Virus record (IMG/VR): IMGVR_UViG_3300006128_000019
Span: 1 to 47,772 of that record
Length of the DNA stretch: 47,772 nt
Source of the DNA: a virus
Direction: 5' to 3' (one strand)
The translations under genes were made by a program, and so were the position numbers. The notes beneath the pieces are model-generated. The model saw nothing but the letters and a program-made list of their open reading frames with translations, was not told the DNA's origin and ran no database searches. How positions within the stretch are numbered: position 1 is the first letter of the stretch; each line of letters opens with the position of its first letter. Positions 1 through 47,772 of the stretch are shown one piece after another.

Positions 1-111
1 AGTACCTGAAGGAAGTTTGTAACCTTTTAATTTTCCTGATTTAAACATTCTCCAAGCAGAATAATAAGTTATTTCGTTTTCTTTAGCCCATTGTGATAAA
101 CGTTTATACAT
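1..111 (-). CDS. IS607-family serine recombinase (TnpA), N-terminal fragment cut by window edge
   Basis: The minus-strand frame opens with ATG at 111 and runs off the left edge after 37 codons. The visible part reads LSQWAKENEITYYSAWRMF and then GKLKGYKLPSGT. This is the MerR-like helix-turn-helix that begins IS607 TnpA proteins, whose 'AWRxFxxGKL' and 'xxPxGT' pieces are characteristic. In full-length relatives a serine resolvase domain follows and performs transposition. Only the DNA-binding head is visible, so the catalytic domain and any TnpB partner are inferred. It lies downstream of nrdJ on the same strand. A 26-nt stretch just upstream recurs at 28451. Confidence 0.6.
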   Translation of the reverse strand, partial: MYKRLSQWAKENEITYYSAWRMFKSGKLKGYKLPSGT

Positions 112-120
112 TTCTTTATT

Positions 121-146
121 TTTAATTATGGGTAAAATAAAAAAAA
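121..146 (-). repeat. 26-nt direct repeat copy 1 (leader of IS607 tnpA)
   Basis: On the minus strand this is an 8-T run followed by ATTTTACCCATAATTAAA. The identical 26 bases occur on the plus strand at 28451-28476. Here it sits 10 bases upstream of the recombinase start, where the left end of an IS607 element would be expected. Confidence 0.6.
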
Positions 147-314
147 TATAAAAAGTTATAAAATTTTTCCTTGACTTTACAAAATAATATTATTTAGATG
201 AAATTAGATAATGAAACTTAATAAATTCTTCCATTATTTTTTTATTTTATCTATGATATTTTATCCAATAATAAAATCCATTGATTATATTTTGTACTAA
301 ACCATCATGTATCA

Positions 315-2615
315 TTAGATTCTGGTTATTTCACAACTATCACCATTACAAGCCATAGCTGCATATTCGTTAATATTTTTATAAGTAGGTTTTGTAAGAA
401 TTTTTGTAAAATCTACATCTTTCATTTCCCTATTAATAGTTTTCCATTTATGAAATAAATGAACATCTTTGATACAATAAATCATTTTATCAATATCATT
501 TTTAAAATAATTTTTAGCAAATTTCTTAGCTCTTGAAATCCAATATTTTTTCAACATAACTTGTTCTCTAGTTCCAACAATAGGAATTTTTTTATCTTTT
601 ACAATCTCACAAGCACTCCAAAGATTGTGATTGAAATAATGTAAACCATCTACCACTAATCCAGAAGCTAATAAAGCAGCGTCACCATATTTTGTTAAAA
701 TTTCTTGTGAAGATAAAACTGAAGTATTAGGTGCTTGATTCCAATCTTTATCTCCGAAATCACTCATAAAACTTACTGCTCTTAAAGAGTCTTGATTTTC
801 AAATATGAAATCAGTAATAGCTTTTTCATCATCTATAATTACTGTATTGCTTACGCTATGGTCTGTTGTGTCAACCGTACATAATTCTTTATTTTTACCA
901 TAATCAATCCAATTTTCTTTTACTAATTTAATGTATTCTAAATGTTTAACTCCTTTTAATTCATCTTTATAAATTGTTCCGTCTTCATTTTCAATAGGGA
1001 TAAAAACAGCGTAATCAGAATTAGTTTGAGAATAAACACCTTCTTCAATTAAGAATGGCATATTAGCTTCTAAATATTTAGCAGTTTCTGTTTCTTTATT
1101 AAGTTGCATTACTCTAAAATAATTCTTACTATGTTCTGCATGAATTCCAGAAGCAGTACCAAGAATAACAGAAGTCGTTCCTGCTGGTTTTACCGTTACA
1201 GTTCTTGCCGCTTGATTTATTCCAATAATTTTTGCAATTATTTTATTAATTTCAACTACAACTTTTGCCCCTTTTCTTAAAATTTCTGGATTTAATAAAA
1301 TTTTAGGATTATTCATAAAACCTGTTATTCCAACACCTAATAAAGCTTCACGTTTACATAATTCTTGTGTAGCAAAAAGGACATCTTTTGTTAAATGTTT
1401 AAAGTTAGTATATGCTGCTTGAAAAGTTCCTGTAATTGCAGCGTTTTCGCATGCTTCATAAAAAATCTTTTCGCTTTTCATTTTACCACCATTGATTTCA
1501 ACTAAATTACAATTATTAAAACAAGTTACGGCCGTACCATCTTGAATAATAGTAATATCATTATTTTTAATTCTCTCTACAATTGTTTTATCTTCAAAAT
1601 CAAAATATAATGGAACAAATCCAATTTCTCTACAAGGGTTAGACGCTTCAAAAATATTATTAAGCAATATAAAACCTATATCACTCATTCCTTTATTAAG
1701 GTTTAAAAAATATTCAAATTCTTCTTTTGTAAATTGATGTTTAATTAAACCTACTGCATTATTACTTCTAGCCCTTTGTGGATTTAAATTCCTCCAATTT
1801 CCTGTCTTAGCAAATACCATATCATTATCATCAGGAGAACAAATAATGGAACAAGCAGCCCTTCTAACTCCTCCACTTAATACCGCATCAGCTAAGTGCA
1901 TAAAAATATCATAAGCAATAATACTTTTAAATGGTTTAGAAATTTGATGGTTTTCAGCTAAATAATTTTCAATTAATGTTTCGATTTCACTAAAAGATTT
2001 TTTAATTCCTTCAGAACCTGGTGCTTTAAATCTTCTACCTAATTTAGCACCTTTGGATCTAATTTTAGAAAAATCAAAAACAATTTTATAACCTTCATAT
2101 TCTTCATATCCAATTACTCCTCCATTTACATAAGAACTAATTAAAACGTGAGCTGCTGCTCCCCACCCTTCTATTGTGTCTTCAATTACATATTCTTTTA
2201 TTCCTTTAGTTCTATGACTTAAATCTGGTAACCTTTTAATAAAAGGTAACATCATGTTTGTATCTAATCCACAACCACAAAGAAGAATATAAAAAGCATT
2301 TCCAAAAAAAGAAGACTTGTCTAAAATACTTGTAACGCAATTGAACATCTTAAATTCATGCTTAAAAATATCTTGTCCTCTAAATTGTAAATTTCTTTGT
2401 GATGCTAAGAAATTTTTATCTTTATAGGCTTGTTTTGCTTTATCAAGATATGGTCTTAATTCATTTATACAATTTTTAAATTTTATTGCGTGAGTATTTT
2501 CAAACACGTCTTCACAAGCTTCTTCCCAATTTTCATATCTACCTTTGGTATCATCCCAACCTAAGAAATCTGAATATAATTTTAGGTCAGATAGAAATTT
2601 TCTACCTTTTGTCAT
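315..2615 (-). CDS. nrdJ: Adenosylcobalamin-dependent (class II) ribonucleotide reductase
   Basis: Reduces ribonucleotides to deoxyribonucleotides for phage DNA synthesis, using B12 instead of an iron-oxo partner. The 766-residue length fits monomeric class II enzymes. The active-site motif NPCRE supplies the thiyl-radical Cys about residue 328 and Glu about 330. Redox cysteines are seen near 93 (FNC) and 369 (NNCNLVE), and the C-terminal shuttle pair is CNGDSC at 756-761. SGGVRRAA and KPAGTTS are further family signatures. A class II-type promoter variant lies 24 bases upstream of the ATG. There is no nrdB-like small subunit in the window, as expected for this class. It is the last large gene of the minus-strand block. 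Confidence 0.93.
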   Translation of the reverse strand: MTKGRKFLSDLKLYSDFLGWDDTKGRYENWEEACEDVFENTHAIKFKNCINELRPYLDKAKQAYKDKNFLASQRNLQFRGQDIFKHEFKMFNCVTSILDKSSFFGNAFYILLCGCGLDTNMMLPFIKRLPDLSHRTKGIKEYVIEDTIEGWGAAAHVLISSYVNGGVIGYEEYEGYKIVFDFSKIRSKGAKLGRRFKAPGSEGIKKSFSEIETLIENYLAENHQISKPFKSIIAYDIFMHLADAVLSGGVRRAACSIICSPDDNDMVFAKTGNWRNLNPQRARSNNAVGLIKHQFTKEEFEYFLNLNKGMSDIGFILLNNIFEASNPCREIGFVPLYFDFEDKTIVERIKNNDITIIQDGTAVTCFNNCNLVEINGGKMKSEKIFYEACENAAITGTFQAAYTNFKHLTKDVLFATQELCKREALLGVGITGFMNNPKILLNPEILRKGAKVVVEINKIIAKIIGINQAARTVTVKPAGTTSVILGTASGIHAEHSKNYFRVMQLNKETETAKYLEANMPFLIEEGVYSQTNSDYAVFIPIENEDGTIYKDELKGVKHLEYIKLVKENWIDYGKNKELCTVDTTDHSVSNTVIIDDEKAITDFIFENQDSLRAVSFMSDFGDKDWNQAPNTSVLSSQEILTKYGDAALLASGLVVDGLHYFNHNLWSACEIVKDKKIPIVGTREQVMLKKYWISRAKKFAKNYFKNDIDKMIYCIKDVHLFHKWKTINREMKDVDFTKILTKPTYKNINEYAAMACNGDSCEITRI

Positions 2616-2638
2616 TTTTTAATTTATTTTAGTGAATT

Positions 2639-2657
2639 TTTTATTTGAATAAATATA
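2639..2657 (-). promoter_or_regulatory. Variant of the TATATTTATATAAATAAAA motif upstream of nrdJ
   Basis: The minus strand reads TATATTTATTCAAATAAAA, differing at two central bases from the motif found before the SSB gene, the minus-strand RNA locus and the 41307 gene. It lies 24 bases before the nrdJ ATG in a 128-base gap that holds no other feature. Confidence 0.4.
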
Positions 2658-2743
2658 GTGAAAGTGTGGGAATTAAACTCATAATTTAAAGAATAATTTT
2701 TTAAAATAATTTTCACCATTGTAATTTTTAATTACTTTAAAAA

Positions 2744-3187
2744 TTATTTTTTTAAATCAAAACCACCTAGATTTAGTTTTTCTCTTGTCTTACTTACAGT
2801 CTTTTCAACCACTTTCTTTTGATTGTCTGAAAGCATAACTAATTTATTTAATACTTCTATTTCAGTAAATAAAACTTTTGCGGGGTCATAATAAACTAAC
2901 AATAAAACTTCTTTTTGGCCAGCTCTATTTTTAAGCAAATAAGCATAACATTGTTTTAATTCAATTAAATGTGGAGGTTGTGTATAAGTAATAACTTGGT
3001 CTGCTTTTTGAAATACTTCTATTGCTCTACCGATTGTATCTGTATCATTTAATTCAGATTTGAAACCACTATTGTGAGTATAAATGTCATTTGCAAAAAA
3101 ACAATGTGTATCTTCAACACATATATCAATAGTTTCTTGTTCACCTAATAATTCAATACTTTCAATTTCTGACCATTCTAAATTCAT
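2744..3187 (-). CDS. Replicative DNA helicase (T4 gp41/DnaB-like), C-terminal fragment preceded by C-terminal split intein
   Basis: The first 39 residues are a C-terminal intein half: EIESIELLGEQETIDI, then CFFANDIYTHN. These are intein blocks F and G, with terminal His-Asn and a +1 Ser. The remaining 108 residues, starting SGFKSEL, are the C-terminal end of a hexameric helicase that completes the 363-residue N-extein encoded at 4276-5631. After trans-splicing the helicase would be about 471 residues, close to T4 gp41 (475). The ATG at 3187 lies 12 bases after the endonuclease stop and gives the compact C-intein usual in this class. An ATG at 3223, which overlaps the endonuclease gene, would add 12 lysine-rich residues. 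Confidence 0.88.
   Translation of the reverse strand: MNLEWSEIESIELLGEQETIDICVEDTHCFFANDIYTHNSGFKSELNDTDTIGRAIEVFQKADQVITYTQPPHLIELKQCYAYLLKNRAGQKEVLLLVYYDPAKVLFTEIEVLNKLVMLSDNQKKVVEKTVSKTREKLNLGGFDLKK
3071..3187 (-). other. Split intein, C-terminal half (about 39 residues)
   Basis: Residues 1-39 of the C-fragment end in ANDIYTHN, with splice junction HN/S. Length and sequence resemble the C halves of the gp41-1 and gp41-8 split inteins described from marine metagenomes. Catalytic His-Asn and the nucleophilic +1 Ser are all present, so it should be splicing-competent. Confidence 0.88.
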
Positions 3188-3198
3188 ATATTTATTTT

Positions 3199-4239
3199 TT
3201 AATTTTTTAAAAATTCTAAACATTTTAATAATGTTTGTAAACTATTTTCTTTATATTCTTTTTCAAAAATATGTAAAACTTTATAACCTCTTTTTTCTAA
3301 TTCTTCTTTTTTAATTTTATCTCTTTCAATTTGTTCTGGTTTTTTATGCCAATAATTACCTTGAAATTCAATTATATGATTATGACTTTTAAAATCTAAA
3401 AAACAAAATTTATAATTTTCTAATCCTAATCTTACCCAATATTCACCATTTAATTCAGCGAAATAAGTATGGCTTTTATCGCTTAATTGTTCATAAATTT
3501 CCCAGAATAATTTTTGAGAAATTTTACTATAACCTTTTTTAAGAAAGTTTTTTAAACCTTTCATACAAGCATCTAACCAATTTTGATATTTCTCTTTTCC
3601 TAATTCTTTACCATATTTTTCAATAAAACATTGTAAACTTGTTCTAAAACCTTCCGATTGTTTTTTTGAATATTCATTAAAACGTTTTGTTCCATCTTCT
3701 TCCCCATATTTTTTAATAAATGCTTTTTTAGAAGTATGATTCATTGAACTTAAATACTTTTCATGTTCTTCTTCCCAATTTGTAAAATTATCTTTAAAAT
3801 ATTCTATAGAAAATCTATATTTCTGTCTATTACTTTTTTTAAACCATGTTTCTTCACCTTTTTCTTTTCCATATTTATTAATTAAACTTTCCAAAGTTAA
3901 TCCATTATTTTGTTTTATACCTAATTCTTTTCTTTTTTTATAAGCTAATTTTCTATCATTTTGGTATAAATCCCATTTTTTATTTCCTTCTTCAAAGCCA
4001 TAACGAATAATCATATTTTCTCTTGAAAGTTTAAATTTTTCTTTTTTCTTTTTTTCACATAATTCATTACCTTTTTCAATACCATATAAAATATGGTATT
4101 TTTTCTTATAATAAGGTTTTTGTCGTTCTTCTTGGCTTAATAAACTTATTTGTTCAATTCTACTTTGTATTTCAAATTCATCACTAAAATTTTCTTTAAT
4201 AATGTCAATGTACTTTTTTAATTTTTGTTTGTTCAGCAT
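3199..4239 (-). CDS. Free-standing homing endonuclease (Vsr-like/EDxHD type) inside the fractured helicase gene
   Basis: This 346-residue protein sits between the two halves of the split-intein helicase. The C-terminal ~80 residues (FLDFKSHNHIIEFQGNYWH, then RDKIKKEELEKRGYKVL) look like the very-short-patch-repair-like nuclease fold that defines the EDxHD homing endonucleases of 'fractured' phage genes. The N-terminal two thirds carry about five spaced copies of a (K/R)YGxExGxxxW-like motif, near residues 52, 83, 119, 171 and 204, probably DNA-binding repeats. It would cut intein-less alleles and spread the split locus. Its stop lies just before the C-fragment start. It is very lysine-rich. 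Confidence 0.8.
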   Translation of the reverse strand: MLNKQKLKKYIDIIKENFSDEFEIQSRIEQISLLSQEERQKPYYKKKYHILYGIEKGNELCEKKKKEKFKLSRENMIIRYGFEEGNKKWDLYQNDRKLAYKKRKELGIKQNNGLTLESLINKYGKEKGEETWFKKSNRQKYRFSIEYFKDNFTNWEEEHEKYLSSMNHTSKKAFIKKYGEEDGTKRFNEYSKKQSEGFRTSLQCFIEKYGKELGKEKYQNWLDACMKGLKNFLKKGYSKISQKLFWEIYEQLSDKSHTYFAELNGEYWVRLGLENYKFCFLDFKSHNHIIEFQGNYWHKKPEQIERDKIKKEELEKRGYKVLHIFEKEYKENSLQTLLKCLEFLKN

Positions 4240-4275
4240 TAATTTTATTTTTAATTACTGTTGCAAACAAAGTTT

Positions 4276-5631
4276 TTATTTCGTTTGTAGTTTGAAACCT
4301 ATATCCATTCCTGATTCTAAAGAATATAAACCTTTATCGGTTGGAAATTCATGTTTTGCAGAACAAATAATTTCTTTACCATTTTTTAATTTTATTTTAT
4401 AAACTGCTTGTTTTTCAATTGGGAATTTTTTAATTATTTTTTTATAACCTTCTTTTGTTAAAATTTTATCACCTTCATTTACATATTGTATTTCAATTTT
4501 CCCTTTATCTTCAATTTCAACAATTGTTTTTAAATCAAGACACCGATTAGTTTGAAAAACCGCATATCCAGGTATTTTTTCTTCCTTTAATAAATCTTTT
4601 AATTCTTCAGTAAGTATTTCATATTTTTCATTATCATCTTTAGCTCTATAACCTTTAGGTAGTTTAAGTTGATTTAAACCGTCAATACAAATTAAATCTG
4701 GGAAAAACCCTAAAGACTTACAATATGCTATTTGAATTTTTATATTTGCTAAAGTCGCATTTCTTGCTTTATCTTCTACTACTTTAAAATTTGCAAAAGT
4801 TTCATCTTTTAATCTTTCAATCGCATTTTTTTCATTATTTGGAATATCATTTCTTTCAACATCTAATAACCCAGCTAAAACTTTTTCCATAATTACTTCA
4901 GCAGATTCTTCATAAGTAAAATATAAAACATTTTTACCTTTAAAAGCAGCATCACGAGCAATTGCTGCTAAGTTATTACTTTTTCCAAAATTAGAAGGTG
5001 CTACAATAATACATAATTCTCCTTCAGTCATTCCTTTACCTTTATTTATATTTAAAGTAAAAGTCGGGAATAAACTTTCCACGAAAGAATTATATTTTCT
5101 TTTGTCAAATACTTTCTTTAAATCTTCTCGTAAATCTAAAATTCTAGCACTTTCTAAATTTGACTTCATATAAGATTCAAATGAAAGTTTTTTCGCATCT
5201 AAAAAATTTCCTTGTTTTAATGCTTGGACAATTTTTTCATTTTCAGCCAAAGCATATTTTGTAAAACAGAAAGTATTGGTTTGTTCTTCAATAAAATCTT
5301 TATTTTCTAATTGGACTTCTTCAATATTTTTTAATAGTTTATCATAAACTATCATTTTCTCCCCAGCATTTGTAAGTAATATTTTTATATCATCAAAAGT
5401 TGGGGAGGCATGATATTTACCATAATATTCTTGGATTGTTTTAAAAATATTTCTCAAATAAATATCTGAAAAATAAATATCTTTAAGTGTATTGATAATT
5501 GAATAAGTAAAAACTCTATCTTTTATTAATAATGAAATTAATTTTAATTGAAATTCTTTCCCATACTTAGAAAAATCCTTTGCTTCAATAATAAAACTGT
5601 TTTCTTTTGTGCTAATTTTTTCTTCATTCAT
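4276..5631 (-). CDS. Replicative DNA helicase (T4 gp41/DnaB-like), N-terminal fragment fused to N-terminal split intein
   Basis: Residues 1-363 are the N-extein: an N-terminal helical domain, a Walker A variant APSNFGKSN near 211-219, Walker B LICIDGLNQL near 320-330, and the glutamine/arginine motif VFQTNR at 358-363. Residues 364-451 are an N-intein beginning CLDLKT, with a block-B-like ICSAKHEFPT. The helicase unwinds DNA at the fork with the primase at 21541. The split falls exactly in the conserved QxNR (H4) motif, so neither half can work alone. The missing piece is encoded at 2744-3187. The 36-base gap to the endonuclease gene holds no other feature. Confidence 0.9.
   Translation of the reverse strand: MNEEKISTKENSFIIEAKDFSKYGKEFQLKLISLLIKDRVFTYSIINTLKDIYFSDIYLRNIFKTIQEYYGKYHASPTFDDIKILLTNAGEKMIVYDKLLKNIEEVQLENKDFIEEQTNTFCFTKYALAENEKIVQALKQGNFLDAKKLSFESYMKSNLESARILDLREDLKKVFDKRKYNSFVESLFPTFTLNINKGKGMTEGELCIIVAPSNFGKSNNLAAIARDAAFKGKNVLYFTYEESAEVIMEKVLAGLLDVERNDIPNNEKNAIERLKDETFANFKVVEDKARNATLANIKIQIAYCKSLGFFPDLICIDGLNQLKLPKGYRAKDDNEKYEILTEELKDLLKEEKIPGYAVFQTNRCLDLKTIVEIEDKGKIEIQYVNEGDKILTKEGYKKIIKKFPIEKQAVYKIKLKNGKEIICSAKHEFPTDKGLYSLESGMDIGFKLQTK
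4279..4542 (-). other. Split intein, N-terminal half (88 residues)
   Basis: It starts at Cys364 of the N-fragment (R/CLDLKT) and ends at the gene's stop codon. It contains KNGKEIICSAKHEFPT, a block-B-like histidine region. The CLDLKT start, the EIICS...H.FPT spacing and the 88-residue length match the N half of the gp41-1 split intein as I recall it. Confidence 0.88.
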
Positions 5632-5645
5632 AATTATTTATTTTT

Positions 5646-6689
5646 TTAATATTTTAATGGTAAATGATTTTTAACAAACTTAAAAGAACTTAACCATACA
5701 TCATCATTAAAATTTCTGTATAATTTTCCAAAACTTGTTTTAAACATTTTTACTTTTGCTGCCATTAATGAAAGTTTATTAATTTTTTGTTCTTCAAGTT
5801 GAATTTTAACAATTTCTCTTTGTTCTTCATTAATAGAATTTTCATCTAATTTCATTAAAGCATAAGCTAGATTCATGTCATCTTCTAACAATAAAGTTTT
5901 AGCTATTGCATTTTTTTCTCTTGTTTTAAATTCATCTGTTTTAAGCGATTTAATCAGTTCTAAAAACTCTTTAATATCTTTACATTCATTTTCTAATAAC
6001 ATTGAATTAAAGCAGTTAAAAGTGTCTTCTCCAACGCCTTTAATACCTTTCACTTTATCTCCTTTGTCACCTAACATAATTTTTCTGAAAATAAAATTTG
6101 AAGGTTTTATTTTAAATTCATCCTCAATTTCTTTTATCCCATATAATTTCTTTTCTCTCCAACGATACACAAATATTCCAGGTTGTATTAACTGTAAATA
6201 ATCTCTATCATTGGCAATTATAATTACATCAAATTCATCTTTGTTTTTTAATGCCATATTTGCTATTACATCATCAGCTTCAGCATAAGGAACCATTAAC
6301 ATTGTTATAGGTAAAAGTTTTATAAATTCAAATATTTTTATCATTTGATTTTGATAAGCACCCTCTACACCATATACTATATTATCTTCCCCTTCCATAA
6401 TTTCTACTTTACTTTCCCTCTTTTTTATAATTCTTCCATTTTTATAATCGGGATAAATTTGCCTTCTTCTTTCACCAGCTTCTGGGCCATCTAAATTAAA
6501 AATAATTTTTGTTGGTTTAAATTTTTCTGTCCATATTCTTATTAAATTCATTGTAGTAAGATATACTCCAATTGGATAAGTATTATGGTCAACTATTGCA
6601 TTTACTGCTGGTAAAGAATTTTGTGCGATGATGACTCCTAAACCGTCTATCATTAAAAGTCTAGGTTTACTACTTAATTGTTCACTCAT
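5646..6689 (-). CDS. 5'-3' exonuclease / flap endonuclease (T4 RNase H-like)
   Basis: Expected to remove RNA primers and 5' flaps during lagging-strand synthesis. The protein (347 residues) opens with LLMIDGLGVI (metal-binding Asp), has the acidic cluster YAEADDVIA near residue 137 followed by IIANDRDYLQLI, and the helix-hairpin-helix region GDKGDKVKGIKGVGE near 206-220. These are the hallmarks of the PIN-fold FEN family. It lies 14 bases upstream of the helicase N-fragment in a replication operon, parallel to T4 RNase H working with gp41/gp32. Confidence 0.88.
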   Translation of the reverse strand: MSEQLSSKPRLLMIDGLGVIIAQNSLPAVNAIVDHNTYPIGVYLTTMNLIRIWTEKFKPTKIIFNLDGPEAGERRRQIYPDYKNGRIIKKRESKVEIMEGEDNIVYGVEGAYQNQMIKIFEFIKLLPITMLMVPYAEADDVIANMALKNKDEFDVIIIANDRDYLQLIQPGIFVYRWREKKLYGIKEIEDEFKIKPSNFIFRKIMLGDKGDKVKGIKGVGEDTFNCFNSMLLENECKDIKEFLELIKSLKTDEFKTREKNAIAKTLLLEDDMNLAYALMKLDENSINEEQREIVKIQLEEQKINKLSLMAAKVKMFKTSFGKLYRNFNDDVWLSSFKFVKNHLPLKY

Positions 6690-6701
6690 TATTGTTATTT
6701 T

Positions 6702-6974
6702 TTATTCCCAATCAAAACCATATGGTTCAGGTATTTCATAATCTTCTAAATCTTTTTTACTTGTACTAAATTCATTTCTTGTTTCCATTACACCTGGAAT
6801 CATACCTGGGTAGTCATAAAGAACTATACATCTTCTTGCAAAAATTCCATCTGAATTATGAATTGAATTTGTTGGAGTGAGAATTATATCACTATCAAAC
6901 ATAATTAATGCCTGTAAATCAATAGACCAAATCTTTTTACCAGCTTTTAATTTATAATATTTTTTTTCATTCAT
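6702..6974 (-). CDS. Hypothetical protein, 90 aa
   Basis: I do not recognise this family. The protein is acidic at the C-terminus (EIPEPYGFDWE) with a lysine-rich start and an aromatic, beta-rich middle. It lies 12 bases upstream of the FEN gene, and its start overlaps the stop of the preceding small gene by 8 bases, so it is probably co-translated with both. No cysteine clusters or membrane segments are visible. Confidence 0.6.
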   Translation of the reverse strand: MNEKKYYKLKAGKKIWSIDLQALIMFDSDIILTPTNSIHNSDGIFARRCIVLYDYPGMIPGVMETRNEFSTSKKDLEDYEIPEPYGFDWE

Positions 6975-7182
6975 TGTTATTGTTTTTTATATGTGCACCT
7001 GGAGTTGATGGGTATATTTTTAAATCATAAATTCTAAAAGTATGTTCACCGTCAAAATAATCAGTAAAAGAAGATAAAGTATCTTGGCCTTGTTTTATAG
7101 AAATCCAAAGGTCTTTCTTTTTAATTTCAATTAATTTCCTTTTAAAAAAATATTTTTTTAAGAACTTCTTAATTTTTTTCAT
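6967..7182 (-). CDS. Hypothetical basic protein, 71 aa
   Basis: The first ~25 residues are almost all lysine, isoleucine and phenylalanine (KKIKKFLKKYFFKRKL). A more ordinary segment ending NNNNE follows. The family is not recognised. The 8-base overlap with the next gene supports real, coupled translation. Confidence 0.5.
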   Translation of the reverse strand: MKKIKKFLKKYFFKRKLIEIKKKDLWISIKQGQDTLSSFTDYFDGEHTFRIYDLKIYPSTPGAHIKNNNNE

Positions 7183-7214
7183 TATTTAGATTTTAAAATA
7201 AAAAGTTCCCATTT

Positions 7215-7961
7215 TTAAATAAAATTAATAATATCTTCTAAATATTCTGTTGATTGTAAAATAATTTTTTCATATCCTGTTTCTTTTTCAATTTCATCAA
7301 TCCAATTATCCCAATTAGCATCAATTAACTTAATAAATCCTTCAGGGCTTCCTCTTTGCTTATATCTTTTAATGTATTCAGATTTTAAATACTTAGCAGG
7401 ATAAACTAAAATAAATTCTATTCCAGCTTCTAACATTGCATCTCTAACTACTTTATGACTAGATACAAATATTAAATCAGTTTTATTTTTATTTTCTGTA
7501 ATATGTTCAATGTAATTACCTGGAAATAATGTTTTATCAAATGTAGAACTATCACTATCTAAAATTCTTAAAACTCCTTCTTGAATAAAACTTTGATAAT
7601 TATTGAAAATATAACTTTTACCTACACCTGGAAACCCTGAAATAATTTTAGCTTTCCTACTAATTTTAATCTCAATATTTCTACATATTTTATATGTTTT
7701 TTCAAAAATGTCTTTAGCAACCAACCAACGTTCATTTTTAATACCAACACAAACATAATTTAAGCCAAATTCACCCACAAATTTTTGGCATTCAATACTA
7801 TTAATATAAGGTACTTCTGTTGTTTTATTTAAACCTAAAGACGCAATTGTAAATCCATCTTCATCACCTGGCATAAATAATTTTGCTTTTACTGTACCAA
7901 CTTTTTTATAAGTTTCGTAAAATAAACTTTGTCTATATTCTTGATATTCTTTTTCTTCCAT
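7215..7961 (-). CDS. P-loop NTPase with unknown N-terminal domain, 248 aa (nucleotide kinase-like)
   Basis: Residues 1-90 form a separate domain containing MPGDEDGF. From about residue 105 there is a kinase-like P-loop, ISGFPGVGKS, followed by ILDSDSSTF, LIFVSSHKVVRDAM, and a C-terminal ANWDNWI segment. This arrangement is seen in small phage proteins related to adenylate or deoxynucleotide kinases. The substrate cannot be read from the sequence. It abuts the next gene with no gap. Confidence 0.6.
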   Translation of the reverse strand: MEEKEYQEYRQSLFYETYKKVGTVKAKLFMPGDEDGFTIASLGLNKTTEVPYINSIECQKFVGEFGLNYVCVGIKNERWLVAKDIFEKTYKICRNIEIKISRKAKIISGFPGVGKSYIFNNYQSFIQEGVLRILDSDSSTFDKTLFPGNYIEHITENKNKTDLIFVSSHKVVRDAMLEAGIEFILVYPAKYLKSEYIKRYKQRGSPEGFIKLIDANWDNWIDEIEKETGYEKIILQSTEYLEDIINFI

Positions 7962-8327
7962 TTATTTTTTATTTTTTCTAGTGATATAGTCATTATAATA
8001 GTCGCAAATAAAATGCCCAGCAACAATTCCTTCAATAGTATTTTTATTTACAAAATCTTCAAATAATTCCAATTCTTTTATAGACTCAAGAAATTTTTTC
8101 ATTCTTGGTGTAAACCATAAAATCCAATCTGTTAAATCAAATATTTCTTTGTTTTTTGAATTTCTAAATGTATAAACAAAAAATGGAATATATTCATCTT
8201 TTGGAATAGCATATTCATATTCATTGTTCTGTAAAACTTCATCAAGTTGATTTAATTTTAAATTTAAAAATTCTTTTTCTTTTCCTTCTAGTTTTACTAG
8301 ATAACCTGTGTTTGTAAAATCTTTCAT
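7962..8327 (-). CDS. Hypothetical protein, 121 aa
   Basis: Family not recognised. The sequence is rich in aromatic and acidic residues, with a compact helical C-terminus (IVAGHFICDYYNDYITRK). It is flanked by the P-loop gene (directly adjacent) and a zinc-ribbon gene (4 bases away), so it belongs to the same polycistronic run. Confidence 0.55.
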   Translation of the reverse strand: MKDFTNTGYLVKLEGKEKEFLNLKLNQLDEVLQNNEYEYAIPKDEYIPFFVYTFRNSKNKEIFDLTDWILWFTPRMKKFLESIKELELFEDFVNKNTIEGIVAGHFICDYYNDYITRKNKK

Positions 8328-8331
8328 TGTA

Positions 8332-8697
8332 TTAATTTATTTTTCTCTCATGATATGTCCTTTGGTCTCCACAAGATTGACAAGTACAAAGATTTTCATC
8401 TTTATATTTTTCAGGCTCACTTGAATTAAAAATATACCCAATTAATGTAGTTGTGTAACTTTCACTTCCACAAATAGGGCATTTTTCTCTTTCTTCGCGA
8501 TATTTCTTCATAAATTTTTCATATTCTAAACTTTTTTCATTACTTGTAACAAGTATAAAAGGTGCGAAAAAATATCCTTTATCTAAATTTTTTTCTGACT
8601 CTGATACAGTATTAACATCAGCATTTTTTACTTCAACAGTTCCAAAAAAATTAGAGTTTACTTTTTTTGTAGCATATCTACTTTTTATTTCTTTCAT
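8332..8697 (-). CDS. Zinc-ribbon protein, 121 aa
   Basis: Two CxxC knuckles are clear: CPICG about residue 73 and CQSCG about residue 109, spaced like a treble-clef/zinc ribbon. The N-terminus contains GYFFAPFI. Function is unknown; nucleic-acid binding is an inference from the zinc ribbon. Its start overlaps the end of a 41-codon gene (8678-8803). Confidence 0.6.
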   Translation of the reverse strand: MKEIKSRYATKKVNSNFFGTVEVKNADVNTVSESEKNLDKGYFFAPFILVTSNEKSLEYEKFMKKYREEREKCPICGSESYTTTLIGYIFNSSEPEKYKDENLCTCQSCGDQRTYHERKIN

Positions 8698-8803
8698 TTA
8701 ATTTTTTATAAAATTCATAATCTTGTTTTAAAATCCCTAATAAACTTCCATTACCACTTTCATATAACTTAATTATAAATTCTTTTGATACTATTACCCA
8801 CAT
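8678..8803 (-). CDS. Small hypothetical protein, 41 aa
   Basis: The ATG overlaps the stop of the upstream gene (8794-9114), and its 3' end overlaps the start of the zinc-ribbon gene by 20 bases. It reads MWVIVSKEFIIKLYESGNG and ends in a charged KLNERNKK. Both overlaps fit the coupled translation common here, and without it the strand would have a rare coding gap. Function unknown. Confidence 0.5.
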   Translation of the reverse strand: MWVIVSKEFIIKLYESGNGSLLGILKQDYEFYKKLNERNKK

Positions 8804-9114
8804 TTTAAATAATTTTGTTTTATTAAATAATCATATAAAGATTCTTTATTCCAATAAAAAGGTTCACCTGTCGTTCCATCCCAGCACATTGGATTCCCTT
8901 TAGTATATAATTCTTGTTGGGAACTATTTTCTTCATAACAAGAAATATGTTCCCATCCTTCTTTTGAAAATAAAGACTCACCTAATAATTTTATTACACT
9001 ATAAAATTGATCATTGTAATTTATTAAATCAACAAAATTTTTATATAAAATAGAAGTTCTATTACTAATTTCTTCTTGTAACTCCAAAAAATTTATAAAT
9101 TCTTCTTTTGTCAT
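8794..9114 (-). CDS. Hypothetical protein, 106 aa
   Basis: Family not recognised. The N-terminus is helical and acidic. The middle holds GNPMCWDGTTGEPFYWN, which resembles small phage proteins of unknown role. Its first base overlaps the last base of the thyX stop. Confidence 0.55.
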   Translation of the reverse strand: MTKEEFINFLELQEEISNRTSILYKNFVDLINYNDQFYSVIKLLGESLFSKEGWEHISCYEENSSQQELYTKGNPMCWDGTTGEPFYWNKESLYDYLIKQNYLKCG

Positions 9115-9749
9115 TATTCTGGATTTATATCATCAAAAATTACAGGAACAATTGACTTTAATTCTAATAATAAAGGATTCATTACTTCTCTAATTTGTGG
9201 GTGTGCAGCTTTAGAAGTTCTTAATTTAAAAATATGTCTCCACTCCCTGAAATTAGTAGTTACAACCAATTCAGTTTTTAATGAATTAGGTAATACACTT
9301 CTTGCTATTTGTGGTGATTCTCCAGCATCTATCATTGCTTTATAAGCATTTTCAGCATATTGCATTGCATCCATCCAAATACCTAAAGTAACATTTGGAT
9401 TTTTAAGATGTTGTTTAATATCTATAAAACTACATTCCCCACCTTTATTTTCTTTTGTGTAATTAATATATCTTGTTGATTCTTGCGAAAAAGCACATAA
9501 TCTATGTCTTACTTCTTCATGACTAACACCTCTATCATTTACAAAAACAACCGTCATAGAACTATGTTCAATTACTGATTCATGATGATAAGTATGTAAT
9601 AACTTATCTACAAATTTAATATGACTTTCATCTGTAATCATATCTTCAGATTTATAACAAGTTCTACCTGCTTTTTCAATCATTTTAGATTGATTAATTA
9701 ATTGCTCTTTTGGAGTAAGAATTATATACCCCGCCTTTACTACTTTCAT
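9114..9749 (-). CDS. thyX: FAD-dependent thymidylate synthase
   Basis: Makes dTMP from dUMP using methylene-tetrahydrofolate, FAD and NADPH. The signature RHRX7S is present as R81-H82-R83 to S91 (RHRLCAFSQES). The 211-residue length is typical, and RSVLPNSLKTELVVTTNFREW matches the conserved substrate-binding half. It overlaps its downstream neighbour by one base. With NrdJ it forms the dNTP supply set of the left arm. Confidence 0.95.
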   Translation of the reverse strand: MKVVKAGYIILTPKEQLINQSKMIEKAGRTCYKSEDMITDESHIKFVDKLLHTYHHESVIEHSSMTVVFVNDRGVSHEEVRHRLCAFSQESTRYINYTKENKGGECSFIDIKQHLKNPNVTLGIWMDAMQYAENAYKAMIDAGESPQIARSVLPNSLKTELVVTTNFREWRHIFKLRTSKAAHPQIREVMNPLLLELKSIVPVIFDDINPE

Positions 9750-9754
9750 AATTT

Positions 9755-10729
9755 TTATTTTTTAAATATTATTTTTTGAAATCTTTCTGTATTTTCTAAA
9801 CATTCTGTTGTTACAGCAATTTTTCCTTTTTCATTTAATTTTTGTAATACAACTAAGAGTGGTTTATCTCTTGCATCTCTGGCTAAGAAATTAGTTTCTT
9901 GTATATCAAATTCAATTATTTGGAATACACAATAATTTTCTAAATTTAAAAACAAATCGCCTTCTTTTAATGTACAATTTTTTTTCAAATATATAAAGTC
10001 AATTAAATCTTCTTTTGTGGCTTTTTTAGCATATTTTTTAAATATCCAGACTCCATCAGAAAATTTTGTATATTCAATAGTGCTGTCTTTAACTTTTTCA
10101 ATTTGACCAATAGGATGTTTTTCAACACCAAAACGATTTTTAAATTTCCAAGAAGCAGTTGAATAAACTAAATCACCAATTTTAAATTCTTCGTCTGTAT
10201 TTATAGGGTAACCAGAACCTTTCAAATTTTCTATTGTAAAATTTTCATATAAATCTTTTAAATTTAAAACCAATTCTTTACTATTAAATATTTTACTTAT
10301 AATAGTGATTTGAATATTTTTGTAATCAATATTTTCTTCATTGGAAATAACTCCATAATTTATTTCTTTTATTAAAAACGCTTCACTTGTATGTTTATGT
10401 TTTAAATAAAATTCAAAGTCGACAAATTTAATTTTTATTTCATTTAAGAAGTTCAAATAAACAAATTCTAATTTGTTTTCTAAATCTTTAATTCTTTGAT
10501 ATTCAACAATTGAATCCTCATCATTTTCTTCATCAAAATCTTCAAACTCACATAAAAATTTTATCGCATTATTTTCACCTATAATAGGATTAATTATAAG
10601 TTCTATATTTGTATTTTGAAATTGTTCTTGAAGACTTTCTGTTGTTTCTTGTATAAATTGTTCTGTTTTTTCTAAATCACTTCCAAAAGAAGATACATTC
10701 AAATCTACACATAGTAATTGTTTTTTCAT
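9755..10729 (-). CDS. Hypothetical protein, 324 aa
   Basis: Family not recognised. No cysteine motifs, P-loop or membrane segments are visible. The sequence looks like a multi-domain soluble protein, with a possible small beta-barrel around GDLVYSTASWKFKNRFG (residue about 185). It begins a transcription unit: a promoter-like motif lies immediately upstream and the uvsX terminator precedes that. It is followed 5 bases later by thyX. Confidence 0.6.
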   Translation of the reverse strand: MKKQLLCVDLNVSSFGSDLEKTEQFIQETTESLQEQFQNTNIELIINPIIGENNAIKFLCEFEDFDEENDEDSIVEYQRIKDLENKLEFVYLNFLNEIKIKFVDFEFYLKHKHTSEAFLIKEINYGVISNEENIDYKNIQITIISKIFNSKELVLNLKDLYENFTIENLKGSGYPINTDEEFKIGDLVYSTASWKFKNRFGVEKHPIGQIEKVKDSTIEYTKFSDGVWIFKKYAKKATKEDLIDFIYLKKNCTLKEGDLFLNLENYCVFQIIEFDIQETNFLARDARDKPLLVVLQKLNEKGKIAVTTECLENTERFQKIIFKK

Positions 10730-10732
10730 TAT

Positions 10733-10752
10733 TTTTATTTTATATAAATATA
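10733..10752 (-). promoter_or_regulatory. TATATTTATATAAAATAAAA motif upstream of the 9755-10729 gene
   Basis: One of the copies of the second promoter-like class, with one A more than consensus. It sits only 4 bases before the ATG. If it is a real -10 element the mRNA would be nearly leaderless. Confidence 0.4.
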
Positions 10753-10765
10753 AGTTTTTTAAATT

Positions 10766-10793
10766 AAAAAAGAGACTTTTTAGGTCTCTTTTT
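10766..10793 (-). terminator. Intrinsic terminator after uvsX
   Basis: AAAAAGAGAC and GGTCTCTTTTT flank a short T-rich loop, giving a GC-centred stem with A and T tails on both sides. It lies 20 bases after the uvsX stop and is symmetrical enough to work in both directions. Confidence 0.8.
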
Positions 10794-10813
10794 ATTAATT
10801 TTTTAAAATTCTT

Positions 10814-12100
10814 TTATTCTTCAGAATCAACCGATTCTTCTTCTACAACATTTTTAGTTTTTGCAATTGCATAATCGTCATCATTGCTTGCAGTAAAATC
10901 AATATCTTCTGTTTCCATTTTATAATCATCAAATTTAAATTTAATAGTCAATTTATCTATTAAACATTCTTTTAATTTATTATAAAATTCTTCATTTTTT
11001 TGTAAAATTTCTATCCAATCATTTTTATGAAATTTACCTAAATCGTTAGAAAAAGCTACAATTTCATGATTATTACCAATTGGTTTAATTATACCATATT
11101 TAACTAATTGTTCAAACCAACATTCTTCATCAAACAAACCTTGAGAAAAAATAATTCTAAATTGACTTCTTCTATCAGCAGGTGCAGTTTTATTTTTTAT
11201 CGTAAAAGCTGTGACCTCATAACCAATAGTTGTTTCATTTTCTTTATTTGCTTTAGGTTTTTCAGGTTTTTCAATTCCGCTTTTTTTACCACCTGCTTCT
11301 TTCCAAGCTAACATTTCTTTTTCATATTCTAAATCAAGTGTAGGGTCTTTTACAACAATTTTAGTTTTACCTTCTAAATGCACTCTAATAGAAGAATAAA
11401 AAGGAATTGCTTTCCCACCAGGAACAATCCAAGATTGCCCATAACCTGAAGTATTATCTCTAACTTGACTTACAAAATATAAACAAGCATTAGCTTTTGA
11501 TAAATAAGGGATAATTTTCTTCAACGCTTTTCCTAACTGTTTAGCTTTTCCCATAGCAACATTCATATTATATTCATATCCAGACTCCATCTCTGCATCA
11601 GTTTGTAAAGCTGTTGATGAATCTATAACAATAAATGTAGGTTTCTTTTTTAAAGCTGGAACTGATGCAATAGTTATTAAATTTTGTTGTAAAGCCTCAA
11701 ATAATTTTTCAATTTCTGGAGTATCAACATAGACTAATTTCGTTAAATCTATACCTAACATTTCCATAAATTTTTTGTTACCACTTTTTTCTATATCAGC
11801 GAAAATTGATATACCGCCAGCTTTTTGACAATTAGCTAAACCTACATATCCTAAGGTAGATTTTCCTATACTTTCTTTACCGAAAACTTCTACAATTCTA
11901 CCACAAGGCCAACCTCCATCTGGTTTATTACTTAATGCCATATTTAACATTAATGAACCAGTATCAATCCAATATCTTATTTCGGATTCCATGTGAGTAC
12001 CTAAAGTTGATGAATTAGGGGAAATTTTATTATGTTGCCCAATTAATTGTGCAAATATATCATCTAAAAGATTGCTTTTAGCTTCTTCTTTTTTTGCCAT
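10814..12100 (-). CDS. uvsX: RecA/UvsX-like recombinase
   Basis: Strand-exchange protein for recombination-dependent replication. The Walker A motif GKESIGKS lies at 74-81, the Walker B-like TFIVIDSSTAL near 155, and a RecA-type L1/L2 region (SQVRDNTSGYGQSW...PGGKAIPFYSS) near 215-240. At 428 residues it is longer than RecA because of a Lys/Glu-rich insertion around 275-295 and an acidic tail, typical of UvsX-type proteins that interact with SSB. It is flanked by terminators on both sides, so it is probably monocistronic. Confidence 0.93.
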   Translation of the reverse strand: MAKKEEAKSNLLDDIFAQLIGQHNKISPNSSTLGTHMESEIRYWIDTGSLMLNMALSNKPDGGWPCGRIVEVFGKESIGKSTLGYVGLANCQKAGGISIFADIEKSGNKKFMEMLGIDLTKLVYVDTPEIEKLFEALQQNLITIASVPALKKKPTFIVIDSSTALQTDAEMESGYEYNMNVAMGKAKQLGKALKKIIPYLSKANACLYFVSQVRDNTSGYGQSWIVPGGKAIPFYSSIRVHLEGKTKIVVKDPTLDLEYEKEMLAWKEAGGKKSGIEKPEKPKANKENETTIGYEVTAFTIKNKTAPADRRSQFRIIFSQGLFDEECWFEQLVKYGIIKPIGNNHEIVAFSNDLGKFHKNDWIEILQKNEEFYNKLKECLIDKLTIKFKFDDYKMETEDIDFTASNDDDYAIAKTKNVVEEESVDSEE

Positions 12101-12130
12101 TCATAATATTTTTAAATTATTTAATAAAAT

Positions 12131-12158
12131 AAAAAGGAGGAAATAAATCCTCCTTTTT
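12131..12158 (-). terminator. Intrinsic terminator after the SSB gene
   Basis: AAAAAGGAGG pairs with CCTCCTTTTT around an AT-rich loop. It follows the gp32-like gene by a few bases and separates it from uvsX. Confidence 0.85.
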
Positions 12159-12164
12159 TAAAGT

Positions 12165-12968
12165 TTATCTACGAAGTGAATTTAATTTACTTTCTGTTTT
12201 AGTAGTTTCTGGCTTTTTTTCTTCTTCAATTTCTTTTTCATCATCGGTATCAACATCAGCTAAAACCCTAGCTAAATAACCATCAACTAATTTTTTTGTT
12301 TCTTCCGTTGATTTAGAATAATTAAATTCAGAAATCGATTTTAATTCATTCCTCCAATTTTCTAATTGTGATTCAGAAAATCCTTTATAATTCTTTTTAT
12401 CTAGCTTATATTGTGTAGCTGGTGCTTGTGTTGAATCATAATTTATTATTACTTTTTGTGGTGCTTTGTCATCATAAAAATAAAGTTCACCTTCTTCTAA
12501 GTCTGTATTTCTTATCCATTCATTTAATTGGTTCATTATGCTTATTGATACTCTCAACCATTTTAAACCTTCAGCAATTGTTGCTTCTGAAGCAACATTA
12601 ATAACAGGTGCATAATATTCTAATTTTTGAGCAATTGGTTGCCATATACTTTTATTCTTCGTATAATCTTCGTCTTGCAAATCTTTTATAATATTACAAA
12701 CGATGCAATTTTCATTTTTATTTTCTTGGTCACATGGAATTGAATAATAAGATACTTCTTGTAAGCCTGCGTGAATTCCCCATAATACAAATGGGTCTTC
12801 CGCATCTTTTGGATTTACAAAAACAATTTCATTTTTCCCTTTTTGTAATTTTAAAAACTTTCTTTTCTTTTCTTCTGCTAATTCTTTAAAATCAATTCTA
12901 CCTTTTGGTTTGTTTTTCCCTAATGTCGCGTTTAATTTTTCTAATACTGAACTGTACTCTTTTGCCAT
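12165..12968 (-). CDS. Single-stranded DNA-binding protein (T4 gp32-like)
   Basis: Coats ssDNA at forks and recombination intermediates. The zinc site fits T4 gp32 almost residue for residue: His66, Cys79, Cys88 and Cys91 here against His64, Cys77, Cys87 and Cys90 in T4. The N-terminus is basic (the co-operativity region in T4), and the C-terminus is an acidic, Glu/Asp-rich tail ending in SKLNSLRR. The length of 267 is slightly below T4's 301. It has its own upstream promoter-like motif and its own terminator, consistent with high, separately controlled expression. Confidence 0.88.
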   Translation of the reverse strand: MAKEYSSVLEKLNATLGKNKPKGRIDFKELAEEKKRKFLKLQKGKNEIVFVNPKDAEDPFVLWGIHAGLQEVSYYSIPCDQENKNENCIVCNIIKDLQDEDYTKNKSIWQPIAQKLEYYAPVINVASEATIAEGLKWLRVSISIMNQLNEWIRNTDLEEGELYFYDDKAPQKVIINYDSTQAPATQYKLDKKNYKGFSESQLENWRNELKSISEFNYSKSTEETKKLVDGYLARVLADVDTDDEKEIEEEKKPETTKTESKLNSLRR

Positions 12969-13011
12969 TTTTTAAATTTTTAATGTTAATAATTATGAAA
13001 CTTTTTTAAAT

Positions 13012-13030
13012 TTTTATTTATATAAATATA
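13012..13030 (-). promoter_or_regulatory. TATATTTATATAAATAAAA motif upstream of the SSB gene
   Basis: Perfect 19-base copy on the minus strand, about 45 bases before the SSB ATG. It contains TATAAATA, the T4 late-promoter core. Confidence 0.55.
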
Positions 13031-13084
13031 TTGCTTTTTAATGCAAACTTTTTATTTTTTAATTACTTATTTTTTATCTATTTT

Positions 13085-13588
13085 TTATTCTTTTTCAATT
13101 AATTCTTCAATATATTTTCTTGCTTGATGATAAGGATATTTTATTAAAAATTGTTTTGGAGTTAATTTGTGCATTGGTAAATACGACTTCCATTTTTTTG
13201 CTTGTTCAGATATTTCTTTTATTTCTTTTACTTGAATTACTTCTGGCAAATCATCCATTTCCTTTTGTGTAAAAATATGTGGTGATTCTTGGATTAATTC
13301 TTTTTCATTGCACATTGGCATTGGAACATTTTCTGCTGCAATTACTTTTTCTAAAATATCTTTATCAATCATTTCAGAAATTGCTTCACCTGCTTCTTTC
13401 AATTGTTCAGGTGTTATAAAATCTAAAATATCAACTTCTGTTGTTAAAATATCAGCAAGTACATTTTCTGCATCAATAGTTTTAGGTTCAAATATTTCAT
13501 CATTTAAAATTTCAGATAATTCAACTTCAGGATTTGTATTTTCTACAATATCTTTTTTCTTTCTACCTCTTTTCTTTTCTTCCGCCAT
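13085..13588 (-). CDS. Hypothetical acidic protein with AT-hook-like start, 167 aa
   Basis: Residues 5-13 (KKRGRKKKD) resemble an AT-hook. The rest is strongly acidic up to about residue 130, then a basic helical C-terminus follows (LTPKQFLIKYPYHQARKYI). Family not recognised. Its ATG overlaps the stop of the preceding membrane-anchored gene by one base. Confidence 0.55.
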   Translation of the reverse strand: MAEEKKRGRKKKDIVENTNPEVELSEILNDEIFEPKTIDAENVLADILTTEVDILDFITPEQLKEAGEAISEMIDKDILEKVIAAENVPMPMCNEKELIQESPHIFTQKEMDDLPEVIQVKEIKEISEQAKKWKSYLPMHKLTPKQFLIKYPYHQARKYIEELIEKE

Positions 13589-13857
13589 TATATTAATTCT
13601 TTTGGATTTTCTTTTATTAATGAAGACCCGTTATAAATTATGTTTCTACGATTAGGCATGGCAAATTTCTTTAGCCTCCCATCATTTTCTAAAAAACCTT
13701 CTGCAACTATTTCTTTTAAACTTTGTTTTAAATTTTCTATAAGAATAATTTGTTCATTTATTTTTTTCTCAATTAAACTTATATATATATTAAATCTATA
13801 TAAAACAAATAAAAAGAAAAATAAAACGATTAAAAAAAATATTAAAATATATATCAT
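13588..13857 (-). CDS. Small membrane-anchored protein, 89 aa
   Basis: One strong N-terminal transmembrane segment (residues 2-21, almost all I, L, F and V). A coiled-coil-like stretch (IEKKINEQIILIENLKQSL) and a basic tail follow. The topology looks like an Rz/i-spanin or a membrane-tethered scaffold, but no lipobox or partner gene supports a lysis role. Both ends overlap neighbours by one base. Confidence 0.5.
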   Translation of the reverse strand: MIYILIFFLIVLFFFLFVLYRFNIYISLIEKKINEQIILIENLKQSLKEIVAEGFLENDGRLKKFAMPNRRNIIYNGSSLIKENPKELI

Positions 13858-14087
13858 TATTCTTCAATTATTTCATTAATTGGATTATAAATATTAGTAA
13901 ATTCTTCAATTCTATTTGAATCACTACCCATTACAATAACATTAATAAATTTTCTAATATCTTTATCAAATTGTGATAAAAATTGTTTTTTAACTTTTTT
14001 TATAATTTGATTTTCAACTATAAGAGTACCAAACTCATTTTCTTTATTTCTTGTATCTACATAGATTATAATTATTTTCTTTTCCAT
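13857..14087 (-). CDS. Hypothetical protein, 76 aa
   Basis: Family not recognised. A beta-rich start (KKIIIIYVDTRN) leads to a mixed charged body ending in EIIEE. One-base overlaps with both neighbours mark it as part of a tight operon. Confidence 0.5.
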   Translation of the reverse strand: MEKKIIIIYVDTRNKENEFGTLIVENQIIKKVKKQFLSQFDKDIRKFINVIVMGSDSNRIEEFTNIYNPINEIIEE

Positions 14088-14284
14088 TACCCAAATAATA
14101 TTTTTTTATCGTTAAAATTTTTACCGACTTTAGCTGCATAATTCTGTTCCATCAACATTTCATTATCAAATTCTTCAAATAAAGTTATTTCTGGATTCTG
14201 TTTATATTTTATATATAAATTTTCATCTAGAACAGCTTTTTTTATTTTACCAGATTGTTGATAAATAATATATTTCTTTTTCAT
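14087..14284 (-). CDS. Hypothetical protein, 65 aa
   Basis: Family not recognised. No cysteines or membrane segments. It overlaps the next gene by one base and directly abuts the previous one, in the same small-gene operon. Confidence 0.5.
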   Translation of the reverse strand: MKKKYIIYQQSGKIKKAVLDENLYIKYKQNPEITLFEEFDNEMLMEQNYAAKVGKNFNDKKILFG

Positions 14285-14473
14285 TTAATCTAAATTTATT
14301 TTTTGTTCTTTTAAGTTAATTTCAGAAAACAAATCATCGATTTCTTCATTAAAATTATTATGAATTTTATTTTTTAATTCGATAGTTTGATTTATTCTAT
14401 CATCAATTACTTTTACTTTATTAATTGATTTAATTTCATTCCTAATTTCATTTACAAATTCTTCTCTTAACAT
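14285..14473 (-). CDS. Hypothetical protein, 62 aa
   Basis: Predominantly helical and charged, with heptad-like spacing (INQTIELKNKIHNNFNEEI) suggesting a short coiled coil. It starts on the last base of the preceding gene's stop. Function unknown. Confidence 0.45.
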   Translation of the reverse strand: MLREEFVNEIRNEIKSINKVKVIDDRINQTIELKNKIHNNFNEEIDDLFSEINLKEQKINLD

Positions 14474-14778
14474 TAATTTTCTATTTCAAATTTATAGATT
14501 ATTGTATCTTTAAAATTTATTTTTTCCGTTTTATATTTAAATTCTGGATTCCCTGTTTTACTAAAAGCATAAACTCTATACATTGTAGGAGTAATTTCTT
14601 TCCCTGTTAATTCAGAAAATAAAAATGTAGTTAAACCGCTACCAAAATTTATAATATAATCAACTAGCTCAATTTTATTTTCATTTTTTAATTTATTAAA
14701 AATTTCCTCTCTATGTTTCTCATCAAAATTATTTGTATCCAATTGAAAAACAAAACATTTTTTCTTTTTCTTAAACAT
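14473..14778 (-). CDS. Hypothetical protein, 101 aa
   Basis: A lysine-run start (MFKKKKKC) is followed by an alpha/beta body with FGSGLTTFLF near residue 45. Family not recognised. It is the first gene after the RNA locus and its terminator, so it should start a transcription unit, though I see no convincing promoter in the 43-base gap. Confidence 0.5.
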   Translation of the reverse strand: MFKKKKKCFVFQLDTNNFDEKHREEIFNKLKNENKIELVDYIINFGSGLTTFLFSELTGKEITPTMYRVYAFSKTGNPEFKYKTEKINFKDTIIYKFEIEN

Positions 14779-14821
14779 TTATAAAGTAGATAATTTTTAA
14801 TTTAATTTTACAATAAAAATT

Positions 14822-14849
14822 AATTCCCCAATATTTACAAAGGGGAATT
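14822..14849 (-). terminator. Intrinsic terminator of the minus-strand RNA locus
   Basis: AATTCCCC pairs with GGGGAATT across a 12-base loop. On the minus strand it is followed by an AT-rich, T-containing tail. It lies directly after the tRNA-like genes. Confidence 0.7.
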
Positions 14850-14882
14850 ATTGAGAACAACGTCTGCGGGCTCATAACCGTA

Positions 14883-14985
14883 GCGGGTGTTGGACTCGAA
14901 CCAACAATACTCAGGGTAATTATTTATTGTTAAAACTTATTTATCTAACTTAGAACCCTGTTAGCCTACCCAGGCTTGTACCCGC
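14883..14985 (-). tRNA. tRNA-like cloverleaf with expanded centre (identity uncertain)
   Basis: The outer stem GCGGGT/ACCCGC encloses a D-like arm AGCC-tgggta-GGCT and a textbook T-arm GTTGG-TTCGAGT-CCAAC. The middle is abnormal. CAGGG...CCCTG would close an anticodon stem but with a 39-base AT-rich loop instead of 7. Alternatively CTAAC/GTTAG forms a 10-base-loop arm and ACAATA/TATTGT a long variable arm. If the canonical 5' half of the loop is read, the anticodon would be CTA, but this is not safe. A second possible 3' acceptor strand (GCCCGCA) lies 14 bases further on. No CCA is encoded. Confidence 0.5.
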
Positions 14986-14987
14986 AG

Positions 14988-15035
14988 AATATGTGTCTGA
15001 GTCAAACAGAATCTAGGTCTTTTACCTAACATATT
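14988..15035 (-). ncRNA. 48-nt structured mini-element, copy A
   Basis: The minus-strand sequence folds as AATATGT/ACATATT (7 bp) enclosing TAGGT-aaaag-ACCTA and a TCTG-tttgact-CAGA arm. The last loop fits the tRNA T-loop pattern TTYRANY. It has the size and order of a tRNA stripped to acceptor, one arm and T-arm. It lies directly 5' of the 14883-14985 cloverleaf. Copy B has the same fold with different paired bases. Confidence 0.55.
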
Positions 15036-15041
15036 ATAGAA

Positions 15042-15122
15042 GCGGGAGTCGGAAACGCTCCGAACGTGCCTTTCGGCCATCGGGTAATGAACCCGTGGAC
15101 TTTGACTTCTAGTCTATCCCGC
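15042..15122 (-). tRNA. tRNA-like cloverleaf, possible anticodon CAT, atypical T-loop
   Basis: The outer stem GCGGGA/TCCCGC encloses GACT...AGTC (D-like), CGGG-TTCATTA-CCCG (anticodon-like, CAT at the middle), GCC-GAAA-GGC (a long variable-type arm with a GNRA loop), and TCGGA-gcgtt-TCCGA in the T-arm place. The last loop lacks TTCRANY, and the extended CCA/TGG pairing below the anticodon stem is unusual. It could be a divergent tRNA-Met or a tRNA-like structure. No CCA is encoded. It alternates with the mini-elements. Confidence 0.45.
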
Positions 15123-15124
15123 AG

Positions 15125-15171
15125 AAGTTACATCTGAGTTAAACAGATTCTAAGTCTTTGCTTAATAACTT
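15125..15171 (-). ncRNA. 47-nt structured mini-element, copy B
   Basis: AAGTTAT/GTAACTT (7 bp, one GU) encloses TAAG-caaaga-CTTA and ATCTG-tttaact-CAGAT. The fold is the same as copy A, with compensatory changes in the outer stem and first arm and conserved CTGTTTRACTCAG. It lies directly 5' of the 15042-15122 cloverleaf, so the locus is a tandem duplication of a two-part module. Confidence 0.55.
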
Positions 15172-15178
15172 ACTTTGT

Positions 15179-15197
15179 TTTTATTTATATAAATATA
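15179..15197 (-). promoter_or_regulatory. TATATTTATATAAATAAAA motif upstream of the minus-strand RNA locus
   Basis: Perfect copy of the 19-base motif, 7 bases before mini-element B, well placed to start the RNA transcript that ends at 14822. Confidence 0.55.
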
Positions 15198-15227
15198 AAG
15201 AACTTTTTTTAAATAAACAAATAAAAT

Positions 15228-16472
15228 TTATTTTTCTTCATTATTTTCTTCATCTTTTGGTTCTTTTAAACCATTATCTTCTTGTGAACCAAAAGCAACA
15301 GGTAAACCATTTTCATCTTCTGGCATTGGAGTTTCACCTTGTGGTAATTCCTCAGAAGTTTCTCCACTTGTTCCTTCAGTATTACTACCACCAGTTTCTT
15401 CATTTGGCATATTAAAAGTATCACTAAACCCTCCACCTCCACCACCACCACTAAATCCACCTCCACCTCCTGAATTTCCAATATTATTTGATTTTTTGTT
15501 TTTATTTTTTTTATTATCTTCCCCGCCTAAATTTTCATTATTGCCATTTTCCCAAGAAAATTCTGAATTACTAATTTTTGCGTTAGGTTCTTTAAAAATA
15601 GATTTTTTATCTACTACATAATCTCCTAAATTATTATTTTGAACATTTTCAATTTCAATATCATACCTTCTTCCTTCTTGTGCACCGTTATCATTAAAGA
15701 ATTCAGGCGTAATTTCATTTTTAATATCATTAACATGACAAATATAAGATTTACATCTTTCTATTGTTCTTTTTAAATCTTTAACAAAAGTGTTATTAAA
15801 ACTATCAATTAATCTTTCTTTTGAAATATCATGTGTACACAATTTAAATAAATATTCCATAACTCCTCTATTAAGATAATTATCTTCATAAAAAATTCCA
15901 CTATCAACTAAGTCTTTAATTAAAGTCATGTTTATTGTAGTGACATTTCCATTAGAAATGAAAGAAATCTTTTTAATAATTTTCATTCTATTTTCTTTCA
16001 TTTCTCCAATTAATTCTTTAAAATCTTCTTTTGAGACTACAATTTTTTCGTTTAATTCTTTTGAATTATGAAAAATATATCTTACGAAAGAAAATAAAAT
16101 ATCTTTCGGCAAATTAAAAAATCTTTCTTTAAAATTTTCTTCATCCAAATATCCTTCTAAAGATGAAAAATAAGGTCTTATTTTTTCTCTTATATCTTTT
16201 TCGAGATTATCAACATCTATTAAAGAAGTTTTTGTAAAATATTTAAAACACAATATTTTTTTCTTTTCTTCTAATAAAGATTTTTCCCATTCCTCAGGTA
16301 ATTTACTAAAAGATAATTCTAGAATTTCTAATATTGTTTGCCAAAGGTCTTCAGGTAATATTTTTTTATTATCAAGTAAATCTTTTTCATTAGAAATTTT
16401 ATCAATAATATCTAAACCACCATTATTAAATAATTCTTTTAATATTTTCTTTCTTTCTATTTTATCGTTCAT
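15228..16472 (-). CDS. Hypothetical protein with glycine-rich linker and acidic tail, 414 aa
   Basis: Residues 1-300 are helical and ordinary. From about 330 there is a low-complexity tract of five and then seven glycines separated by FS, then an acidic, Pro/Ser/Glu-rich tail ending in EENNEEK. Such tails occur in virion-associated and SSB-like proteins. I do not recognise the family. It is the last gene of a four-gene operon (18506 to 15228) that lies between the MR-complex gene and the RNA locus. Confidence 0.6.
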   Translation of the reverse strand: MNDKIERKKILKELFNNGGLDIIDKISNEKDLLDNKKILPEDLWQTILEILELSFSKLPEEWEKSLLEEKKKILCFKYFTKTSLIDVDNLEKDIREKIRPYFSSLEGYLDEENFKERFFNLPKDILFSFVRYIFHNSKELNEKIVVSKEDFKELIGEMKENRMKIIKKISFISNGNVTTINMTLIKDLVDSGIFYEDNYLNRGVMEYLFKLCTHDISKERLIDSFNNTFVKDLKRTIERCKSYICHVNDIKNEITPEFFNDNGAQEGRRYDIEIENVQNNNLGDYVVDKKSIFKEPNAKISNSEFSWENGNNENLGGEDNKKNKNKKSNNIGNSGGGGGFSGGGGGGGFSDTFNMPNEETGGSNTEGTSGETSEELPQGETPMPEDENGLPVAFGSQEDNGLKEPKDEENNEEK

Positions 16473-16476
16473 TTGT

Positions 16477-17091
16477 TTAACTTAAATTTTCTAACATTGC
16501 TTTCTCTGCTTGTATAACACCTTGATTATAAGCCGCTAAAACATTTTTCTTTTCACTAAGATTTTTATAATTAGTTAAAACTTTATTAAGAGTTTTATAT
16601 AATTCTACTCTAGTATTATTTGAATTAGTTTGTAGATTTATTATAAATGCGTTTAAATATTTTTTCCCATCTTCAAAACCTTGTTGTTTCGCTTTTTCAA
16701 GATTTATATTTGGCCCAGGTATTTGTTGTTGAGTATTGTTATTTTTCTTTAAACTTAATAAATCATCGGTTTTAAATACTTTACCTGTAGGTTTATAATT
16801 TTGTTTTACTTCTTCTTTCATTAATTTTCTATAATCCTCATTATTTTCAAACAAAGATTGAATTTCTTCTGGATTTCTTTTTACTAAAGTATTCATATCC
16901 ATTTCTGGCTCATTACTCGCAGCAGTTATTTTATCCCCTACTAAAATTTCTATTCTTTGTTTTTTTTCAGATTCAGTTAAAGTTAAACCTTTTTTATACC
17001 TAATAACATCTTGGTCATTATTTGGAGAAAGGCCTTGCATTTGCATATCTACCCTTTCTGCAGGTGTTAATTTTGTTAAATATTTTCCCAT
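16477..17091 (-). CDS. Hypothetical protein, 204 aa
   Basis: Family not recognised. The N-terminus (YLTKLTPAERVDMQMQG) and an Asn/Gln-rich linker around residue 120 separate two helical parts. No motifs point to an enzyme. Gaps of 3 to 4 bases to both neighbours indicate co-translation with the 17095 and 15228 genes. Confidence 0.55.
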   Translation of the reverse strand: MGKYLTKLTPAERVDMQMQGLSPNNDQDVIRYKKGLTLTESEKKQRIEILVGDKITAASNEPEMDMNTLVKRNPEEIQSLFENNEDYRKLMKEEVKQNYKPTGKVFKTDDLLSLKKNNNTQQQIPGPNINLEKAKQQGFEDGKKYLNAFIINLQTNSNNTRVELYKTLNKVLTNYKNLSEKKNVLAAYNQGVIQAEKAMLENLS

Positions 17092-17094
17092 TTC

Positions 17095-17976
17095 TTATGA
17101 ATATTTATGTTGTATTTCAAATTTTATTTCTTCAGCTGTAAACCCTAAAGATCTAAGTTCTTTAATTAATTCCAATATTTTTTCTGGATCATGGTTACTT
17201 TTAACTATGCCAGTATTTGTATTTTCTTCAAAGTGCATTCCATATAATGAACCATTATCTTTTTCAAAATTAAATTTTAATTCTTTAGAACCAAATTGTT
17301 CAGCAATATGTTTTCTATGTTCATTTTCAATTTCAGTTATACTTCTTTTGTCTTTAAAATTTCTTATTTTTACATCAGTCAAATCAAGTTTAGGTTCATT
17401 AACATTTTCTAACATTTGTTTAGCAACATTTGGTTTGAAGTCTGTTAAATATATTTTATCTGGAGTTTTACTAGAGATACTTACATTTTTATTAGCTTTT
17501 AAAAATTTACTTAAATCATGATCATCATATTCAGATTGCCCTAATTCAGTGTATTTATCAACACCCGCCATTATTTCATTTCTGTTCTGATATTTCGAAG
17601 GTAAACCATTTACATAGTTTTCTACATCTTCACTATCATTTGCGTCATAACCAGACATAGAAACTTCCAGCATAAATTTCTTGTTATAAAGTGTTCTATC
17701 ATCAAAGTTCTTTGTTTGTAAAAATGGATTAGAAGCAATTAATTGCTTATTTTTTTTTCTTGCTTCTTCTAAAGTGATATTTTTTTTAATTCTTGCGTTT
17801 TCAATTTCCTGTAAACTTGAATTTTCATTAAGCTTCGATTTTTTTTCTTCATCCCATTCATAATAATTTCCTGCAAGTAATTCAATATTTTTTTTATCTT
17901 TTACTCGTTGTATTCCTATATTTTCTATTTTATCTTCTAATTCATCTTCCCAAATTGATATACTATTATTGCTCAT
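17095..17976 (-). CDS. Hypothetical protein, 293 aa
   Basis: Charged, mostly helical protein with coiled-coil-like N-terminal 85 residues and a short C-terminal helical domain (LRSLGFTAEEIKFEIQ). Family not recognised. The composition would suit a structural or scaffold-like protein, but this is only inference. Confidence 0.55.
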   Translation of the reverse strand: MSNNSISIWEDELEDKIENIGIQRVKDKKNIELLAGNYYEWDEEKKSKLNENSSLQEIENARIKKNITLEEARKKNKQLIASNPFLQTKNFDDRTLYNKKFMLEVSMSGYDANDSEDVENYVNGLPSKYQNRNEIMAGVDKYTELGQSEYDDHDLSKFLKANKNVSISSKTPDKIYLTDFKPNVAKQMLENVNEPKLDLTDVKIRNFKDKRSITEIENEHRKHIAEQFGSKELKFNFEKDNGSLYGMHFEENTNTGIVKSNHDPEKILELIKELRSLGFTAEEIKFEIQHKYS

Positions 17977-18014
17977 TAATTTTTTTTAAATTTACTATTT
18001 TTTTTTAAATAAAA

Positions 18015-18506
18015 CTATTCTTCATTAGGAATATCATTTTGCAAACCTATTTCACTCATTAAAGACATAGTTCTATTTAAATTATCACTTATTCCAATTC
18101 TCAATTTTGTTAAAGCTTCTTTCCAATTAGGGTTGTTTATATATTGAAATTTATAAGTATAAAGTGATGAAAAACAATCAGACAAATTTCCGCTAATATT
18201 TGCTAAATCTTGGAACAAACTTTCTTTATCTAATTCTTCCATTTCATTACTTTCCCTTAAAACTTTTTTAATACTTTCATCTAAACTTATTTTAAATTTC
18301 TGCCATTTTTTCTCTAAAATTTTAGGGTCAATTCCTTCTAAATTTTTATCTAAAAAATCATAATGTAAACCTATAAAATCTTCCAATTGACTAGAATCAA
18401 ATTTTTCACCCTCGATTTCTTTAAATATTGTTGAAATTTTTGAATAAATTTCACTCTTTATTTTTTCTCTATCTTTTTGAAATTCTTTTAAAAATTTTTT
18501 CTTCAT
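18015..18506 (-). CDS. Hypothetical protein, 163 aa
   Basis: Almost entirely helical and charged. The C-terminus ends in LQNDIPNEE. It lies 12 bases downstream of the mre11-rad50 fusion gene on the same strand, so it is probably in its operon. No known family is recognised. Confidence 0.55.
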   Translation of the reverse strand: MKKKFLKEFQKDREKIKSEIYSKISTIFKEIEGEKFDSSQLEDFIGLHYDFLDKNLEGIDPKILEKKWQKFKISLDESIKKVLRESNEMEELDKESLFQDLANISGNLSDCFSSLYTYKFQYINNPNWKEALTKLRIGISDNLNRTMSLMSEIGLQNDIPNEE

Positions 18507-18518
18507 TTTTATTTTTAA

Positions 18519-21500
18519 TTATTGTAAAATTATTGAATAATCACCGATTTTTTTTACATTTATTTCATATTCGTATAATTCTTTTAATTTATCAATATGA
18601 GAAACCGTAATTATATTTTTATAATATTTTGGTAAAACATTAAATAAATTAGGAATTTTCTCAAGATTATTTTCGTCTAATGTCCCATAGCCTTCATCTA
18701 TTAATAAAGAAGTTAATTTTGGAATTTCAGAAACTTGACTTAATCCAACTTTAATACAAAGATTAATAATAAATGTTTCTGACCCTGAAGCAAATCCAAC
18801 ATCATCTTTTTCTTTATCTTCTGGGTAAAAGAAAGTAATATCTAATTCGCCAGCATCTTGATTTATTTCAAATTCAATTTCAAAATCAAAAATTTGGCCC
18901 ACAATTAAATTTATTTGACTATTAATATCTTGTATTTTATTTTTTAATATAAATAATGGTAAGGAACTTTTATTGATAATCTCTTTATATTGCTTTAATA
19001 AATTATTTTCTACATCTAATTCATTATATCTATCAATAATTTTTATAACGTCGCTTTTTAACTTATTATTTTTTTCAATATTTTTTGTGTTATTTTTAAT
19101 ATTGTCATTTATTGTTTCAATATTTTTTTGAAAAATATTTCTTTTTTCAATATAAATATCATAATCATTTTTTATTTCAGAAATTTTATTTCTAGCATTT
19201 TTTATTTCTTCGTATTTTGAAATTTGTTCAGATTCATTTTTAATTTCTAATTCGATTTTTAATATTTGATTTTCTAACTCAATTTTTTCTTGTTTTTTAA
19301 TTCTAACAATATTTTCAATTTCTTTTATTTTATCTACACATGATTTTATATTATCATTATAATCATTTGATTTTATTAACTCTTTTTTAGTTAATTCTAA
19401 TTCTTTGTGTAAATCAACAATTTTATTTTTTACTTCATTTTTATTTTCTTCAGTAAAATTTTTACCACAATTTTTACAAATATCTATTTCAAGTTGTTTT
19501 TTATTTCTAAAAATATCATTTTCTAAAATTGAAATTTTACTTTCAAATGGTTTAATATCATTATATGATTTCTTATATTCAAATGTATTGACTTTATATT
19601 TTTCTTCAAATTCAAAAATAAGTTTTGGTAATTCCAAAGATACTTCTAATGATTTATTTAAAAAACTTATTTTTTCTTCTAAAGCAATTTTTTTGTTGTT
19701 TTTTAAATTAATAAATTCTTCTATCTCATTAATTTCTTTATATTCTCTATTAGCAATGTTTTTATAAAAATCATATGTTTCAACTAAATATTTATTTTTT
19801 AAATTTAATAAATCAAAATTATTTTTTTCATCTTCTAAAGTTTTTTTATTAGTTTGTAATTCAGATTCTTCTGTTATAATATCATTTATAATTTTTTCAA
19901 CTGTATCAAATTTATCAATTTGTTTTTGCAATTCTAATAAAACTGCTTTTTTAATTTTAATTTCTTCAGATACTTCTTTTTCTTTTAATTCATAATATTG
20001 TAACCCTAAAAACCTATTGATTAATGATAATCTTTCAGCATTTTTACAATCCATGAATTCTACTTGTTTTTTTTGTGCTGAATAAAAACTCATCATTTCA
20101 AAAGAACTTTCAGTACCAAAAAACTTTTGTATTTCTTTTTCTGTTTCTTGTCTTTTTTCACCTTTTAAACTTTTTCCTCCAACTTCATAAAAGTCTAATT
20201 CAATCGTTACACCCCCAACTTTTTTAGGAATTAGTTTTCTTTTTATAATATATTCTATTCCATTTTTTTCAATTAAAATTTCTACATAACACTCTTTATC
20301 TCTATTATGTTTATTAATTAATTTTCTTAAAGTTGAAGAATTATTTTTTGTTGAATTAAATAAAACAAACTCAATTGCATTCATTAAGCTTGATTTTCCA
20401 CTTTTATTTTGTCCTGAAATTCCAAATAAACCTGATTTATCAAAATCTATTATTTGTTCTTTTAATCCAAAACATAAAAAATTACTTACTTTTAAATTTA
20501 AAATAGAAAAATCACCGTATTCATAATCTTTAGATAAATCTAAATTTGAATTATATTTATTATCTAAAGAAATTATTTCATTTTTGTTTTCAATATTTAA
20601 ATATTCAAGATAATCATTTAAAGAAGTAATTAAATTTTCTTTTTTATTATCAATATTAAGAATTACTTTATTTTTCTTTTCTATAATCGGTGAAAATTCT
20701 ATTTTAAAATCCTTATATTGTTTTTTTAATTGTTGTATATCAGATTTTAAAACTAATTCAGGGTCATATTTAAAAATATAATTTTGAGTTTTATTTAATT
20801 CAGTTTTAAATAATTCTTTTATATTAGTTGTAACAGTAGAATAAATGTTTTTTATTTTTTTAGAAGTTGGAAAATATTTCTTACCATTCCATTCCCATAC
20901 TAAATAATTCCCATCTACTTCCTCAGAAATTTTCGTCTGTATAAATGAAGAAGAATAAGCTATTTCTTGATTTCTGAAAGTTTGATATAAATGGATATCT
21001 CCAAGAAAAACATTTTGGCAGTCTTTAAATTCATCTATATCTATCCCTTCAGTTAAAACAAATCCACTTTCAGAAATACAATTTTTGACAGTCCCATGAT
21101 ATAATCCAATAGTATAATTTTTATTTGTAATGTTTGGTTTTTGTTGATTATCTAAACAAGACCATACTGCCCAATCAATTCCATAACATTCATATATTCC
21201 ACTATTTTTAAAAAAATGTATTGGATTTTCAGATTCAGAATATAAACTATGCACAATAGGTGAAATTGAATCCAACCTTTCTGGGTTAGCTAAATTTAAA
21301 TCATGATTTCCAAGAATAATAATTAGAGGGCAAAAAACTGAAAGATTATATAAAAGTTTTCTAGCTAAATCAATTTGTTCAGGACTTAATCTTAATTTAC
21401 TATCAATTAAATCACCAGTGCATACAATTAATTCAGGTTTTTCAATTTCCATTTGTTTATAAAACTGATTAAATACATAATCATGAGCTTCAAACTTTTT

Positions 21501-21548
21501 ATTTAAAAAAATATGTATATCAGAAATTTGTATAATTTTTTTAAGCAT
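18519..21548 (-). CDS. Fused Mre11-Rad50 (SbcD-SbcC; T4 gp47-gp46) recombination nuclease
   Basis: One 1009-residue polypeptide carries both subunits of the end-processing complex. The N-terminal ~320 residues are the Mre11 phosphodiesterase: ISDIH (8-12), CTGDLID (~44-50), LGNHD (~79-83), LYHGT and GDIHLY. Residues ~345-1009 are Rad50: Walker A GQNKSGKSS near 378, a long coiled coil interrupted by a zinc hook CKNCG near 689, the signature FASGSE near 920, Walker B LLIDEGYGTLD near 945, and a His-loop VSHID near 985. In T4 and bacteria these are two genes. The reading frame is uninterrupted. It overlaps the primase stop by 8 bases. Confidence 0.92.
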   Translation of the reverse strand: MLKKIIQISDIHIFLNKKFEAHDYVFNQFYKQMEIEKPELIVCTGDLIDSKLRLSPEQIDLARKLLYNLSVFCPLIIILGNHDLNLANPERLDSISPIVHSLYSESENPIHFFKNSGIYECYGIDWAVWSCLDNQQKPNITNKNYTIGLYHGTVKNCISESGFVLTEGIDIDEFKDCQNVFLGDIHLYQTFRNQEIAYSSSFIQTKISEEVDGNYLVWEWNGKKYFPTSKKIKNIYSTVTTNIKELFKTELNKTQNYIFKYDPELVLKSDIQQLKKQYKDFKIEFSPIIEKKNKVILNIDNKKENLITSLNDYLEYLNIENKNEIISLDNKYNSNLDLSKDYEYGDFSILNLKVSNFLCFGLKEQIIDFDKSGLFGISGQNKSGKSSLMNAIEFVLFNSTKNNSSTLRKLINKHNRDKECYVEILIEKNGIEYIIKRKLIPKKVGGVTIELDFYEVGGKSLKGEKRQETEKEIQKFFGTESSFEMMSFYSAQKKQVEFMDCKNAERLSLINRFLGLQYYELKEKEVSEEIKIKKAVLLELQKQIDKFDTVEKIINDIITEESELQTNKKTLEDEKNNFDLLNLKNKYLVETYDFYKNIANREYKEINEIEEFINLKNNKKIALEEKISFLNKSLEVSLELPKLIFEFEEKYKVNTFEYKKSYNDIKPFESKISILENDIFRNKKQLEIDICKNCGKNFTEENKNEVKNKIVDLHKELELTKKELIKSNDYNDNIKSCVDKIKEIENIVRIKKQEKIELENQILKIELEIKNESEQISKYEEIKNARNKISEIKNDYDIYIEKRNIFQKNIETINDNIKNNTKNIEKNNKLKSDVIKIIDRYNELDVENNLLKQYKEIINKSSLPLFILKNKIQDINSQINLIVGQIFDFEIEFEINQDAGELDITFFYPEDKEKDDVGFASGSETFIINLCIKVGLSQVSEIPKLTSLLIDEGYGTLDENNLEKIPNLFNVLPKYYKNIITVSHIDKLKELYEYEINVKKIGDYSIILQ

Positions 21549-22407
21549 TTAATAGAAAATTTATTGTTTTTTGTAAATTGTTTTTTAATACATTTTTGTT
21601 TTCAATATACATTTGATTTAAGTCTTTATATTTTTGCGTATCAAAAATTATTATTTTGTTTACTCCATAATAATCAAATTCTTCACAGATTTTTAATTTG
21701 TCTTGAATACTTACTTCATTATCCAAAGCAAGTATCACATTTTTCCCAGAACAAAATTTATAAACTTCTGTTCCTACAATAACACCCGCTAACGGTATAG
21801 AATTAGGGGCTGAAAAACAATCATAAAACCCTTCTGTAACTATAATTGGAAATCTATTATTAATAAATTCCTTATAAAAAACTCTATTTGTTGTGGAAAA
21901 ATTTTTATATGCTTTTGTAACTAAGTTATGTGAAGAATAACTTATTAGTTCATTATTCTCATAAAAAGGAAATATAATTGAATCTTCATGGAATAATAAA
22001 TTTCTTTCATTAATCAATTCAATAGAAATCTCCCTTTCCTTTAGTAAATATTCTAATGCTTTTTTATTTTGTGTGACAGGAATACAATTATTCGGAAGTT
22101 TTACTTTTTTAACTTCTATTTTTTGTGTATTAATAAAATTATTTTGATTTTTTAATATTTCAATATCCCTCCAATTATCTTCATAAGAATAATCAGTTAA
22201 TAATTTTCTTATATGTCCAGAATACTTACAAGCCCAGCAATTAAACTTTAAGAAATTTTTGTTTCTTTCATTTAAATTAACTTCTAGATTATATTTATTG
22301 CCGCCATCACAAATTGGACAATTAAATTTTAAACCTTGAAAAGTTTCTTTCCCGTCACCTAATTTATCTGATAAAAAATTATTTATTGTTTTTTTAAAAC
22401 CTACCAT
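21541..22407 (-). CDS. DNA primase (T4 gp61/DnaG-like)
   Basis: Synthesises RNA primers with the split-intein helicase. An N-terminal zinc finger is formed by CPIC (30-33) and CWAC (57-60). The Toprim-like catalytic part contains IIVTEGFYDCFS near residue 190 and VILALDNE near 225. The ATG at 22407 is preferred. It overlaps the end of the RuvC-like gene, whereas an upstream TTG would add only three residues. The length (288) is like small phage primases lacking a fused helicase. Confidence 0.85.
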   Translation of the reverse strand: MVGFKKTINNFLSDKLGDGKETFQGLKFNCPICDGGNKYNLEVNLNERNKNFLKFNCWACKYSGHIRKLLTDYSYEDNWRDIEILKNQNNFINTQKIEVKKVKLPNNCIPVTQNKKALEYLLKEREISIELINERNLLFHEDSIIFPFYENNELISYSSHNLVTKAYKNFSTTNRVFYKEFINNRFPIIVTEGFYDCFSAPNSIPLAGVIVGTEVYKFCSGKNVILALDNEVSIQDKLKICEEFDYYGVNKIIIFDTQKYKDLNQMYIENKNVLKNNLQKTINFLLNA

Positions 22408-22954
22408 ATTTTTCAATTATATATGCTTTCCCTAAGATGTATGAGTCTGTCATGTCTCCACATTCAGTGGTATATACTTCTTTCTCTTTATCTTTTCCTT
22501 TAGTTATAATTCTTTTTGTAAAGTAACTTTCACCTAATATTTTTCTTGCAAATTCAAAAGCTAATTCCTTTTCTTCTAACATCTTACTAGCCCTAGCAAT
22601 TTTATGAAAACCCGGAAATACTAATGCTCTTGCATGACGTACATTTAATCCTGTAATTTCTATCCCTCTATGTTTATAGATTATATATTGTCCGAAAACA
22701 TTAATAAATCCTAAAGTTAAAATTACTTCATCACTTGACTTTCCTTTTTGAAAGTTTTTTAATCTGTCCTCAATTACAAATTCTGTAATAGGAAATTCTT
22801 GTAATAAACTATTTATGAAATTTTCCAAATACTCCGCTTTTTCTAATATTGTTTTACCTATTAATTTCTCAAAAGAAAGTTTAATAAGATTATATTCTTT
22901 ATCAAATATTGAATACCCCACTACTGTTGAACTTAAATCAAATGCTAATATCAT
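22394..22954 (-). CDS. RuvC-like Holliday-junction resolvase
   Basis: RNase H-fold nuclease expected to resolve branched replication intermediates before packaging. It begins with the hallmark ILAFDLSSTVVGYS (Asp6), has FVIEDRL near residue 60, and ends with an acidic pair in CGDMTDSYILGKAY near 168-175. The 186-residue length is standard. It is the first gene of the minus-strand replication block, 169 bases from the divergent + strand block. Confidence 0.82.
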   Translation of the reverse strand: MILAFDLSSTVVGYSIFDKEYNLIKLSFEKLIGKTILEKAEYLENFINSLLQEFPITEFVIEDRLKNFQKGKSSDEVILTLGFINVFGQYIIYKHRGIEITGLNVRHARALVFPGFHKIARASKMLEEKELAFEFARKILGESYFTKRIITKGKDKEKEVYTTECGDMTDSYILGKAYIIEKYGRF

Positions 22955-23094
22955 TAAAAATTTAAATAAAGTTATATTTATTCTTAATAATTACCAAATA
23001 TTCTATAATTTTTATAGTAATCCCTTAAATCCCTAAAAACATATACCCGTATAAAATGCTTAACCAAATTTTTTATTTTACGATTTTAGTAAAA

Positions 23095-23119
23095 GTAGAT
23101 AACTTTTATAGTATTTTTG
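23095..23119 (+). promoter_or_regulatory. Class I promoter GTAGATAAC-N8-TATTTTTG
   Basis: Upstream box at 23095-23103, 8-base spacer, -7 box TATTTTTG at 23112-23119, then the ATG at 23124. It opens the + strand half of the window in the divergent gap 22955-23123, which otherwise holds nothing I can support. Confidence 0.65.
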
Positions 23120-23123
23120 TTGT

Positions 23124-23627
23124 ATGACAGATTTAGAAAAATTCTACACAATCATTAAGAGATATAAGGTTTTTATTACTAAACCTATCACTCCAACTTA
23201 TTTAGAGGAGTTGCTTGTAAAATTTGTAATGCTACCTGCATACGAAAAACATAAAGACATTCCTTTTGAAGAATTTATAAAAAAGTGTATAAAGAACCCT
23301 ATAGGTTATTTGCTAGAATTAAGTTATTTGCTTGAGAATTCTTACTATGATATACATTTACTCAACAACTGTTTTAATGACGGTAGTGACGTACATTATG
23401 GGGCAAAAATCGAAGGTAAATGGTATTTTATAACACATAGAAAAAATTTGATGTCTTTACCTTTGTATCAAACTGAATTTAAAATAAAACCTAAAGATTT
23501 AAACAATATTTCTTATTTAACTAGCTACGAAAAAGTTTGTCCAAACATTTTAAAACATAATGTCGGTAGTATCAGAAAAAATATTATCACAGAATATCAA
23601 ATGAAATATTTTAAGAAAACTTCATGA
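23124..23627 (+). CDS. Hypothetical protein, 167 aa
   Basis: Family not recognised. The helical N-terminus (LEELLVKFVMLPAYEKHKD) is followed by a beta-rich part with GAKIEGKWYFITHRKN. It is the first gene of the rightward block. The class I promoter -7 box ends only 4 bases before its ATG, so either the message is leaderless or the start lies further in. Confidence 0.6.
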   Translation: MTDLEKFYTIIKRYKVFITKPITPTYLEELLVKFVMLPAYEKHKDIPFEEFIKKCIKNPIGYLLELSYLLENSYYDIHLLNNCFNDGSDVHYGAKIEGKWYFITHRKNLMSLPLYQTEFKIKPKDLNNISYLTSYEKVCPNILKHNVGSIRKNIITEYQMKYFKKTS

Positions 23628-23679
23628 TTTATTTTTTTATGTAATCAATAATCCATAGTTTTATAAAAATTATAGATGT

Positions 23680-24432
23680 ATGGCATTACAATTAATAAAA
23701 CAATTGCCTAACTTTGAAAAAAAAGTTATTGGCGAAAATAAAATTTCTATTGCAGAAATGTTCTGTGATACAATACAAGGTGAAGGTGTGACTTCCGGAG
23801 TTATTAGTACTTTTATAAGAACTAAAGGTTGTACTCTTAATTGTATTTGGTGTGATTCTTTAGAAGTTTGGAGATATGGAAATGAATATAGTTTTGAAGA
23901 AATTTTTGAATTATTTGAATCTGTTGATTTAATAAATAAATTTAAAAATGGACAAAATTTAATTTTAACAGGAGGGTCTCCTCTTAAACAACAAATACAA
24001 TTATATAATTTTATTTCTTCGTTTATAATTAAATACGGATTTAAACCTACTATTCAAGTAGAAAATGAAGCTGTTTTAATGGCAACTCCTGAATTTGAAT
24101 CTATAGTTGATGTTTGGAATAATTCCCCAAAATTATCTAATTCAGAAATGAAAGAAAATATTAGATTTAAACCTTTAGTAATTTCTAGACTATCACAATT
24201 AAAAAATTCATGGTTTAAATTTGTTATTTCTAGAAAAGAAGATTGGGAGGAAATTGAAAAAACATATTTACCTTTAATAAATAAAAATCAAATTATATTA
24301 ATGCCAGAAGGTATTACTCAAGAAGACTTAAATAAAAATAGAAAGTTTGTAGCCGATTTAGCAATTGAAAATCAAGTAAGATTTAGTGATAGACTACATA
24401 TTACTCTTTGGAATAAAAAAACAGGCGTCTAA
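23680..24432 (+). CDS. queE: 7-carboxy-7-deazaguanine synthase (radical SAM)
   Basis: Converts 6-carboxytetrahydropterin to 7-carboxy-7-deazaguanine, the committed step toward preQ0 and queuosine. The radical-SAM cluster is CTLNCIWC (Cys51, 55, 58), preceded by the QueE-typical FCDTIQGEGVTSG; LTGGSPL is the downstream SAM-binding loop. Length 250 is normal. In phages this pathway often makes deazaguanine-modified DNA. FolE2 at 39091 supplies the first pathway step, but no QueC, QueD or Tgt/DpdA is visible here. Confidence 0.9.
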   Translation: MALQLIKQLPNFEKKVIGENKISIAEMFCDTIQGEGVTSGVISTFIRTKGCTLNCIWCDSLEVWRYGNEYSFEEIFELFESVDLINKFKNGQNLILTGGSPLKQQIQLYNFISSFIIKYGFKPTIQVENEAVLMATPEFESIVDVWNNSPKLSNSEMKENIRFKPLVISRLSQLKNSWFKFVISRKEDWEEIEKTYLPLINKNQIILMPEGITQEDLNKNRKFVADLAIENQVRFSDRLHITLWNKKTGV

Positions 24433-24453
24433 AAACAATAAAAATTAAATATA

Positions 24454-24918
24454 ATGCAAAAAAGAAATTTAGAGCTATTTATAGCTCAAACAGAAGAAGG
24501 AATGTATGAAGATAACAATCCTGATTATATTTTTAAATTAGAAGAAATTCGTTTAACACATCAAAAAGAAATTCAAGAAAAATTGGATTCTAAAATTTTT
24601 ACAGGAACTAAATCAGAAATTTTAATTCAACAAAATAAATACCAAGAAGAAATAACTAAAGAATATAATGAAAAACTTTTGGTATTTTCTCAAGAATTAA
24701 AAACTAATTACAATGATACTAATGAAAAATTTTTTAATGAATTAAAATTTCAATTAGATTTATCAAATGAAGAAATAATATTTTTTAGAGAAATTTTAAA
24801 TTTTAAATTAAATGGGCTTATTTCTTCTAAAGAAAAACAAGTAATTGCAATTCAAGAATTTATGTTTTATAAACAATTATTAATTGACGGAAATTTAAAA
24901 ATTATTACTAATGAGTAA
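24454..24918 (+). CDS. Hypothetical coiled-coil protein, 154 aa
   Basis: Long charged helices rich in Glu, Lys and Gln (KEIQEKLDSKIF; KYQEEITKEYNEKL). Family not recognised. It overlaps the next gene by 8 bases. It follows queE after a 21-base gap. Confidence 0.55.
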   Translation: MQKRNLELFIAQTEEGMYEDNNPDYIFKLEEIRLTHQKEIQEKLDSKIFTGTKSEILIQQNKYQEEITKEYNEKLLVFSQELKTNYNDTNEKFFNELKFQLDLSNEEIIFFREILNFKLNGLISSKEKQVIAIQEFMFYKQLLIDGNLKIITNE

Positions 24919-25438
24919 AACTAATGATATAATATCACACCATGATTTCGATGAATTCTTTAATAGTGATTCTTCTATTATTGATAACTTAGTAAACAGT
25001 CTGCAAAAAGAAAACTTAGATAGAATTTTGTTTTCTGAAGCTAAAGGGAATTTACTTGATACAATCAGTAAATACTTTTGGAAAGAAGATATACATCTTT
25101 ATATTGCTAATGCGGGTAATGATAGAAAAAGTACTATTAATCTTAAATCAGTAAATGATATTAATAAGTTTATTATTGATATTAAAGAACGTAGAGGAAA
25201 TAATTTAGGGATATATGACATTGCACTTTTGTATAAAGAATTCACTCCAGAAAATGTTTTTGAAAATAAAAGTAAGTTTGTAAAAATTGAAGATATTGAA
25301 TATTTTATTTGCCCTATTGAAAAAGGAGTATTAGCAAATAAAGCTTCAGATTTGATGAATGGATGGAGTAAAGCTATTGAAAACAGCAATGAAAATAAGA
25401 AAAAAATTATTGGAATTCAGTTAAGAACAAATTTTTAA
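24911..25438 (+). CDS. Hypothetical protein, 175 aa
   Basis: Family not recognised. The N-terminus is acidic (HHDFDEFFNSD) and the C-terminal part alpha/beta. It overlaps the previous gene by 8 bases, with 3 bases to the next, giving a tight operon. Confidence 0.55.
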   Translation: MSKTNDIISHHDFDEFFNSDSSIIDNLVNSLQKENLDRILFSEAKGNLLDTISKYFWKEDIHLYIANAGNDRKSTINLKSVNDINKFIIDIKERRGNNLGIYDIALLYKEFTPENVFENKSKFVKIEDIEYFICPIEKGVLANKASDLMNGWSKAIENSNENKKKIIGIQLRTNF

Positions 25439-25441
25439 TTA

Positions 25442-25813
25442 ATGCAGTACCCAGATATAGAAAAGGATTTAGATTTTTTTGAAGGTGAAGTATTTTTTGT
25501 TTCCATGATGCCAGAATTTATTTGGTGTAATGCAAAAAAAGAAGTAGTACATTATGCTTCTGCACCTGATTTAAATAATGATTTATCTGTTATATCAACA
25601 GACTTAATTGAAATTACAACTAATTTACAGGATTATTTAGAAGAAAAAGATGTACAAAAAAATGATGTTTTAGTTTTTTGTATTAACAATCAATTTTTCC
25701 CACAAAACGATAAAAAATATATTAGATTAACAATAATAAAAAATCCCAAAAAAAATGAATTTAAAAGAGTATCAAGCAGCAGCTTGCAGAACAAACAAAG
25801 ACTTAGGTTCTAG
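25442..25813 (+). CDS. Hypothetical protein, 123 aa
   Basis: Acidic protein with a Trp/Cys-containing core (PEFIWCNAKKEVVHYAS). Family not recognised. Its last 59 bases overlap the MazG-like gene in another frame, far longer than the 1-10 base overlaps elsewhere. The A-run before the MazG ATG could hide a frameshift that would shorten it. Confidence 0.5.
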   Translation: MQYPDIEKDLDFFEGEVFFVSMMPEFIWCNAKKEVVHYASAPDLNNDLSVISTDLIEITTNLQDYLEEKDVQKNDVLVFCINNQFFPQNDKKYIRLTIIKNPKKNEFKRVSSSSLQNKQRLRF

Positions 25814-26309
25814 CCAATTAGTAAGGCTTCACATGATTATTGGTATGCACTCAGAGTTCAATGAACTTTATGATGCTATAGAAAAAAATGATTCAGTAGG
25901 TATTTTAGAAGAATTGATCGATGTTTGCTGGTATTTAGCTAATTATTCAACAAACATTGGATTAGAATTATGGAGGGTTTTTGAATTTGATAAAAACACA
26001 TATTACTATTTACCTGAGAAAAATGATTTTGATGTACAATTGGAGTATGCAGTTTCAAAACTTACTAACATTGAGAAAAGAGCTTGGGTTTATAATAAAG
26101 AAACTAAAAGAGAAGTTTACATTGAAGCAATAATTGAAACCCTTAAAAGATTAAATGATGTTTGTGTTTATTACAATTTAGATGTAGAAATTGGAATGGG
26201 GAATAATATTAACAAATTAAAAGTTAGATTCCCAGAAAAGTTTAGGGAGGATCAAGCTAATAATAGAACAGTAGATTTAGAACGTAAAGAATTAGAAAAA
26301 AACTTATAA
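25755..26309 (+). CDS. MazG-like nucleotide pyrophosphohydrolase
   Basis: Hydrolyses (d)NTPs or alarmones to monophosphates. The metal-binding acidic helices are visible as HSEFNELYDAIEK near residues 32-44 and ILEELIDVCWYLANY near 50-65. A second helical half ends in NINKLKVRFPEKFRED, a common MazG terminus. In phages MazG tunes nucleotide pools or ppGpp. Its neighbour NT5C acts on the monophosphate products. The start is kept despite the overlap because the N-terminal helix (LKEYQAAACRT) is typical. Confidence 0.8.
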   Translation: MNLKEYQAAACRTNKDLGSSQLVRLHMIIGMHSEFNELYDAIEKNDSVGILEELIDVCWYLANYSTNIGLELWRVFEFDKNTYYYLPEKNDFDVQLEYAVSKLTNIEKRAWVYNKETKREVYIEAIIETLKRLNDVCVYYNLDVEIGMGNNINKLKVRFPEKFREDQANNRTVDLERKELEKNL

Positions 26310-26311
26310 AA

Positions 26312-26497
26312 ATGACTTTTAAGAAAAAAGAAAAAATCCATTCAGAAAATTTTTGGAATGATTTAATGTCAAATAAAATAAATTTAAAAGAGATTTTACT
26401 TTTTGAAGATGAATTAGAAGATTGCGAAAAATCAATTAAAATTTTAAATGAATTGAAATCTGAATTAGAAAAACAAAATAAAATAATTTATTTTTAA
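26312..26497 (+). CDS. Hypothetical protein, 61 aa
   Basis: Short charged helical protein (FEDELEDCEKSIKILNEL). It starts 2 bases after the mazG stop and overlaps the next start by one base. Function unknown. Confidence 0.5.
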   Translation: MTFKKKEKIHSENFWNDLMSNKINLKEILLFEDELEDCEKSIKILNELKSELEKQNKIIYF

Positions 26498-27009
26498 TGA
26501 GAGAAATACTTTATATCGACATGGATGGAGTTGTTTGTAATCTTACCAAAAAAATTCTTGAATATAATCCTACAATTGAAATGGAAAATTTTGATGAATT
26601 TAATATGTCAAAATTTAATGAAATTTGTTTAAACAACCCTAGAATTTTTAGAGATTTAGAACCTATTAAAGATGCAGTAGAGTCAATTAAGGAATTAACT
26701 GAATATTATAACTGTTTCTTTCTTTCAACTCCAATGTGGATTTTACCTGAATCTTATATGGATAAAAGATTATGGATTGAAAATCATTTTGGTAATTTGT
26801 TTGAAAATAAATTAATTCTTTCACATAGAAAAGATTTATTACAAGGAAATATTATTATTGATGACAGAAAAATTAATGGAGTTGAAAATTTTAAAGGTCT
26901 TCATATTCATTTTGGTCAAGAAGAATTTCCTGATTGGGAAACAACAAAATTTTATCTTAGAAAAAAAGCAGTTTTAAAAAAATGGGAACTTGAAAAAATT
27001 TTTCTATAA
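26497..27009 (+). CDS. 5'(3')-deoxyribonucleotidase (NT5C-type HAD phosphatase)
   Basis: Removes phosphate from deoxynucleoside monophosphates. The HAD motif I is YIDMDGVV (nucleophile Asp8, acid Asp10), motif II is FFLSTPMW near 76, and motif III/IV is NIIIDDRKING near 125. The 170-residue size fits the C-type family common in T4-like phages. It sits next to MazG, so the pair could recycle unwanted nucleotides. Confidence 0.82.
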   Translation: MREILYIDMDGVVCNLTKKILEYNPTIEMENFDEFNMSKFNEICLNNPRIFRDLEPIKDAVESIKELTEYYNCFFLSTPMWILPESYMDKRLWIENHFGNLFENKLILSHRKDLLQGNIIIDDRKINGVENFKGLHIHFGQEEFPDWETTKFYLRKKAVLKKWELEKIFL

Positions 27010-27010
27010 A

Positions 27011-27035
27011 GTAGATAAAATATATCATATCTTTG
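27011..27035 (+). promoter_or_regulatory. Class I promoter GTAGATAAA-N8-TATCTTTG
   Basis: Box 27011-27019, spacer 8, -7 box 27028-27035. The leader then repeats ACAAAG, complementary to the CTTTGT of the -7 box. It drives the 27059 gene and probably the small genes after it. Confidence 0.75.
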
Positions 27036-27058
27036 TGTTGTAAACAAAAACAAAGTAT

Positions 27059-27376
27059 ATGTTAGATAAGAATAAGAAAATTACTTTAGCTACTGTAAAA
27101 AAATTCATTAAAGAAAACATTAATGAATTATACATTGAAAATCACTCCACTTTTGATGGAATGATAGATGGGTCTATTCCTTGTAAAAGTGGGTTTAAAA
27201 ATGTAATTACAACTGACGAACAATCAGAACATAGATTAGGCATTAAAGGTGCTTGGTTTGTAGGTAGAAGTAGAGATTATTTTACTTATTTTAAAAACAA
27301 CGAATTTATTGGAATTGAAGTTTACAATTCTTGTGATAATTTTACAATAGCAATAAAAAATGTTAAATTTAATTAA
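27059..27376 (+). CDS. Hypothetical protein, 105 aa
   Basis: Beta-rich protein with GAWFVGRSRDYFTYFKNNEF near residue 65. Family not recognised. It is the first gene behind a class I promoter, typical of accessory host-interaction genes here. It overlaps the following membrane gene by 17 bases. Confidence 0.55.
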   Translation: MLDKNKKITLATVKKFIKENINELYIENHSTFDGMIDGSIPCKSGFKNVITTDEQSEHRLGIKGAWFVGRSRDYFTYFKNNEFIGIEVYNSCDNFTIAIKNVKFN

Positions 27377-27587
27377 AAATATTATTTCTATTTCATTAAT
27401 TTTAATTGGAATTTTTGGGTTCTTTATTGCAATTTTACAATATGCAATAATATTTATTTGGAATGGATTAATTCATACACAAGTTAATTTTTGGGGTTTA
27501 TGGTTTGTGCTATTATTTATAGTTGGTGTATTTATTATAATATTAGGCCCAAAAAATAGTGATTTAAGTAAAAATAAAATAAAATAA
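27360..27587 (+). CDS. Small membrane protein, 75 aa
   Basis: Two transmembrane segments are clear (about residues 5-30 and 40-62), with a short polar C-terminus. Function unknown. The overlap with its upstream neighbour suggests coupled translation. Confidence 0.5.
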   Translation: MLNLIKNIISISLILIGIFGFFIAILQYAIIFIWNGLIHTQVNFWGLWFVLLFIVGVFIIILGPKNSDLSKNKIK

Positions 27588-27590
27588 AAT

Positions 27591-27857
27591 ATGATAAGAA
27601 AAATTTTCATTAAGTTGCTTTTAAAGCATTCAAAAACTAGAATAGATAGAATTTTTATTCAGAAAATTTTATTCCAACAAATTTTGAATGAGTTTACTGA
27701 AGACAATAAAATTACTTGCTTTTCTACAGCAATTGGAGAAACTTTAATTAGTAATGAAATATTTTTAAAAGCTACAAGTATTGAAAAATTAGAATACCTT
27801 AAAAGAATAATTGATAATGAATTTGATTATCAAGTTGAAAGAATTCATAAAAAATAA
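27591..27857 (+). CDS. Hypothetical protein, 88 aa
   Basis: Basic helical start (IRKIFIKLLLKHSKTRIDR) and mixed remainder. Family not recognised. Located 3 bases after the membrane-protein gene. Confidence 0.5.
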   Translation: MIRKIFIKLLLKHSKTRIDRIFIQKILFQQILNEFTEDNKITCFSTAIGETLISNEIFLKATSIEKLEYLKRIIDNEFDYQVERIHKK

Positions 27858-27865
27858 ATATAGCA

Positions 27866-28075
27866 ATGGAGAAAAATTCAAAGAAGTTGTTTAATGGTAC
27901 AGTCCAAGCAAGACAACGAAGAGCAAGAGTAATTAGTCGTTTAGAAAAGCAGTTAAAATCTGGTACAAAGCCAAATCCAGAAAAGATAGCTGGTAATTCA
28001 AGTAAAATTCCTTTATCAGAAAGTGATATTGTAAGGATTGGAAAAGAAATTGAAATTTTAAAACAAAGAATTTAA
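27866..28075 (+). CDS. Hypothetical basic protein, 69 aa
   Basis: Strongly basic first half (QARQRRARVISRLEKQL), suggesting nucleic-acid binding. The C-terminus is a short helix. Family not recognised. Confidence 0.5.
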   Translation: MEKNSKKLFNGTVQARQRRARVISRLEKQLKSGTKPNPEKIAGNSSKIPLSESDIVRIGKEIEILKQRI

Positions 28076-28080
28076 AAATT

Positions 28081-28206
28081 ATGGGAAAGCATTTAAAGAA
28101 AGCAACAAAGAAAATTACCCAACGTCAAAAAGAATGGGAGTTGCAAAGTTCAGAACTTAAAAGAGCAACAACAAAGCCTGGTTCAATGAAAAAGAAAAGT
28201 AAATAA
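28081..28206 (+). CDS. Very small basic protein, 41 aa
   Basis: Starts MGKHLKKATKKITQRQKEWE and ends KPGSMKKKSK. It begins 5 bases after the previous stop and is very lysine-rich. It is the last gene before the 28.2-28.85 kb non-coding region. Function unknown; nucleic-acid binding is plausible from composition. Confidence 0.5.
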   Translation: MGKHLKKATKKITQRQKEWELQSSELKRATTKPGSMKKKSK

Positions 28207-28229
28207 AAAAATTAAATTCACTGAAGATA

Positions 28230-28817
28230 AATCAGAAAGTTGATTAAACACGGGAGCTGACTTGTTCAGATAAACACTAGAAATTCCTGAATGTAGAAAT
28301 ACATTGGTTACTTTTAAGATTGCTAAGAATCTGTTGATTTATTGTAGGGTAACCCTAATTAGATTAATTGTAAAAGGGTATATAACGTAAAATAGTTAAG
28401 AACAATATTTTCTTCTAACTATTTTACAAATATACAGAAAAATTTATTATTTTTTTTTATTTTACCCATAATTAAAGGATGTACAATATTTAAATATCTT
28501 AAAAGAGAGAAAAATATTTACAAAAGTACCGTGGAAACCACGGAATCTTTGATCGTAAGAGCATAAAAGCCTTTGGAGAATTCTTCATTAGAAGAATCTA
28601 AGAATTAGGAAATAAAAAATTTTAGTAGTTTTTAACTATTTTTAATTATTTATGTGTTTAAGAATACTAAGAATATCATTAATAAGTGGTTGACAGTTTA
28701 TTTAGGGATAAAGACTGCATACTTGGTAGAGTATTTTTTGAAACATTGTAGGTCAATAAATAATACCTCAAACGATTAATTGAAGAATTATTCCACTTAG
28801 AAATGGATGAATTTAAT
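28230..28817 (+). ncRNA. Large structured non-coding region (about 590 nt), candidate ncRNA
   Basis: The 28207-28905 gap has no ORF of convincing length in any frame. It contains many hairpins: AATGTA-GAAA-TACATT (GNRA loop) near 28290, AGATT/AATCT near 28318, TAGGG-TAA-CCCTA near 28345, a 12-bp stem GTAAAATAGTTA/TAACTATTTTAC (28387-28427), CCGTGG-AAA-CCACGG near 28529, ATTCTTC-ATTA-GAAGAAT near 28580, and a long-range pair AAGTGG...CCACTT with nested TTGAC/GTCAA (28684-28798). It ends at a strong intrinsic terminator. Size, ornateness and proximity to a phage tRNA cluster recall GOLLD/ROOL-type RNAs, but I cannot assign a family. The boundaries are approximate. Confidence 0.5.
28451..28476 (+). 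repeat. 26-nt direct repeat copy 2
   Basis: Identical to the leader of the IS607-like gene (minus strand 121-146): eight T followed by ATTTTACCCATAATTAAA. Here it lies inside the non-coding region, with no recombinase gene downstream. Confidence 0.6.
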
Positions 28818-28849
28818 AAAAGGAGTAAAGTAAAATTTACTCCTTTTTT
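28818..28849 (+). terminator. Intrinsic terminator closing the non-coding region
   Basis: AAAAGGAGTAAA pairs perfectly with TTTACTCCTTTT and is followed by T's: a 12-bp stem with classical A and T flanks. No protein gene ends before it within 600 bases, so it most likely terminates a non-coding transcript. Confidence 0.9.
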
Positions 28850-28856
28850 ATGAAAA

Positions 28857-28881
28857 GTAGATAAAATTCTTCTTATCTTTG
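28857..28881 (+). promoter_or_regulatory. Class I promoter GTAGATAAA-N8-TATCTTTG
   Basis: Box 28857-28865, 8-base spacer, -7 box 28874-28881, immediately after the terminator. Drives the 28906 gene and probably the small genes to 30638. Confidence 0.78.
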
Positions 28882-28905
28882 TTGTGTAAAAAAAACAAAG
28901 TAATT

Positions 28906-29415
28906 ATGATAAAGTCAATAGTTTTTTATCAAAGTGGTGAAATAGTTGGAACTACGCAGCCTAAGTGTTTTTTGGAAAATTTCCAAGGTGACTTAAATGA
29001 AATGACTACAAGGTTAATCAGTCATGATTGGTGGGAACAAACACCTTGTAAAATGTATAATGTTAAAGAAATCGAGATTCCTGCTTGGATGAATGAAGAA
29101 CAATTTTTAAATTATTATGTGTCATATAGATTCGCAGTTGCTTATGGAATGCCAACAAATGTTTCTGAAGTTGAATTTTTTCAATGGATGAAATTAGAAG
29201 AATCTGAAAAACATTTTGTTGGGTGGTATCTTAATAAATACAAGAACACAAAAAACACCGTACATCAACAAATTAAAGGACAGATAGTTAGTTGGTTAAA
29301 TGGCGAATTAGGTTCAAATTTTTCTGTTTTAAAACATACAATGTCATACGCTAAGAAATATTATCCAGCTTATGAATACAGAAGAGTTTCTGAAAGGATT
29401 TATAATTCATTTTAA
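28906..29415 (+). CDS. Hypothetical protein, 169 aa
   Basis: Family not recognised. Aromatic-rich, with SHDWWEQTPCKMYNVKEI near residue 45. The ATG at 28906 is used because a longer TTG-started frame begins inside the promoter -7 box at 28879 and would not be transcribed. Confidence 0.65.
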   Translation: MIKSIVFYQSGEIVGTTQPKCFLENFQGDLNEMTTRLISHDWWEQTPCKMYNVKEIEIPAWMNEEQFLNYYVSYRFAVAYGMPTNVSEVEFFQWMKLEESEKHFVGWYLNKYKNTKNTVHQQIKGQIVSWLNGELGSNFSVLKHTMSYAKKYYPAYEYRRVSERIYNSF

Positions 29416-29426
29416 AATAAAAAATT

Positions 29427-29717
29427 ATGGAATATCTTTATCGCCCAATGGGTATTGCATTAAGTAAATTGTTGGAAAGTGAATTAGATGACGAACATCG
29501 TAAGATTGTAGAAATTTTAAAAGATATTCCTAATCCAGAAAATTTAATTGTTACTATTCCAAATGATTTTGCAAAAAATTTATCTGCTGATAATTTAATT
29601 GATTTAAAAGAAACTTTAATTAAAGCACCGGATTTTCAAATTACTTCTTTATTAGAAACAAACAAAAAAACAAGAGGAAGTAAATTTACCCCTGCTAAAA
29701 AGAAACGTAAAAAATAA
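29427..29717 (+). CDS. Hypothetical protein with basic tail, 96 aa
   Basis: Helical acidic body, then KKTRGSKFTPAKKKRKK at the end, likely a nucleic-acid-contacting tail. Family not recognised. Located 11 bases after the previous gene. Confidence 0.5.
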   Translation: MEYLYRPMGIALSKLLESELDDEHRKIVEILKDIPNPENLIVTIPNDFAKNLSADNLIDLKETLIKAPDFQITSLLETNKKTRGSKFTPAKKKRKK

Positions 29718-29748
29718 AATTTTCTGTATATTTATAAAAATTAGATTA

Positions 29749-30042
29749 ATGATTTTTTATAAATTATTCAAAGAAAATAAAGACGGAACAGTTTCTTCAT
29801 TATTTATTAACAAAAAAGAAAAGTATCAATTTAATCAATGGATTGAAGCAAAAGAATATCCTACAAAAGGTTATAAATTTCGGCCTTATTTTCATTGTAC
29901 AGAAAATCCTTTAGCACCACATTTAACTTTAAAAAATAGAGTATGGTGTAAAGTAGAAACAAATGATTTTATAGAAATGCAACGTCCAGAATCACAAGGA
30001 GGAAAATGGATATTAGCTAAAAAAATAAAAATTATAAAATGA
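29749..30042 (+). CDS. Hypothetical protein, 97 aa
   Basis: Contains GYKFRPYFHCTENPLAPHL and WCKVETNDF, a pattern I recall from small phage proteins of unknown function (ASCH/DUF-like), with no assignment. It overlaps the next gene by 4 bases. A TATATTTATA sequence lies about 13 bases before the start. Confidence 0.5.
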   Translation: MIFYKLFKENKDGTVSSLFINKKEKYQFNQWIEAKEYPTKGYKFRPYFHCTENPLAPHLTLKNRVWCKVETNDFIEMQRPESQGGKWILAKKIKIIK

Positions 30043-30269
30043 CAAATTGGATTAATATTGATAAACAAAAACCAATAGCTACTGAAAGTGGTTGTTGGGA
30101 TGGGTTAAGAAGCAGTCGTTTACTTGTAGCTACTACAAGTCGCACCTACCATGTTGTTTATATGTATGAAGGTATTCTGGATGGTAGTGAGTTTTGCAAT
30201 TTTTATGATGCAAATGATTTTGAAATTAGCAACATAAATTTTTGGTCTGAAATAGACGAAATTATTTAA
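30039..30269 (+). CDS. DUF551-like small protein, 76 aa
   Basis: Pattern NWINIDKQKPI ... LLVAT ... VVYMYEG ... INFWSEIDE matches the 'WISVxxxxP ... VLV ... Y ... FW' layout of DUF551 proteins, common in phages and of unknown function. It overlaps its upstream neighbour by 4 bases. Confidence 0.5.
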   Translation: MTNWINIDKQKPIATESGCWDGLRSSRLLVATTSRTYHVVYMYEGILDGSEFCNFYDANDFEISNINFWSEIDEII

Positions 30270-30287
30270 ATATAAAAATATAAAAAT

Positions 30288-30638
30288 ATGATATCAGAAG
30301 AATTAAAAGAATTATATCAAAAAGTTAAAGAATATGTTTTTATCAAATACGGATGGGAAGTAGAAAATGTTACCATTGAATATAATGGACAAATATATGC
30401 AAGCAGAACTGATTATTGTCGTGGAGATTCTGAAAATACAAGTGTATATATCAACGTAGAAGATTTAGATAATTCCCAAGAAAATTTATTAGCATTAGCT
30501 AAAGAAAGAGAAGAACGTGAAAGACAAAGAAGACAAAGAGAATTAGAGGAAAGAAGAATCCGTGAAGAAAAAGAAAAAATCTTAGAGAAAGAAAGAAGAA
30601 AAAGAGAATACGAAAAATTAAAAAAAGAATTTGGGTAA
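30288..30638 (+). CDS. Hypothetical protein with charged single-helix tail, 116 aa
   Basis: Residues 1-62 form a small globular part. From residue 70 on the protein is almost only R, E, K and Q with few others (REERERQRRQRELEERR), a likely stable single alpha helix. Function unknown. Confidence 0.55.
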   Translation: MISEELKELYQKVKEYVFIKYGWEVENVTIEYNGQIYASRTDYCRGDSENTSVYINVEDLDNSQENLLALAKEREERERQRRQRELEERRIREEKEKILEKERRKREYEKLKKEFG

Positions 30639-30642
30639 AAAA

Positions 30643-30667
30643 GTAGATAAAAAATTTCTTAGTTTTG
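30643..30667 (+). promoter_or_regulatory. Class I promoter GTAGATAAA-N8-TAGTTTTG
   Basis: Box 30643-30651, 8-base spacer, -7 box 30660-30667. The first possible product is a 12-codon frame (30688-30726), then the 71-aa gene at 30754. Confidence 0.75.
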
Positions 30668-30753
30668 TGTAACAAAAACAAAATGATATGGAAAGTTTAG
30701 AAATTTTAAAAGTATTAAAGGAATAATCTAAATCAACATTTTTAAAAACAAAA

Positions 30754-30969
30754 ATGTTGTTAGAAGAAATTTTTATTAGTAATGAAAAAAAAATTAAAAA
30801 TATTCCAATTGAAAAATTTCCTATAATTGAAGATTTTGCAATTAATTCACTTGGTTTGTTTTTATGGAAAAAAGGTGAAGGAGATTTTCTTGGGTATAAT
30901 AAATCAAGTGAATTAGGACAACAAGAATTAGAAAAATTAATTGAATTTATTTTAAATGAAATTTTGTAG
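30754..30969 (+). CDS. Hypothetical protein, 71 aa
   Basis: Family not recognised. Acidic, with a C-terminal amphipathic helix (GQQELEKLIEFILNEIL). First substantial gene behind the class I promoter at 30643. Confidence 0.5.
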   Translation: MLLEEIFISNEKKIKNIPIEKFPIIEDFAINSLGLFLWKKGEGDFLGYNKSSELGQQELEKLIEFILNEIL

Positions 30970-30986
30970 TTTCAAAAAAAAGTTTG

Positions 30987-30994
30987 TACATTTG
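30987..30994 (+). promoter_or_regulatory. Isolated TAnnTTTG box (TACATTTG)
   Basis: A -7 box without the GTAGATAAA element. A TTTG lies just upstream. It would serve the small zinc-knuckle frame at 31036. Weak on its own. Confidence 0.3.
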
Positions 30995-31035
30995 TGATAT
31001 AAAAATAAAAAGTACAGTAATTAAAAATAAAAGAA

Positions 31036-31194
31036 TTGAAATATTTATTTGACATATCAATAAAAGTAATTGGAAATGATTTTAATAATCCATCCAATAG
31101 AGGGTTAGCCACTAACCCATTAGAAAGTAATTTCTCTAAATGTAACAAATGTGGTTGTTTTAAATTTAATTGGAATAAAGTTCCAATTGGGTAG
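31036..31194 (+). CDS. Small Cys-motif protein, 52 aa (TTG start)
   Basis: The open frame from TTG reads LKYLFDISIKVIGNDFNN and ends with KCNKCGCFKF and a Trp-containing tail. The CxxCxC knuckle and even amino-acid use argue for a real gene, and the intrinsic terminator at 31228 follows. Function unknown. No ATG exists upstream in frame after the -7 box. Confidence 0.45.
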   Translation: MKYLFDISIKVIGNDFNNPSNRGLATNPLESNFSKCNKCGCFKFNWNKVPIG

Positions 31195-31227
31195 TTATTG
31201 ATATAAACATAATAATATTAAATAATT

Positions 31228-31255
31228 AACCTAATTGAAAAAATTAGGTTTTTTA
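31228..31255 (+). terminator. Intrinsic terminator before the tRNA cluster
   Basis: AACCTAATT and AATTAGGTT with a GAAAA loop, followed by a T run. It ends the 31036 unit. Confidence 0.8.
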
Positions 31256-31264
31256 TGACAATCT

Positions 31265-31336
31265 GGGAGTTGAGATGGAATGAAGTATCAGCAGTTTGTT
31301 AAACTGAAGGTTAGGGATTGTTACCCTAAACTCCCG
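31265..31336 (+). tRNA. tRNA-Asn(GTT)-like
   Basis: 72 nt with a perfect 7-bp acceptor (GGGAGTT/AACTCCC), a D-arm GATG/TATC, an anticodon loop TTGTTAA (GTT in the middle), a 4-base variable loop, and a T-stem TAGGG/CCCTA. The T-loop is ATTGTTA instead of TTCRANY, and the anticodon stem has a G-A closing mismatch. No CCA is encoded. Covers the spacing of a tRNA exactly, so probably divergent but real. Confidence 0.5.
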
Positions 31337-31371
31337 CAAAAAATAAATAAATAAATGAAATATAAAATTTT

Positions 31372-31405
31372 GGATTCGTAACTTTACAAATTGAGTTATG
31401 AATCC
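31372..31405 (+). other. 12-bp hairpin between tRNA genes
   Basis: GGATTCGTAACT pairs with AGTTATGAATCC with one GU wobble and a 10-base loop. There is no T tail, so it is not a terminator. A processing or stability element of the polycistronic tRNA transcript is one possibility. Confidence 0.5.
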
Positions 31406-31422
31406 GTTATAAAAAATAAAAT

Positions 31423-31495
31423 GACTTCATAACTCAATTGATAGAGTATTCCACTTTTAATGGAAAGGTTGCAAGTTTGAATCTCGCTGGAGTCA
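31423..31495 (+). tRNA. tRNA-Lys(TTT)
   Basis: 73 nt: acceptor GACTTCA/TGGAGTC (one GU), D-arm CTC/GAG, anticodon arm TTCCA-CTTTTAA-TGGAA with anticodon TTT, T-loop TTTGAAT with one mismatch in the stem, discriminator A, no encoded CCA. Confidence 0.88.
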
Positions 31496-31520
31496 CAATA
31501 ACAGTTCTTTTAAATAAAAT

Positions 31521-31591
31521 ACGAGTTTGGTGCAATGGTAGCATACGGGTCTCCAAAACCTTTGATATTAGTTCGACCCTAATAACTCGTG
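31521..31591 (+). tRNA. tRNA-Trp(CCA)
   Basis: 71 nt: acceptor ACGAGTT/AACTCGT, anticodon loop CTCCAAA with CCA in the middle, T-arm ATTAG-TTCGACC-CTAAT, discriminator G, no encoded CCA tail. Confidence 0.88.
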
Positions 31592-31603
31592 CAACATAAA
31601 TTT

Positions 31604-31675
31604 GGTGCGATGGATGAGCGATATAATCAACGGCGTGAAGACCCGTTAAGGTGGGTTTAACTCCCACTCGTACCA
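31604..31675 (+). tRNA. tRNA-Phe(GAA)
   Basis: 72 nt: acceptor GGTGCGA/TCGTACC (one GU), anticodon loop GTGAAGA with GAA, T-arm GTGGG-TTTAACT-CCCAC, discriminator A, no encoded CCA. The 31:39 pair is C-C. Confidence 0.82.
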
Positions 31676-31707
31676 CTAAAAAAATTATAAAAAATGAAAA
31701 AAATATT

Positions 31708-31746
31708 TGACAACTTGTAAAACTGAAAATTTACAAAAATGTGTCA
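31708..31746 (+). promoter_or_regulatory. Hairpin enclosing the start codon of the 31739 gene
   Basis: TGACA/TGTCA (outer) and TTGTAAA/TTTACAA (inner) pair across the ATG at 31739, which falls between the two stems. This could hide the start or protect the mRNA end created by tRNA-Phe processing just upstream. Confidence 0.4.
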
Positions 31747-32014
31747 CAGAAAAAATTGCGTAGAATATGTTGAAACTTCTAATAGAAGAGTTCATAAGAT
31801 TATACATATAAAAAAAGTAACTTCTTGTTGCATGAAATGTGCAATAAGGTGTAGAAGAGATTATTATTGTGTTTCTACAGTTGATAGACGACAATCAAAT
31901 TTTCCTTCTTGGAAATTAACTTCTAAGAATCAAAAGCAATGGATGTGGAAAAAATGTAGAATTAAAGAAAGTAAAAATTCAAACGGTTGGAATTTTAAAG
32001 ATATCGTTTGGTAG
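31739..32014 (+). CDS. Small cysteine-rich basic protein, 91 aa
   Basis: Cysteines cluster as C2, C7, CCMKC near 30-34, C38, C44 and C73, with many Arg/Lys residues, suggesting a small metal-binding, nucleic-acid-contacting protein. Family not recognised. It is embedded between tRNA-Phe and tRNA-Cys. It could be a non-coding spacer, but the frame stays open over the whole gap between the two tRNAs. Confidence 0.5.
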   Translation: MCHRKNCVEYVETSNRRVHKIIHIKKVTSCCMKCAIRCRRDYYCVSTVDRRQSNFPSWKLTSKNQKQWMWKKCRIKESKNSNGWNFKDIVW

Positions 32015-32021
32015 AAGAAAA

Positions 32022-32097
32022 GACCAGGTTGTCAATGTTGCGAAAGGCACCAATCTGCAAAATTGGTTTAACAAGGGTTGAATTCCCTTCCTGGTCT
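32022..32097 (+). tRNA. tRNA-Cys(GCA)
   Basis: 76 nt: acceptor GACCAGG/CCTGGTC, anticodon arm CCAAT-CTGCAAA-ATTGG with GCA, T-arm AAGGG-TTGAATT-CCCTT, discriminator T (usual for tRNA-Cys), no encoded CCA. Confidence 0.88.
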
Positions 32098-32102
32098 CAA
32101 AT

Positions 32103-32220
32103 TGATTTTTGGTGGAATTGGCAGACACAACCCATGAAGGTTTCAAAACCGAATTGATAGTCAGGATTTAACTACTTGTCTCGGGAAGAATCCGTCCTTG
32201 TTCGAATCGAGGGATTTCAG
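32103..32220 (+). tRNA. tRNA-Leu-like, oversized (118 nt)
   Basis: The segment GGTGGAATTGGCAGACAC is the hallmark tRNA-Leu D-arm, and the T-arm CCTTG-TTCGAAT-CGAGG is canonical. The 7-base acceptor strands have two T-T mismatches. Between the arms there are about 33 bases more than a class II tRNA needs, including TTCAAAA (CAA anticodon-like) flanked by poor stems and a GGATT/AATCC hairpin. It may be a degenerate or insertion-bearing tRNA. Confidence 0.5.
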
Positions 32221-32255
32221 CGATTGTAAATCTGAAGAAAGAAAAAAGCGGCATT

Positions 32256-32283
32256 GCCCAGACGATTGGTTCTGGGCTTTATT
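32256..32283 (+). terminator. Intrinsic terminator after the tRNA cluster
   Basis: GCCCAGA pairs with TCTGGGC, followed by TTTATT. It is the only GC-rich terminator stem nearby and closes the tRNA transcript. Confidence 0.8.
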
Positions 32284-32289
32284 GTGAAA

Positions 32290-32314
32290 GTAGATAAAAA
32301 ATTCCTTAACTTTG
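32290..32314 (+). promoter_or_regulatory. Class I promoter GTAGATAAA-N8-TAACTTTG
   Basis: Box 32290-32298, 8-base spacer, -7 box 32307-32314, directly after the tRNA terminator. Drives the small genes from 32335. Confidence 0.78.
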
Positions 32315-32334
32315 TATAACAAAAACAAAAAGAT

Positions 32335-32496
32335 ATGACAGTTATCAAATACATCGACGACACTTTTTTACAAGACGATATTAATAGCAGAACTCGTTGT
32401 GGTAAAAAACCTTGTTCTAAAAATCGTAAAAAATATTTTCGTGCTCTTCGTAAAAAAATTACTAGAATTCTTGATAAACAAGATTTTAATTATTAA
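32335..32496 (+). CDS. Small basic protein, 53 aa
   Basis: Starts MTVIKYIDDTFLQDD, then a lysine/arginine-rich half (CGKKPCSKNRKKYF) with a C-x5-C pair. First gene behind the class I promoter, with the conserved ACAAAAA-type leader. Function unknown. Confidence 0.6.
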   Translation: MTVIKYIDDTFLQDDINSRTRCGKKPCSKNRKKYFRALRKKITRILDKQDFNY

Positions 32497-32509
32497 TAAA
32501 ATAAAAGTT

Positions 32510-32857
32510 ATGTCAATAAAACCTCGTTTAAAAGATATTGGGTCTAAACCCAGACCGTTTTATGGTAGTGAAGGATTAACCTCAAGGAGAGCAACGCATA
32601 TAAAATCTAATTGTATTTGCAGTAATCCTGATTGTAATTATTCCGCTAAGGTTTGGATATTAGGAAGTGAAAACAGTGAAAGTCAAAAGAATAGTTTTTA
32701 TTCTTTAACTTGTCCAATTCATAGAACTCCTTTAATTAATATTGGTTATGCGTCTTTAGTGCCTAAAGCTAAATCAAAAGAAAGAGCGGAGTTGATTAAA
32801 AAATATAAAAAAGAATATACTTTGAAATACTCAGAATTTAGAAAACATGAAAAATAA
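32510..32857 (+). CDS. Hypothetical zinc-binding protein, 115 aa
   Basis: The ATG at 32510 (MSIKPRLKDIG) is chosen, 13 bases after the previous stop; a longer GTG-started frame overlaps that gene. A probable metal site is CICSNPDC near 33-40 with CPIH near 70. Basic C-terminus. Family not recognised. Confidence 0.6.
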   Translation: MSIKPRLKDIGSKPRPFYGSEGLTSRRATHIKSNCICSNPDCNYSAKVWILGSENSESQKNSFYSLTCPIHRTPLINIGYASLVPKAKSKERAELIKKYKKEYTLKYSEFRKHEK

Positions 32858-33116
32858 AGGAAGAAGACACAAAAGCGGACATGGTCCTTATGCTGATGGA
32901 AATTGTAAAGGTGCTTTATGTGGCATTACAAGAGATATCAGGAGTATGGCATCCCCTTCAAATAAACCATTTAAACATGGTTTTATTATTTTAGATCCCA
33001 AAAAATTTAGGTCAAAAAACGATTCTAGTAAATGGGTAAAAAAGAAATGGACTAAAAGAGTTAGAGGATATTTTAAATCACAAACAAAAGATTTATTAAA
33101 TCAAAATGAAATATGA
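32847..33116 (+). CDS. Hypothetical basic protein, 89 aa
   Basis: Begins MKNKGRRHKSGHGPYADGN. Contains CKGALCG and many Lys/Arg. It overlaps both neighbours (11 and 4 bases). Function unknown; an RNA- or DNA-binding role is inferred only from charge. Confidence 0.55.
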   Translation: MKNKGRRHKSGHGPYADGNCKGALCGITRDIRSMASPSNKPFKHGFIILDPKKFRSKNDSSKWVKKKWTKRVRGYFKSQTKDLLNQNEI

Positions 33117-33466
33117 AATTAGAAACAATAGTAAAAAGGTATGAATTATTAGGTTATACCCCAAAAGGTTTAGAACTTGATTTGGAAGTAGCAAGTATCA
33201 TCAAATGGATTTTTGAAGAATTTAAAATCTATATTGATGTTACATATTGTGATTTTGAAATAAATGATTGCAAAAGTTACCAAAAATTTACTTCTTATTC
33301 ATTATGGAATGTAGGTACCGAATTTAGCTACAGAAATAGTGAAAATAATTGGTTTGAAAACCCATTTGATGCTAAATTTGATTATATTTGTAAAATAGTA
33401 AAAATTATTAGATTCCAATTTTATGGTAATGTTGTAAACAAAAAATATGTGAGAAATGATAGATAA
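33113..33466 (+). CDS. Hypothetical protein, 117 aa
   Basis: Aromatic-rich alpha/beta protein with IKWIFEEFKIYIDVTYC near residue 23. Family not recognised. Starts within the last bases of the preceding gene. Confidence 0.5.
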   Translation: MKLETIVKRYELLGYTPKGLELDLEVASIIKWIFEEFKIYIDVTYCDFEINDCKSYQKFTSYSLWNVGTEFSYRNSENNWFENPFDAKFDYICKIVKIIRFQFYGNVVNKKYVRNDR

Positions 33467-33572
33467 AAAAACAATAGATTTCCATAGAGAATTAATTATC
33501 AAGAATATTAATAATAAAAGTAAAATGGATGTAACTGCTCAGGTTGGTTATAATTATTTCAGGAGTTTTTAA
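33456..33572 (+). CDS. Very small protein, 38 aa
   Basis: ATG overlaps the stop of the previous gene by 11 bases, in the manner of its neighbours. It reads MIDKKTIDFHRELIIK and ends in YNYFRSF. Function unknown. Confidence 0.4.
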   Translation: MIDKKTIDFHRELIIKNINNKSKMDVTAQVGYNYFRSF

Positions 33573-33604
33573 TTGTTGATGAAATACTTGAAAAATTAAT
33601 CAAT

Positions 33605-33790
33605 ATGGATAGCAGAAAAATGCTGGCTTTTATTCAATTACAAGTATTGAAAAAAGTTTATCAATTTCCTAAAGAATTTCTTTATATTGAAATGCCGGAA
33701 AAATTACAAGAGTCTATTCTGTTTGATTTTGAAAATTATGAACCACAAGAATTAATTAATTATTTAAATAAATTTGGATATAAATTATGA
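33605..33790 (+). CDS. Hypothetical protein, 61 aa
   Basis: Compact helical protein (MLAFIQLQVLKKVYQFP ... ELINYLNKFGYKL). Family not recognised. Followed after 3 bases by a small membrane-protein gene. Confidence 0.45.
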   Translation: MDSRKMLAFIQLQVLKKVYQFPKEFLYIEMPEKLQESILFDFENYEPQELINYLNKFGYKL

Positions 33791-33793
33791 TAA

Positions 33794-33970
33794 ATGAAAA
33801 GAATTAAAAAAATAATCACGATATTTGAAATAATATTTATTTTTGTTTTTATGGGTTATAATATTTTAAATAATTATAAACCATTGACAAGAATTTTTTA
33901 TATTGGTCTAGAAATTAGTGCGATTTCCTTTTATCATATTTATGAAAAATTTAAAAATAAAATTTCTTAA
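33794..33970 (+). CDS. Small membrane protein, 58 aa
   Basis: Two hydrophobic segments (about residues 8-23 and 33-48) joined by NNYKPLTR, with basic ends. It is too short for standard ORF cut-offs. Function unknown. Confidence 0.45.
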   Translation: MKRIKKIITIFEIIFIFVFMGYNILNNYKPLTRIFYIGLEISAISFYHIYEKFKNKIS

Positions 33971-33993
33971 TTTTTTTTACTATATTTATATAA

Positions 33994-34220
33994 ATGTTTA
34001 AGAAAGGAGATAAATATATTCATTTCACAAAAAAAATGGAGGAGTAAATTTCGGAGTAGTAGAATCTATTGATACTATTTATTCCGTAAATTTTCTAAAG
34101 GACTTAATAATCAAATCACATTTGAAACTTTTTTTAATGAATCATAAAAATATTAGCTATAAATTGAATGGAAGTGACGAGCAATTTTTTAAAATAGTTG
34201 ATAATGAAAAAGAAATTTGA
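33994..34220 (+). pseudogene. Small protein gene split by a -1 shift at an A8 run
   Basis: The frame from ATG 33994 (MFKKGDKYIHFTKK) stops after 17 codons. Moving one base back within the AAAAAAAA run at about 34029-34036 opens a further ~60 codons (GGVNFGVVESIDTIY ... FFKIVDNEKEI, TGA at 34218). The two parts read as one coherent 75-residue protein. Causes could be a homopolymer error, a real mutation, or programmed -1 frameshifting. The start overlaps a TATATTTATATAAATG sequence. Confidence 0.5.
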
Positions 34221-34250
34221 CAATCATTAGGTAATTAAAAAGTTATCTAA

Positions 34251-34469
34251 ATGAAAAAGTTTAAAAGTCGTACGACGATAAACAGTAAGGAATACAAAAT
34301 ACTTACTAATAGTAAAGTAATTGAAAAATATTATGGTGAAGGATGGAGTATTCACCGGAAAAGAAAAAACAGTTTTAGTGGTAGTAAATCTTCTTGGAAA
34401 CTTTTATATAGTTATCAAGTAAGATTATTTCGTTCTTGGAAACATAACAGAAAAACACAATGGAAATAA
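34251..34469 (+). CDS. Hypothetical basic protein, 72 aa
   Basis: Very basic (HRKRKNSFSGSKSSWK; ends RKTQWK). Family not recognised. It overlaps the following zinc-ribbon gene by 10 bases. Confidence 0.5.
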   Translation: MKKFKSRTTINSKEYKILTNSKVIEKYYGEGWSIHRKRKNSFSGSKSSWKLLYSYQVRLFRSWKHNRKTQWK

Positions 34470-34753
34470 TCAATAGGACAGAAGAAATATTAAAAAAATA
34501 CAAAGCTGAAGGAAAAGTAAAAATTGTTTCGAAAGAAGAAGTAAGGGTTGCTTATAGTAGAACTAATGAACAAAAAGAACCTGAATTAGAAATTCTTCCT
34601 GATTGTCCAATTTGCAAAACAAATAATATTAATCACTATTGTAAAAGAGATTCAAATGGAATTCTTGGTCCTGGTTTTTATAGTTGGGTAGTAGAAGAGT
34701 ATTATATTTGCAAAACTTGTGGTATTCATTTTTCAAAAGTTGAGAATGCTTGA
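34460..34753 (+). CDS. Small zinc-ribbon protein, 97 aa
   Basis: Two CxxC pairs, CPIC near residue 53 and CKTC near 85, flank a beta-rich segment, giving a zinc ribbon. The N-terminus is helical (TEEILKKYKAEGKVKIV). Function unknown. Confidence 0.6.
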   Translation: MEIINRTEEILKKYKAEGKVKIVSKEEVRVAYSRTNEQKEPELEILPDCPICKTNNINHYCKRDSNGILGPGFYSWVVEEYYICKTCGIHFSKVENA

Positions 34754-34940
34754 ATTTAAAAATCCTATTCCGGTAATTGTAGAAGAGAATAAAAAAGGCT
34801 TTGCAATTTATGTTACTAATTCTGGAATATTTGAAAATGATATTTGGTGTGTTGTACATTGTGAAGGAGGGATAGTAAGGCATTATCTTTCAAATCAAAT
34901 CAAAATAGAATTTAATGGAACGTTAAATATAAAAAAATAA
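34746..34940 (+). CDS. Hypothetical protein, 64 aa
   Basis: The ATG at 34746 overlaps the previous stop by 8 bases and is preferred to a GTG-started frame 27 bases upstream. Beta-rich: PIPVIVEENKKGFAIYVTN, then DIWCVVHCEGGIVRHY. Family not recognised; it shares one base with the start of the tRNA-binding gene. Confidence 0.55.
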   Translation: MLEFKNPIPVIVEENKKGFAIYVTNSGIFENDIWCVVHCEGGIVRHYLSNQIKIEFNGTLNIKK

Positions 34941-35272
34941 TGAAAAAAATTAAAGTTGGAGAAATCCTAGAAATTAACAAACATACAAACGCTGATAAAT
35001 TATTAGTGTTGAATGTACAAGTAGGTTCAGATATTTTACCTATTGTAACAAATTACCATGAAGTAAAAGAAGGTGATAAAGTTATAGTAGCAACTGTTGG
35101 TGCAGAATTACATCACCCAAATGGAGTTTTTACAATTACTCCTACAAATTTAAGAGGAGTTTTAAGTTATGGAATGTTATGTGATGAACAAGCATTAGGA
35201 TTACCTAAAACATTAAATAGAATTTTGTTTGAAAGTGATTTAGAAACTTTAAGAATTAAATTAGAAGATTAA
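34940..35272 (+). CDS. Stand-alone tRNA-binding OB-fold protein (PheT-N/EMAPII/CsaA type)
   Basis: 110 residues spanning one tRNA-binding domain: KVGEILEINKHTNADKLLVL at the start, then VGSDILPIVTNYHEVKEGDK, LRGVLSYGMLCDEQALGLP. These match the family's 'HPNADKL', 'IVTG...VxxGDKV' and 'RGVxSxGMLCSxxELG' motifs. In cells the domain helps synthetases or chaperones bind tRNA. A free phage copy near the tRNA cluster and the CCA enzyme suggests a tRNA-handling role. Confidence 0.82.
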   Translation: MKKIKVGEILEINKHTNADKLLVLNVQVGSDILPIVTNYHEVKEGDKVIVATVGAELHHPNGVFTITPTNLRGVLSYGMLCDEQALGLPKTLNRILFESDLETLRIKLED

Positions 35273-35655
35273 TGAATATAATTGAAATTAAAAAAGAATT
35301 ATACAAAAAGAACCCCATTGCAGTTTTTAAAAATTATGAAAAAGGAATATTATGGTATCAAATAAATTTTTTAGAAGGGAAATTTTTAATCCCTATTGAT
35401 TTAACAGAAGAAGTTTTACATGAAGAACCCGTGAAAACTTTTTATCATGATTCTATTCAAATTACTACTAAATTTGTTTCTAAAGGAATAAAATTAGCTG
35501 ATGATACTAAAGGTTGTTTGTTTCTTTCAGAAATGCCTGCACAACATTTAATTCGTTGGATTGAACGTGCTATTTTAAATAATGATTTTATAGATTTAGG
35601 TCCTGTAAAATTAAAACATGAAGATGAATTTGGATTAAATGATTTAAAGAATTAA
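35272..35655 (+). CDS. Hypothetical protein, 127 aa
   Basis: Family not recognised. Beta-rich first half and a helical segment AQHLIRWIERAILN near residue 90. It shares one base with the tRNA-binding gene and lies 3 bases from the next, so it is probably translated together with both. Confidence 0.55.
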   Translation: MNIIEIKKELYKKNPIAVFKNYEKGILWYQINFLEGKFLIPIDLTEEVLHEEPVKTFYHDSIQITTKFVSKGIKLADDTKGCLFLSEMPAQHLIRWIERAILNNDFIDLGPVKLKHEDEFGLNDLKN

Positions 35656-35658
35656 ACA

Positions 35659-35871
35659 ATGATTTTAAATAAAACAGTAAGTTTCGCAATCGAAGTAATA
35701 AAAATTGAAAATGCTATACCTATTGACGGTTATAAAGAATTGCATGAATGGTTATATTCTTTTATTCCTGTTGGTTGCGGAAAATATTTTGAAAGATTTG
35801 AACATTCAAATTTTGATGATAATTCAGAAAGCTATTCTGATATAACTTTTGAAATAATTCCTAAAAACTAG
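35659..35871 (+). CDS. Hypothetical protein, 70 aa
   Basis: Contains GYKELHEWLYSFIPVGCGKYFERFEH, an aromatic helical core. Family not recognised. Its stop codon overlaps the upstream box of the next class I promoter. Confidence 0.5.
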   Translation: MILNKTVSFAIEVIKIENAIPIDGYKELHEWLYSFIPVGCGKYFERFEHSNFDDNSESYSDITFEIIPKN

Positions 35872-35892
35872 ATAAATATTTTTGTACTTTTG
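35868..35892 (+). promoter_or_regulatory. Class I promoter CTAGATAAA-N8-TACTTTTG
   Basis: Box 35868-35876, 8-base spacer, -7 box 35885-35892. One base differs from the consensus box because the preceding stop codon TAG is part of it. Confidence 0.72.
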
Positions 35893-35915
35893 TGTTGTAA
35901 ACAAAAATAAAATAT

Positions 35916-36146
35916 ATGTCTAGAAACATTAATGAAATTGCGAAAGAAATTAGAAGTAGTTGGGCAAAAGTAAATTATGCTGCAGAACCTTATTTATCTG
36001 CAATGTTTAGTTTAACTACAATGAATGATAAAATTGGTTTCGATGATGCCAAATCAATAATTTTATATTTTTTATCAAACGCAGGAACATGGAGAGGCGA
36101 AGAAGCAAAAAGAATCAAATCAGAATTAAAAACAATGATAAAATAA
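35916..36146 (+). CDS. Hypothetical protein, 76 aa
   Basis: Helical small protein (INEIAKEIRSSWAKVNYAAE ... FLSNAGTWRGEEAKRIK). It resembles conserved phage proteins of unknown function. Own promoter and own terminator, so a single-gene unit. Confidence 0.6.
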   Translation: MSRNINEIAKEIRSSWAKVNYAAEPYLSAMFSLTTMNDKIGFDDAKSIILYFLSNAGTWRGEEAKRIKSELKTMIK

Positions 36147-36168
36147 AAGTAGGGTATCCTACTTTTTT
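36145..36168 (+). terminator. Intrinsic terminator
   Basis: AAAAGTAGG pairs with CCTACTTTT around GTAT, followed by T's. It overlaps the last bases of the 35916 gene's stop and precedes the cca promoter. Confidence 0.85.
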
Positions 36169-36175
36169 TTATGAA

Positions 36176-36200
36176 ATAGATAAAAATTATTGTAAATTTG
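36176..36200 (+). promoter_or_regulatory. Class I promoter ATAGATAAA-N8-TAAATTTG
   Basis: Box 36176-36184, 8-base spacer, -7 box 36193-36200, 15 bases before the cca start. Its leader lacks the ACAAA repeat seen at the others. Confidence 0.65.
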
Positions 36201-36215
36201 TAAAAAATTAAATTT

Positions 36216-37394
36216 ATGACGTTAGATTTAAACAAAATTAAAAATTCGCAAGTAATAAAAAATTTACAAACTAAAGGTGAAGTATTTTTAATTGGTGGTG
36301 TTGTACGTGATTTTTTAATGAAAAAACCTTGTAAGGATATTGATATTATTGTAAGGTTAATTCCTATTGAAGAATTAATAAAAATTTTAAAACTTACAGG
36401 TAAAGTTGATTTAGTTGGTGAAAGTTTTGGCGTTATTAAATATATTGATAATGAAATAGAACTCGATATAGCCCTTCCTCGCAAAGATTTTTTATTACTA
36501 GGAGAAAAAGGCCACAAAGCAATAGATGCTCAATCAGACCCATATTTATCATTAGAAAGCGATTTATATAGAAGGGATTTTACAATGAATTCAATCGCAA
36601 TGACTTTAGAAGGTAAAATTATTGACCCTTTTGGTGGTTGGGAATCAATATTTGATAAAAAAATAAATTGTACTAATCCTAATTCTTTTATTGAAGACCC
36701 ATTAAGAATTTTAAGAGCATTACAATTTTCATTAAGATTTGATTTTGATTTAGGATTTAGAACTGAAGAACTTATTTTTTCAAATAAAGAAAAACTTTAT
36801 GATATCCCTGCTGAAAGAATTACTATGGAATTTGAAAAAATTCTTAAAGTTGGAATTCTAAGTGAAAAAATCTTTTCTCTTTTTAATGAATTAGAAATCA
36901 CAAATATTATTTTTGGTAATAATATTGAAATAAAAATTACAAGTGGAATTACAGTTAAAAAATTATCTGAATTATTTAATTGTATTTATGATATTAATTC
37001 TATTACTCAAATCGAAGAAATAAAAAATAAATTTAAAATCAGCACAGAAACTGAAAGAGAATTAAAAGCTTATTTGTTTTTTAAAGAAAGAAATGATATC
37101 GAAAATCCCGGTTATCGTGCATTTAAAGCGATAGAAATTGCAAAGGATACAACTTTATATGATTCACCTTTTATCCTTGGTAATGGTACTATAAATCAAT
37201 TTTTAAAGTATAATTATCCATTTACTATTAACGATTTACAAATCAATGGTAATGAAATTATGGAATTCTTTAATTTAAAAGGAAAAGAAATTGGGGATGC
37301 AAAAGAAAATTTAATTAAAGACATTTTTGATGGACATATCAAAAACAATAAAAGGGAATTATTTCAAACACTAAAAGATAAAATTAAAATATAA
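36216..37394 (+). CDS. cca: CCA-adding tRNA nucleotidyltransferase
   Basis: Adds or repairs the 3' CCA of tRNAs, all of which lack encoded CCA in this window. The class II nucleotidyltransferase head is visible: LIGGVVRDFL (GG at 27-28, RD at 31-32), DIDIIV (41-46), the RRDFTMNSIA motif near 118-127, then DPLRILRALQF and the AERITMEFEK specificity region. Length 392 is normal. Poly(A) polymerase is a possible alternative because the families overlap, but the tRNA context favours CCA addition. It overlaps the ACP-like gene by one base. Confidence 0.88.
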   Translation: MTLDLNKIKNSQVIKNLQTKGEVFLIGGVVRDFLMKKPCKDIDIIVRLIPIEELIKILKLTGKVDLVGESFGVIKYIDNEIELDIALPRKDFLLLGEKGHKAIDAQSDPYLSLESDLYRRDFTMNSIAMTLEGKIIDPFGGWESIFDKKINCTNPNSFIEDPLRILRALQFSLRFDFDLGFRTEELIFSNKEKLYDIPAERITMEFEKILKVGILSEKIFSLFNELEITNIIFGNNIEIKITSGITVKKLSELFNCIYDINSITQIEEIKNKFKISTETERELKAYLFFKERNDIENPGYRAFKAIEIAKDTTLYDSPFILGNGTINQFLKYNYPFTINDLQINGNEIMEFFNLKGKEIGDAKENLIKDIFDGHIKNNKRELFQTLKDKIKI

Positions 37395-37582
37395 TGAGTA
37401 AAGATGTAAAAATAAGAGTTTTAAAAGTTATTAAAGAACAATTTAAAGAGTATGAAATATTTCAACTTGATAAAATTACTGAAGAAACCACCTTGTCTAA
37501 TGATTTAGGAATGGATTCTTTAGATGCTGTTGAAATTCTTATGAAATGTGAACAGGAATTTAACCTCACAATCACTGATTAA
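37394..37582 (+). CDS. Acyl carrier protein domain, ended by an in-frame TAA within the ACP fold
   Basis: 62 residues covering helices I-III of ACP, with the phosphopantetheine site LGMDSLDAVEIL (Ser42) and FNLTITD. The TAA at 37580 replaces the first residue of the usual 'D-E-E-A-E' stretch. After it the same frame continues EAENAKIKTVGDIIKCIEK (helix IV) and runs on into the HD-CoaD protein. So this is either a truncated ACP, a one-base mutation or error (GAA to TAA), or a readthrough site. The ATG overlaps the cca stop. Confidence 0.82.
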   Translation: MSKDVKIRVLKVIKEQFKEYEIFQLDKITEETTLSNDLGMDSLDAVEILMKCEQEFNLTITD

Positions 37583-37681
37583 GAAGCAGAGAATGCAAAA
37601 ATTAAAACAGTAGGTGATATTATTAAATGTATTGAAAAAATATGTGCTAATGACCCCGTTCCAAAAACTATTGCACCAGAA

Positions 37682-38719
37682 TTGGTTAGTATTACTCCAT
37701 TTGATGAAATGTTGGAAAGTTTTTCTTATGTAGGGTATCATAGATATATGCAACATATTTCTTTTAAAGAAAGAAAGATTTTAACTAAAATACAAAGTGA
37801 AAAGTGGAGGCATTATCATTCAGTAGATAATCATATTGTTCCTATGATTGAAACAATCATTAATATGAATTATCCTGAACAAGATAAAGAAATTTTACTT
37901 AAAGCCGCAATTTATCATGATGCAATTTATGACCCAAAAAGAAATGATAATGAAATAGAAAGTGAAAAACTTTTTAGAATAGATTTCCCTGAAGATAATA
38001 TTGTAAATAATATGGTAAGCAAAATGATACTTGCTACAATTACGCATGAATCTGATGATTGGTTTGTAAATATTTTTCTTAAATTAGATTTAATGAATTT
38101 TGAAAGTGATTTTTCTAATTTAATAAAAAATCAAGTATTATTAAGAAAGGAATATCAATTTTATGAATTAAATGTTTGGAAAGAAGGTAGTATAAAAATA
38201 TTACAAAGGTTTCAAAATTCTTCTTTACTTAGCTCGAAAGCAAAAGAAAATATTGCTAAAGAAATAGAATTTGTTAAATTTTACCAACCAAAAATAGGAG
38301 TATTCGCTGGTTCTTTTAATCCATTTCATTTAGGACATTTGGATATAATTACGAAAGCAGAAAAAGTTTTCGATGAAATAATTATACTTAAAGGAAAGAA
38401 CCCTGAAAAAGAAAAAAGTACATTTGAATTACCAGAATGTTTAAAGTATTACCAAGTAATTGAATATGATGGAGCTTTAGCAGAATTTGTGATGTCTTTG
38501 CCTTATGAAGTTTCTGTGATAAGAGGTTTAAGAAATACTTCAGATTTTCAAGGAGAAATAAATTTTGCACAGCATTTAAAGCAATTAAGTAATGATAAAG
38601 TAAATGTAGTTCCATTTTTTACAAGCCCTGAATTGCAACATATTTCAAGTTCAGATGTAAGAAGTGTTGGTAAAATTTATGGTATTAATTCAAAACAATT
38701 TAAAAGTTATCTTCCATGA
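37682..38719 (+). CDS. coaD: HD phosphohydrolase fused to phosphopantetheine adenylyltransferase, in frame with the upstream ACP
   Basis: The N-terminal ~190 residues match predicted metal-dependent HD hydrolases (WRHYHSVDNHIVPMIETI, then AAIYHDAIYDPKRNDNE). The C-terminal ~140 residues are CoaD: GVFAGSFNPFHLGHLDII near 206, VIRGLRNTSDF near 280, and HISSSDVR near 320. CoaD joins 4'-phosphopantetheine to ATP. The frame is continuous with the ACP gene, broken only by TAA 37580, and 37682 is a TTG rather than a credible start. The first ATG after the stop is 37709. The natural product is probably one ~441-residue ACP-HD-CoaD chain. Confidence 0.82.
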   Translation: MVSITPFDEMLESFSYVGYHRYMQHISFKERKILTKIQSEKWRHYHSVDNHIVPMIETIINMNYPEQDKEILLKAAIYHDAIYDPKRNDNEIESEKLFRIDFPEDNIVNNMVSKMILATITHESDDWFVNIFLKLDLMNFESDFSNLIKNQVLLRKEYQFYELNVWKEGSIKILQRFQNSSLLSSKAKENIAKEIEFVKFYQPKIGVFAGSFNPFHLGHLDIITKAEKVFDEIIILKGKNPEKEKSTFELPECLKYYQVIEYDGALAEFVMSLPYEVSVIRGLRNTSDFQGEINFAQHLKQLSNDKVNVVPFFTSPELQHISSSDVRSVGKIYGINSKQFKSYLP

Positions 38720-38934
38720 CAGATTTAGAATATGAACAATTAAGAGAAAGATTAAAATTAGCAAAAGCATTAAAAGATAAAATTATTTTTTGCAAAGGGA
38801 AAGTCGTTGAATACACAAGATATTCCGATGAGGAAACAAAAAATTCTTTTAAAGCAAAAGAAGGTGCTAAAGATAAATTAGCATATTGGATTAAACAATT
38901 ATCCGATGCAAAACAAAATTTTAAAAATTTGTAA
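38716..38934 (+). CDS. Hypothetical coiled-coil protein, 72 aa
   Basis: Almost wholly helical (DLEYEQLRERLKLAKALKD; KLAYWIKQLSDAKQNF). It overlaps the CoaD stop by 4 bases. Family not recognised. Confidence 0.5.
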   Translation: MTDLEYEQLRERLKLAKALKDKIIFCKGKVVEYTRYSDEETKNSFKAKEGAKDKLAYWIKQLSDAKQNFKNL

Positions 38935-38936
38935 TT

Positions 38937-39089
38937 ATGATAGATTTTTTTAGCCATTTATTTGGTTTTTGTAGTGATAATCATTCACATTTAAGTTTTA
39001 AAGACTTATTTTTTTCAGCTAATGAAATTCGTGATAAAATTAGTTTAATAAAAATTTTTTTTGTAAATTTGTTTAAGAAAAAAATATAA
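38937..39089 (+). CDS. Very small protein, 50 aa
   Basis: Starts 2 bases after the previous stop: MIDFFSHLFGFCSDNHSH, ending FVNLFKKKI, and ends one base before folE2. Hydrophobic and aromatic, possibly membrane-peripheral. A TAAATTTG box lies inside its 3' end (39064). Confidence 0.4.
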   Translation: MIDFFSHLFGFCSDNHSHLSFKDLFFSANEIRDKISLIKIFFVNLFKKKI

Positions 39090-39090
39090 A

Positions 39091-40029
39091 ATGAATATTG
39101 AAAAATTAAATTTCCAATTTGATAAAGAATTTCAAATTGGTAAAGAATATTTAGCTAGTTTACCAGATTTGCAATTTGGAGAAATTAAAGGGTCAAAAAC
39201 AAAAATTTCAAAAGTAGGAATATCAAATTTTCATTTACCATTAAAATTAAAAACAAAAGATGGTAATGAACAAGAATTAGAATGTTCTATCGTTGGAACC
39301 GTTTCTTTAGAAGCTTTAAAGAAAGGAATTAATATGAGTAGAATATTAAGAGTGTTTTATGAAAGAAAAGATCAAACTTTCGATATAGGGTTATTATGTG
39401 ATATTCTTTCGGATTATAAAAAGAAATTAGAAACATTTGAAGCTCATATTTTATGTTCATTTAGATATAAAGTTTGGCAAGAAAGTTTAAGGTCTTTAAA
39501 AGATGATGGAACTAAAAATGGAGGATGGCAATTTTATAATGTTACTTTTGAGGTAAATTATTATAATCGATTAGAAAAAGTAATTCATTTAGATTTTGTC
39601 TATAGTAGTGCTTGCCCTTGTTCCACAGAATTATCATTACACGCAATTGAAAAGAGAGATCAATTTGGAATTCCACATTCACAAAGATCAGTTATGAGAA
39701 TAAGTATTAAAGCAGATGAATTAATTTGGATTGAAGATATTATAAAATATGCACAAGATGCTTTGGTAACTGAAACTCTTGTATTTTGTAAAAGAGAAGA
39801 TGAACAAGCCTTTGCTGAATTAAATGCGGGAAATACAAAATTTGTAGAAGATGCGGTAAGGTTAATGTACGAAAGGTTAGAACTTGAAAAAAATATACAA
39901 GATTTTAAATTAATAGCTTCACATAATGAATCTTTACATTCTCATGATGCAATAGCTGTAATGATAGGAGGTAATGGCTATTTTAATGATAATATATCAA
40001 TTGCTGATTTAAAAAGTTTAATTTATTAA
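39091..40029 (+). CDS. folE2: GTP cyclohydrolase, FolE2 type (GCYH-IB)
   Basis: Converts GTP to dihydroneopterin triphosphate, the first step of both folate and 7-deazaguanine synthesis. The motif SACPCSTELS (Cys175, Cys177) followed by GIPHSQRS is diagnostic of FolE2. Length 312 is normal. With QueE at 23680 it points to a phage preQ0-type pathway; folate for ThyX is an alternative use. The start lies one base after the small upstream gene. Confidence 0.88.
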   Translation: MNIEKLNFQFDKEFQIGKEYLASLPDLQFGEIKGSKTKISKVGISNFHLPLKLKTKDGNEQELECSIVGTVSLEALKKGINMSRILRVFYERKDQTFDIGLLCDILSDYKKKLETFEAHILCSFRYKVWQESLRSLKDDGTKNGGWQFYNVTFEVNYYNRLEKVIHLDFVYSSACPCSTELSLHAIEKRDQFGIPHSQRSVMRISIKADELIWIEDIIKYAQDALVTETLVFCKREDEQAFAELNAGNTKFVEDAVRLMYERLELEKNIQDFKLIASHNESLHSHDAIAVMIGGNGYFNDNISIADLKSLIY

Positions 40030-40031
40030 TT

Positions 40032-40358
40032 ATGAGTTTTGATGATTTTAAAAAGTTTACTCCAGTAAATAAATATGCAAAAAAATCTGAGGAAATAGAA
40101 AAAAAGGAAAAAGAAGAACCATTTGACTCAATTCTTTCGGGTCCAAATAAAAGTTTATATCAGGAAGTACAAATGTTAAAAAATGAAAATAGAAAACTTC
40201 GTGAGGATATTACAACTTTATATATGATGATTACAGGTTTAGATAAAGAAATTAATTCAGAACTTGATATAAGAGAAATTTATTATCAAGGTTTACAAAA
40301 AGACTCAACTCATGTCAGAAATCAACTCAATGCAAATAATAGAAAAGAAAAAGTTTAA
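40032..40358 (+). CDS. Hypothetical coiled-coil protein, 108 aa
   Basis: Charged N-terminus, then a clear coiled coil (SLYQEVQMLKNENRKLRED). It starts 2 bases after folE2 and overlaps the nuclease gene by 47 bases. A start for the nuclease at 40330 would shorten that overlap. Function unknown. Confidence 0.5.
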   Translation: MSFDDFKKFTPVNKYAKKSEEIEKKEKEEPFDSILSGPNKSLYQEVQMLKNENRKLREDITTLYMMITGLDKEINSELDIREIYYQGLQKDSTHVRNQLNANNRKEKV

Positions 40359-41250
40359 AATATCATTTTCGCAGTATTCTGCTTATTTAAATTGTCAGCA
40401 TCGTTGGTATCTACAATATGTTTTAAGATTTCCGGGTGAAGAAAGCCCGGAATTTTTGTTTGGAACAGTTGTGCATGGTACAATTGAAACAATTATAAAA
40501 AACAAAGTATTAAAAAAAATGTATCTTCGTGATAAATTAGGTACATTAAATTCAATTACTAGAGGTATTTTTAATGAAGAGTTTGCAAAAATCAATGATG
40601 CTACACTTATCAAAAGAATTAAAAATGAAAAGTTAGATATTTTCTTTCCAGCTGCTGCTAAAAAATTATTATTAGAATTAGATTTCTTTACTCGTTTTAT
40701 TGATTATGATGTAGTAAGTGTGGAATTTAAATTAAATGATTTAATAATTTTTTCAAATAATGAAGTTGAAATTTTATTTAAAGGTTATATTGATTTAATT
40801 CTTAAGAAAAAAGGAGAAGAAAAATATTTGATTTTGGATTGGAAAACTTCCGGTAAAAAATGGGATATAGATAAAAAAATAGAAGACAATAAAAATTTTT
40901 ATACTCAATTAATATTATATAAATATTTTTACAGTAGCATTAATAATATTCCATTAGAAAATATTGATGTTGCTTTTTATAATTTACCACGTGATAATGA
41001 GAAAGGACAATTAATTTATGCAAAAGATTTTTCAAATGATTATGTAAATGAATTTGTAAATAATTTTAAAAACAAATGTTTTGAAATTTTTCAACATAAA
41101 GAAATAATGAATGATTATTCTAAAATTAAATTTATTACTTCAAAAAATTGGTGTAGTAGATGTCAATTTAATAATGAAGAAATGTGTAATAATTTAGATG
41201 AATTTCAAAAAGTTTTACCACCTTTAGAAGAAAAAAAAACAGAAAAGTAA
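40312..41250 (+). CDS. PD-(D/E)XK nuclease, Cas4/RecB-like
   Basis: 312 residues. FSQYSAYLNCQHRWYLQYVL with GTVVHGTIE is the typical start of PF12705-type nucleases, and LILDWKTSGKKW carries the catalytic D-x-K. Three C-terminal cysteines (WCSRCQF ... MCN), with Cys27, could hold an iron-sulphur cluster as in Cas4/AddB. Probably an exonuclease for DNA end processing alongside the MR fusion. A TTCCGGG/CCCGGAA hairpin with a T5 tail lies inside the gene (40430-40457). Confidence 0.78.
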   Translation: MSEINSMQIIEKKKFKISFSQYSAYLNCQHRWYLQYVLRFPGEESPEFLFGTVVHGTIETIIKNKVLKKMYLRDKLGTLNSITRGIFNEEFAKINDATLIKRIKNEKLDIFFPAAAKKLLLELDFFTRFIDYDVVSVEFKLNDLIIFSNNEVEILFKGYIDLILKKKGEEKYLILDWKTSGKKWDIDKKIEDNKNFYTQLILYKYFYSSINNIPLENIDVAFYNLPRDNEKGQLIYAKDFSNDYVNEFVNNFKNKCFEIFQHKEIMNDYSKIKFITSKNWCSRCQFNNEEMCNNLDEFQKVLPPLEEKKTEK

Positions 41251-41277
41251 TGATTTTGAAGTTGTTATTTTCTCAAT

Positions 41278-41296
41278 TATATTTATATAAATAAAA
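41278..41296 (+). promoter_or_regulatory. TATATTTATATAAATAAAA motif upstream of the 41307 gene
   Basis: Perfect + strand copy, 10 bases before the ATG and the first in front of the late/structural run. It contains the T4-late core TATAAATA. Confidence 0.58.
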
Positions 41297-41306
41297 ATTT
41301 AATTTA

Positions 41307-41924
41307 ATGCAAAATATAAGACCTAGTTTGGCAATATATATTGATTATTCTATAAGAATCCCAAATTTTTCTAAATCATTTGAACAATTAAAAGAATATC
41401 TTTTTAAAGATAATTTTCAAGATTTTGATATTGAAGGCGATTTAAGTATTGTTGATTTTTGGAAAAATGAAGTTAAAAATCCAGAAATTGAGGCTTTTTA
41501 TTTAGCACAAAAAAAACCAATTAATGATTATGATTATAGATTGAAAAACCCTGAGGAATTGTTTTATAATTCACAACATTATTTACATTTTTTAGATGAA
41601 TTTTCTTTTAATTTATTTGTTGAACCAGATACTTTTTGTAAAAAAGATATTGATTTTATAAATTTAGCACAGAAACATTTATTTGATATTTATTTAATTG
41701 ATGAATTTAATATGGTTAGAAAGAAAGGGAATACCTGTTTCTTTCTTTCTAAAGCTAGAATAAATTTTAAAGCTTTAGAATTTATTCATGAAGGACAAGA
41801 GTTGGACACTTCTAGGTTTTTAGGAGTATGGAACCCAAAAAAGAATAAAGACCAAGAAAATGGAAATGATTTAAATTTATTCCAAGATTGGTTAATAGAA
41901 TTAGAAAAGAAAACAAAAAAATAG
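41307..41924 (+). CDS. Hypothetical protein, 205 aa
   Basis: Family not recognised. The start SLAIYIDYSIRIPNF looks like a beta strand of an alpha/beta fold, and the middle is rich in Phe, Tyr and Asp. First gene behind the late-type motif at 41278, so it may be a late gene. Confidence 0.55.
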   Translation: MQNIRPSLAIYIDYSIRIPNFSKSFEQLKEYLFKDNFQDFDIEGDLSIVDFWKNEVKNPEIEAFYLAQKKPINDYDYRLKNPEELFYNSQHYLHFLDEFSFNLFVEPDTFCKKDIDFINLAQKHLFDIYLIDEFNMVRKKGNTCFFLSKARINFKALEFIHEGQELDTSRFLGVWNPKKNKDQENGNDLNLFQDWLIELEKKTKK

Positions 41925-41928
41925 TGGA

Positions 41929-42282
41929 ATGAATAATGAAATAACAGAAGAAATCAGGGAAGAAATTTTAAATCATTGTCAAATAATGATTGATGAAATC
42001 GACCCTTTTGTTTTAAGTAATTCATTAATTTTAAGAAATGAATTGTTAGATTTTTTTTATCTCATGTCAACTATTAAATTTGAAAATGAAGGTGATTATA
42101 AATTAACATACAATGAAGTTAATTATTACTTTAATATAAAAGCAAGTATTGAAATAAATTTATTAAATCTTAGAAATAATGTTAATAAAATTGATGGCAT
42201 TACTAAAAATGACGAGTTATTAATTTTAATACCTGAAAAAAATATTAGCAAAGAAACAAATACAAATAATCAGATAGTATAA
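41929..42282 (+). CDS. Hypothetical protein, 117 aa
   Basis: Acidic helical protein (EEIREEILNHCQIMIDEID) with an Asn-rich end. Family not recognised. Lies 4 bases after the previous gene in the late-type run. Confidence 0.5.
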   Translation: MNNEITEEIREEILNHCQIMIDEIDPFVLSNSLILRNELLDFFYLMSTIKFENEGDYKLTYNEVNYYFNIKASIEINLLNLRNNVNKIDGITKNDELLILIPEKNISKETNTNNQIV

Positions 42283-42303
42283 CTATCAAAATAAAAAAAA
42301 TAA

Positions 42304-43473
42304 ATGAAATCGATTTTAGAACAAAAATTTAAGGAAAAAAGTTTTGAAAATTCATCAGAAGAATTTAAAAATAGACATCGTACAATAACTTTAGATAATA
42401 TATTTAAAGAGTTAGGTGATAGAAAAAATAGATATATTTTTTATTGTCCTGATATTGCAATAGTAAATAGTTTAGTTAGAACTATTTATGAAATGGCTTA
42501 TACTGCTAAAGAATTAGGTTACAATGTTCTTATTTTACATGAAACAGATGGATTTAAATGTAAATGGCTGACATCACAAAAGGAATTTTCACATTTAAGA
42601 AAAGTTCCTTTGGATTATATTATAATCAAAAAAGGTAAAAAATCTAAAAAAACAAGAAGTGATTATGCTTTTAGAATTTCTGATACTTTAATTATCCCAG
42701 ACCAATTTCAAGAAATGTTAGATAATATTATTGAAGTTAAATTAATACAAAAAGTAATTTTATCTTCTTCCTATACTGGTTTAAGTGCTTTAAACCCAGG
42801 CACAACTTATGAAAGTTTAGGTGTAGATAAAGTTATTTTTACAGACAAACAAATTGCAAAAGATTATAATGAATTATTTCAATTATCTTCAAATGTAATT
42901 TCTGGTTTTAACATTAATAAAGAATATTTTAGTAATAGGGAAGCAAAAAAAGTTTTACCACTTATTTCAATTTCTAATATAGGTAATAATGATGTTGTGC
43001 AACAATTAATAAACGTATTTTACAATAAATATCCAAATTTAAGAGTTTTTAATTTTAGATTATTAGATAGGGATGATATGAATCTTTATATTGAGACTAT
43101 TAGAAAATCAGCGATTGTTTTATTTTTGGATAAAAATCTTGGAAGTGCACAAGTATTATTAGAACCAATTTCTATTGGTTGTCCGGTTGGTACAATGCAA
43201 AGGCAAGAACTTAATTTAAATTTAAGTGAAAATGTTTTTATTGGAAACAATGCTTTTGAAATTGCTGAAAGATTAGCTGAGTTTTGCACTTTATGGTTAT
43301 GTACTGATACAGATGTAATCACAGAACAAGTTTTAGGGTTAAAAGAAGATATAATTTCAAATGAAGAATTTACAAAAAATATAAATGATATTTTTTATGA
43401 ATTACAAGAAAATAGAGTTTTATATTTCAATAAAATTAAAGCAAGTATAAATGTCAGTCAGGAAGGAATTTAG
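42304..43473 (+). CDS. Glycosyltransferase-like (GT-B) protein, 389 aa
   Basis: A Rossmann-like N-half (IAIVNSLVRTIYEMAYTAKEL, GYNVLILHE) and a C-half with AQVLLEPISIGCPVGTMQR near residue 280 follow the GT4-type layout, where the E-x7-G-x-P motif binds the nucleotide sugar. Substrate unknown: DNA bases, virion proteins or host glycans are all possible. It leads a three-gene set before the baseplate genes. Confidence 0.5.
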   Translation: MKSILEQKFKEKSFENSSEEFKNRHRTITLDNIFKELGDRKNRYIFYCPDIAIVNSLVRTIYEMAYTAKELGYNVLILHETDGFKCKWLTSQKEFSHLRKVPLDYIIIKKGKKSKKTRSDYAFRISDTLIIPDQFQEMLDNIIEVKLIQKVILSSSYTGLSALNPGTTYESLGVDKVIFTDKQIAKDYNELFQLSSNVISGFNINKEYFSNREAKKVLPLISISNIGNNDVVQQLINVFYNKYPNLRVFNFRLLDRDDMNLYIETIRKSAIVLFLDKNLGSAQVLLEPISIGCPVGTMQRQELNLNLSENVFIGNNAFEIAERLAEFCTLWLCTDTDVITEQVLGLKEDIISNEEFTKNINDIFYELQENRVLYFNKIKASINVSQEGI

Positions 43474-43864
43474 TTTTTTCTTAGCAAAAAAAAATATTCC
43501 TGATAGTGAATCAGTAAGTTATTTAGAAAATTATAATACAATTATTAATAAAGATTTCCCTTTATTTAATATTGATATTAATTTTATTTCTAAGTATTTA
43601 GAATTTCACGATACAGAACAAATTATTTTTATTTATAAGAAATCTAGATATAAAAATATTGAACCTCTTTTTAAACATTTTAATACAAAAGGGCGAATAA
43701 AATTTGTTGATTATTTAACTTATAATTTAAGAGGAGAAAAACCACATACTGTTTTTTTCATTGACGTAGAAGAAACGGAAAAAGTTAATAAAGATAAATT
43801 TGATGAAACAATACAAAAATTAAAGCAAAACAAAACAAGATTAATTAACTTAATAGACAAATAA
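43451..43864 (+). CDS. Hypothetical protein, 137 aa
   Basis: Family not recognised. It starts 23 bases inside the end of the GT-B-like gene and ends directly before the next gene. Alpha/beta, with HTVFFIDVEETEKVNKDKF near residue 98. Confidence 0.5.
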   Translation: MSVRKEFSFFLAKKNIPDSESVSYLENYNTIINKDFPLFNIDINFISKYLEFHDTEQIIFIYKKSRYKNIEPLFKHFNTKGRIKFVDYLTYNLRGEKPHTVFFIDVEETEKVNKDKFDETIQKLKQNKTRLINLIDK

Positions 43865-44476
43865 ATGAAAAAAATAAAAATTGGTTTTCTTATAGAAGAA
43901 AAAGATTTAAAATTGATTCCAGATACATTTGAATCAATTCAAAATTTAACAAAAAATAAAAAGTATGAAATAATTGTATTAACTGAAATTACAGAAGATA
44001 CTGAAGTTGATTATGTAGTTAAATTACCTAATGATGGTATTTTAATGGAAAATTTTATTGATATAATTGATAAATATATAGAAGATGATACAATTTTACT
44101 ACCATTAGTAATTTTAAAATCTGATAAAATGGATGGAATTTTAAATTCTTGTCTTTGGAATTTAAGTTTAACTCCAACTCCAGGTGAATTAGATTTTGAA
44201 TTAGCTCAAAAACAAATAGATTTAACTTTATTTGGTGCATTAATTCCTAAAAATATTTATTTAGATAAAGATAATTATAAAGAAGACTTACCAATTTATC
44301 AAGATTTTTATTTTTTAAACAAAATAACAAAAAAAGAAATTAAAGTAATAGGGATTCCAAAGACATTATTAATTACTAATATTGACTTATTTCATTCTGA
44401 ATATAATAATGAAGAAAAAGTTAAATTTTTTAAAGAAGCAAAAAAAGTAGCATCAGAAGTCCTTAAAATCGTTTAA
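43865..44476 (+). CDS. Possible GT-A/GT2-like protein, 203 aa
   Basis: Begins KIGFLIEEKDLKLIPDTFES, similar in layout to the first strand and helix of GT2 glycosyltransferases, and has short DD/ED pairs in place of a clear DxD. The low similarity leaves the assignment open. It directly abuts its neighbour and follows the GT-B-like gene by one gene, which is the main support. Confidence 0.35.
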   Translation: MKKIKIGFLIEEKDLKLIPDTFESIQNLTKNKKYEIIVLTEITEDTEVDYVVKLPNDGILMENFIDIIDKYIEDDTILLPLVILKSDKMDGILNSCLWNLSLTPTPGELDFELAQKQIDLTLFGALIPKNIYLDKDNYKEDLPIYQDFYFLNKITKKEIKVIGIPKTLLITNIDLFHSEYNNEEKVKFFKEAKKVASEVLKIV

Positions 44477-44493
44477 AAACAATAAAACAATTA

Positions 44494-45585
44494 ATGTATG
44501 AAAATAAAAGTTACTTAGATTTTTTTTTAGAAAATTCTTATAAACCTAAAAAAAGAGAAAAATATTTTACGGATAAAGAGGAAGCAGCAATTATAAAATA
44601 TAATTCTGAAGTTTTATCTGAAAGAGAAAAAAATAAATTATTTCAAGAAATAATTTTACCATGTTTTCAAAAAACAATTTCAGGAGTTTTGGAAATGCCA
44701 AGATTTCATCATATTAATTATATTAAAATAATTAACAGAAGTGAATTAATAGAAGCAACTTTTGAAAGGTTATTACAAAAGATTCATAAATTTACTCCAG
44801 ATTTAATTGGAAAAAATGGTGTAAAAGTAAAAGCTTTTTCTTATTTTACAGTAATTACTAGAAATTTTATAACTGAATATGTTGAAAAAATAAAAAGAGT
44901 TATTGAAAACAAAGCTGATGTTGAATCATCAATTGATTTATCAATACTTTCAGAAGAGAATTTAATTAACGTCTCTTCTGAAAGTATTTTTTATGAATTA
45001 GAAATTGATGATGCAAGTATTTTTTTTAATGAAGAAAAAAAGAAAATTATTGAGATTGTAATGAATACAATTTCTGAAGAAGAAAAAAAAGAAAAGCCGG
45101 ACCAAGATTTAATTAAAATTGGTTATTTTATTAAGTATATAATAAGTAAATGGGATAAAATTCAATTTACTAAAAAAAATGAATTTATGAGAATTTTAAC
45201 TTTATTTAGTGGTATGCCACAACAAAAAGTTTCATTACTTTTTAAAAAATTTAAAATAGACGTTTTAAAAGAAATAAATCCTAGTGTTTTAAAAAATATT
45301 CAAAGAAGAGTTAGGCGAAACTTTGAAAAAGAATTGGAAGAAATAGAAGAATTAGAATTTATGGAAGGTAATGAAAATTTTGATGAAATGAAAGATTTTT
45401 TTGAAAAAGAAGATTATTTAGAAATTGATAAAATTAAGCCAATAAAAATTAAAAATAGTAGAGAATATGTTGTATTAACAGAAATAGAAAAAATTCAACA
45501 AATGGAAATAAATTCAGTTGAAGAATTTGAATTGCAACAATTAAAATACGAAAATCTTTCATTTAAAGAAAAAAATAAAAAATGA
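44494..45585 (+). CDS. Sigma factor-like protein (T4 gp55 late sigma candidate), 363 aa
   Basis: Around residues 90-135 the sequence ATFERLLQKIHKFTPDLIG ... KAFSYFTVITRNFITEYVEKIKR has the sigma-70 region 2 layout ('F-D-P ... F-x-T-Y-x-x-x-x-A-R-N'), close in pattern to late sigma factors of T4-like phages. A later helical region (QQKVSLLFKKFKIDVLKEI) may be region 4-like, and the C-terminus is acidic. It directly precedes virion genes. A TATAAATA-containing motif at several loci would be its natural target. Confidence 0.55.
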   Translation: MYENKSYLDFFLENSYKPKKREKYFTDKEEAAIIKYNSEVLSEREKNKLFQEIILPCFQKTISGVLEMPRFHHINYIKIINRSELIEATFERLLQKIHKFTPDLIGKNGVKVKAFSYFTVITRNFITEYVEKIKRVIENKADVESSIDLSILSEENLINVSSESIFYELEIDDASIFFNEEKKKIIEIVMNTISEEEKKEKPDQDLIKIGYFIKYIISKWDKIQFTKKNEFMRILTLFSGMPQQKVSLLFKKFKIDVLKEINPSVLKNIQRRVRRNFEKELEEIEELEFMEGNENFDEMKDFFEKEDYLEIDKIKPIKIKNSREYVVLTEIEKIQQMEINSVEEFELQQLKYENLSFKEKNKK

Positions 45586-46046
45586 AAACAGAAATAATCG
45601 GAAATGAAAGTGAATTGAATTCACTTTTTAAAGAGACTTTAGATGGCGTAAGAGATGATTTAAATGAAGCTTCAAGAAATGTTGAGTTATATTTTGAGGC
45701 AATTTTAAATGAAACTGGCGGAAAAGAAATGTATGGTACTTTTTATAATGATTCATTAAAAATTAAAGGAGCTGCAAGAGATAGGCAATTGAAATTTTTA
45801 AATATGTTTAAAGATAGAGTTGCTAAAAAAGAAAGTTTAAGTATGGCAATTGCAGGGAATAAAGACGGAAATAATGAAAATTTTATCAGTCAAAAAGAAA
45901 TGAATGATGCTATACAAGAATTAAAAAAAGAAAAAATAACATTAAATCGACCACAAATTTCTATTAACCCAATTGTTAATAGAGAAGATGAAGATGATTA
46001 TGATGACGAATTAGAAATAGATTTTGAAGACGAAGAAAATGAATAG
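45582..46046 (+). CDS. Possible small terminase subunit or structural protein, 154 aa
   Basis: Helical N-half (LNSLFKETLDGVRDDLNEA ... IKGAARDRQLKFLNMFKDRV) and a very acidic tail (DEDDYDDELEIDFEDEENE). The 'KGxxRDRQLKxLxxFKDR' stretch and size recall small terminase proteins of T4-like phages, but this is from memory of pattern only. It overlaps the sigma-like gene by 4 bases. Confidence 0.35.
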   Translation: MKTEIIGNESELNSLFKETLDGVRDDLNEASRNVELYFEAILNETGGKEMYGTFYNDSLKIKGAARDRQLKFLNMFKDRVAKKESLSMAIAGNKDGNNENFISQKEMNDAIQELKKEKITLNRPQISINPIVNREDEDDYDDELEIDFEDEENE

Positions 46047-46048
46047 AA

Positions 46049-46939
46049 ATGTCGTTTAATAGAATTAAAAATTCAAATATTCAAGATAAAGTACAAGCTA
46101 AAATAACAGATGTTGTAGCGGATTCTCGTGATTTACAACAAAGAATATTTTATTTTGGACAAGTTATAAATAATATTGACCCAGGAAATTTAAATAGAAT
46201 TCAAATAAGAATTCCAATTATAGATGATAATTTTTATCTTGAAAGTAAAGACGCAGGAGATAAAAATTTACCATGGGCGTCATCAACAAGTGTTAGATTT
46301 ATTGATACTCCAGAAGTTAATGCAATTGTTTTAGTTGCGGTTTTTGATATTAAAACTCCTTATTTCGGAAGAATTTATTTTAATAGTATTACTGATATTA
46401 GTTCAATAGAATTATTTAATAAATTAACACCTGAAGAAAAAATTTTATCAAACTTAGCATTAGTTCAAGATATTTATCATATTAAATTAAATAGTATCCC
46501 ATTAAATAATCATGAATTTGAAGGTACACCAAATATAAATTATAATGTTGGAATAAGAGGTAAAGGTGGGAATTCAGTATTGCTTTCTGAAACATCTATT
46601 CAATTAAAACAAAAAACTAATAATACAAATTCAAGTTTAACTATTGACGAAGATACTGTTATAAACACTGCTGAAAATATTTTATTATTATCTCAAAAAG
46701 GTGGAAGTAATCTTTATCATCCGGTTTTTGAAATTCCAACTTATGATTATTTTAGTTCTTTAAATAACATAATTAAAAAAATAATACAAGTCTTAGCAAC
46801 TAATCCAGCAATTTCACCTATAGGTCCATGTATTGCTAGCCCTACAGGTGAAATGTTATTAGAAGATTTTGTTGAGTTATTAGAAAAATACAATAATTAT
46901 ACACAAATTGGTCACAGTAAAAATACAATTATAAATTAA
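46049..46939 (+). CDS. Baseplate hub/spike OB-domain protein (T4 gp5 N-terminal-like)
   Basis: Residues ~35-110 form the gp5/VgrG-type OB fold: FGQVINNIDPGNLNRIQIRI, then LPWASSTSVRFIDTPEVNAIV and TPYFGRIYF. The remaining part is beta-rich, with no lysozyme domain. It would sit at the centre of the baseplate, linking tube and spike. It overlaps the gp25-like gene by one base, matching the T4-like order of baseplate genes. Confidence 0.72.
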   Translation: MSFNRIKNSNIQDKVQAKITDVVADSRDLQQRIFYFGQVINNIDPGNLNRIQIRIPIIDDNFYLESKDAGDKNLPWASSTSVRFIDTPEVNAIVLVAVFDIKTPYFGRIYFNSITDISSIELFNKLTPEEKILSNLALVQDIYHIKLNSIPLNNHEFEGTPNINYNVGIRGKGGNSVLLSETSIQLKQKTNNTNSSLTIDEDTVINTAENILLLSQKGGSNLYHPVFEIPTYDYFSSLNNIIKKIIQVLATNPAISPIGPCIASPTGEMLLEDFVELLEKYNNYTQIGHSKNTIIN

Positions 46940-47325
46940 TGAAACCATCAGGAGCTTTATTTTTCCCTTTTAAAGAAGATAAAATAAATAATTGTTTACA
47001 AAGAGCTTTCACAGTTGAAGATACTATTTTATCAGCTATCAGAGTTTTTTTAGGTACAAGAAAAAAAAGTAGATTAGGTTCTACTTTTGGATCAATTGTT
47101 GCAGAATTACCTTTAGAACTTTATAATAAAAATAATATTTCAGAATTAAATTCACAAATACAGAAAGAACTAACCGACCAATTTTCAGGGATAAATTTCT
47201 TAAGCGTGAATTTAATGCAAGATGAAATACAACAATTTAAAACATATTTAAAAATTAAATTATCAATAAGTGGTAATATAACAGATTTTATCTATTATTT
47301 ACCAAGTGCAAGTCAAAACTCATAA
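46939..47325 (+). CDS. Baseplate wedge protein gp25-like
   Basis: 128 residues with the gp25/GpW-type pattern: an N-terminal acidic part, AIRVFLGTRKKSRLGSTFGS (the 'LxTxxGxRxxxPxFGS' motif) near residue 33, and a C-terminal beta part. Triggers sheath contraction as part of the wedge. Next to the gp5-like and gp6-like genes. Confidence 0.82.
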   Translation: MKPSGALFFPFKEDKINNCLQRAFTVEDTILSAIRVFLGTRKKSRLGSTFGSIVAELPLELYNKNNISELNSQIQKELTDQFSGINFLSVNLMQDEIQQFKTYLKIKLSISGNITDFIYYLPSASQNS

Positions 47326-47336
47326 AAAAATAAAAA

Positions 47337-47772
47337 ATGGCAAATACTACATCAGCAACTAATAATAATCCTTTAATAAATTATTTTAATAGAGATTTTG
47401 CTTCTTTACAAAATGATTTATTAAATTATGCAACTAATTATCATGGAGATGCTTTAAAATATTTAAATTCTGCTACACCAGATTATTTTTATATCCAATT
47501 ATTGGCATATATTGGAGATACTTTAGGATATCAATTAGATAAATCTTTTAATGAAGGATTTAGAACTTCAGCACAACAAAGAGAATCTTTAATAAGAATT
47601 GCAAAAGATTTTATGTTTAATGATTTCTATGCTAAACCCGCTTCTACACAAATTTCTCTTAGTATTAATATTCCTTATTTAATTGACTCTTTAGGAAATA
47701 TTACTCCTGACTCTAGTTATTATTTTACTATTACACCTGGTTTAATTGTACAATCAACTACAAATGCTTTTT
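47337..47772 (+). CDS. Baseplate wedge protein gp6/baseplate J-like, truncated by window edge
   Basis: 145 codons visible. INYFNRDFASLQNDLLNYA and YFYIQLLAYIGDTLGYQLD are the usual start of gp6/J-type wedge proteins ('F...S...D.L...LL..IGD.L.Y..D'). The gene continues beyond the window. Starts 11 bases after the gp25-like stop. Confidence 0.82.
   Translation, partial: MANTTSATNNNPLINYFNRDFASLQNDLLNYATNYHGDALKYLNSATPDYFYIQLLAYIGDTLGYQLDKSFNEGFRTSAQQRESLIRIAKDFMFNDFYAKPASTQISLSINIPYLIDSLGNITPDSSYYFTITPGLIVQSTTNAF

What the first reader, a model, noticed from the sequence alone, without database searches (positions are those of the whole stretch)
2744..5631. Fractured replicative helicase: natural split intein plus free-standing homing endonuclease
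The helicase is encoded as an N-fragment ending in an 88-residue N-intein (starting CLDLKT) and a C-fragment starting with a ~39-residue C-intein (ending THN/S). A Vsr-like endonuclease gene lies between them. All splice residues are present (Cys1, block-B His, terminal His-Asn, +1 Ser). The break falls in the QTNR motif, so phage replication depends on trans-splicing. This architecture is known from metagenomic 'fractured genes' (gp41-1, gp41-8); here it is in a phage with a probable Bacteroidota host. Small, fast split inteins of this class are rare.
Basis: partly seen in the sequence, partly recalled or inferred. Interest (0 to 1): 0.85.

Follow-up and report, generated by a model that had tools for sequence, protein, structure and literature searches.

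The report
Phage helicase rejoined by split intein
This phage's replication helicase is encoded in two pieces that a self-splicing protein tag (a split intein) should join, with a DNA-cutting mobility gene sitting between them; the arrangement is real but of a known and not rare kind, and its relatives show it switching between split and unsplit forms and moving between phages.

Summary
A DnaB/gp41-type helicase is split into an N-fragment (363 aa + 88-aa N-intein) and a C-fragment (39- or 51-aa C-intein + 108 aa), with a 346-aa endonuclease gene between them. Both intein halves match gp41-1 and the class-1 splicing residues are present. The joined exteins align without a gap at the junction with an intact Flavobacterium-phage helicase. 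The endonuclease has a C-terminal domain of the I-Bth0305I/Vsr fold behind five YGxExG repeats. This is the known 'fractured gene' arrangement: a new member, not a new kind. By insertion site it corresponds to gp41-8; by sequence it lies in a third clade, apart from gp41-1 and gp41-8. It is not rare: 120 viral contigs encode the N-intein. Relatives add more. Contiguous (cis) and split (trans) versions occur in close phages, and the cis ones are not one lineage (AU p=5e-5). Between two trans alleles, intein plus endonuclease differ at 7% of third positions against 29% in the helicase (p=9e-21), a homing signature. A T4-type phage record, ESh36, has a related fractured gp41; leaving out 1,553 bp gives the gene length of its uninterrupted relatives. 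Splicing and cleavage are inferred. A Bacteroidota host is plausible, unproven.

The parts
4543..5631 (-). Helicase N-extein (363 aa), DnaB/gp41-type replicative helicase, ending ...FQTNR at the H4-like motif
   Evidence: PHROG 19 DnaB-like helicase E=7e-46; Pfam DnaB_C 3e-13; alignment with intact immuto helicase
4279..4542 (-). N-intein, 88 aa (Cys1; block B SAKH; stop codon at 4276-4278)
   Evidence: gp41-1 6qaz E=1.3e-15; 44%/40% identity to gp41-1/gp41-8; clade profile E=2e-34
3199..4239 (-). Endonuclease gene, 346 aa: five YGxExG repeats (residues 52, 80, 123, 178, 209) and a C-terminal nuclease domain
   Evidence: Repeats; profile hit to 3r3p I-Bth0305I E=5e-5; VIA Z 11.2 to 3r3p and 10.6 to Vsr 1cw0; invariant D282, E291, H298, D307 in 8 relatives
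3202..3543 (-). Nuclease domain of the endonuclease (residues about 233-346)
   Evidence: AlphaFold model, pLDDT mostly 80-95 there; fold search range 233-346
3071..3223 (-). C-intein, 51 aa from the first ATG (39 aa from the ATG at 3187), ending ...NDIYTHN
   Evidence: gp41-1 6qaz E=2.4e-5; 54%/53% identity to gp41-1/gp41-8 C-inteins; clade profile E=1.1e-20
2747..3070 (-). Helicase C-extein, 108 aa, starting with +1 Ser (SGFKSEL...)
   Evidence: Collinear with the C-terminal part of the intact immuto helicase
5646..6689 (-). Context: 5'-3' exonuclease gene next to the helicase
   Evidence: Pfam 5_3_exonuc_N E=5e-21; same neighbour in Flavobacterium phage immuto
315..2615 (-). Context: ribonucleotide reductase gene (class II-like, 766 aa, one ORF) on the other side
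   Evidence: PHROG 367 E=2e-63; TIGR02505 E=5e-25, below cut-off

Best explanation
A fractured helicase gene. The N- and C-fragments are translated separately; the two intein halves associate, fold into a gp41-1-like HINT domain, and splice the exteins by the class-1 pathway (Cys1 acyl shift, transfer to Ser+1, Asn cyclisation), giving a 471-aa replicative helicase. The endonuclease between them is a homing enzyme of the EDxHD/Vsr-like kind that cuts helicase alleles lacking the element, so that repair copies N-intein, endonuclease and C-intein together. Sitting in a fast-splicing split intein at a conserved helicase motif keeps the insertion harmless. Shown here: sequence homology of both halves, complete residue set, collinear exteins, nuclease fold, relatives with the same order, and homing-like transfer among relatives. 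Inferred: that this copy splices, that the enzyme cuts, and that the phage needs the spliced helicase.
For: Both halves homologous to gp41-1 with Cys1, SxxH block B, Asp in block F, THN and Ser+1. Contiguous relatives, 54% identical to the window in the N-half, are predicted to fold like gp41-1 (pLDDT 95; Foldseek TM 0.95, rmsd 0.9 to 6riz). Joined exteins align without a gap at the junction with the intact helicase of a syntenic Flavobacterium phage. The window lies in a supported clade (99/97) of inteins at QxNR^S, several with the same endonuclease family. Endonuclease fold as I-Bth0305I/Vsr. Mobility in relatives: L008/L016 third-position differences 37/533 in the island against 133/454 in the helicase, p=9e-21. 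Window intein 60% identical to L008's while the helicases are 21% identical. Same endonuclease family inside split inteins of terminase and IMP dehydrogenase genes.
Against: No splicing or cleavage was measured. Window helicase and endonuclease are distant from relatives (about 21% and 36% identity), so homing of this very copy is not shown. The catalytic Glu of the EDxHD motif was not identified with certainty. The endonuclease model is only partly confident (pTM 0.40).
Confidence: 0.9

Rival explanations
1. The intein splices, but the endonuclease is not a homing enzyme for this site: it is a free-standing nuclease lodged in a tolerated gap, or already inactive.
For: Unrelated ORF families (NUMOD3-bearing, DUF7487-bearing, a DNA methylase) occupy the same gap in relatives, and some gaps hold only remnants or broken frames (L004, L025, L057).
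Against: Intact 346-aa ORF with invariant D282, E291, H298, D307; fold of a known homing endonuclease; endonuclease and intein distances correlate (Mantel r 0.78, p 0.0015, 7 dereplicated loci); transfer signature of the whole island in relatives.
Confidence: 0.15
2. The two helicase pieces work as separate subunits without splicing, and the intein halves are relics.
For: Genes in pieces that work without splicing are reported for a phage ribonucleotide reductase (cited in PMC10448857).
Against: All splice residues kept in both halves and across 60+ relatives with the same ends; contiguous relatives keep the same intein.
Confidence: 0.04
3. Assembly or annotation artefact: the true gene is contiguous or the insert comes from another genome.
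For: Metagenomic record; no reads available here.
Against: The same N-intein / endonuclease / C-intein order in many independent contigs, in a phage isolate record, and in published fractured genes (PMC7891396; PMC6892783).
Confidence: 0.01

Closest known systems
gp41-8 split intein (metagenomic fractured gp41 helicase)
   Same: Insertion after QxNR and before Ser; small split intein; 40% (N) and 53% (C) identity.
   Different: Separate supported clade on the tree; endonucleases at gp41-8-like loci are partly of another family (DUF7487).
gp41-1 split intein (PDB 6qaz, 6riz)
   Same: Best solved match of both halves; 44% and 54% identity; SxxH and THN motifs, proposed markers of fast inteins (PMC12245125).
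   Different: gp41-1-like loci are inserted three residues further downstream (TTRSGY^SSS) and carry a NUMOD3-type gene in the gap; another clade.
Fractured genes of Dassa et al. 2009 (doi 10.1093/nar/gkp095; cited, text not held)
   Same: Gene split by a split intein with a free-standing EDxHD/Vsr-type homing endonuclease between the halves; the same endonuclease family found here in split terminase and IMPDH loci.
   Different: New phage and new clade; contiguous EN-less alleles of the same intein are seen in relatives here. Whether the 2009 paper reports such alleles could not be read.
I-Bth0305I (PDB 3r3p), EDxHD homing endonuclease
   Same: C-terminal nuclease domain fold and weak sequence match.
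   Different: I-Bth0305I is intron-associated (3r3p is titled 'mobile intron protein'); here the gene lies between split-intein halves and has five YGxExG repeats. A large outgroup with repeats before an EDxHD/Vsr-like domain is described in phage introns (PMC12350094).
AceL NrdHF and MIJ3 PolB fractured genes
   Same: Split intein with an intervening endonuclease gene in phage-like DNA (PMC7891396; PMC6892783).
   Different: Other host genes and nuclease types (GIY-YIG, HNH); AceL NrdHF is class 3.

Membership tests
Class-1 split intein (gp41-1/gp41-8 kind) | Two separate ORFs carrying N- and C-parts of a HINT domain homologous to known inteins | tested here: met
Class-1 split intein (gp41-1/gp41-8 kind) | Cys/Ser1, block-B His, penultimate His, terminal Asn, Cys/Ser/Thr +1 | tested here: met
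   Cys1, SAKH, THN, Ser+1 read directly
Class-1 split intein (gp41-1/gp41-8 kind) | HINT fold | tested here: inconclusive
   The two chains could not be folded together; contiguous relatives fold as gp41-1 (TM 0.95)
Class-1 split intein (gp41-1/gp41-8 kind) | Trans-splicing activity | not testable with these tools
   Needs co-expression
Fractured gene | Essential gene split at an intein, free-standing endonuclease gene between the halves | tested here: met
Fractured gene | Exteins together make one intact protein | tested here: met
   No gap at the junction against the intact immuto helicase
EDxHD (I-Bth0305I-like) homing endonuclease | Vsr-like catalytic fold | tested here: met
   VIA Z 11.2 to 3r3p, 10.6 to 1cw0, rmsd 2.4 and 1.8
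EDxHD (I-Bth0305I-like) homing endonuclease | E-D-x-H-D active-site residues | tested here: inconclusive
   D282, E291, H298, D307 invariant in 8 relatives; not mapped one by one on the published motif
EDxHD (I-Bth0305I-like) homing endonuclease | Site-specific cleavage that drives homing | not testable with these tools
   Indirect support only: transfer signature among relatives
gp41-8 intein allele | Insertion at QxNR^S of the helicase | tested here: met
gp41-8 intein allele | Groups with gp41-8 on the tree | tested here: not met
   Window in a separate 16-row clade, 99/97

The most novel reading that the evidence does not exclude
In this helicase intein family the split state is reversible: a fast mini-intein repeatedly passes between a contiguous form and a form fractured by a homing endonuclease, different nuclease families use the same gap, and the whole island spreads between distant phages. 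The split would then be one phase of a homing cycle, not an end state.
Probability: 0.45. Interest if true: 0.65.

Novelty: new member of a known kind. Interest (0 to 1): 0.45.

Why it matters
The window itself adds a further clade to the small fast split inteins used in protein engineering, with a new insertion-compatible pair of halves. More important is what the relatives offer: near-identical contiguous and fractured alleles of one intein, a measured transfer signature, and a T4-type phage record (ESh36) whose gp41 is fractured while hundreds of close relatives are not.

Tried and rejected
Single-protein search with the N-fragment found no relatives in viral contigs; the intein alignment did. 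The C-extein and C-intein together found nothing among phage records. Rfam found no intron in the region at gathering thresholds, only tRNAs, so an RNA intron was rejected. The genome collection gave two weak hits only. Dassa 2009 is not held. Grouping all cis inteins as one lineage was rejected (AU p 5e-5), but the five in the closest subclade could be one lineage (p 0.31), so the parsimony count of five switches is softened to at least three. Direction of the switches (fracture or mending) is not resolved, as trees are unrooted. 'Top hits' to repeat proteins (Cake, Ika) were discarded as chance matches of repetitive designs. The first attempt to hand in this report failed because of malformed fields.

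Full report
OBSERVATION. On the minus strand the window holds three ORFs in operon order: 5631-4276, 4239-3199 and 3223-2744. The first is a DnaB/gp41-type helicase (PHROG 19, E=7e-46) that runs to ...FQTNR and then into CLDLKT...QTK and a stop. The last starts with ...NDIYTHN and continues SGFKSELNDTDTIGR. The window is the whole of a 47,772-base virus record, class linear.

INTEIN. The N-half matches gp41-1 at 1.3e-15 and the C-half at 2.4e-5. Profiles without the window give 2e-34 and 1.1e-20. Cys1, block-B SAKH, THN and Ser+1 are present. SxxH and THN were proposed as marks of fast inteins (PMC12245125); speed here is an inference.

EXTEINS. Joined, the two exteins align with the intact helicase of Flavobacterium phage immuto with no gap at the junction, 24% identity. 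That phage has the same neighbours: recombinase, exonuclease, helicase, ribonucleotide reductase. The break is in the QxNR motif; DnaB inteins at the corresponding motif are known (own knowledge).

ENDONUCLEASE. 346 aa, five YGxExG repeats, then a nuclease domain. Pfam and NCBIfam give sub-threshold matches to MTES_1575, DUF559 and Vsr. A profile of eight relatives hits I-Bth0305I (3r3p) at 5e-5. The model's C-terminal domain aligns to 3r3p (Z 11.2, rmsd 2.4), 3hrl (Z 11.2) and Vsr 1cw0 (Z 10.6, rmsd 1.8). Foldseek E-values alone are weak (0.15), so the fold call rests on both results together. Repeats followed by an EDxHD/Vsr-like domain are described for phage intron endonucleases (PMC12350094).

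RELATIVES. 120 viral contigs encode the N-intein; 80 were loaded. Of 74 with both halves found, 61 are split (29 with a NUMOD3-type gene, 15 with the window's endonuclease family, 7 with a DUF7487-type gene, 10 with none of these) and 13 are contiguous; many are near-identical, so these are not independent counts. Two insertion sites three residues apart are used. The tree puts the window in a clade of 16 (99/97) apart from gp41-1 and gp41-8, on a long branch.

CIS AND TRANS ALLELES. L013 (contiguous, 129 aa) and L008 (split, 1,675 bp between splice sites) share the same junction and 94% of N-intein bases; the split allele has a stop and the endonuclease gene where the contiguous one has a five-residue linker. 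All cis rows as one clade are rejected (p 5e-5), the closest five are not (p 0.31).

MOBILITY. L008 and L016: third-position differences 29% in the helicase, 7% in the N-intein, 6% in the endonuclease; island against flank p=9e-21; other pairs agree. Cis pairs show a weaker excess in the same direction, so the intein itself also moves or is more constrained. The window's intein is 60% identical to L008's while the helicases are 21% identical. Endonuclease distances follow intein distances (r 0.78, p 0.0015, seven loci). The same endonuclease family sits in split inteins of terminase and IMPDH genes.

ESH36. The record of Shigella phage ESh36 (Tequatrovirus, flagged UNVERIFIED) has gp41 in two pieces with a 332-aa ORF between them. 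Leaving out 1,553 bp gives 1,428 bp, the same length as the gene in ESh31 and teqskov, with 36 and 39 differences; 599 phage records match, only ESh36 over the full length. Its site (SDIAE^S) differs from both others, and its C-intein ends TKN, not THN, so its splicing needs a test. Its ORF matches the endonuclease profile weakly in the nuclease domain (2.8e-5 in a one-sequence search).

HOST. No Shine-Dalgarno-like motif in 35 genes, against 8 of 14 in the T4-type region and 1 of 15 in immuto. This fits Bacteroidota but G+C is only 24%, and other genes have mixed nearest hits. Undecided.

VERDICT. Real, well supported, a new member of the fractured-gene kind. The broader cis/trans and homing pattern in relatives raises interest above that of one more example.

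Noticed in passing
L099 3882-6862 (ON528746.1 23048-26028): T4-type phage ESh36 has a fractured gp41 helicase with a related intein at a third site and a C-intein ending TKN; annotated only as two helicase pieces and a hypothetical protein.
   Followed up: yes
L045 2423-3283; also L050, L051: A DNA methylase gene (N6_N4_Mtase, E 2e-29) lies between the split-intein halves next to the endonuclease gene.
   Followed up: partly
L091-L093, L095, L096; L094: The window's endonuclease family sits in fractured terminase genes, split early in the intein, and in a fractured IMP dehydrogenase gene.
   Followed up: partly
L004, L023, L030, L057, L060-L062; L025-L027: Split inteins whose endonuclease is lost, reduced to a remnant, or broken in frame while the split remains.
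   Followed up: partly
L028 3590: Contiguous intein with Tyr in place of Cys1, either a sequencing error or a dead copy.
   Followed up: no
L081 1213-2970: A second N-intein-like and C-intein-like pair follows the first, possibly a duplication.
   Followed up: no
window 31423-32098: Cluster of four tRNA genes (Lys, Trp, Phe, Cys).
   Followed up: no
window 36216-37394 and 23680-24432: tRNA nucleotidyltransferase-like and QueE-like genes in the phage (PHROG E 3e-51 and 5e-47).
   Followed up: no
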